A stretch of DNA of 64,000 bases. It comes from Neobacillus drentensis. Its GTDB lineage: Bacteria; Bacillota; Bacilli; Bacillales; Cytobacillaceae. The position numbers and the translations under genes were made by a program. This document shows, piece after piece, positions 1 through 64,000 of the stretch (positions are counted from its first letter, which is position 1; every line of letters starts with the position of its first letter). Below the pieces are notes generated by a model that saw only the letters and a list, made by a program, of their open reading frames with translations, searched no databases and was not told the DNA's origin. The stretch lies in NCBI RefSeq assembly GCF_021560175.1, contig NZ_CP091110.1:796001-860000 (forward strand). Reading direction: 5' to 3'.

Positions 1-156
1 TCTAAAGGACAGTTTGCCTAAGAGACATGATGGTTTTGTCCAATAGGAAGGTTCTAAAGGACAGTTTAACTAAGAGATCCGATGATTTTGTCTAATAGAA
101 AGGTTCTAAAGGACAGTTTAACAATGAGATCCGATAATTTTGTCCAATAGATAACC
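1..156. repeat. 52-bp tandem repeat, three copies
   Basis: Three head-to-tail copies begin at 1, 53 and 105, so the period is exactly 52 bp. Each copy starts TCTAAAGGACAGTTT and ends near TTTTGTCCAATAGGAAGGT. GGACA near the start and TGTCC near the end are inverted relative to each other (7-11 and 37-41 in copy 1), so a stem-loop is possible; copy 2 has TGTCT. A degenerate fourth unit (GGACA at 163, TTGTCCATTAG at 199) follows at slightly longer spacing. The array may begin outside the window. I see no gene in 1-302. Confidence 0.9.
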
Positions 157-302
157 TCGATCGGACAATTCCTATTACTAATTATACAGAGGGAAACATT
201 GTCCATTAGAAATAATCAATCCGAGCTAACCAAGCATAAAAACTACTCCCGTATCCAGCCATTTTGTTTTATAGTAAAAGGTAATGAAAGGAAGTGGACC
301 CA

Positions 303-1139
303 TTGTCTAATCATACCGTTTTATCTCATGATGATCGCAGTCATGAGCCGCTTCGTGCCAAGTGTGAGGACTGCTTCGGGTTGTGCTGTGTCGCCTTGCC
401 GTTCGCTGCTTCAGCGGACTTTGCTTTAGACAAGGAGGGAGGAACACCCTGCACGAATCTATAATCAGACTTTCGCTGCGGGATCCATCAGCACTTAAGG
501 AAAAAGGGATTCAAAGGCTGTGCAGTTTATGAATGTTTTGGAGCCGGACAAAAAGTCTCACAAGTTACCTGCCAAGGTAAGAACTGGCGGGACAAAGAAA
601 CATCCAAGGAAATGTTTGCCGTATTCCCTATCGTTCAGCAGCTCCAGGAAATGCTCTGGTATCTAACTGAAGCCCTATCATTGGAAGCCACCGCCGTCAT
701 CCATACAAAACTCCGTCAAGCCATCGATCAAACAGAAAAACTTACATTCCTCAGTCCTAACCAACTTAAGGAACTCTATATACCAGGACACAGAGCGGAG
801 ATAAATAACTTACTTGTAAAAACAAGCGAGCTAGTCCGTGCTGGTTCGAAACCAAAACGAAAGGTAAGTCGTGGTGCTGACCTCATTGGAGCTAACTTAA
901 GAAAAGCGGATTTGAGAGGAGCTAACTTACGTGGGGCCTTTCTGATTGCGGCGGACCTCAGGGAAGCAGACCTGCGAACCGTAGATTTTATTGGAGCCGA
1001 CCTTCGCGATGCTAACCTTAGCGGAGCTGACCTGACTGGAAGTATCTTTCTCACTCAAGCCCAAGTAAATGCTGCCAAGGGAGATGCCAAGACAAAGCTG
1101 CCTCGATTACTCTCGCATCCATCCCATTGGTCAGCCTAA
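303..1139 (+). pseudogene. Cys-rich pentapeptide-repeat protein gene with an internal stop codon
   Basis: One frame runs from a TTG at 303 (preceded by GAAAGGAAG) to the stop at 1139, interrupted only by TAA at 462-464. Before the stop it reads as a cysteine-rich N-terminal domain (KCEDCFGLCC, then TPCTNL). After it the same frame continues SDFRCGIHQHL, CAVYECFGAGQ, a helical middle, and about ten pentapeptide repeats of the A(D/N)LxG type (residues GADLIGANL to GADLTGSIF, roughly 880-1050). A CAA (Gln) to TAA change would explain the break. The ATG at 612 could start a 175-residue product with the repeats but without the Cys domain; no good ribosome binding site precedes it. Either a recent pseudogene or a sequencing error. 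Function unknown; pentapeptide repeats form a right-handed beta-helix. Confidence 0.75.
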
Positions 1140-1192
1140 TCATCCAAACCCGCACTATATAAAAGATAGCTGACCAGTAAAGGGGAAAAGTT

Positions 1193-1684
1193 ATGAGACA
1201 AATCACGTTATCTAACGGAACCATTGTTGAGGTGGAGTGTTTAAGCTGTGCATTAACAAGCGGCCTGGTGCAGCCTGATGGTGGAGTTGTCATTGAGACA
1301 GAGCATTTCCATGCGCATCAGGATGTCGCTTACCCCATCAAAGGATTAATCATCTTGGCATCAAAGCGGCATATTTATTGCTTTGATGAATTAACGGAAG
1401 AAGAGAAGCTTGATTATATAAACCTTTTAACAAAAATCAGAAAAGCACAAAGAGAAGTTCTAGGAATCGACCATGTTTATTACTTTTATAATGAGGATAC
1501 TACCCACCACTTTCACACTTGGATGGTACCACGCTATAAATGGATGAACGAATTTGGCCGCTCGGTTGAATCCCTAAGGCCTGTCTTACGTCATGCTAGA
1601 AATGAAATGAATGACCAAGAGAATGTAAACGAGGTAATTGAAGCGATTAGCCTGCTGGCAAAGGCATTACGTGGGGAGAGGTAA
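1193..1684 (+). CDS. HIT (histidine triad) family protein
   Basis: The 163-residue product has a HIT-type core: a hydrophobic strand near residues 45-60 (YPIKGLIILASKRH) and the motif HHFHTWMVP at 105-113, which is a histidine-triad variant. HIT proteins bind nucleotides and usually hydrolyse nucleoside phosphoramidates or dinucleoside polyphosphates; the substrate here is unknown. An N-terminal CLSC pair (C16, C19) could bind a metal. The ATG at 1193 follows AAAGGGG at good spacing. It stands alone on the plus strand, about 50 bp after the broken pentapeptide gene. The family call is firm and the activity is inferred. Confidence 0.8.
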   Translation: MRQITLSNGTIVEVECLSCALTSGLVQPDGGVVIETEHFHAHQDVAYPIKGLIILASKRHIYCFDELTEEEKLDYINLLTKIRKAQREVLGIDHVYYFYNEDTTHHFHTWMVPRYKWMNEFGRSVESLRPVLRHARNEMNDQENVNEVIEAISLLAKALRGER

Positions 1685-1739
1685 TGGTCCGATTGAGCGA
1701 CCAAGTCAAAAAGGAGGAAAAATACATTCCCTCCTTCAT

Positions 1740-2075
1740 TTACCGCGTAGTTTCCTTAAAAGTAGTCCTAATCACCTGACTGGTTGCAGGGTTGAACTCA
1801 ATATCGACAAACACGCCAAATTCCTTTTTGTCATCTTTTAACCAGAGTTTAAATTTTTCAGTGCTGGACCGCGGGCCTGTTACTCTCCCAATATGAAGAT
1901 AATCGATAATTTTCGCATGAGGATACCTTTCTTGCGTTTTCTTCATTGCGAAGGTACCCCATTTGGCATAAGGAGGGATGGGTTTTTGTTGGGCGGCAGC
2001 CTCGTGATGGAACTGCCATATTCCCATATCTATAAAAACAAACGTAATCATCAAGCTGATCAGAAGTTTTTTCAT
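1740..2075 (-). CDS. Small secreted protein, YqzG/YhdC (DUF3889) family
   Basis: This 111-residue protein starts with a clear signal peptide (MKKLLISLMITFVFIDMGI, then HHEAAAQQ where cleavage is likely). The mature part has the DUF3889 pattern: PPYAKWGTFAM, a central YLHIGRV and VDIEFNPATSQV near the C-terminus. Members are small exported proteins of Bacillus with no established function. It is convergent with the HIT gene upstream on the map and divergent from the acetyltransferase gene at 2198. Confidence 0.8.
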   Translation of the reverse strand: MKKLLISLMITFVFIDMGIWQFHHEAAAQQKPIPPYAKWGTFAMKKTQERYPHAKIIDYLHIGRVTGPRSSTEKFKLWLKDDKKEFGVFVDIEFNPATSQVIRTTFKETTR

Positions 2076-2197
2076 ATGATTACCCCTTTTTTATTAGCAT
2101 TACATATCGGGTTATAACTTATGTTGGGAAAAATTGAAAGAAGAGAAATAAATTGTTCAGCGTTTATAATCGAAGATAAACAAAGGAGAGCGCGCTA

Positions 2198-2707
2198 ATG
2201 GAAATTCGGTTATTAACCCCATCTGTTGCCACAAACTACTGGGCATTACGGCTCGAAGCATTAAAGAACCATCCAGAGGCCTTCTTAACTAGCTATGAGG
2301 AAGCAGTCACAAGGGAAAATGCTGTGGAACAAACGGCTCGTAACTTTACAGCGGAAGGAAACTATACATTTGGAGCGTTCGATAAGGATGAACTAATTGG
2401 CGTAGTGACGCTTCTTCAAGAAGAACGGATGAAAATTCGCCACCGGGCAAACATTTTTGCCATGTATGTCACCCCTAGAAGTAGGGGATTAGGGGCAGGA
2501 AAGGCATTAATGACCGCGGCTATTCAGAAAGCGAAGGACGTCGGGGGAATTGAACAAATCAATTTAAACGTAACTGCCAATAATCATCGTGCGAAACAGC
2601 TTTATATCCAATTAGGCTTTCAAGAGTTTGGGCTTGAAAAGAACGCTTTAAAAATAGACGGTGTATATTATGATGATGCCTATATGGTGTTACATTTAAA
2701 TAGATAG
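2198..2707 (+). CDS. GNAT family N-acetyltransferase
   Basis: A 169-residue single-domain GNAT enzyme. The acetyl-CoA binding motif A is visible as MYVTPRSRGLGAGKALMTAA (about residues 88-107, RGLGxGKAL pyrophosphate loop), followed by the VTANNHRAKQLYIQLGF segment typical of motif B. The N-terminus (MEIRLLTPSVATNYWALRLEAL, then PEAFLTSYEE) matches the RimJ/L-like set of Bacillus acetyltransferases. The ATG at 2198 follows AAAGGAGAG. It appears monocistronic. The acceptor substrate cannot be read from sequence. Confidence 0.88.
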   Translation: MEIRLLTPSVATNYWALRLEALKNHPEAFLTSYEEAVTRENAVEQTARNFTAEGNYTFGAFDKDELIGVVTLLQEERMKIRHRANIFAMYVTPRSRGLGAGKALMTAAIQKAKDVGGIEQINLNVTANNHRAKQLYIQLGFQEFGLEKNALKIDGVYYDDAYMVLHLNR

Positions 2708-2797
2708 GAATTCGTTGCTTAAGGATCGGGGTATGGGCAAATTATGAATAACGTTCATACTCCAAAATGGAGGCTATTTTCTTTTATTAGAATTTAA

Positions 2798-2835
2798 TGA
2801 AAGCGCTATCAAAAGCGCAGCTCAAGTGATATAAT
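2798..2835 (+). promoter_or_regulatory. Perfect cre site overlapping a promoter
   Basis: TGAAAGCGCTATCA (2798-2811) matches the CcpA cre consensus TGWAANCGNTNWCA at every position. A TATAAT -10 box lies at 2830-2835 with only a poor -35, so cre would cover the -35 region and repress. The predicted start near 2842 falls right at an AGAGGAG ribosome binding site. A ten-codon frame (MSLLNRKGVA, 2853-2885) comes first and ends 2 nt before the ATG of the 60-residue protein at 2888. Confidence 0.6.
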
Positions 2836-2887
2836 GGAATAGAGGAGCAAGTATGTCACTTCTTAACAGGAAAGGGGTCGCTTGAGT

Positions 2888-3070
2888 ATGACGGAAAGCA
2901 TTTATTCTCATTTGAAAAAAAGAGGGGTTGTTGTTCCCGAGCATTACATTCAACCTTTAAAGGCCCAGTGGGATGCACACCAGATTTTAAATAATAGTCC
3001 TAATCTTAATAATTATAAAGAATTTAATCTTAGCTCGAACCATTTGAACGAGGAGTTTGATCACGAGTAG
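2888..3070 (+). CDS. Small hypothetical protein, 60 aa
   Basis: A short hydrophilic protein (MTESIYSHLKKRGVVVPEHY..., C-terminal half rich in Asn and Leu) with no family I recognise. AAAGGGG at 2871-2877 supports either the ATG at 2888 (spacing 10) or an upstream TTG at 2882 (spacing 4); I prefer the ATG. A ten-codon upstream frame ends at 2885, so translation may be coupled. The perfect cre site at 2798 suggests carbon-source control. There is no membrane segment or signal peptide. Confidence 0.5.
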   Translation: MTESIYSHLKKRGVVVPEHYIQPLKAQWDAHQILNNSPNLNNYKEFNLSSNHLNEEFDHE

Positions 3071-3100
3071 AGAGAAATTCCACAAAATGACAGAAACCTC

Positions 3101-3129
3101 TTGATTCTAAAACGGAATTCCAGTAAGAT
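3101..3129 (+). promoter_or_regulatory. Promoter of the MFS efflux gene leader
   Basis: TTGATT (3101-3106), a 17-bp spacer, then TAAGAT (3124-3129) fit a SigA promoter. Initiation near 3136 would give a leader of about 190 nt before the efflux gene, long enough for the attenuator described below. Confidence 0.5.
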
Positions 3130-3167
3130 AAACATACGTTATAACGAAAAGGGTGACTTAAAGTCCA

Positions 3168-3179
3168 ATGATTAACTAG
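3168..3179 (+). CDS. Three-codon upstream frame (Met-Ile-Asn-stop) in the efflux leader
   Basis: AAAAGGGTGA is followed, about 10 nt later, by ATG ATT AAC TAG. Very short upstream frames of this kind occur in ribosome-dependent attenuators of antibiotic-resistance genes, where a drug-stalled ribosome changes leader folding. Translation is inferred only from the ribosome binding site and from the hairpin downstream. Confidence 0.4.
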   Translation: MIN

Positions 3180-3292
3180 TCCTATTTTTGGAAAAAATTC
3201 GGATAACGAACATATTCTGGATAGGATTCGTGCGGGCTTTTTAATAAATGTAGCGAAGTAAACGAGTACTTGGCTGTTTTATGTCCTATAGT

Positions 3293-3328
3293 GCCTCCTG
3301 TCCGGTTTGTTGGATAAGGAGGTTTTTT
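3293..3328 (+). terminator. Attenuator-like hairpin that also covers the ribosome binding site
   Basis: CCTCCT (3294-3299) pairs with AGGAGG (3317-3322), and TCC (3301-3303) with GGA (3312-3314) inside the loop. Six T follow directly (3323-3328) and then the ATG at 3329. The right arm is the Shine-Dalgarno sequence itself, so the fold could stop transcription and block initiation at once. Upstream, ATAGGA (about 3224) can pair with TCCTAT at 3284 or at 3181, giving possible alternative structures. Confidence 0.55.
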
Positions 3329-4570
3329 ATGGAACAAGCAAATGCAAATGTTTCAATGGGGTTATTGTTTCGAAATAGGGTAATTCAGACGTTATTACTC
3401 TCGACGTTTTTTCTACAAATTGGGGTTTGGGTAAGGAATTATTCCATTTTGTTATATGTGGTAGAAAAAACAAATGAAGACCCTGTCGCTGTATCACTGA
3501 TATCGGTAGCGGAGTTTGCTCCAATCTTTCTGTTTTCATTTATCGGCGGGACCTTTGCGGACCGCTGGAAACCGAAAATGACGATGATATGGTGTGATTT
3601 TCTGAGTGCCATCTCCATTTTTGTGGTCTTGCTGGCCCTTTTCTTTGGTGGATGGAAGGTCATCTTTTTTGCAACATTGGTATCATCGATTTTATCCCAG
3701 TTTTCACAGCCTGCTGGAATGAAACTTTTTAAGCTTCATGTAAAAGAAGAACTCATTCAAATGGGAATGTCCATTTACCAAACCATCTTTGCTTTGTTTA
3801 TGATCATTGGCCCGGTACTTGGTACGTTTGTTTACCAGCATTTTGGAATCAATGCAGCGATTGCCATTATGGGAGTAGCCTTTTTACTTTCAGCAGGGAT
3901 CTTATTCTTACTGCCGTCAGACTATGATGCAGAAGAAATGTCAGAAGCTACGACCTTACTCCAAGAGATGAAGGCTGGATTCAAATATGTATGGCAGAGC
4001 CGTGCCCTCACAATGCTGGGGGGATGTTTTGCGGCGGCGGGCTTGGCGTTAGGGCTTACTCAGCCATTAGCTGTATTTCTTGTAACGGAACAGCTTGGTC
4101 TGCCGAAAGAGCAGCTGCAATGGCTGATGGCGGCATTTGGGATCGGAATGATTTTGGGCGGAGGTCTTACAGTCGGGTTCTCGAAAAAGACACCACCGCA
4201 AATTTTGCTTGCGATTGGTATGGGTGTCAGTGCCCTTGGCTTTTTGGTAATGGGGCTTTCCGACATGTTTTGGTTGACCTTGACCGCTCAATTTATCAGC
4301 GGTTTGTTTATGCCATGTGTCCATATCGGAATCAATACCATGATCTTAAAGAATACCGATTCAGCCTTTATTGGCCGTGTTAATGGGATACTAAACCCAA
4401 TATTCATGGGTTGCATGGTAATTACAATGACAACAAGCGGCTGGTTGAAGAAGACTTTTTCCCTAGTTTCAATGTACGAAACGACCGCTTTGCTTTTTGT
4501 GATCGGTGTTCTTTTTCTAGTGCCTTTATTCAAGGGATCTACGATATTGGAAAAAAGTAAAGAAGCTTAA
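3329..4570 (+). CDS. MFS transporter, macrolide-efflux (MefA/YfiS-like) type
   Basis: The 413-residue protein has the hydrophobic pattern of a 12-helix major facilitator. After helix 2 comes GGTFADRWKPKMTMIWCD, the motif-A loop of MefA-like drug exporters, and the second half begins near residue 215 (LLQEMKAGFKYVW). These transporters export drugs by proton antiport. I chose the ATG at 3329 because AGGAGG lies 6 nt upstream; an in-frame ATG at 3281 would add 16 residues encoded by the attenuator hairpin. The gene is alone between its leader and a strong terminator. The substrate is unknown, but the leader suggests control by ribosome-targeting drugs. Confidence 0.85.
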   Translation: MEQANANVSMGLLFRNRVIQTLLLSTFFLQIGVWVRNYSILLYVVEKTNEDPVAVSLISVAEFAPIFLFSFIGGTFADRWKPKMTMIWCDFLSAISIFVVLLALFFGGWKVIFFATLVSSILSQFSQPAGMKLFKLHVKEELIQMGMSIYQTIFALFMIIGPVLGTFVYQHFGINAAIAIMGVAFLLSAGILFLLPSDYDAEEMSEATTLLQEMKAGFKYVWQSRALTMLGGCFAAAGLALGLTQPLAVFLVTEQLGLPKEQLQWLMAAFGIGMILGGGLTVGFSKKTPPQILLAIGMGVSALGFLVMGLSDMFWLTLTAQFISGLFMPCVHIGINTMILKNTDSAFIGRVNGILNPIFMGCMVITMTTSGWLKKTFSLVSMYETTALLFVIGVLFLVPLFKGSTILEKSKEA

Positions 4571-4583
4571 TAGAACAAAGGGG

Positions 4584-4609
4584 GGAGCTTGGAGATCCAA
4601 GCTCCTTTT
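4584..4609 (+). terminator. Rho-independent terminator after the MFS gene
   Basis: GGAGCTTGG, loop AGAT, CCAAGCTCC, then TTTT: a perfect 9-bp stem. Confidence 0.9.
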
Positions 4610-4663
4610 AAGTTTATCTTATATTTGGTAAAATTAGGATGTCGAAAAGGAGGGCATCTTCAA

Positions 4664-5209
4664 ATGGATGTTATTGAAAAAGCGCTGCAAATTGCAGCAA
4701 AAGCCCATGTTAAACAACGCCGAAAAGGAAGCGATATCCCCTATATTGTGCATCCTGTAGCAGTTGGTATGATTTTAATGAAGGCAGGATATGATGAAAC
4801 GCTGATTGCAGCTGGTATCCTCCATGATACGGTAGAAGACACGGACCTTTCATTGCAGGATATTGAACAGGAATTCGGATTCAAGATTGCGGAAATTGTT
4901 CGTGGATGTTCGGAACCAGATAAATCTTTAACGTGGGATCTTCGAAAAAAACATACAATTGAATACCTAAAAAATGCTCCAAGTGATATCAGGGCAGTCG
5001 CTTGTGCAGATAAATTACATAACGTACGTTCCATTACGAACGATTATAATCAAGTAGGGAATGAAATTTGGAGTAAATTTAATGCCGGTAAGGAAAAACA
5101 AGAATGGTACTATACCCATATAGTAGAAAGTTTAAAATACCAAAACTCCTTTCCTTTAGTCGAAGAATTGGAAGAAGCGGTCCATCACTTATTTAACAGA
5201 TGTTCGTAA
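4664..5209 (+). CDS. HD-domain (p)ppGpp hydrolase-like protein (small alarmone hydrolase, MESH1-like)
   Basis: The 181-residue protein matches the N-terminal hydrolase domain of RelA/SpoT: RKGSDIPYIVHPVAVG (metal-ligand His), ILHDTVEDTDLS (the HD and ED pairs) and ACADKLHNVRSI (the distal Asp). No synthetase, TGS or ACT domain follows, so it is a stand-alone hydrolase-type protein, which in related families removes the 3'-pyrophosphate of ppGpp. AAAAGGAGG lies about 10 nt before the ATG at 4664; longer starts would run through the preceding terminator. Monocistronic. The fold is firm and the alarmone substrate is inferred. Confidence 0.85.
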   Translation: MDVIEKALQIAAKAHVKQRRKGSDIPYIVHPVAVGMILMKAGYDETLIAAGILHDTVEDTDLSLQDIEQEFGFKIAEIVRGCSEPDKSLTWDLRKKHTIEYLKNAPSDIRAVACADKLHNVRSITNDYNQVGNEIWSKFNAGKEKQEWYYTHIVESLKYQNSFPLVEELEEAVHHLFNRCS

Positions 5210-5283
5210 AGACTTTGCAGGTCAGACTTTACTAGAAAATATGATAGAATGGGAACATTGGAACTGGTGATGGAGGTTTACAA

Positions 5284-5739
5284 GTGATTACATTCTACAA
5301 AATTGTTGTGTTCATTCATATCTTTTCTGCAATCATCGGAATGGGTCCAGGGTTTATTTTAACAACAGTCGTTAAATCAGGAAAAACGATGACTGAATTA
5401 AGACATTCTTATCGGATCCGACACAAGCTCCATATTTTTGTGATGGCGGGCGGCACATTGCTGCTGATTACAGGGATAACGATGGGTTTTCTAAATCCCA
5501 GCTTGTTTCGGATGGGATGGTATGTGACCAGTTTGGTCTTATTTTTAGCGGCACTTGCAATCGGTCCGCTTGTCTTATCCCCAAGGTCAAAACCTGTAAA
5601 AGCATTATTGGCCAACCATCAAGGTGAGGAGATTCCTGAGGAGTACTGGCGTTTAGCCAAAATTTTATTTCGCTGTGAATACTTAGAAAATTTCATTTTC
5701 ATCATTATTATCGCTCTTATGATATTAAAACCATACTAA
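5284..5739 (+). CDS. DUF2269 family membrane protein
   Basis: A 151-residue integral membrane protein with four hydrophobic segments (about residues 5-27, 50-70, 80-98 and 130-149). Features of the family are HIFSAIIGMGPGF at the start of helix 1 and a conserved basic patch RHSYRIRHKLH. Initiation is at GTG 5284 behind GGAGG at 6-7 nt spacing. The function of DUF2269 proteins is not known. It stands alone between the HD protein and the broken DUF4395 gene. Confidence 0.78.
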   Translation: MITFYKIVVFIHIFSAIIGMGPGFILTTVVKSGKTMTELRHSYRIRHKLHIFVMAGGTLLLITGITMGFLNPSLFRMGWYVTSLVLFLAALAIGPLVLSPRSKPVKALLANHQGEEIPEEYWRLAKILFRCEYLENFIFIIIIALMILKPY

Positions 5740-5880
5740 CCAAGGAAGGTATTGCATATAAATGTGCATACCTTTTTTTGTTATCTAGGAAAATGGAAAG
5801 CTGTTTGACTATACAAAAAAATAAATTCAAGTTAAACTGTATTAAAACATATAATTCCAATAAGAAAGGTGGGTATTTTG

Positions 5881-6298
5881 ATGACCGACGATATACGATC
5901 AATACCTCGTCCACTTGTAAGAACGAATCAATGGATCATCGTTCTAAGTGTGGTTCTCACATGGATATCTGGTATAGAGTGGCTTTTATTAATACCGCTT
6001 CTTGCTGGGTTAAGCGGACTTTTATTCGGATTTAATCCAGATTGCAAAACTATTTTTAAAGAAAGAGCCTAAGGCGTACATTCCTGAAGATTGGGAGCAG
6101 CAACAGTTTAATCAGAAGTTGGCTGTTTCATGTCTGGCTGTAGGTTTTATTAGCTTCTTAGCGGGCTGGAATGTGTTGGGCTTTATCTTTACTATTCTAG
6201 TTGCAGTGGCCGCATTTGTTGCCATTCTTGGCTTTTGTATCGGCTGCTTTGTCCATTATCAATGGAGACAATATAAATACCGGCGTTCCTCTTTATAG
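5881..6298 (+). pseudogene. DUF4395 family membrane protein, frameshifted
   Basis: From the ATG at 5881 (AAAGGTGG upstream) the first frame reads MTDDIRSIPRPLVRTNQW, two membrane segments and GLLFGFNP, then diverges and stops at 6072. Just after FGFNP another frame continues IAKLFLKKEPKAYIPEDW, QQQFNQKLAVSCL and a C-terminal pair of membrane helices ending HYQWRQYKYRRSSL at 6298. Joined, the halves give one ordinary DUF4395 protein of about 140 residues. A small deletion at about 6035-6040, where a few residues between FNP and IAKLF are missing, breaks the frame. The function of the family is unknown, though members often sit near thioredoxin-like genes. Confidence 0.8.
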
Positions 6299-6301
6299 CT
6301 G

Positions 6302-6340
6302 CTCAAAAGCTTTTGCCAGCCGTGCAAGGGCTTTTTTGAG
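6302..6340 (+). terminator. Probable terminator after the DUF4395 pseudogene
   Basis: CTCAAAAGC (6302-6310) pairs with GCTTTTTTGAG (6330-6340), with an inner TTGC/GCAA stem. The T-run lies in the right arm rather than after it. Confidence 0.5.
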
Positions 6341-6396
6341 TAAAATTAATAATTTTTAAATAGTAGGTATTGTCAGATATTTGTGTTGACTGATAA

Positions 6397-6689
6397 AAGT
6401 TAGAACTACTAAAATTAAATGATCAAACTGTAATCGAATCGTTGACTTTCCGAATTTATAGGGATATTTACGAGTTCTTTATCAGACTCCTGGTTTTGGT
6501 GATACGACTGATTTTGATGCGATTAATAGGCATTACCACCTATCGAACCATATTGCTAGTAATGACCAAAAAAGTTTTCATATTTTGCCGAAAGTACCTG
6601 ACCTTTCAGGACTAACTTCCCAGCATAATCGTCAAAATTCAAGTAATAAGCCTGAGAAATTTTTAATAAAATGTGAGAAAGCAGAATAG
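6397..6689 (+). pseudogene. Remnant of a glutathionyl-hydroquinone reductase (ECM4/YqjG family) C-terminus
   Basis: Ending at TAG 6687-6689, one frame reads NRIVDFPNL-stop-GYLRVLYQTPGF, TDFDAINRHYHLSNHI, ILPKVPDL and TSQHNRQNSSNKPEKF. This is the C-terminal part of the GST-like glutathionyl-hydroquinone reductase family, whose usual text is DYPNLWGYLRDLYQ...HYY. TAG at 6459-6461 replaces the expected Trp (TGG). Upstream, LLKLNDQTV appears in another frame, so there is a frameshift too. The N-terminal two thirds, including the catalytic Cys domain, are absent. The remnant ends inside the ribosome-binding region of the next gene. Not functional. Confidence 0.7.
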
Positions 6690-6702
6690 GAGTATAAAGT
6701 TA

Positions 6703-7224
6703 ATGATTATACGTGATGCTGTAGTAAAGGAATTACCGCTGATTCGAGAACAACGGATTCATGCTTATGAAATACATGAACATAGCATTCCAGAAGGACA
6801 TTGGGGAGCATTGAAACAAGCAATTTCATCCGATGCGGATACCAATCCTGATATTGTACGAATCGTGGCAGAATTAGACGGAAAGATTGTCGGCAGTGTG
6901 GTTTTATACCCTGCTAAAATAGATGCCTATGAAGGCAATGTCGAGAACCTAGATTATCCTGAAATTCGCATGCTCGCGGTTGCCCCCGAGGCCCAAGGAA
7001 AAGGGATTGCAACGGCGCTTATTTCTGAATGCATCGCCAGAGCAAAAGGCAAAGGCTTTCAGTTTATCGGTTTGCATACCGGAGAATTTATGACCGGTGC
7101 AATGAGATTATACGAACGGCTGGGATTTGAGCGAATTCCACAACATGATTTTCAGCCTGCCAATGATGGTATCGTTGTAAAGGCCTATCGCCTCAGCTTA
7201 AATAAAGAAAATCTATCATATTAG
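6703..7224 (+). CDS. GNAT family N-acetyltransferase
   Basis: A 173-residue GNAT protein: MLAVAPEAQGKGIATALISE holds the acetyl-CoA loop (QGKGIAT, about residues 96-113), and MRLYERLGFERIPQHDF is the C-terminal motif with the conserved YerLGF turn. The ATG at 6703 follows AGGAG at about 10 nt; a longer frame from 6673 overlaps the preceding pseudogene and lacks a ribosome binding site. Substrate unknown. It is the second GNAT gene in the first 7 kb but is not closely similar to the first. Confidence 0.87.
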   Translation: MIIRDAVVKELPLIREQRIHAYEIHEHSIPEGHWGALKQAISSDADTNPDIVRIVAELDGKIVGSVVLYPAKIDAYEGNVENLDYPEIRMLAVAPEAQGKGIATALISECIARAKGKGFQFIGLHTGEFMTGAMRLYERLGFERIPQHDFQPANDGIVVKAYRLSLNKENLSY

Positions 7225-7267
7225 TAAAAATATTTTAATAATTAAATAAAATTATCTTAAAACCCAC

Positions 7268-7296
7268 TTGACACCTCGGAAAAGTCAGAATAAAAT
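7268..7296 (+). promoter_or_regulatory. Promoter of the sulfate uptake operon
   Basis: TTGACA (7268-7273), a 17-bp spacer and TAAAAT (7291-7296) form a near-consensus SigA promoter. No gene lies between it and the first leader hairpin. Transcription would start near 7303. Confidence 0.75.
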
Positions 7297-7352
7297 GGAA
7301 ATAATTAAAGCCCAAATAATAAATTAAAAAAGGTTAAGCTGATTGGTCAACC

Positions 7353-7390
7353 AAAGGCTTATACTCCCAGACGAGAGTATAGGCCTTTTT
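7353..7390 (+). terminator. Leader terminator (attenuator candidate) of the sulfur operon
   Basis: AAAGGC-TTATACTC pairs with GAG-AGTATA-GGCCTTT around loop CCAGAC, followed by a T-run. It lies about 50 nt after the predicted transcription start and before any gene, so it is likely a conditional terminator. A small TTGGTCAACCAA palindrome precedes it. No known riboswitch consensus was recognised. Confidence 0.6.
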
Positions 7391-7417
7391 GTGTCTAAAG
7401 AGAGGAGAGATCAGCCA

Positions 7418-7525
7418 ATGACGTATCCAATAAGTAAGTGCAGTCCACATTGTAGTCAATCAGATGGAACATTAAAATTTTTTATTCATAAAACCAAGTA
7501 TTCTGATGTGATATTGGCGAATTAA
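7418..7525 (+). CDS. Short frame with Cys codons upstream of yezD, 35 aa
   Basis: ATG at 7418 follows GAGGAGA at good spacing and encodes 35 residues beginning MTYPISKCSPHCSQSDG. I do not recognise a family. It sits between the leader terminator and yezD in the same transcript. The two Cys codons near the start would suit a sulfur-sensing leader peptide, but this is a guess. Confidence 0.4.
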   Translation: MTYPISKCSPHCSQSDGTLKFFIHKTKYSDVILAN

Positions 7526-7545
7526 ATTTAAAGGGAGAGGGTCTG

Positions 7546-7716
7546 ATGGCAGCAATAGATCAAGAGAGAACAAAAGTCATTTTAGAGGCATTAAAAAATA
7601 TTGAGTATGGTTCTGTTACAATCACGATTCACGATGGGTCAATCACGCAAATAGATAAAACAGAAAAGACTCGTTTCGAATCAAGACGTTCTACTGCAAA
7701 AAATCAAAGAGTATAA
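7546..7716 (+). CDS. yezD: YezD family protein (DUF2292)
   Basis: A 56-residue protein, MAAIDQERTKVILEAL then NIEYGSVTITIHDGSITQIDKTEK, ending in a basic tail. This is the YezD/DUF2292 pattern: one helix followed by a beta hairpin with the IHDGSITQI motif. Such proteins are often found beside sulfur-assimilation genes, as here. Their role is unknown. AAAGGGAGAGG precedes the ATG by 5 nt. Most short-gene callers would miss it. Confidence 0.85.
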   Translation: MAAIDQERTKVILEALKNIEYGSVTITIHDGSITQIDKTEKTRFESRRSTAKNQRV

Positions 7717-7740
7717 GATAAGCCGATCAGACGACTGAAG

Positions 7741-7827
7741 GCTGCTTAATTTTACCTATGCTTACGGCATGCCTGAAGATAGGCACATCGATTCTTAGGC
7801 AGGAATAAAAATTAGGCAGCTTTTTTT
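7741..7827 (+). terminator. Long hairpin terminator between yezD and the sulfate-binding protein gene
   Basis: GCTGCTTAATTTT (7741-7753) pairs with AAAATTAGGCAGC (7808-7820), with an inner CCTAT/ATAGG hairpin, and seven T follow (7821-7827). It lies inside the operon and so could lower or condition expression of the transporter genes relative to yezD. Confidence 0.75.
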
Positions 7828-7843
7828 AATTAGAGGGGGAATC

Positions 7844-8926
7844 ATGATGAAGAAGCATTTATGCAAATTTACACTGGTATTTGCGTTAATCGCACTTATT
7901 TTAGCAGGATGCAGCAGTAACGAGAAATCTAGTACTGAAACATCCACGAAAAAAGAGAAAACGGCCGCTCAAGAAACGACGAAAAAGAAAGATCCAGTCC
8001 AGTTATTAAACGTATCGTACGATCCTACGAGAGAGCTTTATGAACAGTACAATAAAGAATTTGCTCAATACTGGGAAAAGAAAACCGGTCAGCAGGTGAC
8101 CGTTCAACAATCACATGGCGGTTCTGGTAAACAAGGGCGTGCGGTTATTGATGGACTTGAAGCAGATGTGGTAACACTGGCATTGGCCTATGACATTGAT
8201 GAGATTGCTAACAATGGTTTGCTTTCTAAGGACTGGCAAAAGAATTTAAAGGATAATTCTACACCGTATACTTCAACGATTGTTTTCTTAGTTAGAAAAG
8301 GGAATCCAAAAGGGATTAAGGATTGGGATGACTTAACGAAGAAAGGAGTATCTGTTATTACTCCGAATCCAAAAACGTCTGGCGGCGCTAGATGGAACTA
8401 TTTAGCTGCTTGGGCGTATGCACAAGAGAAATTTGGCGGAGATGAAGCCAAAACCAAGAAGTTTATGAGTCAATTATACAAAAATGTCGAGGTATTAGAT
8501 TCAGGAGCTCGCGGTGCAACGACTACGTTTGTCGAACGCGGAATTGGTGATGTGTTAATTGCCTGGGAGAATGAAGCGTATCTCACTTTAAATGAGTTAG
8601 GAAAAGATAAGTTTGAGGTTGTGAATCCGTCACTCAGCATTCTTGCGGAACCGCCGGTGGCTGTCGTTGATAAAGTAGCAGATAAAAAGGGGACAAAAGA
8701 AGTAGCAAAGGCCTATCTGGAATATTTATACTCCGATAAAGGACAGGAAATTATCGCGAAGAATTACTATCGTCCACGGAACGAAGAAATTCTGAAGAAA
8801 TATGCAGATGTCTTCCCACAAATTAAGATGGTCACGATTGATGATTATTTTGGCGGCTGGAAAAAGGCGCAGGAAAAACATTTTAATGATGGCGGGACCT
8901 TCGACCAAATTTATCAACCTAAATAA
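7844..8926 (+). CDS. Sulfate/thiosulfate ABC transporter, binding lipoprotein
   Basis: The 360-residue protein has a lipoprotein signal (LIALILAGC, Cys23), a Lys/Thr/Glu-rich linker, then a Sbp/CysP-type fold: [59 protein letters not shown] and [12 protein letters not shown], all signatures of sulfate-binding proteins. It captures sulfate or thiosulfate outside the membrane for CysTWA. AGAGGGGG precedes the ATG pair at 7844/7847. The operon order is binding protein, cysT, cysW, cysA, with no assimilation enzymes in the window. Confidence 0.93.
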
Positions 8927-8934
8927 GAAGAATA

Positions 8935-8958
8935 ATAGGGAGCATTCGTGCTCCCTAT
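8935..8958 (+). other. Intergenic hairpin between binding protein gene and cysT
   Basis: ATAGGGAGC, loop ATTCGT, GCTCCCTAT: a perfect 9-bp stem without a T-run. In transporter operons such hairpins commonly protect the upstream binding-protein mRNA from 3' decay, which gives more binding protein than permease. That role is inferred. Confidence 0.65.
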
Positions 8959-8985
8959 GTATCTAAATCGGAAGGGGTCAACCTC

Positions 8986-9807
8986 ATGGGTCTTTTTAAA
9001 AAGAGAACAGGCGTATTGCCGGGTTTCGGATTATCGCTAGGGTTTACGATGACCTATATTAGTATTCTAGTAATCTTACCTTTATCGATGATTTTTATAA
9101 ACTCAGCGAAAGCTCCTTGGTCAAAAATTTGGCATACCATCTCGGAGCCAAGGGTTGTGGCGTCCTATCAGTTAAGCATCGGTGCCTCTCTAATGGCGGC
9201 AGCGATCAATGTTATTTTTGGAGTTTTAATCGCTTGGGTCCTAGTTCGATACCGCTTTCCAGGTAAGCGTATCATTGATGGGCTCGTAGACTTACCCTTT
9301 GCATTGCCAACCGCAATCGCTGGGATTGCTTTAACGACCTTGTATACGGAAAATGGCTGGGTCGGCCAATTTTTAGGATTTAAAGTGGCATTCACTTCGC
9401 TCGGAATTACAGTAGCCTTAATGTTTATTGGCTTACCCTTTGTTGTTCGAACGGTACAGCCCGTTTTACAGAACGTAGATAAGGAAGTGGAGGAGGCCTC
9501 TGCAAGCTTAGGGGCAAACCGGCTCCAAACCTTTGTGAAAGTGGTTATGCCGGAGCTGTTCCCTGCTGCTCTGACAGGCTTTGCCTTAGCTTTTGCCAGG
9601 TCGCTGGGTGAGTATGGATCAGTAGTATTTATTGCAGGAAATATGCCGATGAAAACAGAAATTACCCCGTTGTTAATCATGACAAAGTTAGAACAATATG
9701 ACTATGCGGGCGCAACTGCGATTGCCGCTGTCATGCTTGTATTTTCCTTTTGCATGCTGTTGGTTATTAACCTATTACAATGGTGGACCAATCGAAAATT
9801 TATTTAA
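8986..9807 (+). CDS. cysT: Sulfate ABC transporter permease CysT
   Basis: A 273-residue membrane protein with six hydrophobic segments and the CysT pattern: LVDLPFALPTAIAGIAL (residues about 102-118) and the EAA loop EEASASLGANRLQTFVKVVMP, where the permease contacts the ATPase, followed by ARSLGEYGSVVFIAGN. It forms a heterodimer with CysW and moves sulfate inward. The ATG at 8986 follows GGAAGGGG. It lies 16 bp before cysW. Confidence 0.95.
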   Translation: MGLFKKRTGVLPGFGLSLGFTMTYISILVILPLSMIFINSAKAPWSKIWHTISEPRVVASYQLSIGASLMAAAINVIFGVLIAWVLVRYRFPGKRIIDGLVDLPFALPTAIAGIALTTLYTENGWVGQFLGFKVAFTSLGITVALMFIGLPFVVRTVQPVLQNVDKEVEEASASLGANRLQTFVKVVMPELFPAALTGFALAFARSLGEYGSVVFIAGNMPMKTEITPLLIMTKLEQYDYAGATAIAAVMLVFSFCMLLVINLLQWWTNRKFI

Positions 9808-9823
9808 TAATGAGGTGTAAAAA

Positions 9824-10711
9824 ATGTCCGGACATGTTCCATTAACATACTCAAATCCACAGATACAGAATTCCAATAAAGAAGCTGAACCGCGTTGGGT
9901 TCGTTATTTATTGATTACATTAGCCGTCGGTTTTTTAGGGCTGTTCCTGGTTTTACCACTTCTTGCTATTTTTATAAAGGCCTTTGATAAAGGCAGTTCT
10001 GTATTTTTGGAGGCGATCAGCAATCCAGACGCCATTGCGGCAATCAAATTAACGATGCTGGTTGCTTTGATTGCTGTACCACTTAATGCCATTTTTGGAG
10101 TTGCCGCAGCATGGGCGATAACTAAGTTTAATTTTAAAGGAAAAAGTTTGCTGATTACGATTATTGACCTGCCGTTTGCGATTTCACCGGTTATCGCAGG
10201 GCTGGTGTTTGTTTTGTTATTCAGCAGTCACGGATTATTTGGTCCATGGCTGCAGGCGCATGATATAAAAATTATCTTTGCTGTTCCCGGCATTGTGCTG
10301 GCAACCTTGCTAATCACACTGCCTTTCGTAGCGCGAGAATTAATTCCATTAATGCAAACACAGGGGACAGCCGATGAAGAGGCCTCGATGACGCTTGGGG
10401 CAAGCGGTTGGAAAACGTTTTGGCTGGTAACCCTTCCGAATATAAAATGGGGCTTATTATATGGAGTGATTCTCTGCACGGCCCGTGCGATCGGAGAATT
10501 TGGTGCGGTATCGGTTGTTTCAGGACATATTCGTGGAATGACGAATACCATGCCGCTTCATATTGAAATTTTATATAATGAATATCAATTTTCAGCAGCC
10601 TTTGCTGTCGCATCATTAATGTCACTGTTCGCAATCATCACTTTAGTAGTAAAAAATATCATTGAGTGGAAAGCAAATAAGACCATGAAACCAGAAGAGG
10701 GGGAAGCATAA
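9824..10711 (+). CDS. cysW: Sulfate ABC transporter permease CysW
   Basis: The partner of CysT, 295 residues. After a hydrophilic N-terminus (about 25 residues) come six membrane segments, [20 protein letters not shown], the EAA loop [23 protein letters not shown] and [19 protein letters not shown]. These match CysW rather than CysT, in which the equivalent text is LGEYGSVVFIAG. It ends 1 bp before cysA, so the two are translationally tight. Confidence 0.95.
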
Positions 10712-10712
10712 A

Positions 10713-11783
10713 ATGAGCATTCAAATTAATAACATCTCAAAATCGTTCGGAAGCTTTCAAGCCCTCGAACATATTAATCTAGACATACAAACTGGGGAAC
10801 TGGTTGCACTCCTCGGACCGTCTGGTTCTGGGAAAACCTCGCTGTTAAGAATTATTGCTGGACTTGAAGATGCCAGTGATGGTGTGATCCTGTTCGGCGA
10901 TGAAGATATTACTTTATTGAGTGCAAAAGAACGCAAGGTTGGCTTTGTTTTTCAACATTATGCCTTATTCCGCCACATGACCGTTTTTGATAATATTGCG
11001 TATGGTTTAAAGGTCCGTCCGCGTAAAAATAGACCCTCAAAAAGTGAAATAAAGGAAAAGGTCACTGAATTATTGAAACTAGTAAAACTTGAAGCTTTTG
11101 CGAATCGTTATCCGTCCCATTTATCAGGCGGACAACGGCAGCGTGTCGCTCTTGCCCGGGCATTAGCCGTTGAGCCTAAGGTGCTTTTGTTAGATGAACC
11201 GTTTGGCGCTTTGGATGCCAAGGTCCGAAAAGACCTCCGCCGCTGGTTAAGAAGACTTCATGATGATTACCAGATTACGAGTATATTTGTGACGCATGAT
11301 CAAGAAGAGGCCCTTGATGTGGCCGATCGGATTGTTGTCATGAATGAGGGTAAAATTGAACAGATTGGCACGCCGGAGGAAGTCTACGAACACCCGAATA
11401 GTCCGTTTGTTTATCACTTTTTAGGAAATGTGAATCTCTTTAAAGGCCGTTTGCATAATGGAAAATTGCAGCATGGGGAGTTTGAAGTGGACGCTCCCGA
11501 ATTTGCAGAGACGCTTAATACTGAAGCGGTTGGGTATGCGAGGCCGCATGATATCAGTATCAAACGGGAATATAGGCAGGATTATGCAGCTGCTAAAGTC
11601 AATTATATTCATCAAATTGGTGCAATTGTCCAGGTCGAACTAATACGAAACGATACTGGCGATTATTTAGAAGCCGAATTAACGAAGGAATATTTTCGAA
11701 ATCTTGACCTTAAAAATGGGGAAGAAGTATATATTAAACCAAAGCAGTTAAAAGTGTTTATTCCAGAGGATTATTCCATATAG
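10713..11783 (+). CDS. cysA: Sulfate ABC transporter ATP-binding protein CysA
   Basis: The 356-residue ATPase has Walker [10 protein letters not shown] (residues 35-43), Q-loop VFQHYALF, signature [15 protein letters not shown], Walker [13 protein letters not shown] and the H-switch VTHDQEEA. The last 110 residues (from about 240) form the TOBE-like C-terminal domain typical of CysA and MalK. It energises CysTW. GGGGGAAGCATAAA precedes the ATG at 10713 with only 1 bp after cysW. It is the last gene before a strong terminator, and the only ABC ATPase in the window. Confidence 0.96.
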
Positions 11784-11792
11784 ATTTCAGGT

Positions 11793-11828
11793 GGGCTTTA
11801 CTTCAAAAACGAGGTAGGCCCTTTTTTT
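11793..11828 (+). terminator. Terminator of the sulfate operon
   Basis: GGGC-TTTACTTC pairs with GAGGTA-GGCCC around AAAAAC, followed by seven T. Confidence 0.9.
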
Positions 11829-11902
11829 GATATTTTCATAAGTGGGTTAAAATTGTATAATATAGGAAGAATTATAGTTCAAAAGATGGAAGGTGATGGT
11901 AG

Positions 11903-12883
11903 ATGTTTAGGAGAAGGACTACCCCAATTAAGAGTAAATACCAACCGGTTGCATCGTTAGAAGAGGTTGTACTTGGCGGGAATAAACAATTTATTTTAAT
12001 CAGAGGGGAAAATGTAGAGAATCCGCTGATGTTATTTTTACATGGCGGACCAGGAACGGCTCAAATCGGCTTTGCTCCGAAATTTCAAAGAGACTTGGAA
12101 AAGGACTTTATTGTGGTGAATTGGGACCAAAGAGGCGCAGGTTTGTCTTTTTCTCCAGAAATTAACAAAGAAGAGTTGACCGTGGAAATCATGGTCCGAA
12201 ATGCAGTCGAGTTAATCGAGTATTTATTGTTAAGGTTTCAACAATCGAGACTGTACTTAGTTGGCCATTCCTGGGGAACAGTACTAGGGACATTAATCAT
12301 TCAAAAATACCCGCACTATCTTCATAGTTACATAGGCATCGGCCAGGTTGCCAATATGAAAAGAGGAGAAAAGATTTCCTACGAGTACACATTGAAGAAA
12401 GCCGATGAGTTAAATGAGGAAAAAGCAGTCAGGCAATTAAATGGTCTGGTGTACAACCCTTCCGATATGAACTATCTTATAACTCAAAGAAGATGGCTGA
12501 CGAAGTTTGGCGGGTCTGCCATCGGGGTTAGTGATTTTGATCTTATTTATTCCAATATGTTTTTTGCTCATGAGTATACCCTTAAGGACTGGATGCGTTA
12601 TATGAAGGCAGGGAGATTTTCATTAGAATCAATGTGGCCTCAAATACTGGAGATTGATTTTCTAACGAATCCCCTTCAGGTAGAGATACCTGTTTATATT
12701 TTTGCAGGCAAGCATGATTATCAAACCCCTTCCGAATTAGCTTCCGAATATTTTAACAACATAGACTGTCCCCATAAAGAGTTTATTTGGTTTGAACACT
12801 CTGCCCATTTATTAAATTTCGAGGAACCAGAGAAGTTTTACGAGCAATGTTTAAAAGTTAAAGAAAGGTTGCATAAGATCTAG
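11903..12883 (+). CDS. Alpha/beta hydrolase, proline iminopeptidase-like
   Basis: A 326-residue alpha/beta-hydrolase. Oxyanion motif HGGPG is at 47-51, DQRGAG at 75-80, the nucleophile elbow GHSWG puts Ser at 123, a likely acid Asp lies in FAGKHDYQTP and the His in FEHSAHLLNFEEP. HGGPG with DQRG is the signature of the peptidase S33 (prolyl aminopeptidase) group, though many members act on other small esters or amides. A TATAAT-like box lies near 11857 without a clear -35. Monocistronic. Fold certain, substrate unknown. Confidence 0.87.
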   Translation: MFRRRTTPIKSKYQPVASLEEVVLGGNKQFILIRGENVENPLMLFLHGGPGTAQIGFAPKFQRDLEKDFIVVNWDQRGAGLSFSPEINKEELTVEIMVRNAVELIEYLLLRFQQSRLYLVGHSWGTVLGTLIIQKYPHYLHSYIGIGQVANMKRGEKISYEYTLKKADELNEEKAVRQLNGLVYNPSDMNYLITQRRWLTKFGGSAIGVSDFDLIYSNMFFAHEYTLKDWMRYMKAGRFSLESMWPQILEIDFLTNPLQVEIPVYIFAGKHDYQTPSELASEYFNNIDCPHKEFIWFEHSAHLLNFEEPEKFYEQCLKVKERLHKI

Positions 12884-13025
12884 GACCTGCAGAGTTGCTT
12901 TATCGCAATTTTGTATGAGTGTGATTACTACTTTTTTACAGATGGTCGTTTCAGCACCCCTTTTTCAAACTTGTGATATACTTTAGGTAAGAACCAGTTG
13001 TCATGTGAGGAAGGGGACGAGTGCA

Positions 13026-14405
13026 ATGGGTAGTGAAATTTTGATTAAAGATAAAAAACAAACGGTAAAAGGGACGCTTGCTCGCGGGGCGGTTTTTGCT
13101 AGAAGTAAGGTATTCGAGGTTATAAGCGAGAATAACGAAAAATGGTACTTAGTTTATTATAAAAACACCATAGTTTATGGAGCTAAGCTTGACCATCTGG
13201 AAGAAGGTACATTTATTCAAAAGGTCTTTACCGAGGGAATCGTTCTTGATTCTTCCCATCCAGTTTTAGCAGCACTAATTCCCCAATTATCCGTTACCAT
13301 TCCTACGAAGAGTAAGCTTTTCTCCCATCTGCAACTCCATTTCCCGCTTCAGGAAGTTGCCTTTATTGCCACAACACTTGACGCCTTTTATGAAAAAGAA
13401 CAGGTAATCAGTGTTTTAGATAAAATCTATTTTAACTTTAGAAGAAACGGCAAGTTTTTAAAATCCTTTCAAGTTATCCAACTCTTATATGATTTCTCTC
13501 CTTCATTAAAATCTGCAAAGGAACGTATGGATTCACATGAATTCCATCCGTATCATCAAATTTATCATTCCAACGATTTATCCACTCTCTATGAAAAAGA
13601 TCCGTTATTTGTAGAAATACACTGTTTCAGACTTCGTTCCCAGCAAAAAGAAAGAGCATTCCTTCTAAACAAACAAGATGGTTTAGCTGCGGTTTTGCTG
13701 TGGTTAGAATTCCCGGACGCCGGCAGCGTAGAAAAATATACAAACATTGCCTTACAATTTATCACGATGGAAGACTGGCTCCTCCTCTTAAGTCAGGTCC
13801 AGGTTAATCCATTTAGGTACTTGCTTGAGGGAAAACCCACACTAGAAAAAATGCTTCAGGCTGGTAGGGTGGAGAAAGCTGCTACTTGCTTATTCCCATT
13901 TATTCAAGACCTGCCAGCGGCTTATGATGACCTGCTAGAACAGATTTGGGAGAAATCTGACCCAGATTTTGTCCTAGCACATATTAATGAATGGATTCTT
14001 GCATTGAATCATCTGCCTGATCATCATCCCCTTCTGCAATGGGAGGAGAAATTATTTCAACTAACGGTTAAACTGCTAGATTTGTACGATCTTCCTTCTG
14101 TTGAGGAAAAGCTACTATCGTTTCAGACTGTATTCCCAACATCAGAGGTGATTCAAAAAATAAAGGAAATGACCGCTTTAGAAGAAAATCCTGATCGGAT
14201 GATGGATTTGGGTGACTATTATGCTGAATTTAAACAATATGACAAAGCAATTGACTGTTTCGCATGGGAGATGGAATTGCAGCCACAGAATCCTTCGCCT
14301 GTCCGGAAAATTAGTAAAATGTATCAAGCTAAAGGCTTAGTAAAGGAAGCGTCGGCCTATCAGCAAATCTTGAATCAATTGTCTTCGAATAAACATATAG
14401 GATAA
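13026..14405 (+). CDS. Large hypothetical protein with C-terminal TPR-like repeats
   Basis: A 459-residue, mostly helical cytosolic protein. I do not recognise a family for the first 370 residues, which begin with a beta-rich segment (MGSEILIKDKKQTVKGTL, EKWYLVYYKNTIVYGAKLDHLEEG). The last 75 residues read as a tetratricopeptide pair (MDLGDYYAEFKQYDKAIDCFAWEMELQPQN, ISKMYQAKGLVKEASAYQQIL). The ATG at 13026 is chosen because GGAAGGGG lies about 10 nt upstream; a GTG at 13005 has none. No signal or membrane segment. Possibly a protein-interaction factor. Confidence 0.7.
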   Translation: MGSEILIKDKKQTVKGTLARGAVFARSKVFEVISENNEKWYLVYYKNTIVYGAKLDHLEEGTFIQKVFTEGIVLDSSHPVLAALIPQLSVTIPTKSKLFSHLQLHFPLQEVAFIATTLDAFYEKEQVISVLDKIYFNFRRNGKFLKSFQVIQLLYDFSPSLKSAKERMDSHEFHPYHQIYHSNDLSTLYEKDPLFVEIHCFRLRSQQKERAFLLNKQDGLAAVLLWLEFPDAGSVEKYTNIALQFITMEDWLLLLSQVQVNPFRYLLEGKPTLEKMLQAGRVEKAATCLFPFIQDLPAAYDDLLEQIWEKSDPDFVLAHINEWILALNHLPDHHPLLQWEEKLFQLTVKLLDLYDLPSVEEKLLSFQTVFPTSEVIQKIKEMTALEENPDRMMDLGDYYAEFKQYDKAIDCFAWEMELQPQNPSPVRKISKMYQAKGLVKEASAYQQILNQLSSNKHIG

Positions 14406-14446
14406 AAAAGGCGTCTAACACCAGTTTTGGTGTGGACGCCTTTTTT
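14404..14446. terminator. Bidirectional terminator
   Basis: AAAAAAGGCGTC, inner CACCA/TGGTG, GACGCCTTTTTT: serves the TPR gene on the plus strand and the DUF3231 gene on the minus strand. Confidence 0.9.
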
Positions 14447-14518
14447 ATAGGTTGGAATATAAGTAATACAGCATATTAGGGACGCTTGTCCGAAAAGATA
14501 AGCATACAGCCTTTCACC

Positions 14519-15502
14519 TTACTTAATTTTACGGGCAGCCATTGGCGGTTGTTCCAGCCATTTAGATTCAATCATTAGGTTCAATCCATCATCAAGAAAG
14601 GTGCCAGTTTCAACAATTAGGAATCCAAATAAACTGCTTAAATCTCTTCTGACAACAAAACTTAAAGCATTTCCATATCGAGCGATGGCAATTTGGGCAA
14701 GTGAAAGCGCCTCAAACATAATCAGGCGGTCGGAAAAAGGGGAAATCGTCGATTGTGTTATCTCAGATTCATACGTAGCTTGAAACGGAAGGTTTTCCGC
14801 TGTATTAAACGACTGAAATCTTTCTACCCTTTTTCCAGCTATATTTTTGCCTCTCCGGCAATATTTTTTAACTTTTGGATCCTTAGCAATTTGTGAAAAT
14901 ATCATAAACATTGTTTTCGCAAGGACTACACCGCGAAGGCTAAAAATAAGATTATCAATTTCAATCCCGGTAAGCTGTCGCTGGTCACCCCACCAACCTG
15001 ACACAAAAGAATGATGTTCAATCATTTCTGGTTGTTTAAGTTCCGGTATATAAACAGGCTGATGTCCATATCCCTTTTTATGAACTGTTTCCGTAATCAT
15101 CCGATAAAGCTCCGTTGAATTTTTGAGACATGTTTCAAAAAAAGGCAAAACCTCAGGATGATCTGTTTTTCCCAAGGTTAACCCGTAACCATATATGCCA
15201 TATTCGGAAAGTACATGGAGAATAAAAAGGATTAGTTTATCAGACATTAGCCGAGGGACCTCTGGACTAACGTCACTCTTCAGACTAAACCCAATCGGCG
15301 GAGTAAACCCGGCTTTTGTATATAAAGCAAGACCATCATCCACAATTTTCGTGGCTATTTTTTTAGATTCCTCTAAGATTTTTTTTAAATCTTCGTCTTT
15401 CGCGTGAAAATCCCAATAGGCTAATAAACAAAGGTGGGCTTGATTGGCGATAATAAACTGCCATAAATTCGAAATCTCTCCCGCTGTTGGTTTGAGTTCC
15501 AT
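14519..15502 (-). CDS. DUF3231 family protein
   Basis: A 327-residue protein made of two similar four-helix halves, as in DUF3231: MELKPTAGEISNLWQFIIANQ...LAYW begins the first, and TGIEIDNLIFSLRGVVLAKTMFMIF leads into the second. HHSFVSGWWGDQRQLTG bridges them. The family is common in spore-forming Bacillus and related to coat protein CotF, but its role is not established. AGGAGG lies 5 nt before the ATG at 15502; a longer frame to 15523 has no ribosome binding site. Confidence 0.83.
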   Translation of the reverse strand: MELKPTAGEISNLWQFIIANQAHLCLLAYWDFHAKDEDLKKILEESKKIATKIVDDGLALYTKAGFTPPIGFSLKSDVSPEVPRLMSDKLILFILHVLSEYGIYGYGLTLGKTDHPEVLPFFETCLKNSTELYRMITETVHKKGYGHQPVYIPELKQPEMIEHHSFVSGWWGDQRQLTGIEIDNLIFSLRGVVLAKTMFMIFSQIAKDPKVKKYCRRGKNIAGKRVERFQSFNTAENLPFQATYESEITQSTISPFSDRLIMFEALSLAQIAIARYGNALSFVVRRDLSSLFGFLIVETGTFLDDGLNLMIESKWLEQPPMAARKIK

Positions 15503-15788
15503 AGTACCTCCTAAAAATTCCAATTAAATATAATTTAGATTCTGCTATAAATTCGGCTGTTATACATAGACTGAGGAAACTGAAAATATCTAAAAGCAGG
15601 AAAGTGTGACACCGAGTTAGAAAAGATAAAGGATTAAAAATTATCATGAATTAGACAAAATACTCCTGTATAAATGAGATAAATGCTATACCAATACTGT
15701 GGTAATTCATATAATATAAGGATATATAGACTGTAAATTTAAGGAATAAGGACAAGCAGATATCCGTTTATAAGAACTCTTTGGCTGG

Positions 15789-15808
15789 ACTAATCATGAT
15801 TGATTAGT
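15789..15808. promoter_or_regulatory. Perfect inverted repeat before the diguanylate cyclase gene
   Basis: ACTAATCA, spacer TGAT, TGATTAGT: 8-bp arms ending 18 bp before the start codon. It resembles a dimeric-repressor operator and also overlaps the region just before the ribosome binding site (AGGGAG). The rest of 15503-15788 is AT-rich with no other feature I can name. Confidence 0.5.
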
Positions 15809-15826
15809 TAGGGAGATGATTATTTG

Positions 15827-16864
15827 ATGAAAAAACAGTATGATTCACTTGCCGATCTGAAAAGAGGGATCTATCTTTGGATTGTGCCGTTAATTGTAAC
15901 CGCTCTAATACTAAATACTGTCATGCAAAATAGTCCTATTGAAAATAAAATGAGTTTTATTATTAATAACGCTCTGACAATTTGGCTGTTTATTTGCTGG
16001 GTTTTAGTAATCAAAAGGCGTTGGGTTAAGTTTGCTGAGTATTCTTGTTTAGCTTTAATTACGATTTACCATATCGCTACTTTTTTTGATACAGTCTCTC
16101 ATTATTTGCTCCCAAGTGGAGGAGCCTTAGGAGATTTTATTGTTTGGATGCCTATTTATCTTGCATTTATTTATTTAACATTAGGAGTTAAAAAAGGTCT
16201 TCCCTTCTCGATACTGGTTTTTCTTCTGACACTAGTAGATGGTCTTATTTATTTTGATAGACTCTCAACCGACTCACTTGATTCGTTATTACAGTATTAT
16301 TTCGCCAATTTTGTGTATGTTATCGTTCTTTATTATGCTCAGCATATCTTTAAAGTATATGCGGAAGCACAACTGATTAAAAAGCATGCCTATTTAGATT
16401 CTTTAACAGGGATTGCTAACCGTCATCAAATTGACGGCTGGTTTGAACAAAAACTAAAAGATTCTAAAGAGATGAATATAAGTTTTTCCGTAATTTTTTT
16501 CGATATTGATCATTTTAAAATGATTAATGATCAGTTTGGCCATAAAGTTGGAGATGCTATTTTAATTGAGATAGCTGATTTAATTCAAAAGAAACTGGTT
16601 GTCAGAGAATTGTTTGGACGATGGGGCGGCGAGGAGTTTATTATTATTCCTACCGTTACAGGGAAGGGAGCTATTAATCTTGCAGAATTATTACGAGAAA
16701 CGGTTGCCCAGCATGATTTCCATATTGTAGGACAATTAACGGCAAGCTTTGGCGTTACAGAATCTTTGCCGGAAGACACAATTGATTCGTTATTAACCCG
16801 GGTTGATGAGGGGTTATACCAGTCAAAACATCGCGGCCGAAATAAAGTAAGTAGTGTAAGTTAA
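15827..16864 (+). CDS. Membrane-bound diguanylate cyclase (GGDEF)
   Basis: The 345-residue protein has an N-terminal membrane sensor of about six hydrophobic segments (residues 15-180), then a GGDEF domain: YLDSLTGIANRHQID, FFDIDHFKMINDQFGHKVGD and the active site GRWGGEEF. The GGEEF form is catalytically competent in many cyclases. It makes the second messenger c-di-GMP from GTP. No RxxD inhibitory site is obvious five residues before GGEEF. ATG 15827 or the TTG at 15824 may start it; AGGGAG is upstream. Monocistronic with its own terminator. Confidence 0.92.
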   Translation: MKKQYDSLADLKRGIYLWIVPLIVTALILNTVMQNSPIENKMSFIINNALTIWLFICWVLVIKRRWVKFAEYSCLALITIYHIATFFDTVSHYLLPSGGALGDFIVWMPIYLAFIYLTLGVKKGLPFSILVFLLTLVDGLIYFDRLSTDSLDSLLQYYFANFVYVIVLYYAQHIFKVYAEAQLIKKHAYLDSLTGIANRHQIDGWFEQKLKDSKEMNISFSVIFFDIDHFKMINDQFGHKVGDAILIEIADLIQKKLVVRELFGRWGGEEFIIIPTVTGKGAINLAELLRETVAQHDFHIVGQLTASFGVTESLPEDTIDSLLTRVDEGLYQSKHRGRNKVSSVS

Positions 16865-16878
16865 GAATAGGAGTACCT

Positions 16879-16900
16879 AGCTGCCATTAGGCAGCTTTTT
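16879..16900 (+). terminator. Terminator after the diguanylate cyclase gene
   Basis: AGCTGCC, loop ATTA, GGCAGCT, then TTTT. Confidence 0.9.
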
Positions 16901-16999
16901 GTATTAATTAAATTTCAAAAAGCATAAAATTTGGGAATACTGTTTTAATAAGTTACATTTGATGTACACTAGCCCATTCAGCAAGGAGAGGATTTCATT

Positions 17000-17608
17000 A
17001 TGATCACGATAGACCCTTCCCAAAATACCGAAAGAGAAAATTATAAATTTCTAATCGGCAGTATTATACCGAGACCGATTGCTTTCGTGACATCCATCTC
17101 AAACGAGGGTGTTTTAAACGGTGCGCCATTTAGTTATTTTAATATTGTTTCAGCCAATCCTCCAATGATATCCTTAGCTATCCAACGCTCTGGCGGGAAG
17201 CAAAAAGATACAGCGAGAAATATTATCGGCACTAAAGAATTTGTTGTGCACATTGTAGATGAACAGAATGTTGAACTAATCAATAAAACGGCCGCCAGTC
17301 TCCCGCCCGATCAAAGTGAGATTGACTTAGCCCAATTAACTCCTGTAAAAAGCGATAAGATTTCTACACCGGGTGTTAAGGAAGCTAAAGTTAGAATGGA
17401 GTGCACATTAGAGCAAGCTTTAGAATTAGGCGGTGAAGATTCTCCGGGATGTGACTTTATCATCGGTAGAATTGTCCAATTTCATATAGAAAGTAGCCTT
17501 TATCAAAGCGGGAGAATCGATCCTAAAGGCTTAGCTGCAGTAAGCCGATTGGCAGGTAACAATTATGCGAAAATCGGGGAGATTTTTGAAATTGAAAGAC
17601 CACAGTAG
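17000..17608 (+). CDS. Flavin reductase-like (flavoredoxin) protein
   Basis: A 202-residue flavin-binding split-barrel protein of the DIM6/NTAB type. NYKFLIGSIIPRPIAFVTSIS, GVLNGAPFSYFNIVSANPPMI and KDTARNII are the FMN-binding segments of the family. The Bacillus members are FMN proteins of unclear substrate, some induced by quinone stress. The ATG at 17000 follows AAGGAGAGG. Monocistronic between two terminators. Confidence 0.88.
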   Translation: MITIDPSQNTERENYKFLIGSIIPRPIAFVTSISNEGVLNGAPFSYFNIVSANPPMISLAIQRSGGKQKDTARNIIGTKEFVVHIVDEQNVELINKTAASLPPDQSEIDLAQLTPVKSDKISTPGVKEAKVRMECTLEQALELGGEDSPGCDFIIGRIVQFHIESSLYQSGRIDPKGLAAVSRLAGNNYAKIGEIFEIERPQ

Positions 17609-17637
17609 CTCCAATAGTGACTATCCTTATAAATAAC

Positions 17638-17669
17638 AACGCTCATTTTCTGCTTTGAGCGTTATTTTT
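17638..17669 (+). terminator. Terminator after the flavin reductase gene
   Basis: AACGCTCA pairs with TGAGCGTT, followed by ATTTTTAT. Confidence 0.85.
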
Positions 17670-17767
17670 ATAGGGTAAAAAGCAGTCGTTTATAATAGGA
17701 TAAGTTGATTGAATTCTTAGTTGTTTCCAGAGAATAGATAAATGATATCAGCGAAAGGGTGAAATTC

Positions 17768-17944
17768 ATGTACTTCCTCTATTGGTTTCTAAAATGTGGA
17801 TGGCTGCTGTTCATTATTTTTATTGGAAATATTTATTTAAGCCGTATGGGCCTTTGGTCTGTCATCATTTGCATTGCTGTCTTTTTGGCTGGGAATCAGT
17901 TGATTAATAAAAGCATGGAAAGGGTTTTTTCGAGGAAGAAATAG
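17768..17944 (+). CDS. Small membrane protein, 58 aa
   Basis: MYFLYWFLKCGWLLFIIFIGNIYL and LWSVIICIAVFLAGNQL form two membrane helices, with a basic tail (KSMERVFSRKK) likely on the inside. GAAAGGGTG precedes the ATG at 17768; a GTG at 17759 is the alternative. No family recognised and no operon partner. Confidence 0.6.
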   Translation: MYFLYWFLKCGWLLFIIFIGNIYLSRMGLWSVIICIAVFLAGNQLINKSMERVFSRKK

Positions 17945-18244
17945 AATTTAAGCATGTTTTTAAAGAGTATACCTATTCTAAACTTCATTAGTAAAAATGG
18001 AGTTTTTATTTTTTAAAAGGAGAATCAAAGAATTTTTGAAGGATTGATGATGGAATCTTTGAATTATATTAATTTTCCCAACGTTAGCAAATATCATGTG
18101 TAAGGATTTTTAATAGAATTACAAGAATCGACAGTTGATGAGCCCTTTTCTCATCACTTTTTTCCCAATTATGCAGTCGATATTGCCATGATATGATGTT
18201 TCTGCACCCCAAAAAACAATATAGTATTAGGAGGCTGGGAAACG
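17945..18244. other. Intergenic stretch before the protease gene
   Basis: No gene seen. GATGAG (18137-18142) and CTCATC (18150-18155) form a short hairpin followed by ACTTTTTT, a weak terminator for the small membrane protein. AT-rich otherwise. No convincing promoter for the protease was found, as is common for genes read in the stationary phase. Confidence 0.4.
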
Positions 18245-19888
18245 ATGAAGAAGAGAACATCTATCATGCTAGCATTAGGTTTAACGGTTGGGTCAGTATT
18301 GCCGATAACGGCTGCAGCCAACACTACTCCGTATAATGTTACTGCTGCTAAGGATGCAAGTCAGTTTGGCAAGGATGCAAAGGTAACGTGGAAAAAAGGG
18401 CAAACCGTTCCCTCCTTCGTCCATGGTAAATTATCTACTAAGGTCTATAAAGATCACGCATCCGTAAAGCAATTTTTAAAAGATAATAAGTCGTTATATC
18501 AATTAGATGCCGATAAGGATTTAACCTTGTTGGATGTTCAGACCGATGAGCTTGGCAGCAAGCATTATAATTTTGTTCAATCTGTGCAAGGAATTCCGGT
18601 GGACGGGGCCAAATTCAAAGTGCATACCGATAAAAATGGCATCATTACAGCGATCAATGGTGATGTTTTTCCAGCCGCTTCCAACTATTTCAAGGGGAAC
18701 TTGAAAGCTCAGCTGACAAAGGACGCTGCACTTGAGAAAGCTTGGAAATCTATTCATTTAACAAAAGAGGAAACATTAACAAATGCTGAGGTCGGACCAA
18801 CTGGTACGAAATTTGAAGATACTGTGGAAAAGGCAGAATTGGTCGTTTATAAAAAAGAAAATGACTTCTATCTGGCCTATAAAACAAACCTGCAATTTAT
18901 CCAGCCATATGGGGCTAACTGGGTAGTATATGTTGATGCTTTAAATGGGAATGTGTTAGATTCATATAATGCCGTTGCGGACGGTGCCACAACAGGATCT
19001 GGATATGGCGTATTAGGCGACTATAAAACACTAAATACCTATTATTCAAACAGCACTTATTATTTATATGATGTAACAAAGCCGATGTCGGGGGTAATTG
19101 AAACGAGAACCGCACAAAGCCGAACCGTGTTACCGGGTAATTACTCAGTGGACGCCGATAATCAATTCAATGCTGTTTCCCAAGGTGCAGATGTCGATGC
19201 TAACTACTATGCGGGTAAAGTCTATGATTATTACAAAAATACGTTTAATCGTAATAGTTTTGATAACAATGGAGCAACGATTCGTTCTTCGGTGCATTAC
19301 AGCCGCAATTACAATAATGCTTTCTGGAATGGTTCACAAATGGTATATGGGGATGGTGACGGTGTAACCTTTAGACCATTGTCTGGTGCTCTGGATGTCG
19401 TTGCCCATGAATTAACACATGCAGTTACGGAAAGAACGGCAGGGTTAGATTATGTGAATCAATCCGGGGCCTTGAATGAGTCAATCTCCGATACGTTTGG
19501 AGTATTTCTCGACAAGGGAGATTATTTAATTGGTGAAGACGTGTACACGCCAAGTAAATCAGGCGATGCGCTCCGCAGTTTATCCAATCCAGCACTTTAT
19601 GGCCAGCCTGACAACATGAGCAATTATGTTAACACTACTTCTGATAATGGCGGGGTGCATACCAATAGTGGAATCCCTAACAAGGCGGCCTATTTAACGA
19701 TTTCCAGCTTAGGTACATCCGTTGCTGAAAAAATCTACTATCGTGCGCTTACCGTATATCTAAATCCGCAAAGTAACTTCAGCGATGCACGCGCCTCACT
19801 TCTTGCTGCCGCTGCAGATCTATACGGCACAGGCAGCACCCAATACAATGCAGTTGCCTCCGCATGGAACCAAGTGGGAGTATACTAA
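18245..19888 (+). CDS. Extracellular neutral metalloprotease (bacillolysin, M4 thermolysin family)
   Basis: The 547-residue preproenzyme has a signal peptide (residues 1-25, ending ITAAA), a FTP/PepSY propeptide to about 247 that folds and inhibits the enzyme, and the mature thermolysin-like domain from about ATTGSGYG (249). Zinc ligands are H388 and H392 in HELTH and E412 in NESISD; E389 is the general base and H472 in GGVHTNSG stabilises the transition state. The length is usual for Bacillus neutral proteases. AGGAGG lies 10 nt before the ATG. Monocistronic with a strong terminator; it degrades extracellular protein. Confidence 0.96.
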
Positions 19889-19904
19889 AATAAAAAAAAC
19901 AAAA

Positions 19905-19940
19905 GGCCAGCCATCACACATAGTGGTGGCTGACTTTTTT
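19905..19940 (+). terminator. Terminator of the neutral protease gene
   Basis: GGCCAGCCATCAC pairs with GTGGTGGCTGAC, followed by six T. Confidence 0.92.
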
Positions 19941-19959
19941 GTGTGAGGATAGTGAAAAT

Positions 19960-19972
19960 GGTGACAGGCACC
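19960..19972. repeat. Dispersed repeat core GGTGACAGGCACC
   Basis: A 13-bp word whose complement, GGTGCCTGTCACC, recurs at 23397. Related words GGTGCCTGACACC occur at 25052 and inside the 20843-20891 hairpin. All four lie between genes. Confidence 0.65.
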
Positions 19973-19983
19973 AGGTAGGTTAG

Positions 19984-20300
19984 GACAAAAAAATAGATTG
20001 GTGCCGGCACCAATCCAAAATGGGAAGTTTTAAGAAATGAGCTCCTTCGAACTTATTTCCTAATTAAGTTACTCTTATAATAGTGAAAAGTTGTGTAGAA
20101 AATAGGGGGAAGTTGTGTGGAAGTTATGAAGATTTTGTTTTGAAGACAAAAAAATAGACTGGTGGGTTCACCAATCAAATTATGGGAAGTTTTAAGAAAT
20201 GAGTTCATTGAACTATTTCCTAAATAAGTTACCTTAATCATAAGAAAAACATATGAAGAAGTTATGCAGAACTTATGTGGAAGTTGTGAAGTTTTTTCTT
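19984..20300. repeat. Tandem pair of 161-bp structured repeats
   Basis: Unit A (19984-20144) and unit B (20145 to about 20300) share GACAAAAAAATAGA, TGGGAAGTTTTAAGAAATGA and TTTCCTAA. Each holds two hairpins at the same places: ATTGGTGCCGGCACCAAT in A against TGGTG-GGTT-CACCA in B, and GAAATGAGCTC/GAACTTATTTC in A against GAAATGAGTTC/GAACTATTTC in B. Sequences differ but pairing is kept. Each unit ends in three AAGTTRTGNRG-like 11-mers. No gene lies in 19941-20519. It could be an RNA element, a small mobile repeat or a protein-binding array. Confidence 0.7.
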
Positions 20301-20519
20301 CCTAAGATGGTTTTTAACCATTTAAAACGACCACGGCTATAAACGGAGAATCATGCTAGTGTGAATCACTGACCCAATTGGATAACAATCATTTCCCTCC
20401 TTATCAGTTTTCATTAACTTAACTTTAACAGGACTAGCCTAGCAATGGGCATTAATCTAGTCCGATTTCGAAGTATAGACATACACTGTTTACAGTTAGA
20501 TATAAGGAGGGAAATTAGA

Positions 20520-20810
20520 ATGGAAGAAAGACAATTTGGGGTTCCTGGTCAAACATATCATCATGGCCAAGGCGGCTATTATCCAGGTCAGGGTTATCAT
20601 CACGGTCATGGAGGGTATTATCCACCGCCGGTAGGATATCCAGGTCATGGATATCATCATGGTCATGGAGGTTATTATCCGGGTCATGGTTATCATCATG
20701 GCCATGGAGGCTATTATCCAGGTTACGGCTACCACCATGGTCATGGAACCTATTATCCAGGCCAGGGATATCACCATGGCCATGGCACTTATCAACCAGG
20801 TCAAAGGTAA
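20520..20810 (+). CDS. His/Gly/Tyr-rich repeat protein
   Basis: A 96-residue low-complexity protein: MEERQFGVPGQT followed by six imperfect 13-residue units of the form YHHGHGGYYPGxG, the second with a PPVGYP insertion, ending PGQR. At DNA level this is a 39-bp tandem repeat. The HHGHG clusters could bind metal ions and the Tyr-rich units could cross-link, as in some spore-coat and surface proteins, but no function is known. TAAGGAGGGA precedes the ATG at 20520; longer starts lack a ribosome binding site. No signal peptide or membrane segment. Confidence 0.8.
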   Translation: MEERQFGVPGQTYHHGQGGYYPGQGYHHGHGGYYPPPVGYPGHGYHHGHGGYYPGHGYHHGHGGYYPGYGYHHGHGTYYPGQGYHHGHGTYQPGQR

Positions 20811-20842
20811 AAAAAGCCTTTTGAAACAAACACAGTTAACAA

Positions 20843-20891
20843 GGTAAAAAAAGTGCCTGACACCCGAAGGGTGTCAGGCACCTTTTTTACC
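20843..20891. repeat. Long inverted repeat with the GTGCCTGACACC core, bidirectional terminator
   Basis: GTGCCTGACACCC and GGGTGTCAGGCAC face each other across GAA, extended outward by GGTAAAAAAA and TTTTTTACC. The T-run makes it a terminator in both directions. AAGGTAAAAAAAG occurs both at 20804 and at 20841, a 13-bp direct repeat that brackets the start of the element. Confidence 0.8.
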
Positions 20892-21021
20892 TTTGGGTAG
20901 TTGTGTTTATTAAAAAATGCCATATAATAGAATTATCAGCGTTCACAAAATTGTCGAAAATAGAATATTGCTAGTGTATAGGGATAAGCATAAAGGACAG
21001 AAAACTTGGAGGGATTGCTCA

Positions 21022-21243
21022 ATGGTAAAAGCAGCAGTTGCAGGTGTAATTGGTTTTATACTAATTTTTATCGAATCAATGATCGTAATGAAATTAAAAG
21101 GCTATGAAACAATTGAATATGGAGGCATTGCTCCTTTTATTAATGTCTGGGCAATGAATTTCTTTTTTGTTTATGCTATTCTTACACAGGTTACAAATTG
21201 GTATGAAAACACTCACGAACTTAATGAGGACAATAGCTTCTAA
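21022..21243 (+). CDS. Small membrane protein, 73 aa
   Basis: MVKAAVAGVIGFILIFIESMIVMKL and INVWAMNFFFVYAILTQV are two membrane helices joined by a short loop (KGYETIEYGGIAPF), with an acidic C-terminus. TTGGAGGGA precedes the ATG at 21022 by about 9 nt; the frame is open further upstream but without a ribosome binding site. Family not recognised. A strong terminator follows. Confidence 0.65.
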   Translation: MVKAAVAGVIGFILIFIESMIVMKLKGYETIEYGGIAPFINVWAMNFFFVYAILTQVTNWYENTHELNEDNSF

Positions 21244-21269
21244 GAAGCCTACACCATGTCTGGTGAAAT

Positions 21270-21317
21270 AAGATAAGCAGATCTTCTCAATCTGAGAAAG
21301 GCTGCTTATCTTTTTTT
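21270..21317 (+). terminator. Strong terminator
   Basis: AAGATAAGCAG pairs with CTGCTTATCTT, with an inner CTTCTCA/TGAGAAAG stem, then a T-run. Confidence 0.93.
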
Positions 21318-21341
21318 ATTTGAAAAAATTGGAGTTAGCAC

Positions 21342-21390
21342 TTGATTTAACTAATGACATTAGTTAAAATAAAACTAATGATATTAGTTT
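21342..21390 (+). promoter_or_regulatory. Promoter with twin palindromic operators for the MBL-fold/TetR operon
   Basis: -35 TTGATT (21342-21347), 17-bp spacer, -10 TAAAAT (21365-21370). The spacer is filled by the 19-bp palindrome TAACTAATGACATTAGTTA (21348-21366). A second palindrome, AAACTAATGATATTAGTTT (21372-21390), covers the start region, 24 bp further on. They share ACTAATG/ATTAGT and are the likely binding sites of the TetR protein encoded two genes on, so the operon would be autorepressed. Confidence 0.8.
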
Positions 21391-21406
21391 TAAGGGGATG
21401 AGCTAA

Positions 21407-22114
21407 ATGAGGCTATTAAAAAAAGGATATGTTTATCAAGTAACATTTATGGCACGTGTTTTTCCGGTTAACTGCTATTTGGTGGAGGAAGAGGATGGGT
21501 TAACGTTAATCGATGCTGCCCTGGGATTTTGTGCAAAGGGAATATTGCAGGCTGCTGAACAAATCGGAAAACCGATTACTAAGATTGTACTAACACACGC
21601 TCACGAAGACCATGTGGGTGCGCTTGATGCAATCAAATTGGCGAATCCAGAAGTACCCGTTTATATCTCATCCCGTGACTACAGACTAATGAATAATGAT
21701 CGTTCACTTGATCTGCATGAAGATCAAACCCCGATAAAAGGGGGAGTTCCGAAAGACCTAAAAACCCGGGCTACTATTTTACTTAAAGAAGGCGATTTAG
21801 TTGGCTCATTAACAGCGATTGAAACACCTGGTCATACACCTGGATCGATGTCATTTCTCGATTTGCGGACAAAAGCCTTAATTGCTGGCGATGCCTTTCA
21901 AACAAGAGGCGGCATCGCGGTTGCCGGAGATATAAAACCATGGTTTCCATTCCCTGCTTTTGGAACTTGGAGTAAGAAAACGGCTTTAGCAAGCGCCAAA
22001 AAATTGCTTAGTTATCAACCAAAGCTACTGGCGGTTGGCCACGGGGAAATGGTGGAGAATCCTATTGCTGTGATGGAAAAAGCAGTGGAAGAATTTCAGC
22101 GGAAAATCGGATAA
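21407..22114 (+). CDS. MBL-fold metallohydrolase
   Basis: A 235-residue metallo-beta-lactamase-fold hydrolase with THAHEDHVG at 63-71 (H64, H66, D68, H69 bind two metals), ETPGHTPGSMSF (third His region), ALIAGDAF (bridging Asp) and AVGHGEM (last His). Glyoxalase II-like in size, but the true substrate (thioester, lactone or other) is not evident. The gene follows twin operators and precedes its TetR regulator by 15 bp, so its substrate or a related xenobiotic probably induces it. Confidence 0.9.
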   Translation: MRLLKKGYVYQVTFMARVFPVNCYLVEEEDGLTLIDAALGFCAKGILQAAEQIGKPITKIVLTHAHEDHVGALDAIKLANPEVPVYISSRDYRLMNNDRSLDLHEDQTPIKGGVPKDLKTRATILLKEGDLVGSLTAIETPGHTPGSMSFLDLRTKALIAGDAFQTRGGIAVAGDIKPWFPFPAFGTWSKKTALASAKKLLSYQPKLLAVGHGEMVENPIAVMEKAVEEFQRKIG

Positions 22115-22129
22115 AGGAGAAGAAGCATC

Positions 22130-22702
22130 ATGTCACCAAGACCGAAAGTCGGACTTGAATTGTCCGCCATACTAGATACAGCGGGGGAAATTGCCGACCA
22201 CCAAGGAATGTCTGAGGTTACACTCGCAAACCTTGCGAAGAAATTGGGAATTCGCCCCCCATCATTGTATAACCATTTTGATGGATTGCCCGGATTACGA
22301 AAAAAACTTGCTATTCATGGTATCGACCGATTATATGAGGTAATGGCAGATGCGGCAAAAGGGGCAGTGGGAACGGAAGCGGTTCTTGCCATGAGTATGG
22401 CTTATGTGAATTTTGCCAGAAAACATCCAGGTTTGTATGATGCAACTTTACTTGCGCCAAACCCGGAAGACGAGGAGGTACAACAGGCCGGAGGGAAAAT
22501 TGTTGACCTTTCGGTCCGTGTCCTGCAAAGCTATCATTTGCGGGGAGACCAAGCCCTACATACTGTTAGAGGATTACGCAGTATTTTGCATGGTTTCGCT
22601 GCATTAGAGCAAAAGGGTGGTTTTAAAATGAAGTTGGATTTGGATGATAGTCTGAAAATCATTATTCAAGCATTTCTTAAGGGAATGGTGAGCAGCAGTT
22701 AG
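22130..22702 (+). CDS. TetR family transcriptional regulator
   Basis: A 190-residue regulator. The HTH is in residues 10-55 (ILDTAGEIADHQGMSEVTLANLAKKLGIRPPSLYNHF), and the C-terminal ligand domain (KHPGLYDATLLAPNPEDEEVQ, VRGLRSILHGFAALEQKGGF) matches the WHG-type TetR subgroup. AAAGGAGAAG precedes the ATG. It is cotranscribed with the MBL-fold gene and most likely represses it and itself through the palindromes at 21348 and 21372. Confidence 0.92.
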   Translation: MSPRPKVGLELSAILDTAGEIADHQGMSEVTLANLAKKLGIRPPSLYNHFDGLPGLRKKLAIHGIDRLYEVMADAAKGAVGTEAVLAMSMAYVNFARKHPGLYDATLLAPNPEDEEVQQAGGKIVDLSVRVLQSYHLRGDQALHTVRGLRSILHGFAALEQKGGFKMKLDLDDSLKIIIQAFLKGMVSSS

Positions 22703-22782
22703 TTTTGTCCAAACAATGGTAATGTTTTAATCATCAGAGCTTTGATATAATGGAAATAACTTTACTTTAAGGAATGATCAGT

Positions 22783-23391
22783 ATGCAAAGATCGGAACAG
22801 TTTGGGTTAATATTGGATGTTGAAACAACCGGCTTGGGACCAACAAAAGACGAAGTGATTGAACTTGCTCTTAAGTTATTTACCTACCGGAAGGAAACGG
22901 GAGAAATCATCGAAATAATCGAGGAAGATTCTTTTTTACGTGAGCCCCTTTCAAGGACAGCCCGGAACAATTATGATACTGCCTTTCGTGTCCATGGAAT
23001 TCCTTATGAGTTAGTAAAAGGGAAAAGCTTCTATGATGTGAAAATTAAAACTTATTTTCATCGTGCTGATACGGTGTTTGCCCATAACGCTTCTTTTGAC
23101 CGCAGCTTTTTGTACCACATGTATCCTGAAGTCAATGAACTAAAGTGGTATTGTACAATGAGAAATATCCCTTGGAAAAACTATGGATTTCCAAATGGAA
23201 AACTCCTGACTTTATTACAGGCTCATGATATCACAGATTATCAAACACATAGAGCGCTCGATGACATTACATATTTATTGGATCTGCTCAAGAAAACAAG
23301 TCCGAAGGGTAACCTTTATCTCCAAGAAGTCCTTGAAAAAGGACCAATGAGAAAATACCAGCCAACCGCAGCCCGCACCAAACTTGGCTGA
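22783..23391 (+). CDS. DnaQ-like 3'-5' exonuclease
   Basis: A 202-residue DEDDh exonuclease: ExoI LILDVETTGLGP (D and E), ExoII VFAHNASFDRSFLY (D) and ExoIII YQTHRALDDITYLLDLL (H and D). It is the same superfamily as DNA polymerase III epsilon and removes 3' nucleotides from DNA or RNA. TAAGGA at 22768 fits the ATG at 22783; an ATG at 22774 is too close to it. A TATAAT-like box lies near 22746. Biological role unknown. Confidence 0.88.
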   Translation: MQRSEQFGLILDVETTGLGPTKDEVIELALKLFTYRKETGEIIEIIEEDSFLREPLSRTARNNYDTAFRVHGIPYELVKGKSFYDVKIKTYFHRADTVFAHNASFDRSFLYHMYPEVNELKWYCTMRNIPWKNYGFPNGKLLTLLQAHDITDYQTHRALDDITYLLDLLKKTSPKGNLYLQEVLEKGPMRKYQPTAARTKLG

Positions 23392-23396
23392 AAATT

Positions 23397-23409
23397 GGTG
23401 CCTGTCACC
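23397..23409. repeat. Dispersed repeat core GGTGCCTGTCACC
   Basis: Same 13-bp word as at 19960 in the other orientation, lying just after the exonuclease stop codon. Confidence 0.65.
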
Positions 23410-23516
23410 GTTAATGATATTATCACTATACCAATGTTGAAGACTCATTAATTTATAACATGAAGCTTGTATGTTAAAATATTCACTATGTTAAAATACA
23501 TCGGGGTATGGTGATT

Positions 23517-24314
23517 ATGAAACTCTTAACATTAAACTGCCATTCGTGGCATGAGGAACATCAGCTTGATAAAATCGCACATTTAGTAGATACGATAATT
23601 GAAAATTCTTATGATGTTATTGCCTTGCAGGAGGTAAGCCAGTCAAAAAGTGAAGAGTATGTGGACGGGAAAGTAAAGAAGAATAATTACGTCTACGTTT
23701 TGTTACAAGAACTTAAAAAGCGTGGCAATGACGAATATTCGATGGTGTGGGATTTGACTCACTATATCAAAAATGGTACCTATGAAGAAGGAGTAGCGAT
23801 TCTAACCAAACATCCAATCATTCGGCACCACTCCTTTTATGTATCGCAAAGTGAGGATTATGCGGTAAACTGGAAAACCAGAAGAATTATAGCAGCTACG
23901 ATAAAGTACAAGGACAAACCCTATACTTTTTATTCTTGCCATATGGGCTGGTGGCATGATGAAGCTGAACCTTTTAAGGCACAGGCTGACAAGATGTTCA
24001 AGAAGTTGAATTGGGATGAGGATTTCTTTCTACTAGGGGATTTCAACAACGATGCTTCTCTTCAGGGAGAGGGGTATGACTATTTGTTGAATCGTGGTCT
24101 TTATGACACATACACTCTTGCTGAAGAAAAAGATGAAGGAATTACCGTTAAGGGGAAAATCGCTGGATGGAGCAATAATAAACAAGACCTGCGAATTGAT
24201 TTAATCTTAACCAATCAACCTGTACAAGTAGATTTTTCAAGAGTAATCTTTAACAATCACAATAAAATGGTGGTTTCTGACCACTATGGTGTGGAGGCAA
24301 AGGTTAACTTATAA
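23517..24314 (+). CDS. Endonuclease/exonuclease/phosphatase family hydrolase
   Basis: A 265-residue EEP-fold protein: MKLLTLNCHSWHEE (Asn), VIALQEVSQS (catalytic Glu), FYSCHMGWWHDE, FLLGDFNNDAS (Asp/Asn pair) and VVSDHYGVEA (Asp-His at the end). The family includes sphingomyelinases, DNases and phosphodiesterases; the HMGWW segment differs from exonuclease III and resembles a Bacillus cytosolic subgroup. There is no signal peptide. The ATG at 23517 is preferred over 23508 on spacing to GGGG. Substrate unknown. Confidence 0.85.
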   Translation: MKLLTLNCHSWHEEHQLDKIAHLVDTIIENSYDVIALQEVSQSKSEEYVDGKVKKNNYVYVLLQELKKRGNDEYSMVWDLTHYIKNGTYEEGVAILTKHPIIRHHSFYVSQSEDYAVNWKTRRIIAATIKYKDKPYTFYSCHMGWWHDEAEPFKAQADKMFKKLNWDEDFFLLGDFNNDASLQGEGYDYLLNRGLYDTYTLAEEKDEGITVKGKIAGWSNNKQDLRIDLILTNQPVQVDFSRVIFNNHNKMVVSDHYGVEAKVNL

Positions 24315-24361
24315 ACGTAATGAATCGTCACTTGATTTATGAGTGAGCAATGGATAAAAAC

Positions 24362-24407
24362 AAAAAAACGGCTTTGCTGCATAGAGAGCATGCAAAGCCG
24401 TTTTTTT
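24362..24407. terminator. Bidirectional terminator
   Basis: AAAAAAACGGCTTTGC... pairs with GCAAAGCCGTTTTTTT: about 12 bp with A and T runs on either side, serving genes converging from both strands. Confidence 0.92.
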
Positions 24408-24472
24408 GTTGTTTTTCCGTTATGTATAGTAACCTCATGCTGGATATCCCGTTTAGGGATGTGATTAAAGGA

Positions 24473-24898
24473 TTATCTGCCCTCAGTGAAAACTTGAAAA
24501 GTAACTCCAAACTTATCCGTAACAGTGCCGTAGGCGGGGCTAAAGAAGGTCTCTTGCAAAGGCATGCCTACTTGACCGCCATCCTTTAATGCATCAAAGA
24601 ATTTGTGCGCCTGATCAGCATCATTAGTTGTAATACAAATGGTTACTTGATTTCCGCTCTGATGTGGCTGGCCAGGGAAAGTATCGGAAAACATTAGGTC
24701 TGTTTCACCAATTTTAATTGTTGCATGACTGACACGGTCCTTTGCCTCAGCTGGCAATGGAAATTCAGGATTCTCTGGCATTTCACCGAACGATTGGCTG
24801 AATATAACCTGAGCATCTAAGGCCTTTTGGTAAAATTCAATTGCTTCTTTTGCATTACCATTCATTACTAAATAGGGAATCAAACGTAATGTCATCAT
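24473..24898 (-). CDS. VOC family protein, PhnB/YjdN type
   Basis: A 141-residue vicinal-oxygen-chelate protein. LRLIPYLVMNGNAKEAIEFYQKAL, HATIKIGETDLMFSDTFPG and FGVTFQVF match the PhnB-like glyoxalase/dioxygenase subgroup of Bacillus, which is mostly of unknown substrate. GGAGCTG precedes the ATG by 7 nt. Monocistronic. Confidence 0.88.
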   Translation of the reverse strand: MMTLRLIPYLVMNGNAKEAIEFYQKALDAQVIFSQSFGEMPENPEFPLPAEAKDRVSHATIKIGETDLMFSDTFPGQPHQSGNQVTICITTNDADQAHKFFDALKDGGQVGMPLQETFFSPAYGTVTDKFGVTFQVFTEGR

Positions 24899-25051
24899 AA
24901 ATCAGCTCCTTGATTAATTGGTAAACTTCACTTTCCATCTGGAACAGGAATCAACATTGGTATGAACAAGGATAAGTGAAACAACACAACTCCTATTCTT
25001 ACCAATAATCTAATTATAAAACAAAGAACGAATGTTCGCAATAGTGATAAT

Positions 25052-25064
25052 GGTGCCTGACACC
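25052..25064. repeat. Dispersed repeat core GGTGCCTGACACC
   Basis: Fourth member of the 13-bp repeat set, between the VOC and DinB genes, followed by AAT. Confidence 0.65.
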
Positions 25065-25071
25065 AATAGTA

Positions 25072-25584
25072 CTATAAGTATCGTTCATTTATTATTTTTA
25101 GGTGGTGGAGTGCGTGGCCTGCGATGATGTAGGCGAGGGCACGTGTTGTGATATTGGAATTGTTGGCAACTCCAGTTCTCTCCCAAGCTTCTTCTGCCAT
25201 ATTGTTGACGAGTGTAATGGTAGCTTTACGTACGGCTGTGAAGTCTTCGATGATTTGTTTAACAGACAACGTATCAAAGTTAGCTGCAGCTATGTAATCG
25301 TTCTCGTTGAAACCAGCAAGTGGTGTTTGATCGCCACGGCCCACTCGCAGCAGACGATAGCTCATAATCCGTTCTGTGTCAGCCATATGACCAAGAACTT
25401 CTTTGATACTCCACTTCCCTGGAGCATATCGAGATTGTCCGGCTTCCTCAGATAAACCTTCAGCTAAGGAAATTGTTTTCTCCAAATTCTCTTTCAATGC
25501 TTCCAATAAGTCCCCATCTGGAACCAAATTTACATAGGGCAGGTAATACTCTGGAAATTCACTTACACTTGGACGTTGAATCAT
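25072..25584 (-). CDS. DinB/YfiT-like hydrolase-fold protein
   Basis: A 170-residue four-helix DinB_2 protein. The metal-binding His pattern is visible: SIKEVLGHMADTERIMSYRLLR (first His) and YIIAGHALHHLKIINERYL near the C-terminus. Related YfiT and BstA-type proteins are metal-dependent hydrolases or thiol transferases with uncertain substrates. The ATG at 25584 is chosen because AGGGGGA lies 9 nt upstream; the ATG at 25602 lies within that site. Confidence 0.86.
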   Translation of the reverse strand: MIQRPSVSEFPEYYLPYVNLVPDGDLLEALKENLEKTISLAEGLSEEAGQSRYAPGKWSIKEVLGHMADTERIMSYRLLRVGRGDQTPLAGFNENDYIAAANFDTLSVKQIIEDFTAVRKATITLVNNMAEEAWERTGVANNSNITTRALAYIIAGHALHHLKIINERYL

Positions 25585-25752
25585 CGTAATTTTCCCCCTC
25601 ATGTCTAAAATGAAAAATTATTTTTTAATGCCTTTGTCCCCCTAATTGTACAGCCGGCTTGCACATTTTATTATAATTTTTCAAAAATTAAACCGCCATC
25701 TATCTGCCTAATTTAGTGAAAATTACTTCACCATATAATAATCTTTTCTCAT

Positions 25753-25783
25753 CAAAAAGAGCTGCTGCAATATGCAGCAACTC
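25753..25783 (-). terminator. Terminator of queT
   Basis: On the minus strand GAGTTGCTGC, loop ATATT, GCAGCAGCTC, then TTTTTGAT. Confidence 0.88.
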
Positions 25784-25796
25784 TCCGTTTTTAAAA

Positions 25797-26336
25797 TTAA
25801 ACCATTTTCTCAAAATGGACACGTTTATTTAAAATATACATTACCGGCATTCCTACGGCCATAACAACCAATTCACCAATAGCGGTGGTAAGCCATGTGA
25901 ATAGAAATGGCAGATTAAAAGCTAAATGCAGTTCAAGCGCAATCAAAAACATCGTGACCGTGAAAACAAGGGTGTTGACGATCATTCTAGTCCAAATTCC
26001 TTTAATAAACCGTGAGCAAAGAATAGTAATGACTAAAGCAATCACCGATTGTCCTACTCCAAAAATTAAATCGTAAGCCTTCATTGGCGAAAAAAATAAA
26101 TTCGTCAAAAATACCCCTAAAACAATCCCGTAAATGTACTTTTTATTAAAAACGACTAAGTGATTAAACATCTCCGATACACGGAACTGTACTTGAGTAA
26201 ACCCGAACGGCTGAATCAACGCCGAAACTGCAATGTACAAAGCCGCAATTATTCCATTCACGACGATTCCGTGCGCGTTTCTGTGCACTTTGCCTGATGG
26301 GGTATTGGTACTTACCGGCTGCGCAAATTTCTCCAT
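25797..26336 (-). CDS. queT: QueT family ECF transporter S component (queuosine precursor uptake)
   Basis: A 179-residue membrane protein with about six hydrophobic segments. GIIAALYIAVSALIQPFGFTQVQFRVSEMFNHLVVFNKKYIYGIVLGVFLTN is the QueT core (VQFRVSEMFNHLVVF being diagnostic). QueT binds a queuosine precursor and works with the shared ECF energy module. AAGGAG fits the ATG at 26336 (spacing 8); the ATG at 26342 lies too close. A preQ1 riboswitch directly upstream supports the call. Confidence 0.92.
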   Translation of the reverse strand: MEKFAQPVSTNTPSGKVHRNAHGIVVNGIIAALYIAVSALIQPFGFTQVQFRVSEMFNHLVVFNKKYIYGIVLGVFLTNLFFSPMKAYDLIFGVGQSVIALVITILCSRFIKGIWTRMIVNTLVFTVTMFLIALELHLAFNLPFLFTWLTTAIGELVVMAVGMPVMYILNKRVHFEKMV

Positions 26337-26344
26337 ATTCATTT

Positions 26345-26383
26345 CTCCTTAGTTTTTTTACGTGGGAGGTTCTCGAACCACGT
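26345..26383 (-). promoter_or_regulatory. preQ1-I riboswitch before queT
   Basis: On the minus strand the leader reads ACGTGGTTCGAG, AACCTCCCACGT, then AAAAAAACTAAGGAG. The GTGG/CCAC stem, the GGTTC and ACCTCCC elements and the A-rich ACTAAGG tail are the preQ1 class I consensus. The tail contains the Shine-Dalgarno AAGGAG, so ligand binding would hide it and block queT translation. Confidence 0.88.
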
Positions 26384-26538
26384 TAAATTAGAATACTTGC
26401 AAACTAATATATTATTATAAAAAAAAACATGAGTCAATGACATTATTTTGAAATAACGGGTGTAGTACTTTTTTCCAAAATAGTAAATAATACCACAGCT
26501 TACTGCGCATATTAAAAATAAAAAAGGAATGGCTATAG

Positions 26539-27033
26539 ATGAAGCATAATAAAATGTTCTTACTCGTGTTAATGTTAGTACCATGGCTGTCGGTGCCAAT
26601 GCTCGGAAAAAGAAACTTTAAACGATTTTTACCAGCAGCCTTTTTTATGATGGTCTGGATAGCTGTAGAAAGCATAATGGCCAAAAAAAGAGTCTGGTGG
26701 AAGTTTTATGAAAAACTAATTCCCAATACAATGGGAGAATTGCCGTTCCTTTTAGGACCGTTTATGATTGGTTCGATTTGGATTTTAAAATTTACATTTG
26801 GAAACTTTTTTCGCTATGTAATCGTGAACTTAGTCACGGACTTTTTGTTTGTCTATCCCGGCATGTTTATATTAAAGAGAATGGGTATAATCTCTCTCGT
26901 TCGAATGAAGCATTATCAAATGGGAATTTTGTTTATGGCCAAATCCGTCCTTATGTACGGATTTCAATACATTTTTGAAAAATCACGTAAGAAACCCAAA
27001 TCATTAATCCAACGACTCCTTCCTAAAAAGTAA
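26539..27033 (+). CDS. Hypothetical multi-pass membrane protein
   Basis: A 164-residue basic membrane protein with four or five hydrophobic segments (FLLVLMLVPWLSVPML; FLPAAFFMMVWIAVESI; PFLLGPFMIGSIWIL; YVIVNLVTDFLFVYPGMF; GILFMAKSVLMYGFQYIF) and a Lys-rich C-terminus. No family name recognised, though similar short proteins occur in Bacillus. AAAAAGGAATGG precedes the ATG. It runs divergently from queT. Confidence 0.65.
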   Translation: MKHNKMFLLVLMLVPWLSVPMLGKRNFKRFLPAAFFMMVWIAVESIMAKKRVWWKFYEKLIPNTMGELPFLLGPFMIGSIWILKFTFGNFFRYVIVNLVTDFLFVYPGMFILKRMGIISLVRMKHYQMGILFMAKSVLMYGFQYIFEKSRKKPKSLIQRLLPKK

Positions 27034-27125
27034 CAAGGGCTGATTTTCCTATTTATCGTTCTTTTAATTATTGCTTGTCTTCGTAATTGATGTTAAGATT
27101 TTATTAATTTAATTTTAATATTATA

Positions 27126-27190
27126 GGATTGTTACTGTTAAATCAGGCAAAACCTAAGACTAATGCCATTATCGTTAGTTTTAGGTTTTT
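27126..27190 (+). promoter_or_regulatory. RAT antiterminator site and terminator before licT
   Basis: GGATTGTTACTG...CAGGCAAAACCT (27126-27155) is the ribonucleic antiterminator recognised by LicT/BglG proteins. It overlaps a terminator in which AAAACCTAAGACTAA pairs with TTAGTTTTAGGTTTT. LicT binding favours the first fold, so licT is autoregulated. Confidence 0.92.
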
Positions 27191-27211
27191 ATTTTTTTAG
27201 AGGTGATTGAC

Positions 27212-28045
27212 TTGAAAATTGCGAGAGTAATTAATAATAATGTCATCAGTGTGATCGATGCCCATAAGAATGAACTTGTTGTTATGGGCAGAGGGATTGC
27301 GTTCCAAAAAAGACCCGGTGACCTTGTGGACGAATCAAAGATCGAGAAAACGTTTAAGTTAGATAATAAGGATGTCACGGAAAAGTTTAAAACACTATTG
27401 TATGATGTTCCGATGGAATACATGGATGTTTCTGAACGGATTATCTCCTACGCGAAAGAGAGACTGGGCAAAAAATTAAATGACAGTATCTATGTTTCGT
27501 TAACGGATCATATCACCTTTGCGATTGAAAGAAGTCAAAAAGGATTAATTATTTCGAATCCATTACTTTGGGAAATCAAACGAATTTATGCTGACGAATA
27601 TTCGATTGGTTTAAAGGCTATAGCAAAGATTCAAGAAATGCTAGGAATTACTCTTCCGCAGGATGAAGCGGGCTTTATTGCGATGCATATTGTCAATGCA
27701 GAGTTAAATGAAGAAATGCCGAATGTCGTGAATATGACAAAATTAATTCAGGATATTCTAAATATTGTTAAGTACCATTTCAAGATAGAGCTTGATGAGG
27801 AATCATTGAACTATTTCCGATTTCTTACCCATCTCAAATTTTTTGCACAGCGATTATATACTGATTCTCCGTACAACAACGAAGATGATTTTCTCTATGA
27901 GATGGTCAAAGAGAAGCAAAAAGAAGCCTTTGCCTGCGTCCTGAAAATTCGCGATTTTATTGAAAAAACGCATAACCATCAGCTGACAAAAGAGGAAATG
28001 GCTTACCTAACTATTCATATTGAACGTGTAGTAAATAGATCCTAA
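27212..28045 (+). CDS. licT: BglG-family transcription antiterminator LicT
   Basis: The 277-residue protein has the RNA-binding CAT domain (MKIARVINNNVISVIDAHKNELVVMGRGIAFQKRPGD, residues 1-55) and two PRD domains with their regulatory histidines (SLTDHITFAIER; FIAMHIVNAELNEE; FLTHLKFFAQRL; LTIHIERVV). It prevents termination at RAT sites when beta-glucosides are transported; HPr and the EII phosphorylate its PRDs. TTG at 27212 is the start because MKIA matches LicT and AGAGGTG lies 6 nt upstream; a GTG at 27203 lies inside that site. Confidence 0.94.
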   Translation: MKIARVINNNVISVIDAHKNELVVMGRGIAFQKRPGDLVDESKIEKTFKLDNKDVTEKFKTLLYDVPMEYMDVSERIISYAKERLGKKLNDSIYVSLTDHITFAIERSQKGLIISNPLLWEIKRIYADEYSIGLKAIAKIQEMLGITLPQDEAGFIAMHIVNAELNEEMPNVVNMTKLIQDILNIVKYHFKIELDEESLNYFRFLTHLKFFAQRLYTDSPYNNEDDFLYEMVKEKQKEAFACVLKIRDFIEKTHNHQLTKEEMAYLTIHIERVVNRS

Positions 28046-28060
28046 AAAGTTTTTTTTAGG

Positions 28061-28098
28061 AGAAAGCGTTGACAAGGAATGAAAGCGTGTGCTACGAT
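28061..28098 (+). promoter_or_regulatory. Promoter with overlapping cre site for the bglP operon
   Basis: TTGACA (28069-28074), an 18-bp spacer and TACGAT (28093-28098). AGAAAGCGTTGACA (28061-28074) matches the cre consensus at 13 of 14 positions and covers the -35, and a weaker TGAAAGCG word follows at 28080. CcpA would repress in glucose. Confidence 0.75.
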
Positions 28099-28126
28099 TA
28101 ATTCACAAATTAATATTAATTTATTA

Positions 28127-28210
28127 GGATTGTTACTGATCAAGCAGGCAAAACCTAAATTGTATGATTATCACTTTTATGGTGTATAGCGTGCAATTTA
28201 GGTTTTTTTT
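28127..28210 (+). promoter_or_regulatory. Second RAT/terminator module
   Basis: GGATTGTTACTG...GCAGGCAAAACCT (28127-28156) overlapping a terminator whose arms are AAAACCTAAATTG (28150-28162) and CAATTTAGGTTTT (28194-28206), followed by T. No gene lies between it and the third module; 28211-28290 holds a GCCAG/CTGGC hairpin but no reading frame I can support. Confidence 0.92.
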
Positions 28211-28299
28211 ATTCCCTAAGTCGAAGTGCTGTTGCAGGAACTGGCCAGAACTTACAACTGGCTTCGGCAGGATAAATTTAATTTAATACTTTTAACACA

Positions 28300-28388
28300 G
28301 GATTGTTACTGGTAATGCAGGCAAAACCTGAGAAACATGAGTGGGACCATAGGGTCATTTCCATCTCTTGTTACTCAGGTTATTTTTT
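28300..28388 (+). promoter_or_regulatory. Third RAT/terminator module, directly before bglP
   Basis: GGATTGTTACTG...GCAGGCAAAACCT (28300-28329) overlapping AACCTGAG (28325-28332), which pairs with CTCAGGTT (28374-28381) before ATTTTTTT. Together with the preceding module, polymerase has to pass two LicT-dependent terminators in a row. Confidence 0.9.
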
Positions 28389-28412
28389 TACAAAAAATCT
28401 GGAGGAATCATC

Positions 28413-30281
28413 ATGGACTACAAAAAAACAGCTATAAGTATTGTAGAGCTTGTCGGCGGCGAAGGAAATGTACAAAATGTTATTCACTGTATGACAAGAT
28501 TACGTTTCAATTTACAAGATAATAGTAAGGTTGACCGTAAGAGGTTAGAAAAGGTTCCTGGAATCATGGGTACTAATATAAGCGGCGACCAGTTTCAAAT
28601 TATTATCGGAAACGATGTTCCAAAAGTATATAACGCTATTTTAGAAAACAGCGCGATAAAAATAGATAGCAAGGGTCAGAAGTCCTCTGCAAAAGGAAAA
28701 AATCCGATCAATGCCATCTTTGATGTAATCTCTGGGGCATTCACACCACTTCTTCCTGCGATTGCCGGTGCCGGTATGATTAAAGGAATCTTAGCCATTG
28801 CCCTAGCTTTTGGGTGGATGACAAACACTAGTCAAGCATATACCATTTTAAATGCTATTGGTGACGGTGCTTTTTACTTCTTGCCAATTATTTTAGCAGT
28901 AAGTGCTGCAAAAAAGTTTGGCAGTAACGTTTATGTAGCAGCAACAATTGCAGCCGCACTTTTACATCCAACCATTACAGCATTATTAGGTGCAGGTAAA
29001 CCGATTCATTTCCTAGGACTCCCTGTAACCGCAGTCACCTATTCTTCAACTGTTATTCCAATTTTACTAGCGATTTGGATTGCATCATATGTTGAAAGAT
29101 GGGTTGACCGAGTTATTCCAAGTATGTTTAAGCTTATTTTAGTTCCTACTATCACTTTACTTATCATTGTACCAGTTACATTAATCGCAGTTGGTCCATT
29201 AGGTGCCATTCTTGGAAACTGGCTTTCTTTAGCAATTGGGGCATTATTTAAATATGGATGGATCTTTGCAGGTTTAATCTTAGGTGGTACATTCTCATTA
29301 ATTATTATGACGGGTATGCATTATGCATTTACTCCAATCGTAATGAACAATCTTGCAACAAAAGGATATGACTTTATCTTACCCTCGATGTTTGCTGCAA
29401 ACATGGGTCAAGCAGGAGCAACATTTGCTGTATCTTTACGTTCAAAAAATAAAACATTTAAATCACTAGCGATGACAACTAGTTTAACAGCACTAATGGG
29501 TATTACAGAACCAGCTATGTATGGTGTTAACATGCGCCTTAAGAAACCATTTATTGGCGGATTAATTGGTGGTGCTGTTGGCGGCGCTTACTATAGTGCA
29601 GTAGGTGTTAAATATTTCATCCTTGGTGGTAACGTTGGTTTACCAGGTATTGCTTCCTTTATTGGATCTACATTTGTATTAGCCATTATTGGATTACCGA
29701 TAGCATTCGCAGCAGGTGCAATTGCTACATTTATTATGGGATTCAAGGATATTGAAAGTGAAGAAGAGCAAGATGCAACAACCGTTGAAGAATCTAACAC
29801 AGTAGACACTAAAACTGAATTAGTTGTAGCAGCGGAAAAAGTATTCAGCCCTTTAAAGGGAGAAGTAAAAGCATTAAGCGAAGTAAATGACCCAACGTTC
29901 TCGACTGGAATTATGGGTAAAGGTTTAGCGATCCAGCCGCAGGAAGGAAAAGTAGTTTCTCCTGTTACTGGTAGAGTAACAACTATTTTTAAAACAAAGC
30001 ATGCCATCGGTATTACAAGTGATAATGGAGCAGAAATCTTAATCCATGTTGGTTTAGAAACAGTAAGACTAGAAGGAAAACATTTCACAGCACATGTGAA
30101 AGATGGCGACTTTGTTGAAGTAGGCCAAATACTCGTAACATTTGATATGGATGCTATTAAAGCAGAAGGATATGACTTAATAACACCGGTCATTATTACA
30201 AATCCTGATCGCTATCAAACGATTGAACCTGTAAAAAAAGGAAACATTAATGCTCGTGAGGCATTCCTAGCATTGCAGTAA
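28413..30281 (+). CDS. bglP: Beta-glucoside-specific PTS transporter EIIBCA
   Basis: A 622-residue fusion. EIIB is at 1-80 with phosphocysteine C26 in VIHCMTRLRF. EIIC spans about 105-460 with ten hydrophobic segments, including GMHYAFTPIVMNNL and MGITEPAMYGVN. EIIA is at about 480-622 with phosphohistidine H545 in ILIHVGLETV. It imports and phosphorylates aryl-beta-glucosides such as salicin or arbutin, and signals to LicT. GGAGGAATC fits the ATG at 28413; a longer frame from 28368 overlaps the terminator. The GH1 gene follows in the same operon. Confidence 0.94.
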   Translation: MDYKKTAISIVELVGGEGNVQNVIHCMTRLRFNLQDNSKVDRKRLEKVPGIMGTNISGDQFQIIIGNDVPKVYNAILENSAIKIDSKGQKSSAKGKNPINAIFDVISGAFTPLLPAIAGAGMIKGILAIALAFGWMTNTSQAYTILNAIGDGAFYFLPIILAVSAAKKFGSNVYVAATIAAALLHPTITALLGAGKPIHFLGLPVTAVTYSSTVIPILLAIWIASYVERWVDRVIPSMFKLILVPTITLLIIVPVTLIAVGPLGAILGNWLSLAIGALFKYGWIFAGLILGGTFSLIIMTGMHYAFTPIVMNNLATKGYDFILPSMFAANMGQAGATFAVSLRSKNKTFKSLAMTTSLTALMGITEPAMYGVNMRLKKPFIGGLIGGAVGGAYYSAVGVKYFILGGNVGLPGIASFIGSTFVLAIIGLPIAFAAGAIATFIMGFKDIESEEEQDATTVEESNTVDTKTELVVAAEKVFSPLKGEVKALSEVNDPTFSTGIMGKGLAIQPQEGKVVSPVTGRVTTIFKTKHAIGITSDNGAEILIHVGLETVRLEGKHFTAHVKDGDFVEVGQILVTFDMDAIKAEGYDLITPVIITNPDRYQTIEPVKKGNINAREAFLALQ

Positions 30282-30366
30282 GTTTAGGATAGGGGAATTC
30301 CAATTTCCCCTGCTTCCTTCCTATATTATTCAACAATTTATAACTAATAAAAAAATTATGAGGTGA

Positions 30367-31809
<1,443 letters not shown>

Positions 31810-31819
31810 TCCTAAGTAT

Positions 31820-31852
31820 GCCGGCAAGCCTTAGTTGCTTCCGGCTTTTCTT
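31820..31852 (+). terminator. Terminator of the bglPH operon
   Basis: GCCGG-c-AAGC pairs with GCTT-CCGGC, followed by TTTTCTTATTTT. The next GH1 gene therefore belongs to a separate unit unless there is read-through. Confidence 0.8.
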
Positions 31853-31905
31853 ATTTTGAAGTTGAATTGAGCTTTTTAAATGAATGTTGTGAGATTAAAA
31901 TCTCC

Positions 31906-32217
31906 CATAACCTCTGAAGGACATGTCGCGAATGGATTTCGACAGATAAGAGAGGTTCATAACCCTTGAAGGACATGTCGCGAATGGATTTCGACAGATA
32001 AGAGAGGTTCATAACCCCTGAAGGACATGTCGCGAATGGATTTCGACGGATAAGAGAGGTTCATAACCCCTGAAGGACATGTCGCGAATGGATTTCGACG
32101 GATAAGAGAGGTTCATAACCCCTGAAGGACATGACACAACTGGATTTCAACAGATAAGAAGGGTTCATAACCCCCCTAAGAAATTAAACAAGTAAGTTTC
32201 GGCAGAAAACAGGGTTC
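31906..32217. repeat. 52-bp tandem repeat, five copies plus one degenerate
   Basis: Copies begin with CATAACC at 31906, 31958, 32010, 32062, 32114 and 32166, every 52 bp. The unit includes GAAGGACATGTCGCGAATGG, ATTTCGACRGATAAGAG and AGGTT. Within it TGTCG and CGACA are inverted (31924-31928 and 31940-31944 in copy 1). Copies 1-4 are nearly identical, copy 5 is diverged in the middle and copy 6 keeps little more than its ends. It fills the gap between the two GH1 genes. No promoter for the second GH1 gene was identified. Confidence 0.95.
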
Positions 32218-32222
32218 AATAA

Positions 32223-33668
<1,446 letters not shown>

Positions 33669-33678
33669 TTGAAGAAGA

Positions 33679-33710
33679 GCTTGTCCTGAAATAGGACAAG
33701 CCCTTTTTTT
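33679..33710 (+). terminator. Terminator of the second GH1 gene
   Basis: GCTTGTCCT, loop GAAAT, AGGACAAGC, then CC and a long T-run. Confidence 0.93.
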
Positions 33711-33766
33711 AAGAAAAAGCTGAAAAATGGTAGAATAATAGATAATTTATTCTTAGGGGTGAGTGT

Positions 33767-35435
33767 GTGAAACTAACTAATTTTGAGCAGTGGATTGAAG
33801 ATAAAGTGCTTGAACGCGGCCAAGGTTATTTTAAAAAAGGAAAAATTCAAAAACTTACTACCTCAGATGACATTCAATATAAGGCCCTAGTAGATGGTTC
33901 GGAAGTTTATCGCGTTAATATATATCTGAATGGTGATGTCGTAGTCAATGCTTATTGTGATTGTCCATACGACTTGAACGAATATTGTAAGCATAAGGCA
34001 GCTGTCCTTTATGCGTTAAGAGACAATAGGCCTCAAATACAAGATTCAGCGAAAATTGAAGAACCTGAGAAAAGAAGTGTCAATTCAATTCTAGCCAGCC
34101 AAAACAAAGAGGATTTAATTAACATGATTCTTGAATTAACTGAGGAGTTTCCAGATTTAGAAAAAAGATTGCTCTTTAAGTTTAGTCCTGATAAAGAAGA
34201 AATATCTTCTGCCAAAAAGTTAATTCAGGAATATATTAGTGGGGCAAAAAGAAAAGGATTTATTGATTGGCGTCATATAGGCGAGGCACTAAAAGGGGCA
34301 GATTTAACACTGCAAAAGGCACAGGAGAAACTAAATACGGGGGACGTACAGAATGCAGTGTTATTGTCCCTCATAGTCTTATCTCCTGTTGTAAAAATGC
34401 TCCAGCATGCGGATGATTCCGATGGCTCTGCCGGAAGCACAATTAATTGGGCGCTGACCATTACGAGAAAGGCAGTTTCAGCGAGTGTTAAACTCTTACC
34501 CGAAAAAGAACAAAGGAAACTTTTTGAAGCCATCTTAAAAGAATCGCAGAAAGCCATTTACGACGACTGGAGTGACTGGCGTTACGACCTCTTGAGGATT
34601 TGTACCTATTATTCCTATCATAGTGAATTGAGAAAGAAGTTAGCAAAGCAATTAGAAATCCTTCTTGAGCAAGCCGGGACTTCTTGGAATGATAAATATG
34701 ACTTAAAAGAAGTGAAGTTGCTGCAACTTGAAATGATTGAAAGATGTGAGGGGAAGGATGAAGCTAAGAAGTTTATTTATGAAAATATCCGTTTTAGCGA
34801 ATTCAGAAAAAAGGCTATTGCTTTGGAGCTGGAATCAGAAGACTATAAAAAAGTAATTCAGCTATGCTTAGATGGGGAGGCAGCGGATAAAGAATATCGT
34901 GGGCTTGTTCATGATTGGAAAGAATACCGCTATCAAGCATATGAATTGATTGGTGATATTGAGGGGCAGAAAAGCCTAGCAAAGGAACTTTTATTTAAAA
35001 ATGAATTTAAATACTACCAAAAGTTAAAAGAGTTATATCCCTCAAGTGAATGGGAGTCGATTTTGCAAGGAATTGTTGATGAATTTGGCAAGCAGGACTA
35101 CCAGCCTTCCACGTATGTATCAATTTTAATACAGGAGGATTTGAAAGCGGAGCTTTTGCGCTATTGTCAGCACAATAAATTGGTCATTACGGAATATTAT
35201 CCGTATATAATCAAGGATAATATTCCGTAATGAAGTAAACGATGTGTTTTCTCACTATATTACTCAATCAGCGGATGAAGCGACTGATCGAAAAAAATAT
35301 CGGAAAGTCTGTGCATTGATTAAAACGTATAAAAAGGCTTGCGGGACAATTGCTTCTCACCATCTTATTACAGAGTTAATGGAAAAACACAAAAGAAGAC
35401 CAGCATTTTTAGAGGAATTAGCGAGGATAAGGTAG
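33767..35435 (+). pseudogene. SWIM zinc-finger protein gene with a C-terminal frameshift
   Basis: The frame from GTG 33767 gives 487 residues with an N-terminal SWIM finger, AYCDCPYDLNEYCKHKAAVLYAL (CxC...CxH), then a long helical region, and ends YYPYIIKDNIP at 35230. The overlapping next frame continues NEVNDVFSHYITQSADEATDRKKYRKVCALIKTYKKAC to RRPAFLEELARIR at 35435. Family members carry both parts in one chain of about 550 residues, so a single-base change near 35221-35226 split the gene. SWIM proteins such as YwqB often accompany Snf2-type helicases; none is present here. The truncated 487-residue form could still be made. Confidence 0.78.
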
Positions 35436-35471
35436 GGGAGAAAATAGACTTTAGTTGCCAAGCAACAATCC

Positions 35472-35500
35472 TTTAGAAATAATCTCAAGTCGATTATAAT
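35472..35500 (+). promoter_or_regulatory. Promoter of the aldo/keto reductase gene
   Basis: TTTAGA (35472-35477), 17-bp spacer, TATAAT (35495-35500), 39 bp before the start codon. Confidence 0.6.
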
Positions 35501-35538
35501 AGTGGAAGGGTTTACAGAAGAAAAGTGAGGGGATTACT

Positions 35539-36531
35539 ATGGTTTACCAAGCAGCAGAAAATCGTTACGAAACCATGAAATACAATCGAACTGGCCGCTC
35601 TGGATTATTGCTTCCGGCTATTTCTTTAGGGCTTTGGCATAATTTTGGCGGCGTCGATACATACGAAAATGGCAGGGACATGTTGAGAAGAGCCTTTGAT
35701 CTAGGTATTACCCACTTCGATTTAGCCAATAATTATGGCCCGCCGGCAGGTTCTGCGGAAGAAATGTTTGGCCGTATGTTAAAGACAGATTTCGCTCCTT
35801 ATCGTGATGAAATGGTCATTTCAACAAAAGCAGGCTATTATATGTGGCCTGGTCCATATGGAGATTGGGGTTCAAGGAAATATCTAATCTCTAGCTTAGA
35901 TCAAAGTCTCAAACGACTGGGCCTTGATTATGTAGACATTTTTTACTCACATCGTCCGGACCCAAATACGCCAATCGAAGAGACCATGACCGCTTTAGAC
36001 TCGATTGTCCGTCAAGGAAAAGCGCTCTATGTTGGAATTTCTAATTACAGTGCCGAACAGACCGCTGAAGCCATTCAAATCTTGAATCAGTTAGGTACAC
36101 CGCTGCTAATCCATCAGCCTAAATATTCTATGTTTAACAGATGGATTGAGGATGGATTGCAAGATGTATTACAAGAAAATGGAGTTGGCTCGATTGCCTT
36201 TAGTCCATTAGCACAGGGCTTGTTAACGAACAAATACTTAACAGGAATTCCATCGGACTCCCGTGCAGCGAGTCCAACAGGATTCTTGCAAAAAGAACAT
36301 GTTACACCGGAAGTACTAGATCAAGTTCGGAAATTAAACGAAATAGCTGCCGAACGTGGTCAAAGCTTATCGCAGATGGCCCTTTCATGGGTATTACGAG
36401 GCGGCAAAGTGACAACCGTTTTAATTGGTGCGAGCCGTGTCAGTCAAATTGAAGAAAATGTTGCGGCTTTGAACAACCTCGACTTTACAGACGAAGAATT
36501 AGCAAGAATTGAAGATATCTTAAATAGCTAA
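35539..36531 (+). CDS. Aldo/keto reductase, YghZ-like
   Basis: A 330-residue AKR14-type enzyme. The tetrad is visible as HFDLANNYGPPAGSAEE (Asp and Tyr), ISTKAGYYMWPGPYGDWGSRK (Lys) and FYSHRPDP (His). The GPYGDWGSRKYLI insertion is typical of YghZ, L-glyceraldehyde-3-phosphate reductase. It uses NADPH to reduce aldehydes, with a likely role in methylglyoxal or glyceraldehyde-phosphate detoxification. GTGAGGGGA precedes the ATG. Monocistronic. Confidence 0.92.
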   Translation: MVYQAAENRYETMKYNRTGRSGLLLPAISLGLWHNFGGVDTYENGRDMLRRAFDLGITHFDLANNYGPPAGSAEEMFGRMLKTDFAPYRDEMVISTKAGYYMWPGPYGDWGSRKYLISSLDQSLKRLGLDYVDIFYSHRPDPNTPIEETMTALDSIVRQGKALYVGISNYSAEQTAEAIQILNQLGTPLLIHQPKYSMFNRWIEDGLQDVLQENGVGSIAFSPLAQGLLTNKYLTGIPSDSRAASPTGFLQKEHVTPEVLDQVRKLNEIAAERGQSLSQMALSWVLRGGKVTTVLIGASRVSQIEENVAALNNLDFTDEELARIEDILNS

Positions 36532-36532
36532 A

Positions 36533-36567
36533 AAAAAATCTGTCAGCAGACTGCTGACAGATTTTTT
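36533..36567. terminator. Bidirectional terminator
   Basis: AAAAAATCTGTCAGCAG, loop ACT, GCTGACAGATTTTTT: perfect, serving the reductase gene and the SMR pair. It overlaps the stop codon of the SMR gene on the minus strand. Confidence 0.93.
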
Positions 36568-36880
36568 AAGATAGGGCATTTAACCCTATAACCCCGATAA
36601 TAATCAATACAACACTAAATATACGTCCAGCGCTTTTAGATTCTCCTAACAGAAACATATTAATGAAAACAGCCCCAGCCGTTCCAATTCCCACCCAAAC
36701 GGCATAGGCGATACTCAGTTGGAGAAACTGAAACGATCCATATAAAAAGGCAAGCGAAGCTCCGAATCCACCAATATAAACGATTCCATTACGGACATTC
36801 TTTTGCTGACTATACAATTTTAATCCTACAGCACCGATAACCTCACTGGCAGCAGCTAACAAAACGAATAACCAGCCCAT
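36566..36880 (-). CDS. SMR family transporter subunit (second of a pair)
   Basis: A 104-residue protein with four membrane helices. MGWLFVLLAAASEVIGAVGLKLYSQ has the essential membrane Glu (E13), and SIAYAVWVGIGTAGAVFINMFLLGE is the SMR signature in helices 3-4. Paired SMR proteins form heterodimers with opposite topology that export cations or guanidinium compounds in exchange for protons. It begins 2 bp after the stop of its partner, so the two are translated together. Confidence 0.92.
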   Translation of the reverse strand: MGWLFVLLAAASEVIGAVGLKLYSQQKNVRNGIVYIGGFGASLAFLYGSFQFLQLSIAYAVWVGIGTAGAVFINMFLLGESKSAGRIFSVVLIIIGVIGLNALS

Positions 36881-36882
36881 AG

Positions 36883-37233
36883 TTATGCGGCACCTTTCAT
36901 GGCGACTTTTTCTTCCTTATTATCGGAAAGATTTAAGCCAATTACACCAATAATAATGACGGCGATAAAGAGAATTTCCCCCAGGCTGATATGACCGCCA
37001 AAAAGGAATACATCCATTAATACCGTACCAACCGTACCAATCCCCGCAAAAATAGCATAAACCGTACCTGTTGGGAGGGTTTCACAAGCCTTCGGAAGAA
37101 TATGATAATCCCATAAAATGACAGCTATAACCAATGCCCACTGCCACCACGTATGGGCTGTGTTAAACCCGTAAACCCATATCCATTCAAACACACATGT
37201 TAAAACAACATAGAACCATGCTTTATTCATCAT
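36883..37233 (-). CDS. SMR family transporter subunit (first of a pair), YkkC-like
   Basis: A 116-residue partner of the next gene. WFYVVLTCVFEWIWVYGFNTA carries the membrane Glu, and TGTVYAIFAGIGTVGTVLMD matches SMR helix 3. A charged C-terminal tail (SDNKEEKVAMKGAA) is longer than usual. AGAGGTG precedes ATG 37233 or 37230; a GTG at 37239 lies within it. I found no guanidine-I riboswitch in 37240-37390, so the usual guanidine-linked control seems absent. Confidence 0.9.
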   Translation of the reverse strand: MMNKAWFYVVLTCVFEWIWVYGFNTAHTWWQWALVIAVILWDYHILPKACETLPTGTVYAIFAGIGTVGTVLMDVFLFGGHISLGEILFIAVIIIGVIGLNLSDNKEEKVAMKGAA

Positions 37234-37400
37234 TTGCACCTCTTAGGAGAAAAACCAATTTATTTTAAGAATACCATAACAAAAATTAGGGTGGGCTTAA
37301 TAACTACTTTCTATAACAGTGATTTATATCACTCAACTCTAGTTAGTTTGCCTTTATTATTATGTAAATAGGGGAAAATTAATAGTGGATGGTGAGAAAA

Positions 37401-37799
37401 ATGGATTATAATTTTAAATCCTTATATAGTGAAATTGGCGGACAGGAAACGATTGATAAGCTAGTGAACGCATTTTATCCACGGGTTTATGCAGATCCAG
37501 TCCTTGCTCCGCTTTTTCAAGGAGATATGGAAGAAATTAAACGAAAACAGCGAATGTTCTTGCCACAATTTTTAGGTGGACCTGCTCTTTATAGTCAAGA
37601 ATTTGGTCCTCCGGCGATGAGAGCGCGGCATCTGCCTTTTGAGGTAACACCAACCAGGGCTCAGCATTGGCTGAAATGTATGAAGGAAGCCTTCCAGGAA
37701 ATTGGTCTTGATCAGAACCCTGCAGGAACAGCCTTATATGAGCGATTAACGCAAGTAGCCGGAATCATGGTAAACACACCGGATAGGGATAGTAAATAA
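37401..37799 (+). CDS. yjbI: Truncated haemoglobin, group II (YjbI)
   Basis: A 132-residue 2-on-2 globin, the same length as Bacillus subtilis YjbI. SLYSEIGGQETIDKLVNAFYPRVYADPVLAPLF, QFLGGPALYSQEFGPPAMRARHLPFEVTP (proximal His in RARHLPF) and WLKCMKEAF (the conserved WG8-type Trp) fit group II. It binds haem and O2 and is linked to peroxidase activity and NO or thiol stress. GGTGAG lies 5 nt before the ATG at 37401. Usually found next to yjbH; here it stands alone. Confidence 0.92.
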   Translation: MDYNFKSLYSEIGGQETIDKLVNAFYPRVYADPVLAPLFQGDMEEIKRKQRMFLPQFLGGPALYSQEFGPPAMRARHLPFEVTPTRAQHWLKCMKEAFQEIGLDQNPAGTALYERLTQVAGIMVNTPDRDSK

Positions 37800-37802
37800 A
37801 AT

Positions 37803-37833
37803 AAAGGCTCTTCTCACAGCGAGAGGAGCCTTT
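37803..37833. terminator. Bidirectional hairpin terminator
   Basis: AAAGGCTC-t-TCTC, loop ACAGC, GAGA-g-GAGCCTTT, between the converging yjbI and sugar-binding protein genes. Confidence 0.8.
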
Positions 37834-37847
37834 ACAAATTTATTATC

Positions 37848-39146
37848 TTACTTTTTTAATTTAGCCCATGTTTCGTCAAGAGCCTTCATAGCTTCTTCTT
37901 TTGTTTTTTGACCGCCAACATATGCTTGTAGTGTTGCACCAAATTCTTGTCCAGCACCATCAGGATATTTCATGAACTGCCAAGAATACGTTTTTCCATC
38001 CTTAGAATACTTTTGAAGGTCAGCACCTAGAGGTCCGATATCTTCTGCTTTTGCTTCAATTGTTTTAAAAGCAGGAACATATTTGAAATCTTTAACTAAA
38101 GCTGTCTTACCTTCTTCAGAAGTTACCATCCAATTTAAGAAATCTTTTGCAGCCTTTTTGTCTGCATTAGGTGCTTTGTTATAAACAACCCAGTTAGTTG
38201 GTACGTCAACCATTAATTTATCAGCTTGTGCGGCATCGTCTGTAAGTGCTAAAGGAATAAAGCCGACTTCCATATTTGGACTAATTTTATCCAGCATTGG
38301 CTGAATCCAGTTACCTTGTTGGATCATGGCCGTTTCGCCATTAGCAAATTGAGTAACTTCTGTATTGTAGTCAGTCGTTAATGGATTTTTGTTTCCATAC
38401 TTAACTGTTAAATCAACAAGCTTAAAGTAGTCTTCAAAGTATTTGTTTCCTGCAATCTTTGATTTCCCTTCATTTAAACCAGGGATAAAGTTTTCGTCAT
38501 CTGCTTGTTGGTAAGCAAATGGTACGTTAAGACCATGGTTTGCTAATACCCACCATTCCGCGTAGCCAACGGAGAAAGGAGTGATTCCTGCAGCTTTAAG
38601 CTTTTTCGCTGCTGCTTCTAATTCTGAGTAGGTTTTTGGAAGCTCGGTAATACCTGCTTTTTTAAATAACTTCTTATTGTAAGCAAAACCGTAACCTTCC
38701 ATGTTCACTGGCTGGCCATAGAGTTTTCCATCCATTGTCATTGGTTTTAACGCATCCTCATAAGCATCCTTTACCCAAGGCTGGTCAGATAGATCTTCCA
38801 ATTTATCCTTCCAAGTAATCGCTTCTTGGTAACCGCCGTTTCCAAAGATGTCGGGTGCTTTATTTGAAGCGAATTTTGCTTTAAGGGCTGCTGCACCATC
38901 AGCACCGCCTCCGACTGATTCGACATTAAAAGTAACGTTTGGATGTTCTTTTGTATATTTATCTGTTAACGCTTTCAACTGATCTGCGATTTCAACCTTA
39001 CCGTTAAAGATATCAACGACGACTTTCCCATCTTTGCTGCCGCTGTCTTTTTTCGTTCCAGATGCGCTGTCACTGTTGCCGCAAGCTCCTAGAAGAAGTG
39101 AAGCCGATAAAATCCCCGCTGCGATTGAATATTTTTTAAAAGCCAT
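37848..39146 (-). CDS. CUT1 sugar ABC transporter, solute-binding lipoprotein
   Basis: 432 residues. A lipoprotein signal ends in LLLGAC (Cys22), then a bacterial type-1 solute-binding fold: KVVVDIFNGKVEIADQLKALTDKYTKEHPNV, APDIFGNGGYQEAI, YGFAYNKKLFKKAGITELPKTY and ETAMIQQGNWIQP. These are typical of oligosaccharide-binding proteins of the MalE/MsmE class. Ligand unknown; no glycosidase is linked to this operon. AGGAGGGAA precedes the ATG. It is last in the operon, after the two permeases. Confidence 0.92.
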   Translation of the reverse strand: MAFKKYSIAAGILSASLLLGACGNSDSASGTKKDSGSKDGKVVVDIFNGKVEIADQLKALTDKYTKEHPNVTFNVESVGGGADGAAALKAKFASNKAPDIFGNGGYQEAITWKDKLEDLSDQPWVKDAYEDALKPMTMDGKLYGQPVNMEGYGFAYNKKLFKKAGITELPKTYSELEAAAKKLKAAGITPFSVGYAEWWVLANHGLNVPFAYQQADDENFIPGLNEGKSKIAGNKYFEDYFKLVDLTVKYGNKNPLTTDYNTEVTQFANGETAMIQQGNWIQPMLDKISPNMEVGFIPLALTDDAAQADKLMVDVPTNWVVYNKAPNADKKAAKDFLNWMVTSEEGKTALVKDFKYVPAFKTIEAKAEDIGPLGADLQKYSKDGKTYSWQFMKYPDGAGQEFGATLQAYVGGQKTKEEAMKALDETWAKLKK

Positions 39147-39234
39147 TTGTTTTCCCTCCTGAAATTATATATCTATTTTATATATCCCTGCTGTCAGTAC
39201 ATGCCGACAGCAGAGGTTGACCCCAGTATGAATG

Positions 39235-40062
39235 TTACTTGATAGAACCGCTTGTAATTCCTTTGATAATGTGTTTCTGCATTGAAAAGAAGAAAATTAA
39301 CAATGGTATGATACCAAGAACAAGTCCTGCCAAAGCTAAATCCCATTGCTTGGTGTACTGACCAAAGAAGGAGAAGGTCGCTAATGGAATAGTTTTAAAT
39401 CCTGGATCCTGAAGAACCAGTGATGGTAATAAGTAGTCATTCCATATCCACAAGCTGTTTAAGATGACAATGGTAACGGTGATGGGTTTTAGTAATGGAA
39501 AAACAATTCTCCAAAACACTCCAAACCTTGTACATCCATCGATAATGGCTGCCTCTTCAAGTTCTACCGGGATGCCTTTGATGAACCCGTGATATAAGAA
39601 GATCGTCATTCCAGAGCCAAAACCTAAGTACATGATAACCAGACCCCAGATACTATTAAGTAATCCGAAATTACCGGCCGTTTTAATGAGCGGAATCATT
39701 ATGGATTGAAACGGAATAATCATGGCTGCAACGAAAGTCATGAAAATCACATTACTGATCTTCTTTTTCGTTCTAACCAGCATATACGCTGCCATTGAGC
39801 AAAAAACAACCAGAACAACGTTACTAATCGCTGTGATCATGACAGAATTGGTAAATACCTTTAGATAGTTTAATTTTTCAAAGGCATTCACATAGTTGTC
39901 GAGCATCAATGTTTTTGGTAAAGCAGATGTGTTCGTTAGAATCTCTGCAAAGGGTTTTAAAGAGTTTGATATCAGATAATAAAATGGGACTAAAAAGACA
40001 AGACCAAGTAAGATGGCAAAGAACTCACCGATAAATGTTTTTCCTGTATACCTGTTTCCCAT
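39235..40062 (-). CDS. CUT1 sugar ABC transporter permease (MalG type)
   Basis: A 275-residue permease with six membrane segments and the EAA loop EEAAIIDGCTRFGVFWRIVFPLLKP, which docks onto the ATPase. LVFLVPFYYLISNSLKP is the usual MalG start. Its ATG overlaps the stop of the preceding permease (TAATG), with GGGAGG upstream, so the two are coupled. No ATP-binding gene is linked. Confidence 0.92.
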   Translation of the reverse strand: MGNRYTGKTFIGEFFAILLGLVFLVPFYYLISNSLKPFAEILTNTSALPKTLMLDNYVNAFEKLNYLKVFTNSVMITAISNVVLVVFCSMAAYMLVRTKKKISNVIFMTFVAAMIIPFQSIMIPLIKTAGNFGLLNSIWGLVIMYLGFGSGMTIFLYHGFIKGIPVELEEAAIIDGCTRFGVFWRIVFPLLKPITVTIVILNSLWIWNDYLLPSLVLQDPGFKTIPLATFSFFGQYTKQWDLALAGLVLGIIPLLIFFFSMQKHIIKGITSGSIK

Positions 40063-41021
40063 TATGATTCAACCTCCCTCTTCTTAGAAATTGTTACTTG
40101 AAGGATGGTAATTGCAGCAACCACAATGAAGAAAATTAATGCCTTTGCTTCACCGATACCATATCGGTTGTTAACAAATGCTTCCTTATAAATGTTAAGT
40201 GCTAACATTTCTGTGGATTTAAACGGTCCGCCGCCAGTTAGCGACAGGTTTGCGTCAAAAATTTTAAATGATGAGGCAGTTGTTAAAAATAAACAGACGG
40301 TCACGGCAGGAGCTACTAGTGGCATTGTAATATGGCGAAGAATCTGCCATCTGTTTGCTCCATCGATTTTAGCTGCTTCAATTAATTCTTGCGGAACATT
40401 TTGTAAGGCGGCAATATAGATAATCATAATATAACCTGCTCCTTGCCATACACTGACAATGACAATTCCCCAGAACGCAGTACTAGCATCCCCCAGCCAA
40501 GGTAATTCGAAAAAAGGAATATGCGTTAACTGTCCAAGTGAAGCAAAGCCTTTGACAAAAATGAATTGCCAGATAAAACCTAGTAACAGACCTCCAACCA
40601 TGTTTGGCATGAAGAAAACGGTTCGCAATATATTCCTTGTTTTCAACTTCTGTGTAACTAGAATGGCTAATCCAAAACCAATCATATTTGTTAAAACGAT
40701 CGCTACAACGGTATATTTAGTTGTAAGAATAAAGGAATCTTGAAATTGCTTGTCCTGTGTAAATAGGTATTTAAAGTTATCGAGACCAACCCATTTGATA
40801 TCTCCTGTTATTCCGTTCCAATCGGTGAAGGCGTAATAGATACCCGTAAAGAAGGGAATTAGGACAATAATGGTAAACGCTAAAAATACTGGTCCGACAA
40901 ATAGGGCGAATAACCCTGCGTCTTTTAGCTTCTTCTTTTTATTTAAAGAAGTTGACTCTGAAATTTTTATACTAGTTTTGCCAGGTAATGCTGAACTTTC
41001 TAACTCACTGTGATTACTCAT
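40062..41021 (-). CDS. CUT1 sugar ABC transporter permease (MalF type)
   Basis: 319 residues. A hydrophilic N-terminus of about 35 residues is followed by LFALFVGPVFLAFTIIVLIPFFTGIYYAFTDWNG, the MalF/UgpA opening, six membrane segments and the EAA loop EAAKIDGANRWQILRHITMPL. AGGAGGTG fits the ATG at 41021; the GTG at 41030 lies inside that site. First gene of the minus-strand operon, divergent from the histidine kinase gene at 41238, which suggests that kinase controls it. Confidence 0.92.
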   Translation of the reverse strand: MSNHSELESSALPGKTSIKISESTSLNKKKKLKDAGLFALFVGPVFLAFTIIVLIPFFTGIYYAFTDWNGITGDIKWVGLDNFKYLFTQDKQFQDSFILTTKYTVVAIVLTNMIGFGLAILVTQKLKTRNILRTVFFMPNMVGGLLLGFIWQFIFVKGFASLGQLTHIPFFELPWLGDASTAFWGIVIVSVWQGAGYIMIIYIAALQNVPQELIEAAKIDGANRWQILRHITMPLVAPAVTVCLFLTTASSFKIFDANLSLTGGGPFKSTEMLALNIYKEAFVNNRYGIGEAKALIFFIVVAAITILQVTISKKREVES

Positions 41022-41066
41022 TGACGGCACCTCCTATATCTTCATTCTAGGGATTTTTAAAAATTA

Positions 41067-41122
41067 TGAAACGGCTTACATTGACCAGTAGGGTGGAAAA
41101 TATTGAACTGTCCATTTTTCCA
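41067..41122. promoter_or_regulatory. Candidate control region between the divergent transporter and kinase genes
   Basis: TGAAACGGCTTACA (41067-41080) matches the cre consensus at 13 of 14 positions. TGGAAAA (41094-41100) and TTTTCCA (41116-41122) form an inverted repeat that could bind the YesN-type regulator. No clear -10/-35 pair was chosen in either direction. Confidence 0.45.
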
Positions 41123-41202
41123 TATTAAAATAGACACCATGTAATACGTTGTTTCTTGTGCTAAAATGGTGGGGAATTTAGTATCACTTAGAAAAGGGGG
41201 GA

Positions 41203-41228
41203 GGCTAGTTCAAGTTTAGGGACTAGCC
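41203..41228 (+). other. Hairpin between Shine-Dalgarno and start codon of the kinase gene
   Basis: GGCTAGT (41203-41209) pairs with ACTAGCC (41222-41228). A strong purine tract, AAAAGGGGGGAGG, lies at 41192-41204, and the ATG is at 41238. Unfolded, the gap is over 30 nt; with the stem formed the remaining 9 nt would be a normal spacing. The last two G of the tract overlap the stem. Confidence 0.5.
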
Positions 41229-41237
41229 CAAGAGCGA

Positions 41238-43058
41238 ATGCAATGGGGGATCCGAACTAAACTAATTATTACTTTAATGGCTGTCATCATACTCCCTTTT
41301 GGAATTGCGATTACGATTACGTATTATCAAACGACAAAGTCAATAAATGACCGTTTTGTCTCTACGAATCATGATTTAATTGCTAAAGGGGAAGCAGAGC
41401 TAAGTACTTATTTAGAAGATGTCGCACAAATGTCGACTGTTTTATATCGCTATACACCATTTATGTCGGTAATGAGGGTTGGGATATCAGACAACCTAAG
41501 TAGTAATCAAGAAGAAGTACGCAGAATGCTCGCTTATACCTTTAATTCCCGGCCGGAAGTCGAACAAATGCTTCTTTATATAAATAAAGGAAAAGATTCT
41601 TATACCAACTATCACTCAAGAATTAGCGGCAGAGGGAAATACGAGAGCATCTTGTCCAATCCATTCTATGCCCGCTTAAGCAGGTCTCATGATTTTTCCG
41701 TTATTGAACCGCCACATGAGATTTATAGTTACAATAACTTGTCGGTGATTCCTAATTCCGAGAAAAATCAGGTTTTAAGTTTCCATACGATTATTAGAGA
41801 TGTACCATTAGATACTATTTTAGGTTTTGTATCGATCGATATTAATCTTTCCAAGATTAGAGATATTTCTGGAAGGTTATATACGGATGGGATTGAAGAC
41901 TTATACATAATGAATGAAGATGGAGTTGTCGTCTATTCTTCAAATAACCACGTAATTGGCAAGGCCAATAAGGATGCATGGTTTAAGCAACTAAAGAAGG
42001 AACCGGAAGCTAATAAAAGTCTTGAATGGAAAGACGAAAAATTTTCAGGCGTTATTGTCTACCAAAAGTTCTCTGATTCGTTTAAAAACTGGTACATTGT
42101 GAAGAGAATTCCTTATGATGTCCTTTATCAAGGTGCGAGGCAGACGGTATTTACCAATATAATCATTGTTATTATTACGCTTATTATCGTTTTATTTGCT
42201 ACAATGTTCATCTCTTTCAGACTTACTGCTCCAATCAAAGTATTAATTGCTAATATGAAAAAAGTAGAAAAAGGTGTGTTTGAAGCAGATTTTGAATCAT
42301 TAGGAAATGACGAAATTGGGATGCTGGGCAGGCATTTTAAATTAATGATTTCGAAAATAAATGAGTTAATTGAACGCGAATATAAACTGGAAATTGAAAA
42401 TAAGTCTTCCCAGTTAAGGGTTCTTCAGTCTCAAATAAATCCGCATTTTCTTTATAATGCGTTTCAGTCGATTGGAACGTTAGCCTTAAAATTGAAGGCA
42501 GTTCAGGTGTATTCGTTATTAAACTCATTATCGAATATCATGCGTTACAGCATGAATATGAACGATGATATTGTCCCATTTTTAGCAGAGGTAAACCATG
42601 TTAAATCCTATCTTAATTTACAAAAGCAACGATTTGACGAGCAGTTTGAGTTTGAATTAAATATTGAAAAAGGTATAGAAGAGGTTCTAGTACCAAAAAT
42701 GATCCTACAGCCGATTGTCGAAAATTGCTTTAAGCACGGCTTTGACCAAAAGCTAGGAAAAGCAACCATTGTCATTACAGCAAGAGGGGAGCATGACGAT
42801 TATTTATGCATTTCTGTCCAAGATAACGGAGTGGGTGTTAGGGAGGACGCTCTTGAACAACTTCGCCGGGAATTGGCCGAAAACGAGAGTGACGGAAAGT
42901 CCAAAAGCACTGGTATTGGTTTGAAAAATATTTATGACCGGTTAAAGATTTATTATAGTAGTCAGGTGGAAATGGAAGTTGATGGCGGCGAAGACGGCGG
43001 ATTTACGGTTACGATCATCATTCCAAGAGATATAAATAATGAGGTGGTACATCCATGA
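41238..43058 (+). CDS. Sensor histidine kinase, YesM/LytS (HPK7) type
   Basis: 606 residues. TM1 is at 8-29, then a large extracellular dCache-like sensor (30-303), TM2 at 305-327, a HAMP linker (RLTAPIKVLIANMKKVEKGVF) and the kinase core. The phosphoacceptor is H403 in SQINPHFLYNAFQ, with ATP-site motifs LQPIVENCFKHG and VQDNGVGV, STGIGLKNIYDRL. It reports an extracellular signal, probably a sugar or sugar-bound binding protein, to the next gene, whose ATG overlaps its stop by 4 nt. Confidence 0.93.
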   Translation: MQWGIRTKLIITLMAVIILPFGIAITITYYQTTKSINDRFVSTNHDLIAKGEAELSTYLEDVAQMSTVLYRYTPFMSVMRVGISDNLSSNQEEVRRMLAYTFNSRPEVEQMLLYINKGKDSYTNYHSRISGRGKYESILSNPFYARLSRSHDFSVIEPPHEIYSYNNLSVIPNSEKNQVLSFHTIIRDVPLDTILGFVSIDINLSKIRDISGRLYTDGIEDLYIMNEDGVVVYSSNNHVIGKANKDAWFKQLKKEPEANKSLEWKDEKFSGVIVYQKFSDSFKNWYIVKRIPYDVLYQGARQTVFTNIIIVIITLIIVLFATMFISFRLTAPIKVLIANMKKVEKGVFEADFESLGNDEIGMLGRHFKLMISKINELIEREYKLEIENKSSQLRVLQSQINPHFLYNAFQSIGTLALKLKAVQVYSLLNSLSNIMRYSMNMNDDIVPFLAEVNHVKSYLNLQKQRFDEQFEFELNIEKGIEEVLVPKMILQPIVENCFKHGFDQKLGKATIVITARGEHDDYLCISVQDNGVGVREDALEQLRRELAENESDGKSKSTGIGLKNIYDRLKIYYSSQVEMEVDGGEDGGFTVTIIIPRDINNEVVHP

Positions 43059-44644
43059 AAGTTTTAATCGTCGATGATGAAAAACATGTTCGTGAGGGAA
43101 TTAATCTGCTCGGGGAATGGGAACAGAATGGGATTACGGCGATTTATGAGGCCAGTAGCGGCGAAGAAGCGATTCGGCTTATCCAAACTCTTCGCCCGGA
43201 AATCATTTTTTCTGATATGAAAATGCCCAAGATGGATGGTACACAGTTGTTAGAGTGGATTAAAGAAAATCAGCCAACTAGTAAAACAATTGTGGTAACG
43301 GGTTATGATGATTATCACTATATGCGTAAAGCCATTCATTTTGGCAGTTCAGACTATTTATTAAAACCGGTTGACCCGGAAATATTAAACCAAACGTTGG
43401 CAAAAGTAGTGAAGGAATGGAAAAAGGAGGAAGAGGAACGGAATAGTAAAACCACCAGCTATCAATTAATAAATGAAATGAAGCCAGTTTACCGGGATCG
43501 GAAGCTTACTCAATTATTGAATAGTGATAATCTTAAAGAAGAATTGTATGAGGAATTCGGTTTTTCTAGGTCACAAACATACCTCATTGCGCTAGTCCGA
43601 ATCAATAGGAAGGCAATCGAGGCTTTTCAAGGGGACAGAGATTTAACCTATTTTACACTCTTGAATGTCATAAATGAGATTTTACAAGAAAAAGAATGTG
43701 GCATAGCCTTTCGCTACCTGGCAAATAAAGGCGAAATTGTCATTGTGTTTTGGAATCAGTTTACCCAAATAGAAGAACTGCTGGGACGCATCTATAAAGC
43801 AATTCTGAATGTCATAAATGTTTCTTGTCATATTGCGGTTGGGATAGAGATAAATAAAAGAAACAAATTAATGAATTCTTATCAACATGCCAAGCAGGTC
43901 CTATTAAACAGTAATGTATTAGATAGTATGGAGACCAAGGTTTACCGGCAAGATATTCTTCATACGCCTGAATTAAAAAATCTTTATGCCTATTCATCGG
44001 AAATTGAATTAGCTGTGCAAGCAAGTGAGATCAGAGCTTTTGAAGATTTAATTAAGAGAATTTCTAAAGATTATACTGAAGGCCATTATTTAGCCTGGAG
44101 CCAGCTGCTCCTGCTTGAGAATGAGTATCTCAATATTAGTAATCACTGGTTTAAACACTTTGATATAGCCGTGAAAGTGTCGAATCATATTGAATATCGG
44201 GTGGATCCATTTTTTAACCAGTATGGTACATTCGAGCTGGAAGCTTATATTGAGCGAACTTTACGGGAAGTTTCCATCTTTTTAAAGAGAGTGAAGCGAA
44301 AGACAGTTCAGAAAGGCAATAATGTCATACACGAGATAGAGAAATATTTACAGGCGAACTTTGATCGGGATGTAAAGCTGCAAGAGATATCAGACCTCTT
44401 TTATATTAGCAGAGAATATATTTCGAGAAAATTCAAGCAAGAGTTTAATGTTAATATTTCCGATTATGTGATCAAGATCCGCATGGAGAGGGCAAAGTCA
44501 TTATTAAGAAATAGTAAGCTGAAAATTTATGAAATCGCTAATATGGTCGGTTATCAGGACGACAAGTATTTTCGAAAGGTTTTTAAAAAGGTGGAAGGCG
44601 TAACACCAAATGAGTACCGGGAATTACATATTACTCAGAAATGA
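43055..44644 (+). CDS. Response regulator, YesN/AraC type
   Basis: 529 residues. The receiver domain (1-120) has acidic pocket D7/D8, phosphoacceptor D54 in IIFSDMKMPKMDG and K104 in DYLLKPVD. A long middle region of unclear fold follows, then two AraC-type HTH motifs at the C-terminus (VKLQEISDLFYISREYISRKFKQEF and IYEIANMVGYQDDKYFRKVFKK, ending GVTPNEYREL). It is likely to activate the divergent ABC operon at 41021. Overlap with the kinase gene implies coupled translation. Confidence 0.93.
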   Translation: MKVLIVDDEKHVREGINLLGEWEQNGITAIYEASSGEEAIRLIQTLRPEIIFSDMKMPKMDGTQLLEWIKENQPTSKTIVVTGYDDYHYMRKAIHFGSSDYLLKPVDPEILNQTLAKVVKEWKKEEEERNSKTTSYQLINEMKPVYRDRKLTQLLNSDNLKEELYEEFGFSRSQTYLIALVRINRKAIEAFQGDRDLTYFTLLNVINEILQEKECGIAFRYLANKGEIVIVFWNQFTQIEELLGRIYKAILNVINVSCHIAVGIEINKRNKLMNSYQHAKQVLLNSNVLDSMETKVYRQDILHTPELKNLYAYSSEIELAVQASEIRAFEDLIKRISKDYTEGHYLAWSQLLLLENEYLNISNHWFKHFDIAVKVSNHIEYRVDPFFNQYGTFELEAYIERTLREVSIFLKRVKRKTVQKGNNVIHEIEKYLQANFDRDVKLQEISDLFYISREYISRKFKQEFNVNISDYVIKIRMERAKSLLRNSKLKIYEIANMVGYQDDKYFRKVFKKVEGVTPNEYRELHITQK

Positions 44645-44664
44645 GCAGATTATAAATAGTAAAT

Positions 44665-44712
44665 GGGAGTTAATATAACTATTATTTTAGTTATGTTAAC
44701 TCCTATTTTATT
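44665..44712 (+). terminator. Terminator of the kinase/regulator operon
   Basis: GGGAGTTAA-t-ATAACT pairs with AGTTAT-g-TTAACTCC, followed by TATTTTATT. Confidence 0.88.
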
Positions 44713-44795
44713 GGTTAATAAAACGTAAATATAACTAAATTAAAGGTAAAATTTATGAAAATAGATAATTTACTAAAAAATAGCGTAAAAAAGTA

Positions 44796-44824
44796 TTGAA
44801 TGAAAGCGCATCCTCTGATATATT
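44796..44824 (+). promoter_or_regulatory. Promoter of the LacI regulator gene
   Basis: TTGAAT (44796-44801), 17-bp spacer, TATATT (44819-44824). The spacer begins GAAAGCGCATCC, a weak cre-like word (11 of 14). Confidence 0.65.
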
Positions 44825-44834
44825 AGGAATATAA

Positions 44835-45896
<1,062 letters not shown>

Positions 45897-45907
45897 TAAA
45901 AGTGCTC

Positions 45908-45935
45908 GGAGCGGTTAAGGGTTGTTGAACCGCTC
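45908..45935 (+). other. Hairpin between the regulator and binding-protein genes
   Basis: GGAGCGGTT pairs with AACCGCTC across a 12-nt loop. Only TCCAATCCTTTTG follows, so it is at best a partial terminator. It may partly separate expression of the regulator from that of the transporter. Confidence 0.5.
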
Positions 45936-45995
45936 TCCAATCCTTTTGTTAGTTTTAAAAATATTAAACTATTTAAAAATTATGGAGGGTTTTCT

Positions 45996-47222
45996 ATGAA
46001 AAAATCAATCTCGTTAGTAGCAACTGGTATGATCGCACTTTCTGTTCTATCAGGCTGCGGGAGTAATGACGAAGCTTCAGGGAGTTCAAATGGTAAAGTG
46101 AAGATTGAGTTTCTGCAATATAAAACAGAAGCAAGAGGCACTTATGATGAGCTGATTAAAAAGTTTGAAAAGGAAAATCCAAAAATCGATGTCGTTCAAT
46201 CCAATCCACCTGATGCGACAACCGTGTTAAAAACACGTGTAGCAAAACGTGACATTCCTGATGTAATGGGAACAGGCGGAGATATTTCTTATTCAGATAT
46301 TGCAAAGGCGGGTGCTTTTAAGGAAGTTACCAACGACAAATTATTAAATGACATTCAGCCTGCTTATGTTGATATGTTAAAGGATATCTCAAAACAGGAT
46401 AAAGTCTACGGAATTCCGTATGCAGCAAATGCGGATGCTGTTATCTACAATAAAGCTATTTTTAAAGAGTTAGGCTTGCAAGTTCCGAAAACCTGGGATG
46501 AATTTATTGGTGTGGCAGAAAAATTAAAAGCTGCTGGTAAAACGCCATTCTACTTTACTTTTAAGGATGCATGGACTGCACTGCCTGCATACAACGTATT
46601 AGCTGCTAATACACAAGGAAATGATTTTTTCAAAAAGTTAGATGATCAGAAAACCAAATTTGTAAAAGGGCACTCAGAAGCAGTGGATAAGTTTTTAGAA
46701 CTAATTAAGTACGGTAATAAAGATCAAACAGGTAAAGCATACAATGATGGAAACGTTGCTTTTGCAAAAGGTGAATCAGCTATGTATCTGCAAGGGATTT
46801 GGGCGATTCCGGAAATTAAAAAGGCCAATCCAAACATTGACCTCGGAGTGTTCCCATATCCTGTAGGTGATTCCAAGGTTGTATCCGGGGTAGACGTAGT
46901 CCTAACCCAATCATCCCAAACGAAGCATTCAAAAGAAGCTAGAAAATTTATCGAATTCCTTTTACGTGACGATAATATCAAACAATACCTTAAAGAGCAA
47001 AATGCCTTTGCAGCAAAGAAAGGAATTGTCCAAGAAGCGCCTGAGTTAGAAGGATTAAAAGAAAGCATTGCAAAGGGTGCTCTAGTTGATTTTCCGGATC
47101 ACTATGTACCATCAGCGGTTGCTCTTGACAAACAATTACAAACGTTAGTACAAAACAAAGATAAAAAGAAGTATCTAACAACTCTAGATCAGGAATGGGA
47201 AAAGGTAGCAAACAGACAATAA
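45996..47222 (+). CDS. Alpha-galactoside ABC transporter, solute-binding lipoprotein (MelE/MsmE type)
   Basis: 408 residues with a lipoprotein signal ending LSVLSGC (Cys21), then the type-1 binding fold: KVKIEFLQYKTEARGTYDELIKKFEKENPKI, VYGIPYAANADAVIYNKAIFKELGLQVPKTWDEF and GESAMYLQGIWAIPEIKKANP. The linked GH36 and sucrose phosphorylase genes make raffinose, stachyose or melibiose the likely ligands. TGGAGGG precedes the ATG. Order regulator, binding protein, two permeases and galactosidase parallels the Bacillus mel operon. Confidence 0.92.
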   Translation: MKKSISLVATGMIALSVLSGCGSNDEASGSSNGKVKIEFLQYKTEARGTYDELIKKFEKENPKIDVVQSNPPDATTVLKTRVAKRDIPDVMGTGGDISYSDIAKAGAFKEVTNDKLLNDIQPAYVDMLKDISKQDKVYGIPYAANADAVIYNKAIFKELGLQVPKTWDEFIGVAEKLKAAGKTPFYFTFKDAWTALPAYNVLAANTQGNDFFKKLDDQKTKFVKGHSEAVDKFLELIKYGNKDQTGKAYNDGNVAFAKGESAMYLQGIWAIPEIKKANPNIDLGVFPYPVGDSKVVSGVDVVLTQSSQTKHSKEARKFIEFLLRDDNIKQYLKEQNAFAAKKGIVQEAPELEGLKESIAKGALVDFPDHYVPSAVALDKQLQTLVQNKDKKKYLTTLDQEWEKVANRQ

Positions 47223-47228
47223 TTTTGA

Positions 47229-47262
47229 GGGAGAGATTGGGGAATCCCAGTTTCTCCGTTTT
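47229..47262 (+). other. Hairpin between binding-protein and permease genes
   Basis: GGGAGAGATTGGG pairs imperfectly with CCCAGTTTCTCC, followed by GTTTTC. It may stabilise the upstream mRNA or terminate part of transcription, which would fit excess binding protein over permease. Confidence 0.55.
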
Positions 47263-47280
47263 CAATAAGGGAGTGTAAAG

Positions 47281-48222
47281 ATGAGTAAAAACGAACTTGC
47301 CTTAAAAAAGGTTACTAAAAATAAAGCAATTGAATCGGGTGAAAAGAGGAAAAGAATCCAAAGTAAAGACCTCCCCTTCTATTTGATGACAGTGCCTGCT
47401 TTTCTTCTTTTTCTTGTTTTCCACACATTTCCGGCATTACAAGGCATTTTTTATTCTTTTACAAATTGGGATGGATTAAGCTTAGATTATAATTTTGTTG
47501 GATTAAAAAACTATCTTAATTTATTTAAAGATGGAAATATATTGAACTCATACCTCTTTACTTTTAAATTTGCTATCCTCTCCACCATAATCGTAAATAT
47601 TTTGAGTCTAGTTATTGCGATGGGATTAAACGCTAAAATTAAAGGCAAGAACTTTTTCAGGGCGGTATATTTCTTGCCCAATGTTCTCGGGGTATTAATT
47701 GTAGGATTTATCTTTAACTTTATCTTTTCTAATGTTATTCCACAATTAGGGACGAAACTTGATATTGGTTTTCTCTCATTGAACATTTTAGGCAGCGAAA
47801 AGTATGCCTGGTTAGGGATCGTTATTGTAGCCGTTTGGCAAGCATGTGCATTCAATGTCATTTTATACTTATCAGGTTTACAAACAGTTCCAAGTGAACT
47901 TTATGAAGCGTCCAGTCTTGATGGAGCGAATAAATGGCAGGAATTTTGGAAGATTACCTTCCCGATGATTGCTCCTTTCTTTACCATTAATATGGTCCTA
48001 TCTATGAAAAACTTCTTAATGGTCTTTGACCAGGTCGTTGCATTGACCAACGGGGGACCAGGTCGCTCTACTGAATCGATTTCACTATTAATCTTTAAAA
48101 GCGGCTTCGCAGGAGGAGAATTTGCCTATCAATCGGCAAACTCGGTTATTTATTTTATCGTGATCGTGGTAATCTCAGTATTCCAAATTAAAGTATTACA
48201 AAAAAGGGAGATGGATATGTAA
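47281..48222 (+). CDS. Sugar ABC transporter permease (MelD/MsmF type)
   Basis: 313 residues. A basic N-terminus of about 30 residues, then FYLMTVPAFLLFLVFHTFPALQGIFYSFTNWDG, the MalF-like opening with the FTNWDG motif, six membrane helices and the EAA loop YEASSLDGANKWQEFWKITFPM. GGGAGTG precedes the ATG. Its stop overlaps the next ATG (TAATG). Confidence 0.93.
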   Translation: MSKNELALKKVTKNKAIESGEKRKRIQSKDLPFYLMTVPAFLLFLVFHTFPALQGIFYSFTNWDGLSLDYNFVGLKNYLNLFKDGNILNSYLFTFKFAILSTIIVNILSLVIAMGLNAKIKGKNFFRAVYFLPNVLGVLIVGFIFNFIFSNVIPQLGTKLDIGFLSLNILGSEKYAWLGIVIVAVWQACAFNVILYLSGLQTVPSELYEASSLDGANKWQEFWKITFPMIAPFFTINMVLSMKNFLMVFDQVVALTNGGPGRSTESISLLIFKSGFAGGEFAYQSANSVIYFIVIVVISVFQIKVLQKREMDM

Positions 48223-49043
48223 TGTTAAGACAGAAGACGAATTGGACCGTTACGATTTTAGTGGCGTTAGGTTCATTATTTATACTATTCCCTTTGTATA
48301 TTACGATCTCGATTGCTTTAAAATCACCTTCCGAGTTAGCGGATTCGGTTTTGTCTTTACCGACCAGCCTGCATTTTGAAAACTTCACAAAGGCCATTGA
48401 GGCAACGAACTTTTTTGCAGCCTTTAAAAACAGTGCCATTATTACAGTGGTAACCGTTGTTTTTACGATTTTGACAAATTCAATGGTTGCTTATGCTATA
48501 GCAAGGAATTTACACAGAAAATTTTTTAAAGGATTATATTATTATTTTGTTAGTGCTATGTTTATCCCATTTCCGATCATTATGCTGCCGCTTGTAAAAC
48601 AAACTTCTGCTTTAGGTATGGATAATCAAGGTGGACTTATATTCTTATATATTGTGTATGGAGCTGCTTTAAATATTTTTATTTACACAGGGTATATCCG
48701 CTCAATTCCGAAAGAATTAGAAGAAGCTGCGATAGTGGACGGATGCAGTACGTGGGGAGTGTTTTGGAAGGTCATTTTCCCATTATTAACCCCCATTAAT
48801 GCAACGGTTGGAATTTTAACCTGCTTATGGGCTTGGAATGACTTTATGCTTCCATTGATTATCTTAAATGATCCATCATCCGCTACCTTGCCATTAGCTC
48901 AGTATATTTTCCAGTCTGAGTTTGGTACTGACTTTAACTTAGCGTTTGCATCTTACCTGTTAGCGTTATCCCCAATGGTCATTGTGTATATCTTTGCACA
49001 AAAATGGATTATTGGCGGTGTTGTAAAAGGGGCAATTAAATAG
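48222..49043 (+). CDS. Sugar ABC transporter permease (MelC/MsmG type)
   Basis: 273 residues with six membrane segments. ILFPLYITISIALKSPSEL opens it, the EAA loop is EEAAIVDGCSTWGVFWKVIFPLLTP, and it ends AQKWIIGGVVKGAIK, the usual MalG-type C-terminus. Coupled to the preceding permease by a TAATG overlap. As in the other two importers here, no ATPase gene accompanies it. Confidence 0.93.
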   Translation: MLRQKTNWTVTILVALGSLFILFPLYITISIALKSPSELADSVLSLPTSLHFENFTKAIEATNFFAAFKNSAIITVVTVVFTILTNSMVAYAIARNLHRKFFKGLYYYFVSAMFIPFPIIMLPLVKQTSALGMDNQGGLIFLYIVYGAALNIFIYTGYIRSIPKELEEAAIVDGCSTWGVFWKVIFPLLTPINATVGILTCLWAWNDFMLPLIILNDPSSATLPLAQYIFQSEFGTDFNLAFASYLLALSPMVIVYIFAQKWIIGGVVKGAIK

Positions 49044-49057
49044 AATTAGGAGTTGAT

Positions 49058-51265
49058 TTGTTCGTGGGAATTCAATTTGATTCAAAAAATAAAATCTTTC
49101 ATTTACAAGCAAAAGGTACTAGCTATGTCATGGAAATTGTCCGTGATGGCTATTTAGTCCACCATTATTGGGGGCGAAAAATAAGAGAATACCGTCATTC
49201 CAATTTTCTGCAATCACAAGACCGCGGTTTTTCCGGGAACCCTTATCAGCATAAAGAGGATCGGACCTTCTCCCTGGATACCCTTCCGCAAGAGTATCCA
49301 CAGTACGGAAACACTGATTTTCGGAAGCCGGCCTATCAAATTCAGCTAGAAAACGGCTCAACGATTACAGACTTGAGGTACCAATCTCATGTCATCTTTA
49401 AAGGAAAAGCTCCTTTGGACGGACTCCCTGCAACGTATGTAGAGAGTGATGAAGAGGCAGAAACACTTGAAATTACCCTGGAAGATTCACTAATCGGCTT
49501 AAAAGTGGTTTTAAGTTATACGGTTTTCGAACAGTTTAATGTGATTATCCGTTCGGTCCGCTTCGTAAATGAGGGCGAACAATCATTAAAGCTGTTAAGT
49601 GCATTAAGTGTGAGTGTCGATTTTAGAGATGCGGATTTTGAGTTTTTACATCTTCATGGTGCCCATGTAAAAGAAAGACATATTGAGCGCCTACCGCTTC
49701 GCCACGGAGTTCAGTCAATTGAAAGTACGAGGGGAGCAAGCTCTCATCAGCATAATCCGTTTATTGCTTTGTTAAGAAAAGGTACAACCGAAGATGCAGG
49801 CGAAGTTTATGGGTTTAACTTTGTATATAGTGGGAATTTCTTGGCACAGGCGGAGGTTGACCAGTTTAGTAATACCCGTGTCACAATGGGTATTAATCCG
49901 TTCGATTTCAGCTGGAAGCTGGAAGCGGGTGAGGTATTCCAAACACCGGAAGCAGTAATGGTCTATTCCGCTGAAGGTCTCGGTGATATGTCACGGACAT
50001 TCCATGAGCTTTATCGTACCCGATTGGTCCGAGGAACATACCGCGATCAAGAGCGGCCGATCTTAGTGAACAACTGGGAAGCGACGTATTTTGATTTCAA
50101 TGCTGAGAAGATCCTCGAGATTGCCAAAGCAGGAAGTGAATTAGGGATTGAATTATTCGTCTTGGATGATGGCTGGTTTGGAAAACGAGATAATGATAAG
50201 TCTTCATTAGGGGATTGGTTTATTGATCATCAAAAGCTCCCTGAAGGATTAGATAATCTTGCGTTAAAAGTGAAGGATATGGGAATGGAGTTTGGACTCT
50301 GGTTTGAACCGGAAATGGTTTCGGTTGATAGTGACCTTTATCGTGAGCATCCAGACTGGTGCCTGCATGTTCCAGACCGCCTTCGTTCGGAGAGCCGCAA
50401 CCAGTTGATTCTCGATTTTTCAAGAGAAGATGTCTGTAATGAAATTACAAAACGAGTTAGCGATATTTTATCGACGGTTCCAATCTCTTATGTGAAATGG
50501 GACATGAACCGCCACATGACGGAAATCGGCTCGGCAGCCCTCCCTGCGGACAGACAAAGGGAAACAGCACATCGATATATGCTCGGTTTGTATAAAGTGA
50601 TGGAGACGATTACGGCTTCGTTCCCGCATATTTTATTTGAAAGCTGTTCTGGCGGCGGAGGCAGATTTGATCCTGGGATGCTTTATTATATGCCACAGGT
50701 TTGGACTTCGGATAATACTGACGCAGTTTCACGTTTAAAAATTCAATATGGTACAAGTCTTGTCTACCCGATTGTCTCAATGGGTTCCCATGTATCAGCA
50801 GTGCCTAATCATCAGGTTCATCGGAGCACTTCGATGGAGATGCGCGGTGATGTCGCAATGTCAGGTAATTTGGGGTATGAACTAGACTTAACAAAGATAT
50901 CAGATGAAGAGAAAGAAACCGTTAAACAGCAGGTTGCTCACTATAAAGAAATACGTCAATTAATCCAGTTTGGTGATTTTTACCGGCTGCAGAGCCCATT
51001 CGAAGGAAATGAAACAGCTTGGTTGTTTACTACTAAGGACAAGTCTGAAGCGATTGTCTACTATTTCCGGGTAATAGCTGAACCAGCTGCACCAACAACT
51101 GTTATAAGGCTAAAGGGAATTGATGATAAGAAACAATACCGAGTAATCGGAACTGACAAAGTATATGGCGGGGATGAACTTTCCTATGTAGGTTTAAGTA
51201 TACCTGCTAATATAAATGGCGATTTCCAAAGTTACGTTTGGCACCTAAAAGAGTGGAGTAATTAA
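49058..51265 (+). CDS. Alpha-galactosidase (GH36)
   Basis: The 735-residue enzyme has an N-terminal beta-sandwich (to about 330), a TIM barrel and a C-terminal beta domain. Key blocks are NNWEATYFDFN (339-349), VLDDGWFGKR (368-377), nucleophile D482 in YVKWDMNRH, SCSGGGGRFDPGML (529-542) and acid/base D552 in WTSDNTDAVSRL. It removes alpha-1,6-galactose from raffinose-family sugars and melibiose inside the cell; no signal peptide is present. TTG 49058 sits 5 nt after AGGAG; GTG 49064 is the alternative. Bacillus subtilis MelA belongs to GH4, so this enzyme differs from that operon. Confidence 0.94.
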   Translation: MFVGIQFDSKNKIFHLQAKGTSYVMEIVRDGYLVHHYWGRKIREYRHSNFLQSQDRGFSGNPYQHKEDRTFSLDTLPQEYPQYGNTDFRKPAYQIQLENGSTITDLRYQSHVIFKGKAPLDGLPATYVESDEEAETLEITLEDSLIGLKVVLSYTVFEQFNVIIRSVRFVNEGEQSLKLLSALSVSVDFRDADFEFLHLHGAHVKERHIERLPLRHGVQSIESTRGASSHQHNPFIALLRKGTTEDAGEVYGFNFVYSGNFLAQAEVDQFSNTRVTMGINPFDFSWKLEAGEVFQTPEAVMVYSAEGLGDMSRTFHELYRTRLVRGTYRDQERPILVNNWEATYFDFNAEKILEIAKAGSELGIELFVLDDGWFGKRDNDKSSLGDWFIDHQKLPEGLDNLALKVKDMGMEFGLWFEPEMVSVDSDLYREHPDWCLHVPDRLRSESRNQLILDFSREDVCNEITKRVSDILSTVPISYVKWDMNRHMTEIGSAALPADRQRETAHRYMLGLYKVMETITASFPHILFESCSGGGGRFDPGMLYYMPQVWTSDNTDAVSRLKIQYGTSLVYPIVSMGSHVSAVPNHQVHRSTSMEMRGDVAMSGNLGYELDLTKISDEEKETVKQQVAHYKEIRQLIQFGDFYRLQSPFEGNETAWLFTTKDKSEAIVYYFRVIAEPAAPTTVIRLKGIDDKKQYRVIGTDKVYGGDELSYVGLSIPANINGDFQSYVWHLKEWSN

Positions 51266-51310
51266 GGTAAAAGTGATGAACAACAGTATTTGTTGTTCAT
51301 CGCTTTTCTG

Positions 51311-51414
51311 TATTGACTACCCTGAAGAATCATTTTGGGGGTAAACAGTCGTCAATAAGCGCTATTGACTACCCTGATGAATCATTCTTGGAATTAATTG
51401 TCTTCAATGCTCTT
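51311..51414. repeat. 52-bp tandem repeat, two copies
   Basis: Copies begin with TATTGACTACCCTGA at 51311 and 51363, exactly 52 bp apart. The first half (to ATCATT) is almost identical and the second half has diverged. In copy 1 TATTGAC (51311-51317) and GTCAATA (51351-51357) are inverted. It sits between the galactosidase and kinase genes in place of a terminator. Confidence 0.88.
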
Positions 51415-51460
51415 CCTGAATTAGAAAAAGCATTTGATGAATAATATCCGGAGGAATAAA

Positions 51461-52417
51461 ATGTTTACATTTGATAATAAACTAGAGTTTCATAATAAGA
51501 GCAATGACATCCTCACTGTTGGTGAGCTCCTGATTGACATGATATCTGCAGATTATGATGAAGATTTCGAATCTAACACATACCATAAGTTTTTTGGAGG
51601 ATCTCCTTCCAACATTGCGATGAACGTAAAAAAATTAGGGATTAACTCCCTTGTTGCTTCTTCCGTTGGTAAAGACGGACTAGGCAGGTTTCTTATCAAT
51701 CATTTAGAAAAATCTAATATAAATACAAGCTGTGTTCAGCAGGTAGATTATGCTACCAGCATGGTATTAGTTACAAAAAGTAAAAATAGTCCTGTGCCTA
51801 TTTTTTACCGAGAGGCAGACTATCATCTAGACTATACACCAGAGTTAGCGGATGCTATAAAGAATTCTAAGATCATTCACTTTTCCTGCTGGCCAATTTC
51901 AAGGATGCCGGTGCGAGACACGATTGAAAAAGTGATTGTCGAGGCAAGAAAGAATGATTTGCTAGTTTGCTTTGATCCTAATTATCATCCAATGATTTGG
52001 GAAAAGGGTGAAGATGGCTTAGATTATGTGAAATCCATTATCAGTAAAGTTGATATAGTAAAACCCTCTGAAGATGATGCTGAAAGATTATTTGGAAGAG
52101 ATACTTATGAAAACCAAATTGAAAAGTTTATCGAGCTAGGAGCTAAGCTAGTCATCATGACCTTAGGTAAAGATGGAGCGATCGTGTCAAATGGCAAAGA
52201 GACTATTAAATTAGAAACCTTAGCCAAAGAAGTAGTAGATACGACAGGAGCAGGCGATGCATTTTGGTCGGGTTTTTATACGGCAGTGGTTAAAGGATAT
52301 CCAATTCAAGAAGCACTAAAGCTGGGGATGGCAGTCAGTGCATATAAGCTGCAATATGAGGGTGCCGTTGTCAATTTACCAACGCTTGAAATAATAAAAG
52401 AATTGTATGAATTATAG
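51461..52417 (+). CDS. PfkB family sugar kinase, probable fructokinase
   Basis: 318 residues: LTVGELLIDMIS (N-terminal strand), FFGGSPSNIAMNVKKLG (sugar-binding GG motif) and VVDTTGAGDAFWSGFY with the catalytic Asp near residue 269. By context it phosphorylates the fructose released by the following sucrose phosphorylase; substrate choice within PfkB cannot be read from motifs alone. CGGAGGA fits the ATG at 51461; a frame from 51434 is open but lacks a ribosome binding site. Its end overlaps the region upstream of the next gene. Confidence 0.9.
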   Translation: MFTFDNKLEFHNKSNDILTVGELLIDMISADYDEDFESNTYHKFFGGSPSNIAMNVKKLGINSLVASSVGKDGLGRFLINHLEKSNINTSCVQQVDYATSMVLVTKSKNSPVPIFYREADYHLDYTPELADAIKNSKIIHFSCWPISRMPVRDTIEKVIVEARKNDLLVCFDPNYHPMIWEKGEDGLDYVKSIISKVDIVKPSEDDAERLFGRDTYENQIEKFIELGAKLVIMTLGKDGAIVSNGKETIKLETLAKEVVDTTGAGDAFWSGFYTAVVKGYPIQEALKLGMAVSAYKLQYEGAVVNLPTLEIIKELYEL

Positions 52418-52430
52418 GGGGGCAAAAGAG

Positions 52431-53900
52431 ATGACTGTTAAAAATCAAGTACAGCTGATTACTTATCCTGATTCACTAGGGGGAAATTTAAAGGTATTAA
52501 ATCAGGTACTCTTAACGCATTTTGCGGATATTTTCAAGGGTGGAGTTCATATACTTCCTCCATTCCCGTCTTCAGGAGACCGAGGATTTGCTCCCAAGAC
52601 CTATTTAGAAATTGAGCCAAGCTTCGGTACTTGGGATGACATAAGAGCGATCGGTGAAAACTTTGATGTTTTGGTCGATTTAATGGTCAATCATATTTCC
52701 AAGCAGTCTGTCTATTTTCAGGACTTTCTTAAAAAGGGCCGCAAGTCCGAATATGCCGATTTATTTATTACGTTAGATAAGATTTGGGAAGATGGGGAGC
52801 CTGTACAAACGGACATTGATAAAATGTTCCTTAGGAGACCGCTTCCTTATTCTACTTTCAACATTGAGGAAACAGGTGAAGAAGAAAAGGTTTGGACGAC
52901 CTTTGGCAAAACTGATCCTTCGGAACAAATAGATTTAGATGTCAAATCGGAAAAAGTAAAACAGCTTCTTACGGATTTCTTTACAAATTTCAACGAGCAG
53001 AATGTAAAAATTGTCAGGCTGGATGCTGTTGGTTATGTGATTAAAAAGCTGGGGACAAGCTGCTTCTTTGTTGAAACTGAAATCTACCAGTTTTTAGATT
53101 GGATAATGGACCTAGCTAATTCGTTAGACATTGAATTACTTCCTGAAGTTCATAGCCATTATAGTATTCAATACAAGTTAGCTGAACATGGCTGCTGGAT
53201 TTATGATTTTATCTTGCCATATCAAATTCTTGATACGTTAATCAATAAGTCTAGTACCACTCTTGTTGACTATTTAAAGAATCGCCCGCATAAGCAGTTT
53301 ACGATGCTGGATTGTCATGATGGTATTCCAGTAAAACCAGACTTGGATGAATTGATTGATACGAAGGATGCCAGAAAAATAGTGGATGTATGTCTGGAGA
53401 GAGGCTCAAACCTTAGCTTGATTTTATCAGATGAGCATAAAGCAGAGGATGGGTTTGATGTGCATCAAATCCGAGGAACGTATTACTCGGTACTTAATTG
53501 TGATGATGATGCCTATCTGGCTGCGAGGGCAATTCAATTTTTTGCACCAGGCGTGCCTCAGGTCTATTATGTAGGATTACTGGCAGGAGAAAACGATTAT
53601 GAAAATGCTGAAAAAACGGGAGATGGCCGTGAAATTAACCGTCATAACTACAGTGTTGAAGAAATCGAACAATCTTTAGGAAAAGAAGTCGTACAACGAC
53701 TATTAAAGCTGATTAGATTTAGGAATGAGTATGATGCTTTTAACGGAGAGTTTAAGGTTTTAGATTCTGCAAAGGATGAGGTTCGACTTTCTTGGGAAAA
53801 AGATGCTCTCTATTGTAGATTATTTATTGACCTTAAGACAAATAAGTCGGTAATATATTATATTGATGAAGATGGTAATGAGAACAGATATTTATTGTAA
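52431..53900 (+). CDS. gtfA: Sucrose phosphorylase (GH13_18)
   Basis: 489 residues, the usual length. It begins VQLITYPDSLGGNLKVL and PPFPSSGDRGFAP, both characteristic. The nucleophile is D198 in VRLDAVGY, the acid/base is E239 in LLPEVHSHY, and D297 lies in LDCHDGIP. It converts sucrose and phosphate to glucose-1-phosphate and fructose, saving ATP. Sucrose-6-phosphate phosphorylases look similar, but no sucrose PTS is linked. GGGGGG lies 8 nt before the ATG at 52431. Together with GH36 and the kinase it completes raffinose catabolism, as in Streptococcus msm operons. Confidence 0.92.
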   Translation: MTVKNQVQLITYPDSLGGNLKVLNQVLLTHFADIFKGGVHILPPFPSSGDRGFAPKTYLEIEPSFGTWDDIRAIGENFDVLVDLMVNHISKQSVYFQDFLKKGRKSEYADLFITLDKIWEDGEPVQTDIDKMFLRRPLPYSTFNIEETGEEEKVWTTFGKTDPSEQIDLDVKSEKVKQLLTDFFTNFNEQNVKIVRLDAVGYVIKKLGTSCFFVETEIYQFLDWIMDLANSLDIELLPEVHSHYSIQYKLAEHGCWIYDFILPYQILDTLINKSSTTLVDYLKNRPHKQFTMLDCHDGIPVKPDLDELIDTKDARKIVDVCLERGSNLSLILSDEHKAEDGFDVHQIRGTYYSVLNCDDDAYLAARAIQFFAPGVPQVYYVGLLAGENDYENAEKTGDGREINRHNYSVEEIEQSLGKEVVQRLLKLIRFRNEYDAFNGEFKVLDSAKDEVRLSWEKDALYCRLFIDLKTNKSVIYYIDEDGNENRYLL

Positions 53901-53908
53901 TATAAAGC

Positions 53909-53954
53909 AGTGACCCAAATGAGGCCCCTTCTCAATTTTGGGTCACTTTTATTT
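53909..53954 (+). terminator. Terminator of the alpha-galactoside operon
   Basis: AGTGACCCAAA pairs with TTTGGGTCACT, with an inner TGAG/CTCA stem, followed by TTTATTTT. Confidence 0.93.
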
Positions 53955-54088
53955 TCTAGACTAGAAAAATCTATAAAAATACAATGGTAGGACTAGAAAG
54001 GATATGTTAAATTGAATTAATAATAAAACTAGATTAGAAAAAATGCATAAAACTGTAAGGGTTTACTTAAGCCTTCAGGAGGACTGAT

Positions 54089-55885
54089 ATGTTTTTTTCC
54101 TTACGTAATCGATTATTTATCGTATTTACTTGTTTATTAACAATCCCGTTAATTATATTGTCCTTTATTATACCAAGCTGGTTCACATCCATCATTGAGG
54201 AACAGACGAAAGAACTGACAGTGGAGGCTATGGACCAATATTCGCTTTTTATTGATTCCATCACAACGCAAGCGAAAGATTTAGGGAATCAGGTACTCGT
54301 AAACCAAACGACACAAAAATGGATCAAACTAGAAAGCAAGAATGCCAATATATCCGAAGGACAGAGGCTCTTGCAGAAGAATCAACTCAAAATGCTGCTA
54401 TCGTCGATGATGGTAAACAATTCAAATGGCATGTCGATTTCAGTTGTTTTGAATGATGGCACAGGGACCTGGGGAAGTATCCCAAACTTGAATAAAGTAG
54501 ATTGGTATAAAGACTATTCTCAAAATAAACAGCGATATATTAGGTCGCATATTGATCTACTTCAGCCATCTCAAGGTCACATTAATAGCTATATCTTACC
54601 CCTCTTCGATATGAATACATTTGTTTCATATGGAATGATTAAGGTGAATTTTCCTTCAAAATTGCTTGAAGCATCGTTGAATAAAACCAAGATTGGAAAA
54701 AACGGACATGCTTATTTGATCAATCATAATGGCGAAAATATGCTGACTGGAAAGATTCGAACTCCTAAAAAGGTTTTGAAACAAACCTTAATTAAATTAA
54801 GCGATGATAAAAATCAAAAGGGATTAGTCGAAACGAATGATCATGGAGAAAAATATTTAGTTTTTTATCAAAAGTTAGGGGTAGGCGATTGGATTTTAAT
54901 TAGTGAAGTAACTAAGTCTGAATTATTCGCTAAGGTCACGCGTTTACAACGGAATCTGCTGTTAACTAGTGCGATCGTGTTTTTAATAACAATTGCAGCT
55001 TCTTACATGATTTCTTCGAATATTGTCAGCCCCTTAGGTAAGTTGGCAAAAGCAATGAGGTATATTGAAAACGGTGATTTTCCCGGTGCCAAACGCTTTA
55101 TGCCGACCATAAAATCAGCTAATAATGAAGTGGGTTACCTAATAACCGTTTTTAATCAGACGATTGATCGGTTGAAGATTTTAATTGAAACCGAATATGA
55201 GGCAAATTTACGCCAAAAAGATGCAGAATATAAAGCCTTATTACTACAAATCAATCCACACTTTTTAAATAATACGCTTGAAATTATTGGTGGATTAGCT
55301 ATGCAAGGAAAAAATAAACAAGTTATGGATGTAAGTATTTACTTAGGCCGAATGATGAGATACTCCTTGAACACGCACAGTGATGTAGTAAATTTGGGAG
55401 AAGAATTAATGTATATCCGCAGTTACACTGAAATAGTAAAGCTAAGATATGAAGATGCTATATCCATTGAGATTGAAGAAGATTTAGAGACAAGAAGTCT
55501 CCCTATTATTAAATTTATTTTACAGCCTCTAGTAGAGAACGCTGTGAAATATAGTTTTATTGAAAAGACATCCGCAGAAATCTTTATTAAAACCAAACAA
55601 AGTAATCATTTAGTATTTATTGTTATTGAAGATAAGGGGATCGGAATGTCTGAAGAAGTGATCTCCGATCTAATGAGTGTCGAAACGAAGAATGATAGTA
55701 ATAGTGTCCTCATGAGTAAAGGAAGCAGCATTGGACTAAGGAATGTACTAAGTCGCTTGAAGATTAACTATGGTCCAAATTTCTCGTATAGGATTGAATC
55801 TGAAAGGAATGCAGGCACACGGATTACGTTATGCATCAATACAGATCGGGGTGATAGACATGTTGAAGGTGATCATCACAGATGA
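54089..55885 (+). CDS. Sensor histidine kinase, YesM/LytS type
   Basis: 598 residues: TM1 at about 8-32, extracellular sensor 33-288, TM2 at 289-309, HAMP, and a kinase core with phosphoacceptor H391 in LLQINPHFLNNTLEI and ATP-site motifs LQPLVENAVKYSF and IEDKGIGM, SSIGLRNVLSRL. Asn follows PHFL where Tyr is usual. AGGAGG precedes the ATG. It forms one unit with the regulator and the solute-binding protein downstream, closed by a terminator, so it may sense a protein-bound sugar. Confidence 0.93.
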   Translation: MFFSLRNRLFIVFTCLLTIPLIILSFIIPSWFTSIIEEQTKELTVEAMDQYSLFIDSITTQAKDLGNQVLVNQTTQKWIKLESKNANISEGQRLLQKNQLKMLLSSMMVNNSNGMSISVVLNDGTGTWGSIPNLNKVDWYKDYSQNKQRYIRSHIDLLQPSQGHINSYILPLFDMNTFVSYGMIKVNFPSKLLEASLNKTKIGKNGHAYLINHNGENMLTGKIRTPKKVLKQTLIKLSDDKNQKGLVETNDHGEKYLVFYQKLGVGDWILISEVTKSELFAKVTRLQRNLLLTSAIVFLITIAASYMISSNIVSPLGKLAKAMRYIENGDFPGAKRFMPTIKSANNEVGYLITVFNQTIDRLKILIETEYEANLRQKDAEYKALLLQINPHFLNNTLEIIGGLAMQGKNKQVMDVSIYLGRMMRYSLNTHSDVVNLGEELMYIRSYTEIVKLRYEDAISIEIEEDLETRSLPIIKFILQPLVENAVKYSFIEKTSAEIFIKTKQSNHLVFIVIEDKGIGMSEEVISDLMSVETKNDSNSVLMSKGSSIGLRNVLSRLKINYGPNFSYRIESERNAGTRITLCINTDRGDRHVEGDHHR

Positions 55886-57452
55886 CGAGATTCAAATACG
55901 TAAAGGCTTACGAATGAAAGTGAACTGGGAAGAACAAGGATTCCAAATAGCAGGAGAGGCATCCAATGGGGTGGAAGCGCTTGAATTGCTTCAGGATTTG
56001 AATATCGATGTGGTTATCACGGATATGAGGATGCCGATGATGGATGGAATTGAATTAGCGAAACGTTGTCAGCAAGAATTTCCGAACGTAAGAGTAGTTG
56101 TTTTATCGGGTTATTCTGATTTTGAATATGTAAGAGGTTCATTGAAAGAAGGGGTAAAAGACTACTTGTTGAAACCCGTTGCCCCTGATGAATTAATAGA
56201 GGTATTGAGTAAGATTCGTGAGGAAGTGGAAGAAGAGAAGAGGGTCCAAGCGGAATCAGCTCGATTGCGCAGGCTTGTTCATTCTCAGCTTCAAGAAGTT
56301 CAGGAGCAATATTTACTTTACCTTGTTAAAGAGGAATGGCTAGAGCTAAACATGGTAACAGAGAGATTGCGCCAATTGCAGTTAGAGGATCTTGTAAATG
56401 ATGACGGAGAGGTACAATTTGTTACGGTAGAAATAAGAGAGAAAGGATACAATCCGAATCGATTAAAGGAACTATGGCTTCCCTTTCAGATGTTATGTAA
56501 GGAAATTGCAAAAGATCATCCCAAAACGTATTCGTTTTATGACCCTAGTTATGCAAATATGATTCACTTTTTACATCTTCTCGATTCCGACAATAGAGAC
56601 AGTCCTTCAAGGCTAGTAAAAGAAATACAACAGACGATTAAGAGACTCTTGAAATTAGAAACGGTTGTTGGAATTGGAAATGTGATTTGTGGAATCACAA
56701 ATTTTAAGACAGGTTATATCTCTAGTCTACTTGCATGGAGTCAAAGTCAACTTGGCTCACAATCACAGGTCTTGGATGGGTCGAATGGAAAAGAAGAAGT
56801 ATTTGAGTTTTCACCTGAGATTGAAAGAAAGTTAACGAATGGAATTGAAAGTGTCAATTACGAGACATTTAAAGAGAATATATACTTTTTATTGGAAGGG
56901 GACCGAAACCTCTCGATTATGTCCTTTACCTTTGCGGCCAATCGTGTGTTGTTTTTGTTAGGCTCACTCGCAAGAAAATATAATATGGAAACAAACGATT
57001 TTCAAAAGGCAATGTGGAATTGTCAGCAAAGCATTTGGGAACTCAATTCGCAAACTAAAGTAATCGAGCATCTTCTTCAATTAGCAAAGCTAATTATCGA
57101 GAAGGTCCATGTAGCGCGTTTTTCAAACGGAAAAATGATCGTAGCAAGTGTTCAGCAATATTTGGAACAGCATTACGCAAATGAAATTTCTCTTTCCATG
57201 TTATCGGAACTCTTCCATATCAATAGTGCACATTTATCCGAAACGTTTAAACATACTGTTGGACAGAATTTCAGCGATTATCTTGTTCAATTACGACTAC
57301 AGAAGGCCCGACAGTTCCTGAAAGATAGAGAGCTTAAAATCATTGATGTGGCAAACTTGACTGGCTTTTCTAACTCAGGGTATTTTAGTACCGTTTTTAA
57401 AAAGTATTTTGGACAAACCCCTGTTGAGTTCCGAAATTCACTAGATTCATAA
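55860..57452 (+). CDS. Response regulator, YesN/AraC type
   Basis: 530 residues. The receiver has phosphoacceptor D55 in VVITDMRMPMMDG and Lys in DYLLKPVAP, then a long middle domain, then a C-terminal AraC HTH pair (ISLSMLSELFHINSAHLSETFKHTVG; IIDVANLTGFSNSGYFSTVFKKYFGQTPVEFR). CGGGGTGA fits the ATG at 55860, giving a 26-nt overlap with the kinase gene; longer frames have no ribosome binding site. The likely targets are the importer genes from 58992. Confidence 0.92.
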   Translation: MLKVIITDDEIQIRKGLRMKVNWEEQGFQIAGEASNGVEALELLQDLNIDVVITDMRMPMMDGIELAKRCQQEFPNVRVVVLSGYSDFEYVRGSLKEGVKDYLLKPVAPDELIEVLSKIREEVEEEKRVQAESARLRRLVHSQLQEVQEQYLLYLVKEEWLELNMVTERLRQLQLEDLVNDDGEVQFVTVEIREKGYNPNRLKELWLPFQMLCKEIAKDHPKTYSFYDPSYANMIHFLHLLDSDNRDSPSRLVKEIQQTIKRLLKLETVVGIGNVICGITNFKTGYISSLLAWSQSQLGSQSQVLDGSNGKEEVFEFSPEIERKLTNGIESVNYETFKENIYFLLEGDRNLSIMSFTFAANRVLFLLGSLARKYNMETNDFQKAMWNCQQSIWELNSQTKVIEHLLQLAKLIIEKVHVARFSNGKMIVASVQQYLEQHYANEISLSMLSELFHINSAHLSETFKHTVGQNFSDYLVQLRLQKARQFLKDRELKIIDVANLTGFSNSGYFSTVFKKYFGQTPVEFRNSLDS

Positions 57453-57488
57453 GTTGATTTTTTAAAGCAGGAAGGTGAGGGAATGTAG

Positions 57489-58820
57489 ATGAAAAAATGG
57501 TTATCTTTGATTACTTTTACCATTTTAATTATAAGTAGTTCCTTGTATGCGCTATCTTTCCTTGGTACATTCTCTAGCAGTAAAACAGAAAATGTTGAAA
57601 AACCAAATAAAACCAACCCAATCGTGCTAACCTTCTGGCGCAATAATGGAAATGCAGCAGAAAATAAGGCATATGAAAAATTAGTTTCTTCTTTCGAAGC
57701 AGCTCATCCTGCTATTAAAGTTCATATGAAATCATTTTCTTATAGTGATTATGAAATAAGACTGCGAACCGAGCTTGCCACTGGAAACCCTCCGGATGTG
57801 CTGACGATTGACAGCCCGACCTTGGCTCTTTATGCTAATACAGGTTCATTATTATCACTCGATTCATATATGAGAAAAGAGGGACATATTGAGGATATCC
57901 CTGAATCGACATTAAAAGGAATGAGTTTTCAGGGGGACATTTACTTGGCCCCGCTCGCTGAATCTAGTATTGCATTATTTTATAATAAGCGGCTTTTTAA
58001 AAAGGCAGGCATACCTTTTCCTTCAGGCGATCCCAATAAGCCAATGACATGGGAGGAAGTGCTGCAGATTGCCAAAAAACTAACCCATCCTGAAAAGGGA
58101 GTGTATGGGATTGATCCTGCAGATGGCTTTAATGATGGCGAGTCTCCCGCTTATTTTAAAATGCCTCTCCTTTGGCAGTTTGGAGCGGACGCGCTAAGTC
58201 CAGATGGTACAACTGCAAGCGGGTATTTGGATTCAAAAGAGGCATTAAAAGCCCTGCAATTTTATCAAGATTTATATTATAAAGATAAAGTTGCCGGTTT
58301 TGAATTACCGCCAGACCCATTTATATCAGGGAAACTCGCGATGGCTGTTCTTGGCTCTTGGGGATTGAAGGATTTGGAAAATAGTTCTGAGTTTAAATTA
58401 GGTGAAGATTTTGGAGTTGCCCCTTTGCCAAAAGAGAAGGTTCAAGTTGTTCCAAATGGAGGATGGGCCCTCGGTATCTCCTCCAAAACTAAATACTCAA
58501 CCGAAGCTTGGGAGTTTATCCAATATGTTACAAGTTATGAAGGGATAAAAATGTATGTCGAGGAAACAGGTGATATACCTGCTAGATACTCTGTTGCGAA
58601 AGACTTTCCTGAATTTAATCAATATCCTAAAAATATCTTTTTGCAACAAGCACAAAAATTTTCTAAAAACCGCCCGGTTACCGCGGCTTATCCTGTGATC
58701 AGCGATGCCCTAAAGACCTTATTTGAAGAAGTTGGACTTGGCGGAAATGATGTAGGGGCTTCAGCAAAAGAAGCGGTGGAGAAAATTAACACTAGTTTAA
58801 AACAAATACAAAATCCATAA
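57489..58820 (+). CDS. Type-1 solute-binding protein without a lipobox, in the kinase/regulator operon
   Basis: 443 residues with an N-terminal hydrophobic stretch (WLSLITFTILIISSSLYALSFL) but no Cys, so it is membrane-anchored or secreted rather than lipidated. The rest is a sugar-binding fold: IVLTFWRNNGNAAENKAYEKLVSSFEAAHP, NPPDVLTIDSPTLALYANTGSL, ALFYNKRLFKKAGIPFPSGDPNKPMTWEEVL, VPNGGWALGISSKTK. It directly follows the regulator and is separated from the permeases by a terminator. It may present a sugar to the kinase or work with an importer elsewhere; the first is inference. GGAAGGTGAGGG precedes the ATG. Confidence 0.88.
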   Translation: MKKWLSLITFTILIISSSLYALSFLGTFSSSKTENVEKPNKTNPIVLTFWRNNGNAAENKAYEKLVSSFEAAHPAIKVHMKSFSYSDYEIRLRTELATGNPPDVLTIDSPTLALYANTGSLLSLDSYMRKEGHIEDIPESTLKGMSFQGDIYLAPLAESSIALFYNKRLFKKAGIPFPSGDPNKPMTWEEVLQIAKKLTHPEKGVYGIDPADGFNDGESPAYFKMPLLWQFGADALSPDGTTASGYLDSKEALKALQFYQDLYYKDKVAGFELPPDPFISGKLAMAVLGSWGLKDLENSSEFKLGEDFGVAPLPKEKVQVVPNGGWALGISSKTKYSTEAWEFIQYVTSYEGIKMYVEETGDIPARYSVAKDFPEFNQYPKNIFLQQAQKFSKNRPVTAAYPVISDALKTLFEEVGLGGNDVGASAKEAVEKINTSLKQIQNP

Positions 58821-58825
58821 AAAGT

Positions 58826-58856
58826 AACCTCTAGTTCAAAACTAGAGGTTTTTTTA
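58826..58856 (+). terminator. Terminator after the kinase/regulator/binding-protein unit
   Basis: AACCTCTAGTT, loop CAA, AACTAGAGGTT, then TTTTTATTT. Confidence 0.94.
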
Positions 58857-58866
58857 TTTGTTCAAG

Positions 58867-58918
58867 TGTAACCGATTTCAAGTGCCGAAAATATTAAATA
58901 CCCTAAACCGAAAATATT
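58867..58918 (+). promoter_or_regulatory. Perfect cre site and direct repeats before the LplB-type importer operon
   Basis: TGTAACCGATTTCA (58867-58880) matches the cre consensus at all positions. CCGAAAATATT occurs twice, at 58885 and 58908, 23 bp apart, close to two helical turns, as expected for an AraC-type activator such as the regulator just upstream. No convincing -35/-10 pair was found; activator-dependent promoters are often weak. Confidence 0.65.
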
Positions 58919-58991
58919 GAAATATTCATAGGAGTCATTTTGTTAAAGTAAAGTCACAAGAAGAAAATACCCCTGAGAGGAGGAAGCAATT

Positions 58992-59963
58992 GTGGAACAG
59001 ATATACCAAAAGGTAGAGAATGGTTCAAACGAAGTAAGGAAAGCAGAAGCGGGCACCAAAATGTCGAGGAATTTAAAGTATATGAAGACCAATTATCAAT
59101 TATATCTCCTTGTTCTTCCAGCCTTAATCCTGCTTATTATTTTTAAATATGTACCCATGTACGGAGCCATCATTGCCTTCAAAGATTTTAATCCACTACA
59201 AGGAATTATGGGTAGTCCGTGGATTGGATGGAAGAATTTCGAGAAGTTTATGAGCACCCCAGATTTTATGGATCTCTTAAAGAACACCTTAAAATTAAGT
59301 GCCTTTGGATTGATATTTGGCTTTCCTGTACCTATTATTCTAGCACTTATGATTCATCGAATTAAAAGAGTGTCCATTAAGAAAAATATTCAATTAGTCT
59401 TATATGCTCCAAATTTTATTTCAGTCGTTGTTGTAGTTGGGATCGTTTTTATTTTCCTATCACCGGTTGGACCTGTTAATCGATTCATCACTTTTTTGGG
59501 TGGAGACAGTATCTCTTTCATGACAGAACCTAGTTATTTCAGGTCGATCTATATTATAAGTGACATTTGGCAATTTGCAGGTTGGGCCTCGATTGTTTAT
59601 TTAGCAGCACTTTCCAATGTAAGCCAAGACTTAATTGATGCTGCAAAAATAGATGGAGCTAATATATTGAAGCAAATACGTCATATCGATTTGCCAACGA
59701 TTAAACCGATTATGGTGATTCAATTTATTTTAGCTGCCGGAAACATCATGAGCCTTGGGTTTGAAAAAGCGTATTTATTGCAAACATCAATGAACCTTCC
59801 TACATCTGAAATATTGCCAACCTATGTTTATAAAATTGGCTTGCAAATGGGGGACTATGGTTACTCAACAGCAATTGGGCTTTTCAACGCCGTGATTAAT
59901 GTCATTTTACTAATCAGCGTTAACCAAATCGTAAAACGGTTAAACGAAGGAGAAGGTATATAA
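58992..59963 (+). CDS. ABC transporter permease, LplB type
   Basis: 323 residues with six membrane segments. YQLYLLVLPALILLIIFKYVPMYGAIIAFKDFNP is the signature LplB/YtcP-partner opening, and the EAA loop is IDAAKIDGANILKQIRHIDLPTIKP. This subfamily imports oligo- or polysaccharide fragments in Bacillus and Paenibacillus. GTG 58992 starts behind GAGGAGGAA. First gene of a permease, permease, lipoprotein operon, preceded by cre. Confidence 0.93.
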   Translation: MEQIYQKVENGSNEVRKAEAGTKMSRNLKYMKTNYQLYLLVLPALILLIIFKYVPMYGAIIAFKDFNPLQGIMGSPWIGWKNFEKFMSTPDFMDLLKNTLKLSAFGLIFGFPVPIILALMIHRIKRVSIKKNIQLVLYAPNFISVVVVVGIVFIFLSPVGPVNRFITFLGGDSISFMTEPSYFRSIYIISDIWQFAGWASIVYLAALSNVSQDLIDAAKIDGANILKQIRHIDLPTIKPIMVIQFILAAGNIMSLGFEKAYLLQTSMNLPTSEILPTYVYKIGLQMGDYGYSTAIGLFNAVINVILLISVNQIVKRLNEGEGI

Positions 59964-59987
59964 ATCTACTAGATGGAGGTGAGAGGT

Positions 59988-60872
59988 ATGTTTAAGCATC
60001 AAACGAGGGCTGATAAAGCCATCTTAACAACAAACGGGATTATCCTGACCTTAATCGTATTTGCTATTTTAATCCCATTAATTTATGTCATTTTGGCATC
60101 GTTTACAAATCCAGCAACTTTGTTAAACAGTGGGATTACCCTTAATCCATCCAAATGGACACTTCAGGGATACTTACGAGTATTTAAAGATGGATCACTA
60201 TTAATAGGTTTTAGGAATTCACTTTTTTACTCCACTGCTTTTTCGATTATTTCAGTCACAATCACGTTATTCGCCGCTTATCCATTATCAAGGAAGGATT
60301 TTGTCGGCAGAAAACTGATGATGACTCTCTTTATTATAACGATGTTTTTTGGCGGGGGATTAATCCCAACGTATCTGCTAGTCAAAAATTTAAATATGCT
60401 GGATACGATTTGGGCCATTTTATTACCAGGTGCTGTAAATGTATGGAACATTATTTTAGCAAGAGCCTACTTTCAAGGCATTCCAGATGAATTACGAGAA
60501 GCCGCTATTGTTGACGGTACATCGGAAATCCAGTTTTTCTTTAAAATATTGCTTCCACTAAGTAAACCAATCATAGCTGTGTTAGTGTTATATCAATTTG
60601 TCGCACAGTGGAATTCTTATTTTGATGCCATGATTTATTTAAAGAGCGAGAATTTACAGCCCTTACAAATTGTCCTTCGATCCATTCTTGTTCAAATGCA
60701 GCCTAGACCTGGCATGATTCAAGACGCACAAAACACAGCCCAGCTGCAGCAAATTGCGGAAATGGTCAAGTATTCAAGTATTGTCATTTCCAGTTTGCCG
60801 CTAATAATAATATATCCATTCTTCCAAAAGTACTTTGAAAAAGGAGTAATGGTGGGTTCAATAAAGGGTTAA
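59988..60872 (+). CDS. ABC transporter permease, LplC/YtcP type
   Basis: 294 residues. NGIILTLIVFAILIPLIYVILASFTNPATLLNSG opens it; FGGGLIPTYLLVKNLNMLDTIWAILLPGAVNVWNIILARAYF and the EAA loop REAAIVDGTSEIQFFFKILLPLSKP are family hallmarks. GGAGGTGA fits the ATG at 59988; the ATG at 59973 lies at the edge of that site. Ends VMVGSIKG, the usual C-terminus. Coupled closely to the lplB-type gene. Confidence 0.93.
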   Translation: MFKHQTRADKAILTTNGIILTLIVFAILIPLIYVILASFTNPATLLNSGITLNPSKWTLQGYLRVFKDGSLLIGFRNSLFYSTAFSIISVTITLFAAYPLSRKDFVGRKLMMTLFIITMFFGGGLIPTYLLVKNLNMLDTIWAILLPGAVNVWNIILARAYFQGIPDELREAAIVDGTSEIQFFFKILLPLSKPIIAVLVLYQFVAQWNSYFDAMIYLKSENLQPLQIVLRSILVQMQPRPGMIQDAQNTAQLQQIAEMVKYSSIVISSLPLIIIYPFFQKYFEKGVMVGSIKG

Positions 60873-60909
60873 AAAATTAATTTTAAACTATTAAATGGGG
60901 TGAAAGATC

Positions 60910-62544
60910 ATGAAGAAAAAGAAAAAGATGAGTTTTTTAATAACAGCAGCGCTCGTTACAAGTTTACTAGCTTCAGGTTGTTCGAATTCCGCCAGTTCGA
61001 AAAAAGAGGCAGATGGGGCTAATTCATCACCAAAGTATGAACTGAAAAATATCAATTTTCCATTAGATAAAAAGGTGACACTTAAATTTTTAACACAAAG
61101 TTCACCAATTGCGCCAAAGGATCCAAATGATAAATTAATTTGGAAAAGAGTAGAAAAAGATACAAATGTTCATATCGATTGGACGAATTATCCTTGGGAA
61201 CAATTTGGAGATAAAAGAAACTTGGAGCTTGCTAGCGGCGACCTGCCGGATGCCGTTTTTCATGCTGGCTTAAGTGATAATGATATTCTGAGATACGCGA
61301 AACAAGGAGTTATTGTCCCTGTAGAAACACTAATTGATAAATATATGCCAAATTTCAAGAAAGTTCTAGATACTCGTCCGGAATATAAAAAATTAATCAC
61401 TGCTTCGGATGGACATATCTATTCCTTCCCATGGATCGAGGAACTTGGCAGTGGGAAAGAAGCGATTCAAGCGTTAGATGACATACCTTGGATTAATAAG
61501 AAATGGTTAGATGAGTTAGGTTTAAAAATGCCGACAACTACTGATGAGTTAGAAAAAGTCTTAATTGCGTTTAAAGAAAAGAAGCCTGAGGGGAAAAATG
61601 ATATCATTCCGATGTCGTTCATGATCAACCATGGCGGTGAAGATCCGGCTATGCTCTTAGGTGCCTTCGGATCAGGCGATAACTATGATCATTATGTAGT
61701 ATCTGAAGATAAGAAAGTCATGTATACAGCAAACCAAGAGGGATATAAAAAGGGAATCGAATGGCTTCACCAGCTGCAGCAAAAGGGTTTAATCGATAAG
61801 GAGGCCTTTACCCAAGATTGGAATACGTATGTGGCCAAAGGGAAAAACGGTCGCTACGGCTTATACTTTACATGGGACAGAGCCAATATTTCTGGTAATA
61901 ATGAAGATTATGTTCCACTTCCTCCATTAAAAGGACCAGATGGGCAGATCAATGTAGCAAGGACCAATGGATATGGTTTTGATAGGGGCCGAATGGTCGT
62001 AACAAGTGCAAACAAGAATCTTGAATTAACAGCAAAATGGATTGACAAGGCTTATGAACCAATTCAATCTGTACAAAATAACTGGGGTACTTATGGAGAT
62101 AAGAAGCAACAAAATATCTTTGAACTTACCAGCAATGGTTCTCTAAAACATTTACCGCTTGGTTCCGCTTCACCTTGGGATATAAGACAAAAAACAAATG
62201 TTGATGGACCTTTGGCCGTTTTAAATAACTACTATGGAACGGTAACGACCATGCCAGATGATGCTGCTTGGAGACTTGATATCCTGCATAAAATATATGT
62301 TCCTTTTATGAAAGCAACCTATAATTATCCACCAATTTTCTTAAGTAAAGACAATCAAGATCAATTAACACAACTAGAGACAGTGGTAAAACCATATGTG
62401 GAAAGAAAGAAAGCTGAATGGATTTTAAAAGGCGGTATTGAAAAACAATGGGACGACTATTTAAAACAATTGGACAAAAACGGACTTCCAAAACTATTAG
62501 ACATTAAACAAAAAGCTCTAGATAAGTATAATGCTGGGGAATAA
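60910..62544 (+). CDS. ABC transporter solute-binding lipoprotein, LplA/LipO type
   Basis: 544 residues. The lipoprotein signal MKKKKKMSFLITAALVTSLLASGC puts the lipid on Cys24. The large binding domain (LKFLTQSSPIAPKDPNDKLIWKRVEKDTNVHIDW; DLPDAVFHAGLSDNDILRYAKQGVIVPVETLIDKYMPN; SFPWIEELGSGKEAI; YGFDRGRMVVTSANK) is the long LipO/YtcQ class that pairs with LplBC permeases. The following fructokinase and GH32 genes suggest fructo-oligosaccharides as ligand. GGGGTGAAAG precedes the ATG. Confidence 0.92.
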   Translation: MKKKKKMSFLITAALVTSLLASGCSNSASSKKEADGANSSPKYELKNINFPLDKKVTLKFLTQSSPIAPKDPNDKLIWKRVEKDTNVHIDWTNYPWEQFGDKRNLELASGDLPDAVFHAGLSDNDILRYAKQGVIVPVETLIDKYMPNFKKVLDTRPEYKKLITASDGHIYSFPWIEELGSGKEAIQALDDIPWINKKWLDELGLKMPTTTDELEKVLIAFKEKKPEGKNDIIPMSFMINHGGEDPAMLLGAFGSGDNYDHYVVSEDKKVMYTANQEGYKKGIEWLHQLQQKGLIDKEAFTQDWNTYVAKGKNGRYGLYFTWDRANISGNNEDYVPLPPLKGPDGQINVARTNGYGFDRGRMVVTSANKNLELTAKWIDKAYEPIQSVQNNWGTYGDKKQQNIFELTSNGSLKHLPLGSASPWDIRQKTNVDGPLAVLNNYYGTVTTMPDDAAWRLDILHKIYVPFMKATYNYPPIFLSKDNQDQLTQLETVVKPYVERKKAEWILKGGIEKQWDDYLKQLDKNGLPKLLDIKQKALDKYNAGE

Positions 62545-62578
62545 GTTAGTAGATTATTAAATTAAAGAATGACCTTCC

Positions 62579-62619
62579 AAGCCGAAACAGAATTTCGTTT
62601 CTGTTCGGCTTATTTTTTA
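62579..62619 (+). terminator. Terminator after the importer genes
   Basis: AAGCCGAA-a-CAGAA pairs with TTCTG-TTCGGCTT, followed by ATTTTTTAT. Read-through or another promoter would be needed for the kinase and GH32 genes. Confidence 0.85.
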
Positions 62620-62638
62620 TAAAGTTAGGTGAGTAGAT

Positions 62639-63619
62639 ATGTTTGATGTAACGGCATTGGGTGAAGTATTGATAGACTTTACACCAGCAGGGAAATCAGA
62701 AAGTGGTGAAGTTCAGTTTGAAAGGAATCCAGGAGGAGCCCCAGCAAATGTTCTTGCAGCACTAGCTAAGTTAGGAAAAAAAACTGCGTTTATTGGTAAG
62801 GTAGGTAATGATCAGTTTGGTCATTATTTACATTCTGTATTAAGTAAGAATGACATTAACACGAAAGGCCTTGTGTTCTCGAATGAGATAAATACCACAC
62901 TAGCTTTTGTCCATTTAGATGAACAAGGGGATCGGTCTTTCAGTTTTTATCGTAATCCTGGGGCAGATATGATGCTAAAGGAGCAAGAAGTCAATCTAGA
63001 GTTAATAGATCATACGCGAATCTTCCATTTCGGGTCGATATCAATGACACACGAACCTGCTGCTTCTGCCACTTTAATGGCGATTAAGTATGCGAAAGAA
63101 AAGGGTCATCTCATCTCTTTTGATCCTAATTTAAGAGTGAATCTTTGGGAGAGTTTAAGTCATGCAAAGGCTATGTTTAATGTAGGTTTACAATATGCCA
63201 ATGTTTTAAAAATATCTGAAGAGGAGCTTGAATTTATCTCCGGCTCGAAAGACCCTCATACGGGAACGGATTATATTTATAAACAATACCATACCGAATT
63301 AATCTTCGTTACGATGGGGGCTGAGGGTTGCTATTTTCGATTAGGAGAAAAAGTAGGGAAATGCAGTGGTTATAAGGTGGAGTCAATCGATACAACAGGT
63401 GCAGGAGATGCCTTTTTAGCGGGCATCCTTTATCAAATACTTGAGAATAATCGTTTGCTATCTAATTTGAGTTTGGAAGATGTAGAGCAAATGGTATCAT
63501 TTGCAAATGCGGTAGGAGCATTAGCAACAACGAAAAAAGGGGCGATCCCGGCTATGCCATCCGTGGAAGAAATTAATGCATTAAGAGACAACCAAATTCT
63601 ATGTGAACAGGAGAATTGA
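62639..63619 (+). CDS. PfkB family fructokinase
   Basis: 326 residues with the bacterial fructokinase pattern: VTALGEVLIDFTPAG, ERNPGGAPANVLAALAKLG, FYRNPGADMML, SFDPNLRVNLW and SIDTTGAGDAFLAGI (catalytic Asp). It phosphorylates fructose to fructose-6-phosphate. It is the second PfkB kinase in the window and only distantly similar to the one at 51461. AGGTGAG precedes the ATG. The GH32 gene follows by 6 bp. Confidence 0.92.
   Translation: MFDVTALGEVLIDFTPAGKSESGEVQFERNPGGAPANVLAALAKLGKKTAFIGKVGNDQFGHYLHSVLSKNDINTKGLVFSNEINTTLAFVHLDEQGDRSFSFYRNPGADMMLKEQEVNLELIDHTRIFHFGSISMTHEPAASATLMAIKYAKEKGHLISFDPNLRVNLWESLSHAKAMFNVGLQYANVLKISEEELEFISGSKDPHTGTDYIYKQYHTELIFVTMGAEGCYFRLGEKVGKCSGYKVESIDTTGAGDAFLAGILYQILENNRLLSNLSLEDVEQMVSFANAVGALATTKKGAIPAMPSVEEINALRDNQILCEQEN

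Positions 63620-64000
<381 letters not shown>

Follow-up and report, generated by a model that had tools for sequence, protein, structure and literature searches.

A hidden inverted-repeat register in the 52-bp tandem arrays of Neobacillus drentensis

We found that most of the 52-bp tandem arrays of Neobacillus drentensis, whose sequences differ, share a hidden arrangement of inverted arms. Most arrays appear to be tandem repeats of a 27-bp dyad (a 10-bp arm, 7 free bases, and a second 10-bp arm) with 24 or 25 bp between dyads. The arrays are real and belong to a published, unexplained class of 52-nt repeats of constant length and variable sequence, found in ~30% of the Bacillus species studied, in which species-specific short signals often occur together with their reverse (Subirana and Messeguer, 2021; PMC8161180). 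Our literature search found no later explanation of this class. We propose, giving the idea about even chances, that the arrays are phased dimer sites for a putative sequence-specific DNA-binding protein.

We analysed a 64-kb stretch (the window), corresponding to positions 796001-860000 of a single 6.26-Mb contig. The first-pass annotation had described three arrays of period 52 in it, all between genes, two of them between carbohydrate genes. All three were recovered, arrays 1 and 2 with TRF and array 3 by identity at lag 52, and all have a period within the 51-53 bp of the published class. Each lies between ORFs of at least 100 aa and is thus non-coding. Array 1 (1..156, no strand assigned), of the TGTC class, consists of the final three copies of a longer array. 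Inside the window TRF reports period 52 and 2.9 copies; the entire array spans genome positions 795584-796150, with 10.9 copies and a start upstream of the window. Its three dyads, likewise without assigned strand, follow one another at 52 bp: TGTCCAATAG - GAAGGTT - CTAAAGGACA at 37..63, TGTCTAATAG - AAAGGTT - CTAAAGGACA at 89..115, and TGTCCAATAG - ATAACCT - CGATCGGACA at 141..167. The right portion of the third is decayed and falls outside the array end, position 156, that had been annotated. Searches of array 1 against plasmids and phages gave no matches at E 0.001.

Array 2 (31906..32217, plus strand) contains five copies and one additional decayed copy (TRF period 52, 5.2 copies, 94% matches) of class E, named for GACAGATAAG. 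Its first block, with the position read from the sequence, is GACAGATAAG - AGAGGTT - CATAACCCTT at 31941..31967 on the plus strand, and the block recurs every 52 bp, at 31993, 32045, 32097, and 32149. In a generic dyad scan the complementarity of its arms is weak, reaching 6/10 in another register. The stretches kept across related class E arrays are GACAGATAAG and CATAAC, and therefore the TGTCG/CGACA pair previously singled out in array 2 is probably not the main one. By eye, class E also contains TGTCGAA, the Spo0A box. The other classes do not share it, and we set Spo0A boxes aside as an account of the arrays. A GH1 gene flanks array 2 on both sides. Measured on a single GH1 protein, Bacillus sp. 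ISL-18 (97%) is among the nearest named relatives, as is Neobacillus cucumis (96%). At the orthologous site, ISL-18 has 7.1 copies (L141:9549-9920) compared to 5.2 here, and N. cucumis has one diverged unit, identified by eye (L144:9890-9975); copy number at this site thus varies among relatives.

Array 3 (51311..51414, no strand assigned) has two diverged copies. At lag 52, 38/52 bases are identical, while the runner-up lag in the range 20-199 gives 22/52. TRF omits this array even at score 30, which makes it the weakest case; arrays 1 and 2 reach four copies and array 3 only two. Its dyad, AGTCGTCAAT - AAGCGCT - ATTGACTACC (51347..51373, no strand assigned), is of the same class as the GGTAGTCAA(C/A)/ATTGACGACC arrays. 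A GH36 melibiase gene lies on one side and a PfkB kinase gene on the other. A startless open frame (51313-51444) runs across array 3 and ends in DYPDESFLELIVFNALPELEKAFDE and a stop, resembling the end of a protein; the remains of a gene may lie across part of array 3.

The claim that the three arrays are unrelated holds for their letters, which differ. It does not extend to their arrangement: arrays 1 and 3 are in a common hidden 10-7-10 register, and array 2 is similar to it. The short inverted arms that had been noted are all present, those of arrays 1 and 3 within the 27-bp dyad. Elsewhere in the window, a 160-bp repeat in two copies (19984-20296) carries a GGTGCCGGCACC palindrome and precedes an ORF that includes a coding repeat of 39 bp, and a PreQ1 riboswitch aptamer (26343-26387, minus strand; 55.4 bits) is the sole Rfam match in the window; no Rfam model matched at the arrays.

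To survey periods across the genome, we sampled 2.4 Mb (38%) as 120 stretches, each of 20 kb, and kept TRF arrays scoring 90 or more. The first-pass annotation had held that the common period would be coincidence if genome-wide periods were broadly spread and 52 were not over-represented. Among 75 sampled arrays, 36 had a period of 51-53, four a period of 102-104, and 35 another period; without array 1, which was brought in by one off-grid stretch, the 51-53 class comprised 35/74. The over-representation of 52 bp is real, and chance is excluded. In 31 of the 35 arrays with other periods, the period is a multiple of three. Consensus units and arm classes reveal that several repeat families, differing in sequence and alike in length, coexist in the genome, and the units of arrays 1 and 2 are found again at many sites.

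Two variants of the theme were also observed. At 184400, 215428, 5032957, and 5767478, compound units of 102-103 bp contain paired dyads with near-identical arms, while their loops and spacers alternate and are unrelated. At 1373946, 1949573, 4761516, and 5592020 there are period-21 arrays whose units share GCCGATAA or GGCGGATAA (on either strand), a stretch similar to the TGTCCGATAG half-site that 52-bp arrays carry. Direct repeats of this half-site, two turns apart, may underlie the published 20-21-nt class.

The dyad register emerged from a generic scan without TGTC as input. Arm pairs with at least 8/10 complementary positions were present in 32/49 consensus units compared to 38/980 shuffled units; the 17 units below this score include array 2. 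For 30 of the 32 high-scoring dyads the centre was 7 bases (10-7-10, 27 bp), followed by a spacer of 24 or 25 bp. Read in leading-strand orientation, TGTC-N19-GACA occurs in 25/50 arrays (129 dyads) and spans differing arms, such as TGTCCAATAG, TGTCCGAAGT, and TGTCCTCATG, and the return gap from GACA to the next TGTC is mostly 24 or 25. Within arrays, over 2.49 Mb scanned, the TGTC-GACA gap was 19 in 135 cases, 20 in six, 25 in seven, and 18 in one, making TGTC-N19-GACA nearly invariant in TGTC-type arrays. Outside arrays, each gap of 4-60 bases was seen 9-36 times, with 33 at 19. In intergenic DNA outside arrays a gap of 19 leads with 14 cases, and the second-highest gap has nine; by eye, seven or eight of the 14 fall within further degenerate arrays, at 1127403, 1421365, and 3316741.

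The same register is common to the GGTCAATGAA and GGTAGTCAAC classes. The arm letters of this genome fall into few classes, for example TGTCCAATAG, TGTCCGAAGT, TGTCCTCATG, GGTCAATGAA, GGTAGTCAAC, and GACAGATAAG. Mid-arm mismatches are frequent in A-type dyads, with A-A at position 6 in 39 and at position 7 in 34 of the 129 dyads; their symmetry is therefore imperfect.

If the arrays were neutral satellites, an ancestral 52-bp repeat would have been copied about the genome and expanded by slippage, and its length would be kept by common descent. The recurrence of the units of arrays 1 and 2 is in keeping with this, as are the copy numbers at the orthologous site of array 2 (5.2, 7.1, and, by eye, one). 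The distribution of variation argues against it. Across 22 arrays that had at least three units and an arm score of 8 or above, with the register set by complementarity and not by conservation, mean pairwise diversity within arrays was 0.072 for arms, 0.245 for loops, and 0.251 for spacers, so that arms are ~3.5 times less variable than loop or spacer. Arms were below spacers in 19/22 arrays (Wilcoxon p 9e-5) and below loops in 17/22, and a random-rotation null failed to give the arm contrast (p<=0.0005). Eleven arrays with low arm scores, for which the register is doubtful, showed a smaller difference, with arms below spacers in nine. In 14 arrays from other genomes, where arm diversity was taken only from positions 5-10, which were not used to find those arrays, the values were 0.09, 0.23, and 0.25; arms were below spacers in 13/14 and below loops in 12/14, and arms and spacer were reversed in one array (L296).

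Spacing is kept as well. Neighbouring dyads, considered in the range 27-160 bp, lie 51 bp apart in 42 cases, 52 in 81, 53 in one, 82 in one, 103 in four, and 104 in one. All 33 pairs of neighbouring spacers that are less than 55% identical belong to dyads at 51 or 52 bp, although many such pairs come from compound 102-104-bp units that were amplified whole, leaving about nine independent cases. In 10 of 22 dyad rows (nine arrays, since two rows belong to one array), neighbouring spacers are no more alike than spacers from different arrays, for which mean identity was 0.38 and the 95th percentile 0.56. The dyads from other genomes and those of the spacer baseline were linked only at 51-53 or 50-54 bp and do not constitute an independent test of spacing. 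Tandem duplication alone predicts no unrelated spacers of equal length. The earlier suggestion that a single mechanism amplified different seeds thus fails, on its own, to explain unrelated spacers at the same distance, and we regard neutral satellites as an unlikely account.

The other earlier suggestion, that geometry is under selection and an inverted pair is retained, fits what we observe: the N19 gap, the 51/52-bp dyad step, conserved arms, and free loop and spacer. The sequence freedom that went with it applies to loop and spacer and not to the arms, which are least variable, fall into few classes, and have a TGTC core that recurs family-wide.

To follow the arrays beyond this genome, we used the query TGTC-N19-GACA-N(24,25)-TGTC-N19-GACA, which has only 16 fixed bases. 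It matches 138/193 genomes of the family, compared to 2/193, with one match each, for a reversed-pattern control. N. drentensis has 163 matches and the maximum in another family genome is 623. No match was found in 55/193 family genomes, including all 13 listed of genus g20. One genome (G081) has none while its congeners reach 623, a natural contrast for a partner-protein search. Among 398 genomes sampled over the phylum, two match: N. drentensis itself and one family member. Only four of the 398 represent other families of the order, a thin sample for judging how far the class extends. The inner arms are complementary at 4.1/6 positions compared to 2.12 when right arms are exchanged among 30 loci (largest of 2000 exchanges, 3.20). 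Between genera, arm letters change while geometry and inner-arm complementarity are kept, which also counts against neutral satellites.

Arrays are not placed evenly. We counted gaps with arrays in one genome, where gene calls simply took the longest ORF and three of 50 arrays lacked a complete gap: 17/172 convergent gaps, 23/636 co-directional with the fork, 4/113 against the fork, and 3/227 divergent gaps contain arrays. They are scarce in divergent gaps (convergent versus divergent, Fisher p 1e-4). In 46/50 arrays purines are in excess on the leading strand, a bias that led us to consider SpoIIIE/KOPS-type polar octamers, and the mean purine fraction of spacers is 0.65, above one half in 26/28. 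For convergent gaps, the leading strand is purine-rich in 17/17 with arrays and 65/104 without (Fisher p 0.001). For the other contexts the sign was not significant compared to array-free gaps (with the fork, 20/23 versus 307/401; against it, 3/4 versus 40/83; divergent, 3/3 versus 127/183). Polarity was assessed in N. drentensis only, with the terminus set at 3.3 Mb because GC skew changes sign within the interval 3.15-3.44 Mb. Two arrays, 3192953 and 3295390, are near this assigned terminus.

Subirana and Messeguer discuss a role as small RNAs or as a sponge, in which transcribed arrays would fold into one hairpin every 52 nt. The 52-nt repeats of B. coagulans are reported to be transcribed (PMC8161180; also a second paper, PMC8625621), and for both strands tandem trimers of our units have a folding advantage over shuffled controls (mean z of -1.67 and -1.93, 40 rows). 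On the strand opposite the leading one, arm mismatches at positions 5-10 comprise 46 G-U and 26 A-C, a modest wobble excess. We set this asymmetry aside as a sign of RNA; it reverses with strand and is at most weak, and on the opposite strand. On the leading strand the mismatches are 46 A-C and 26 G-U, and 73 A-A would break the stem. Moreover, arm letters are kept and the loop varies as freely as the spacer, the reverse of what is expected of a loop-recognised RNA; the purine-rich strand tracks replication in convergent gaps too; and no Rfam family matches the arrays. Since arm letters are conserved and the loop is free, recognition of double-stranded half-sites is favoured over an RNA hairpin. 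A small RNA role, raised in the first-pass annotation, is accordingly disfavoured, and we consider it improbable.

The 10-7-10 arrangement is reminiscent of the half-sites that tyrosine recombinases use on either side of a free overlap, and the TGTC half-sites look like those of Tn3-type resolvases. The units could then be core sites for a site-specific recombinase, with recombination between units adding or removing copies of exact length, and the free 7-base centre between conserved inverted arms is as such sites would have it. The genomes speak against this. One with 445 pattern matches (G071) has only two Phage_integrase proteins, of housekeeping XerC/XerD size, and a single Resolvase domain of YneB size, whereas two array-free genomes (G165 and G175) carry 18 Resolvase matches each. 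No N19 dyad occurs at the loci of the four Resolvase matches of N. drentensis. In genomes hand-picked as array-rich or array-free, Resolvase (24 genomes), Phage_integrase (10), and Y1_Tnp (11) did not track array number, and no dedicated recombinase accompanying the arrays was found among the Resolvase and Phage_integrase sets. Housekeeping Xer or YneB-type proteins may be partners of the arrays; as a whole, recombination at core sites seems very unlikely.

Spread of REP/BIME-like palindromes by a stand-alone Y1 transposase (RAYT) is extremely unlikely: although the palindromes are intergenic and near gene ends and N. drentensis has two stand-alone Y1_Tnp genes, other hairpins flank these genes (by eye), an array-rich genome with 566 matches (G074) encodes just three Y1 proteins, each of 176 aa, and lacks any of 205-272 aa, array-free G081 has a 264-aa Y1 protein, and no cognate Y1 transposase flanked by array palindromes was found in the flanks of N. 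drentensis or in the 11 genomes. The two N. drentensis transposases (L220, genome 5671096-5674428; L221, 5529632-5532961) have hairpins of their own, of GGGGACGGTTCTCATGCTTC type and GGTGCCTGTCACC type, REP/RAYT-like pairs that are unrelated to 52-bp arrays.

As neither recombinases nor Y1 transposases track the arrays in the genomes compared, a host DNA-binding protein is the likeliest partner. In the proposal of phased dimer sites, each arm would be the half-site of one subunit, dimers would sit side by side on one helix face of each array, and the step of ~5 turns would put adjacent dimers in phase, allowing contact or polymerisation. The arm classes of one genome could stem from a set of related proteins or from a single protein with broad specificity. 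Ordinary unequal exchange would alter array length, while selection would hold arms and spacing. Several points weigh on the other side: presence and absence matched none of the three protein families tried; a single protein would not easily account for several arm classes in the same genome; 17/49 consensus units, array 2 among them, have low arm scores; the symmetry of A-type dyads is imperfect; of the 14 arrays elsewhere, two do not have arms below loops and one reverses arms and spacer; and 55/193 family genomes lack the TGTC pattern. The nucleoid-type binding protein suggested in the first-pass annotation comes close to this best reading. A candidate role, the one that would fit placement best, is chromosome organisation or insulation at gene ends with replication polarity. 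A more specific version, in which fast-evolving dimeric DNA-binding proteins polymerise in a five-turn register and mark the ends of genes with a polarity in line with replication, is tentative, and we doubt it more than we credit it. If true, it would amount to an unrecognised chromosome-organising or insulating system across an entire Bacillus family, with a half-site code rewritten in each genus and a fixed geometry. In practice, the published riddle of constant length with no conservation seen becomes a testable one, namely which protein binds the arms, and the dyad pattern serves as a search query that finds arrays across genera when their sequence is not known.

How do the arrays compare with known systems? 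Like CRISPR arrays, they combine a palindromic conserved part with a spacer of fixed length, but a given array mostly repeats its own spacers, and a single genome has many scattered arrays. With the core sites of recombinases (loxP, lambda core, Tn3 res) they have in common inverted half-sites and a short free centre; unlike them, they occur by the dozen at gene ends, and an array-rich genome is without a dedicated recombinase. REP/BIME elements with RAYT are also extragenic palindromes arrayed near gene ends. The 52-bp arrays differ from these in having no matching transposase and a fixed step, and other hairpins lie at the Y1 genes. The closest likeness is to the 52-nt class itself, with which they share the 51-53 bp period, several families per genome, partial conservation between strains, and a signal with its reverse in the repeat (PMC8161180). 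That paper requires at least four copies, more than array 3 has, and gives no sequence conservation or geometry; here we add the 10-7-10 register and arm constraint, together with the family-wide TGTC-N19-GACA spacing and leading-strand polarity. Compared to the main text of PMC8161180 and the accessible part of PMC8625621, the shared register is new, as are the constraint on the arms and the strand polarity.
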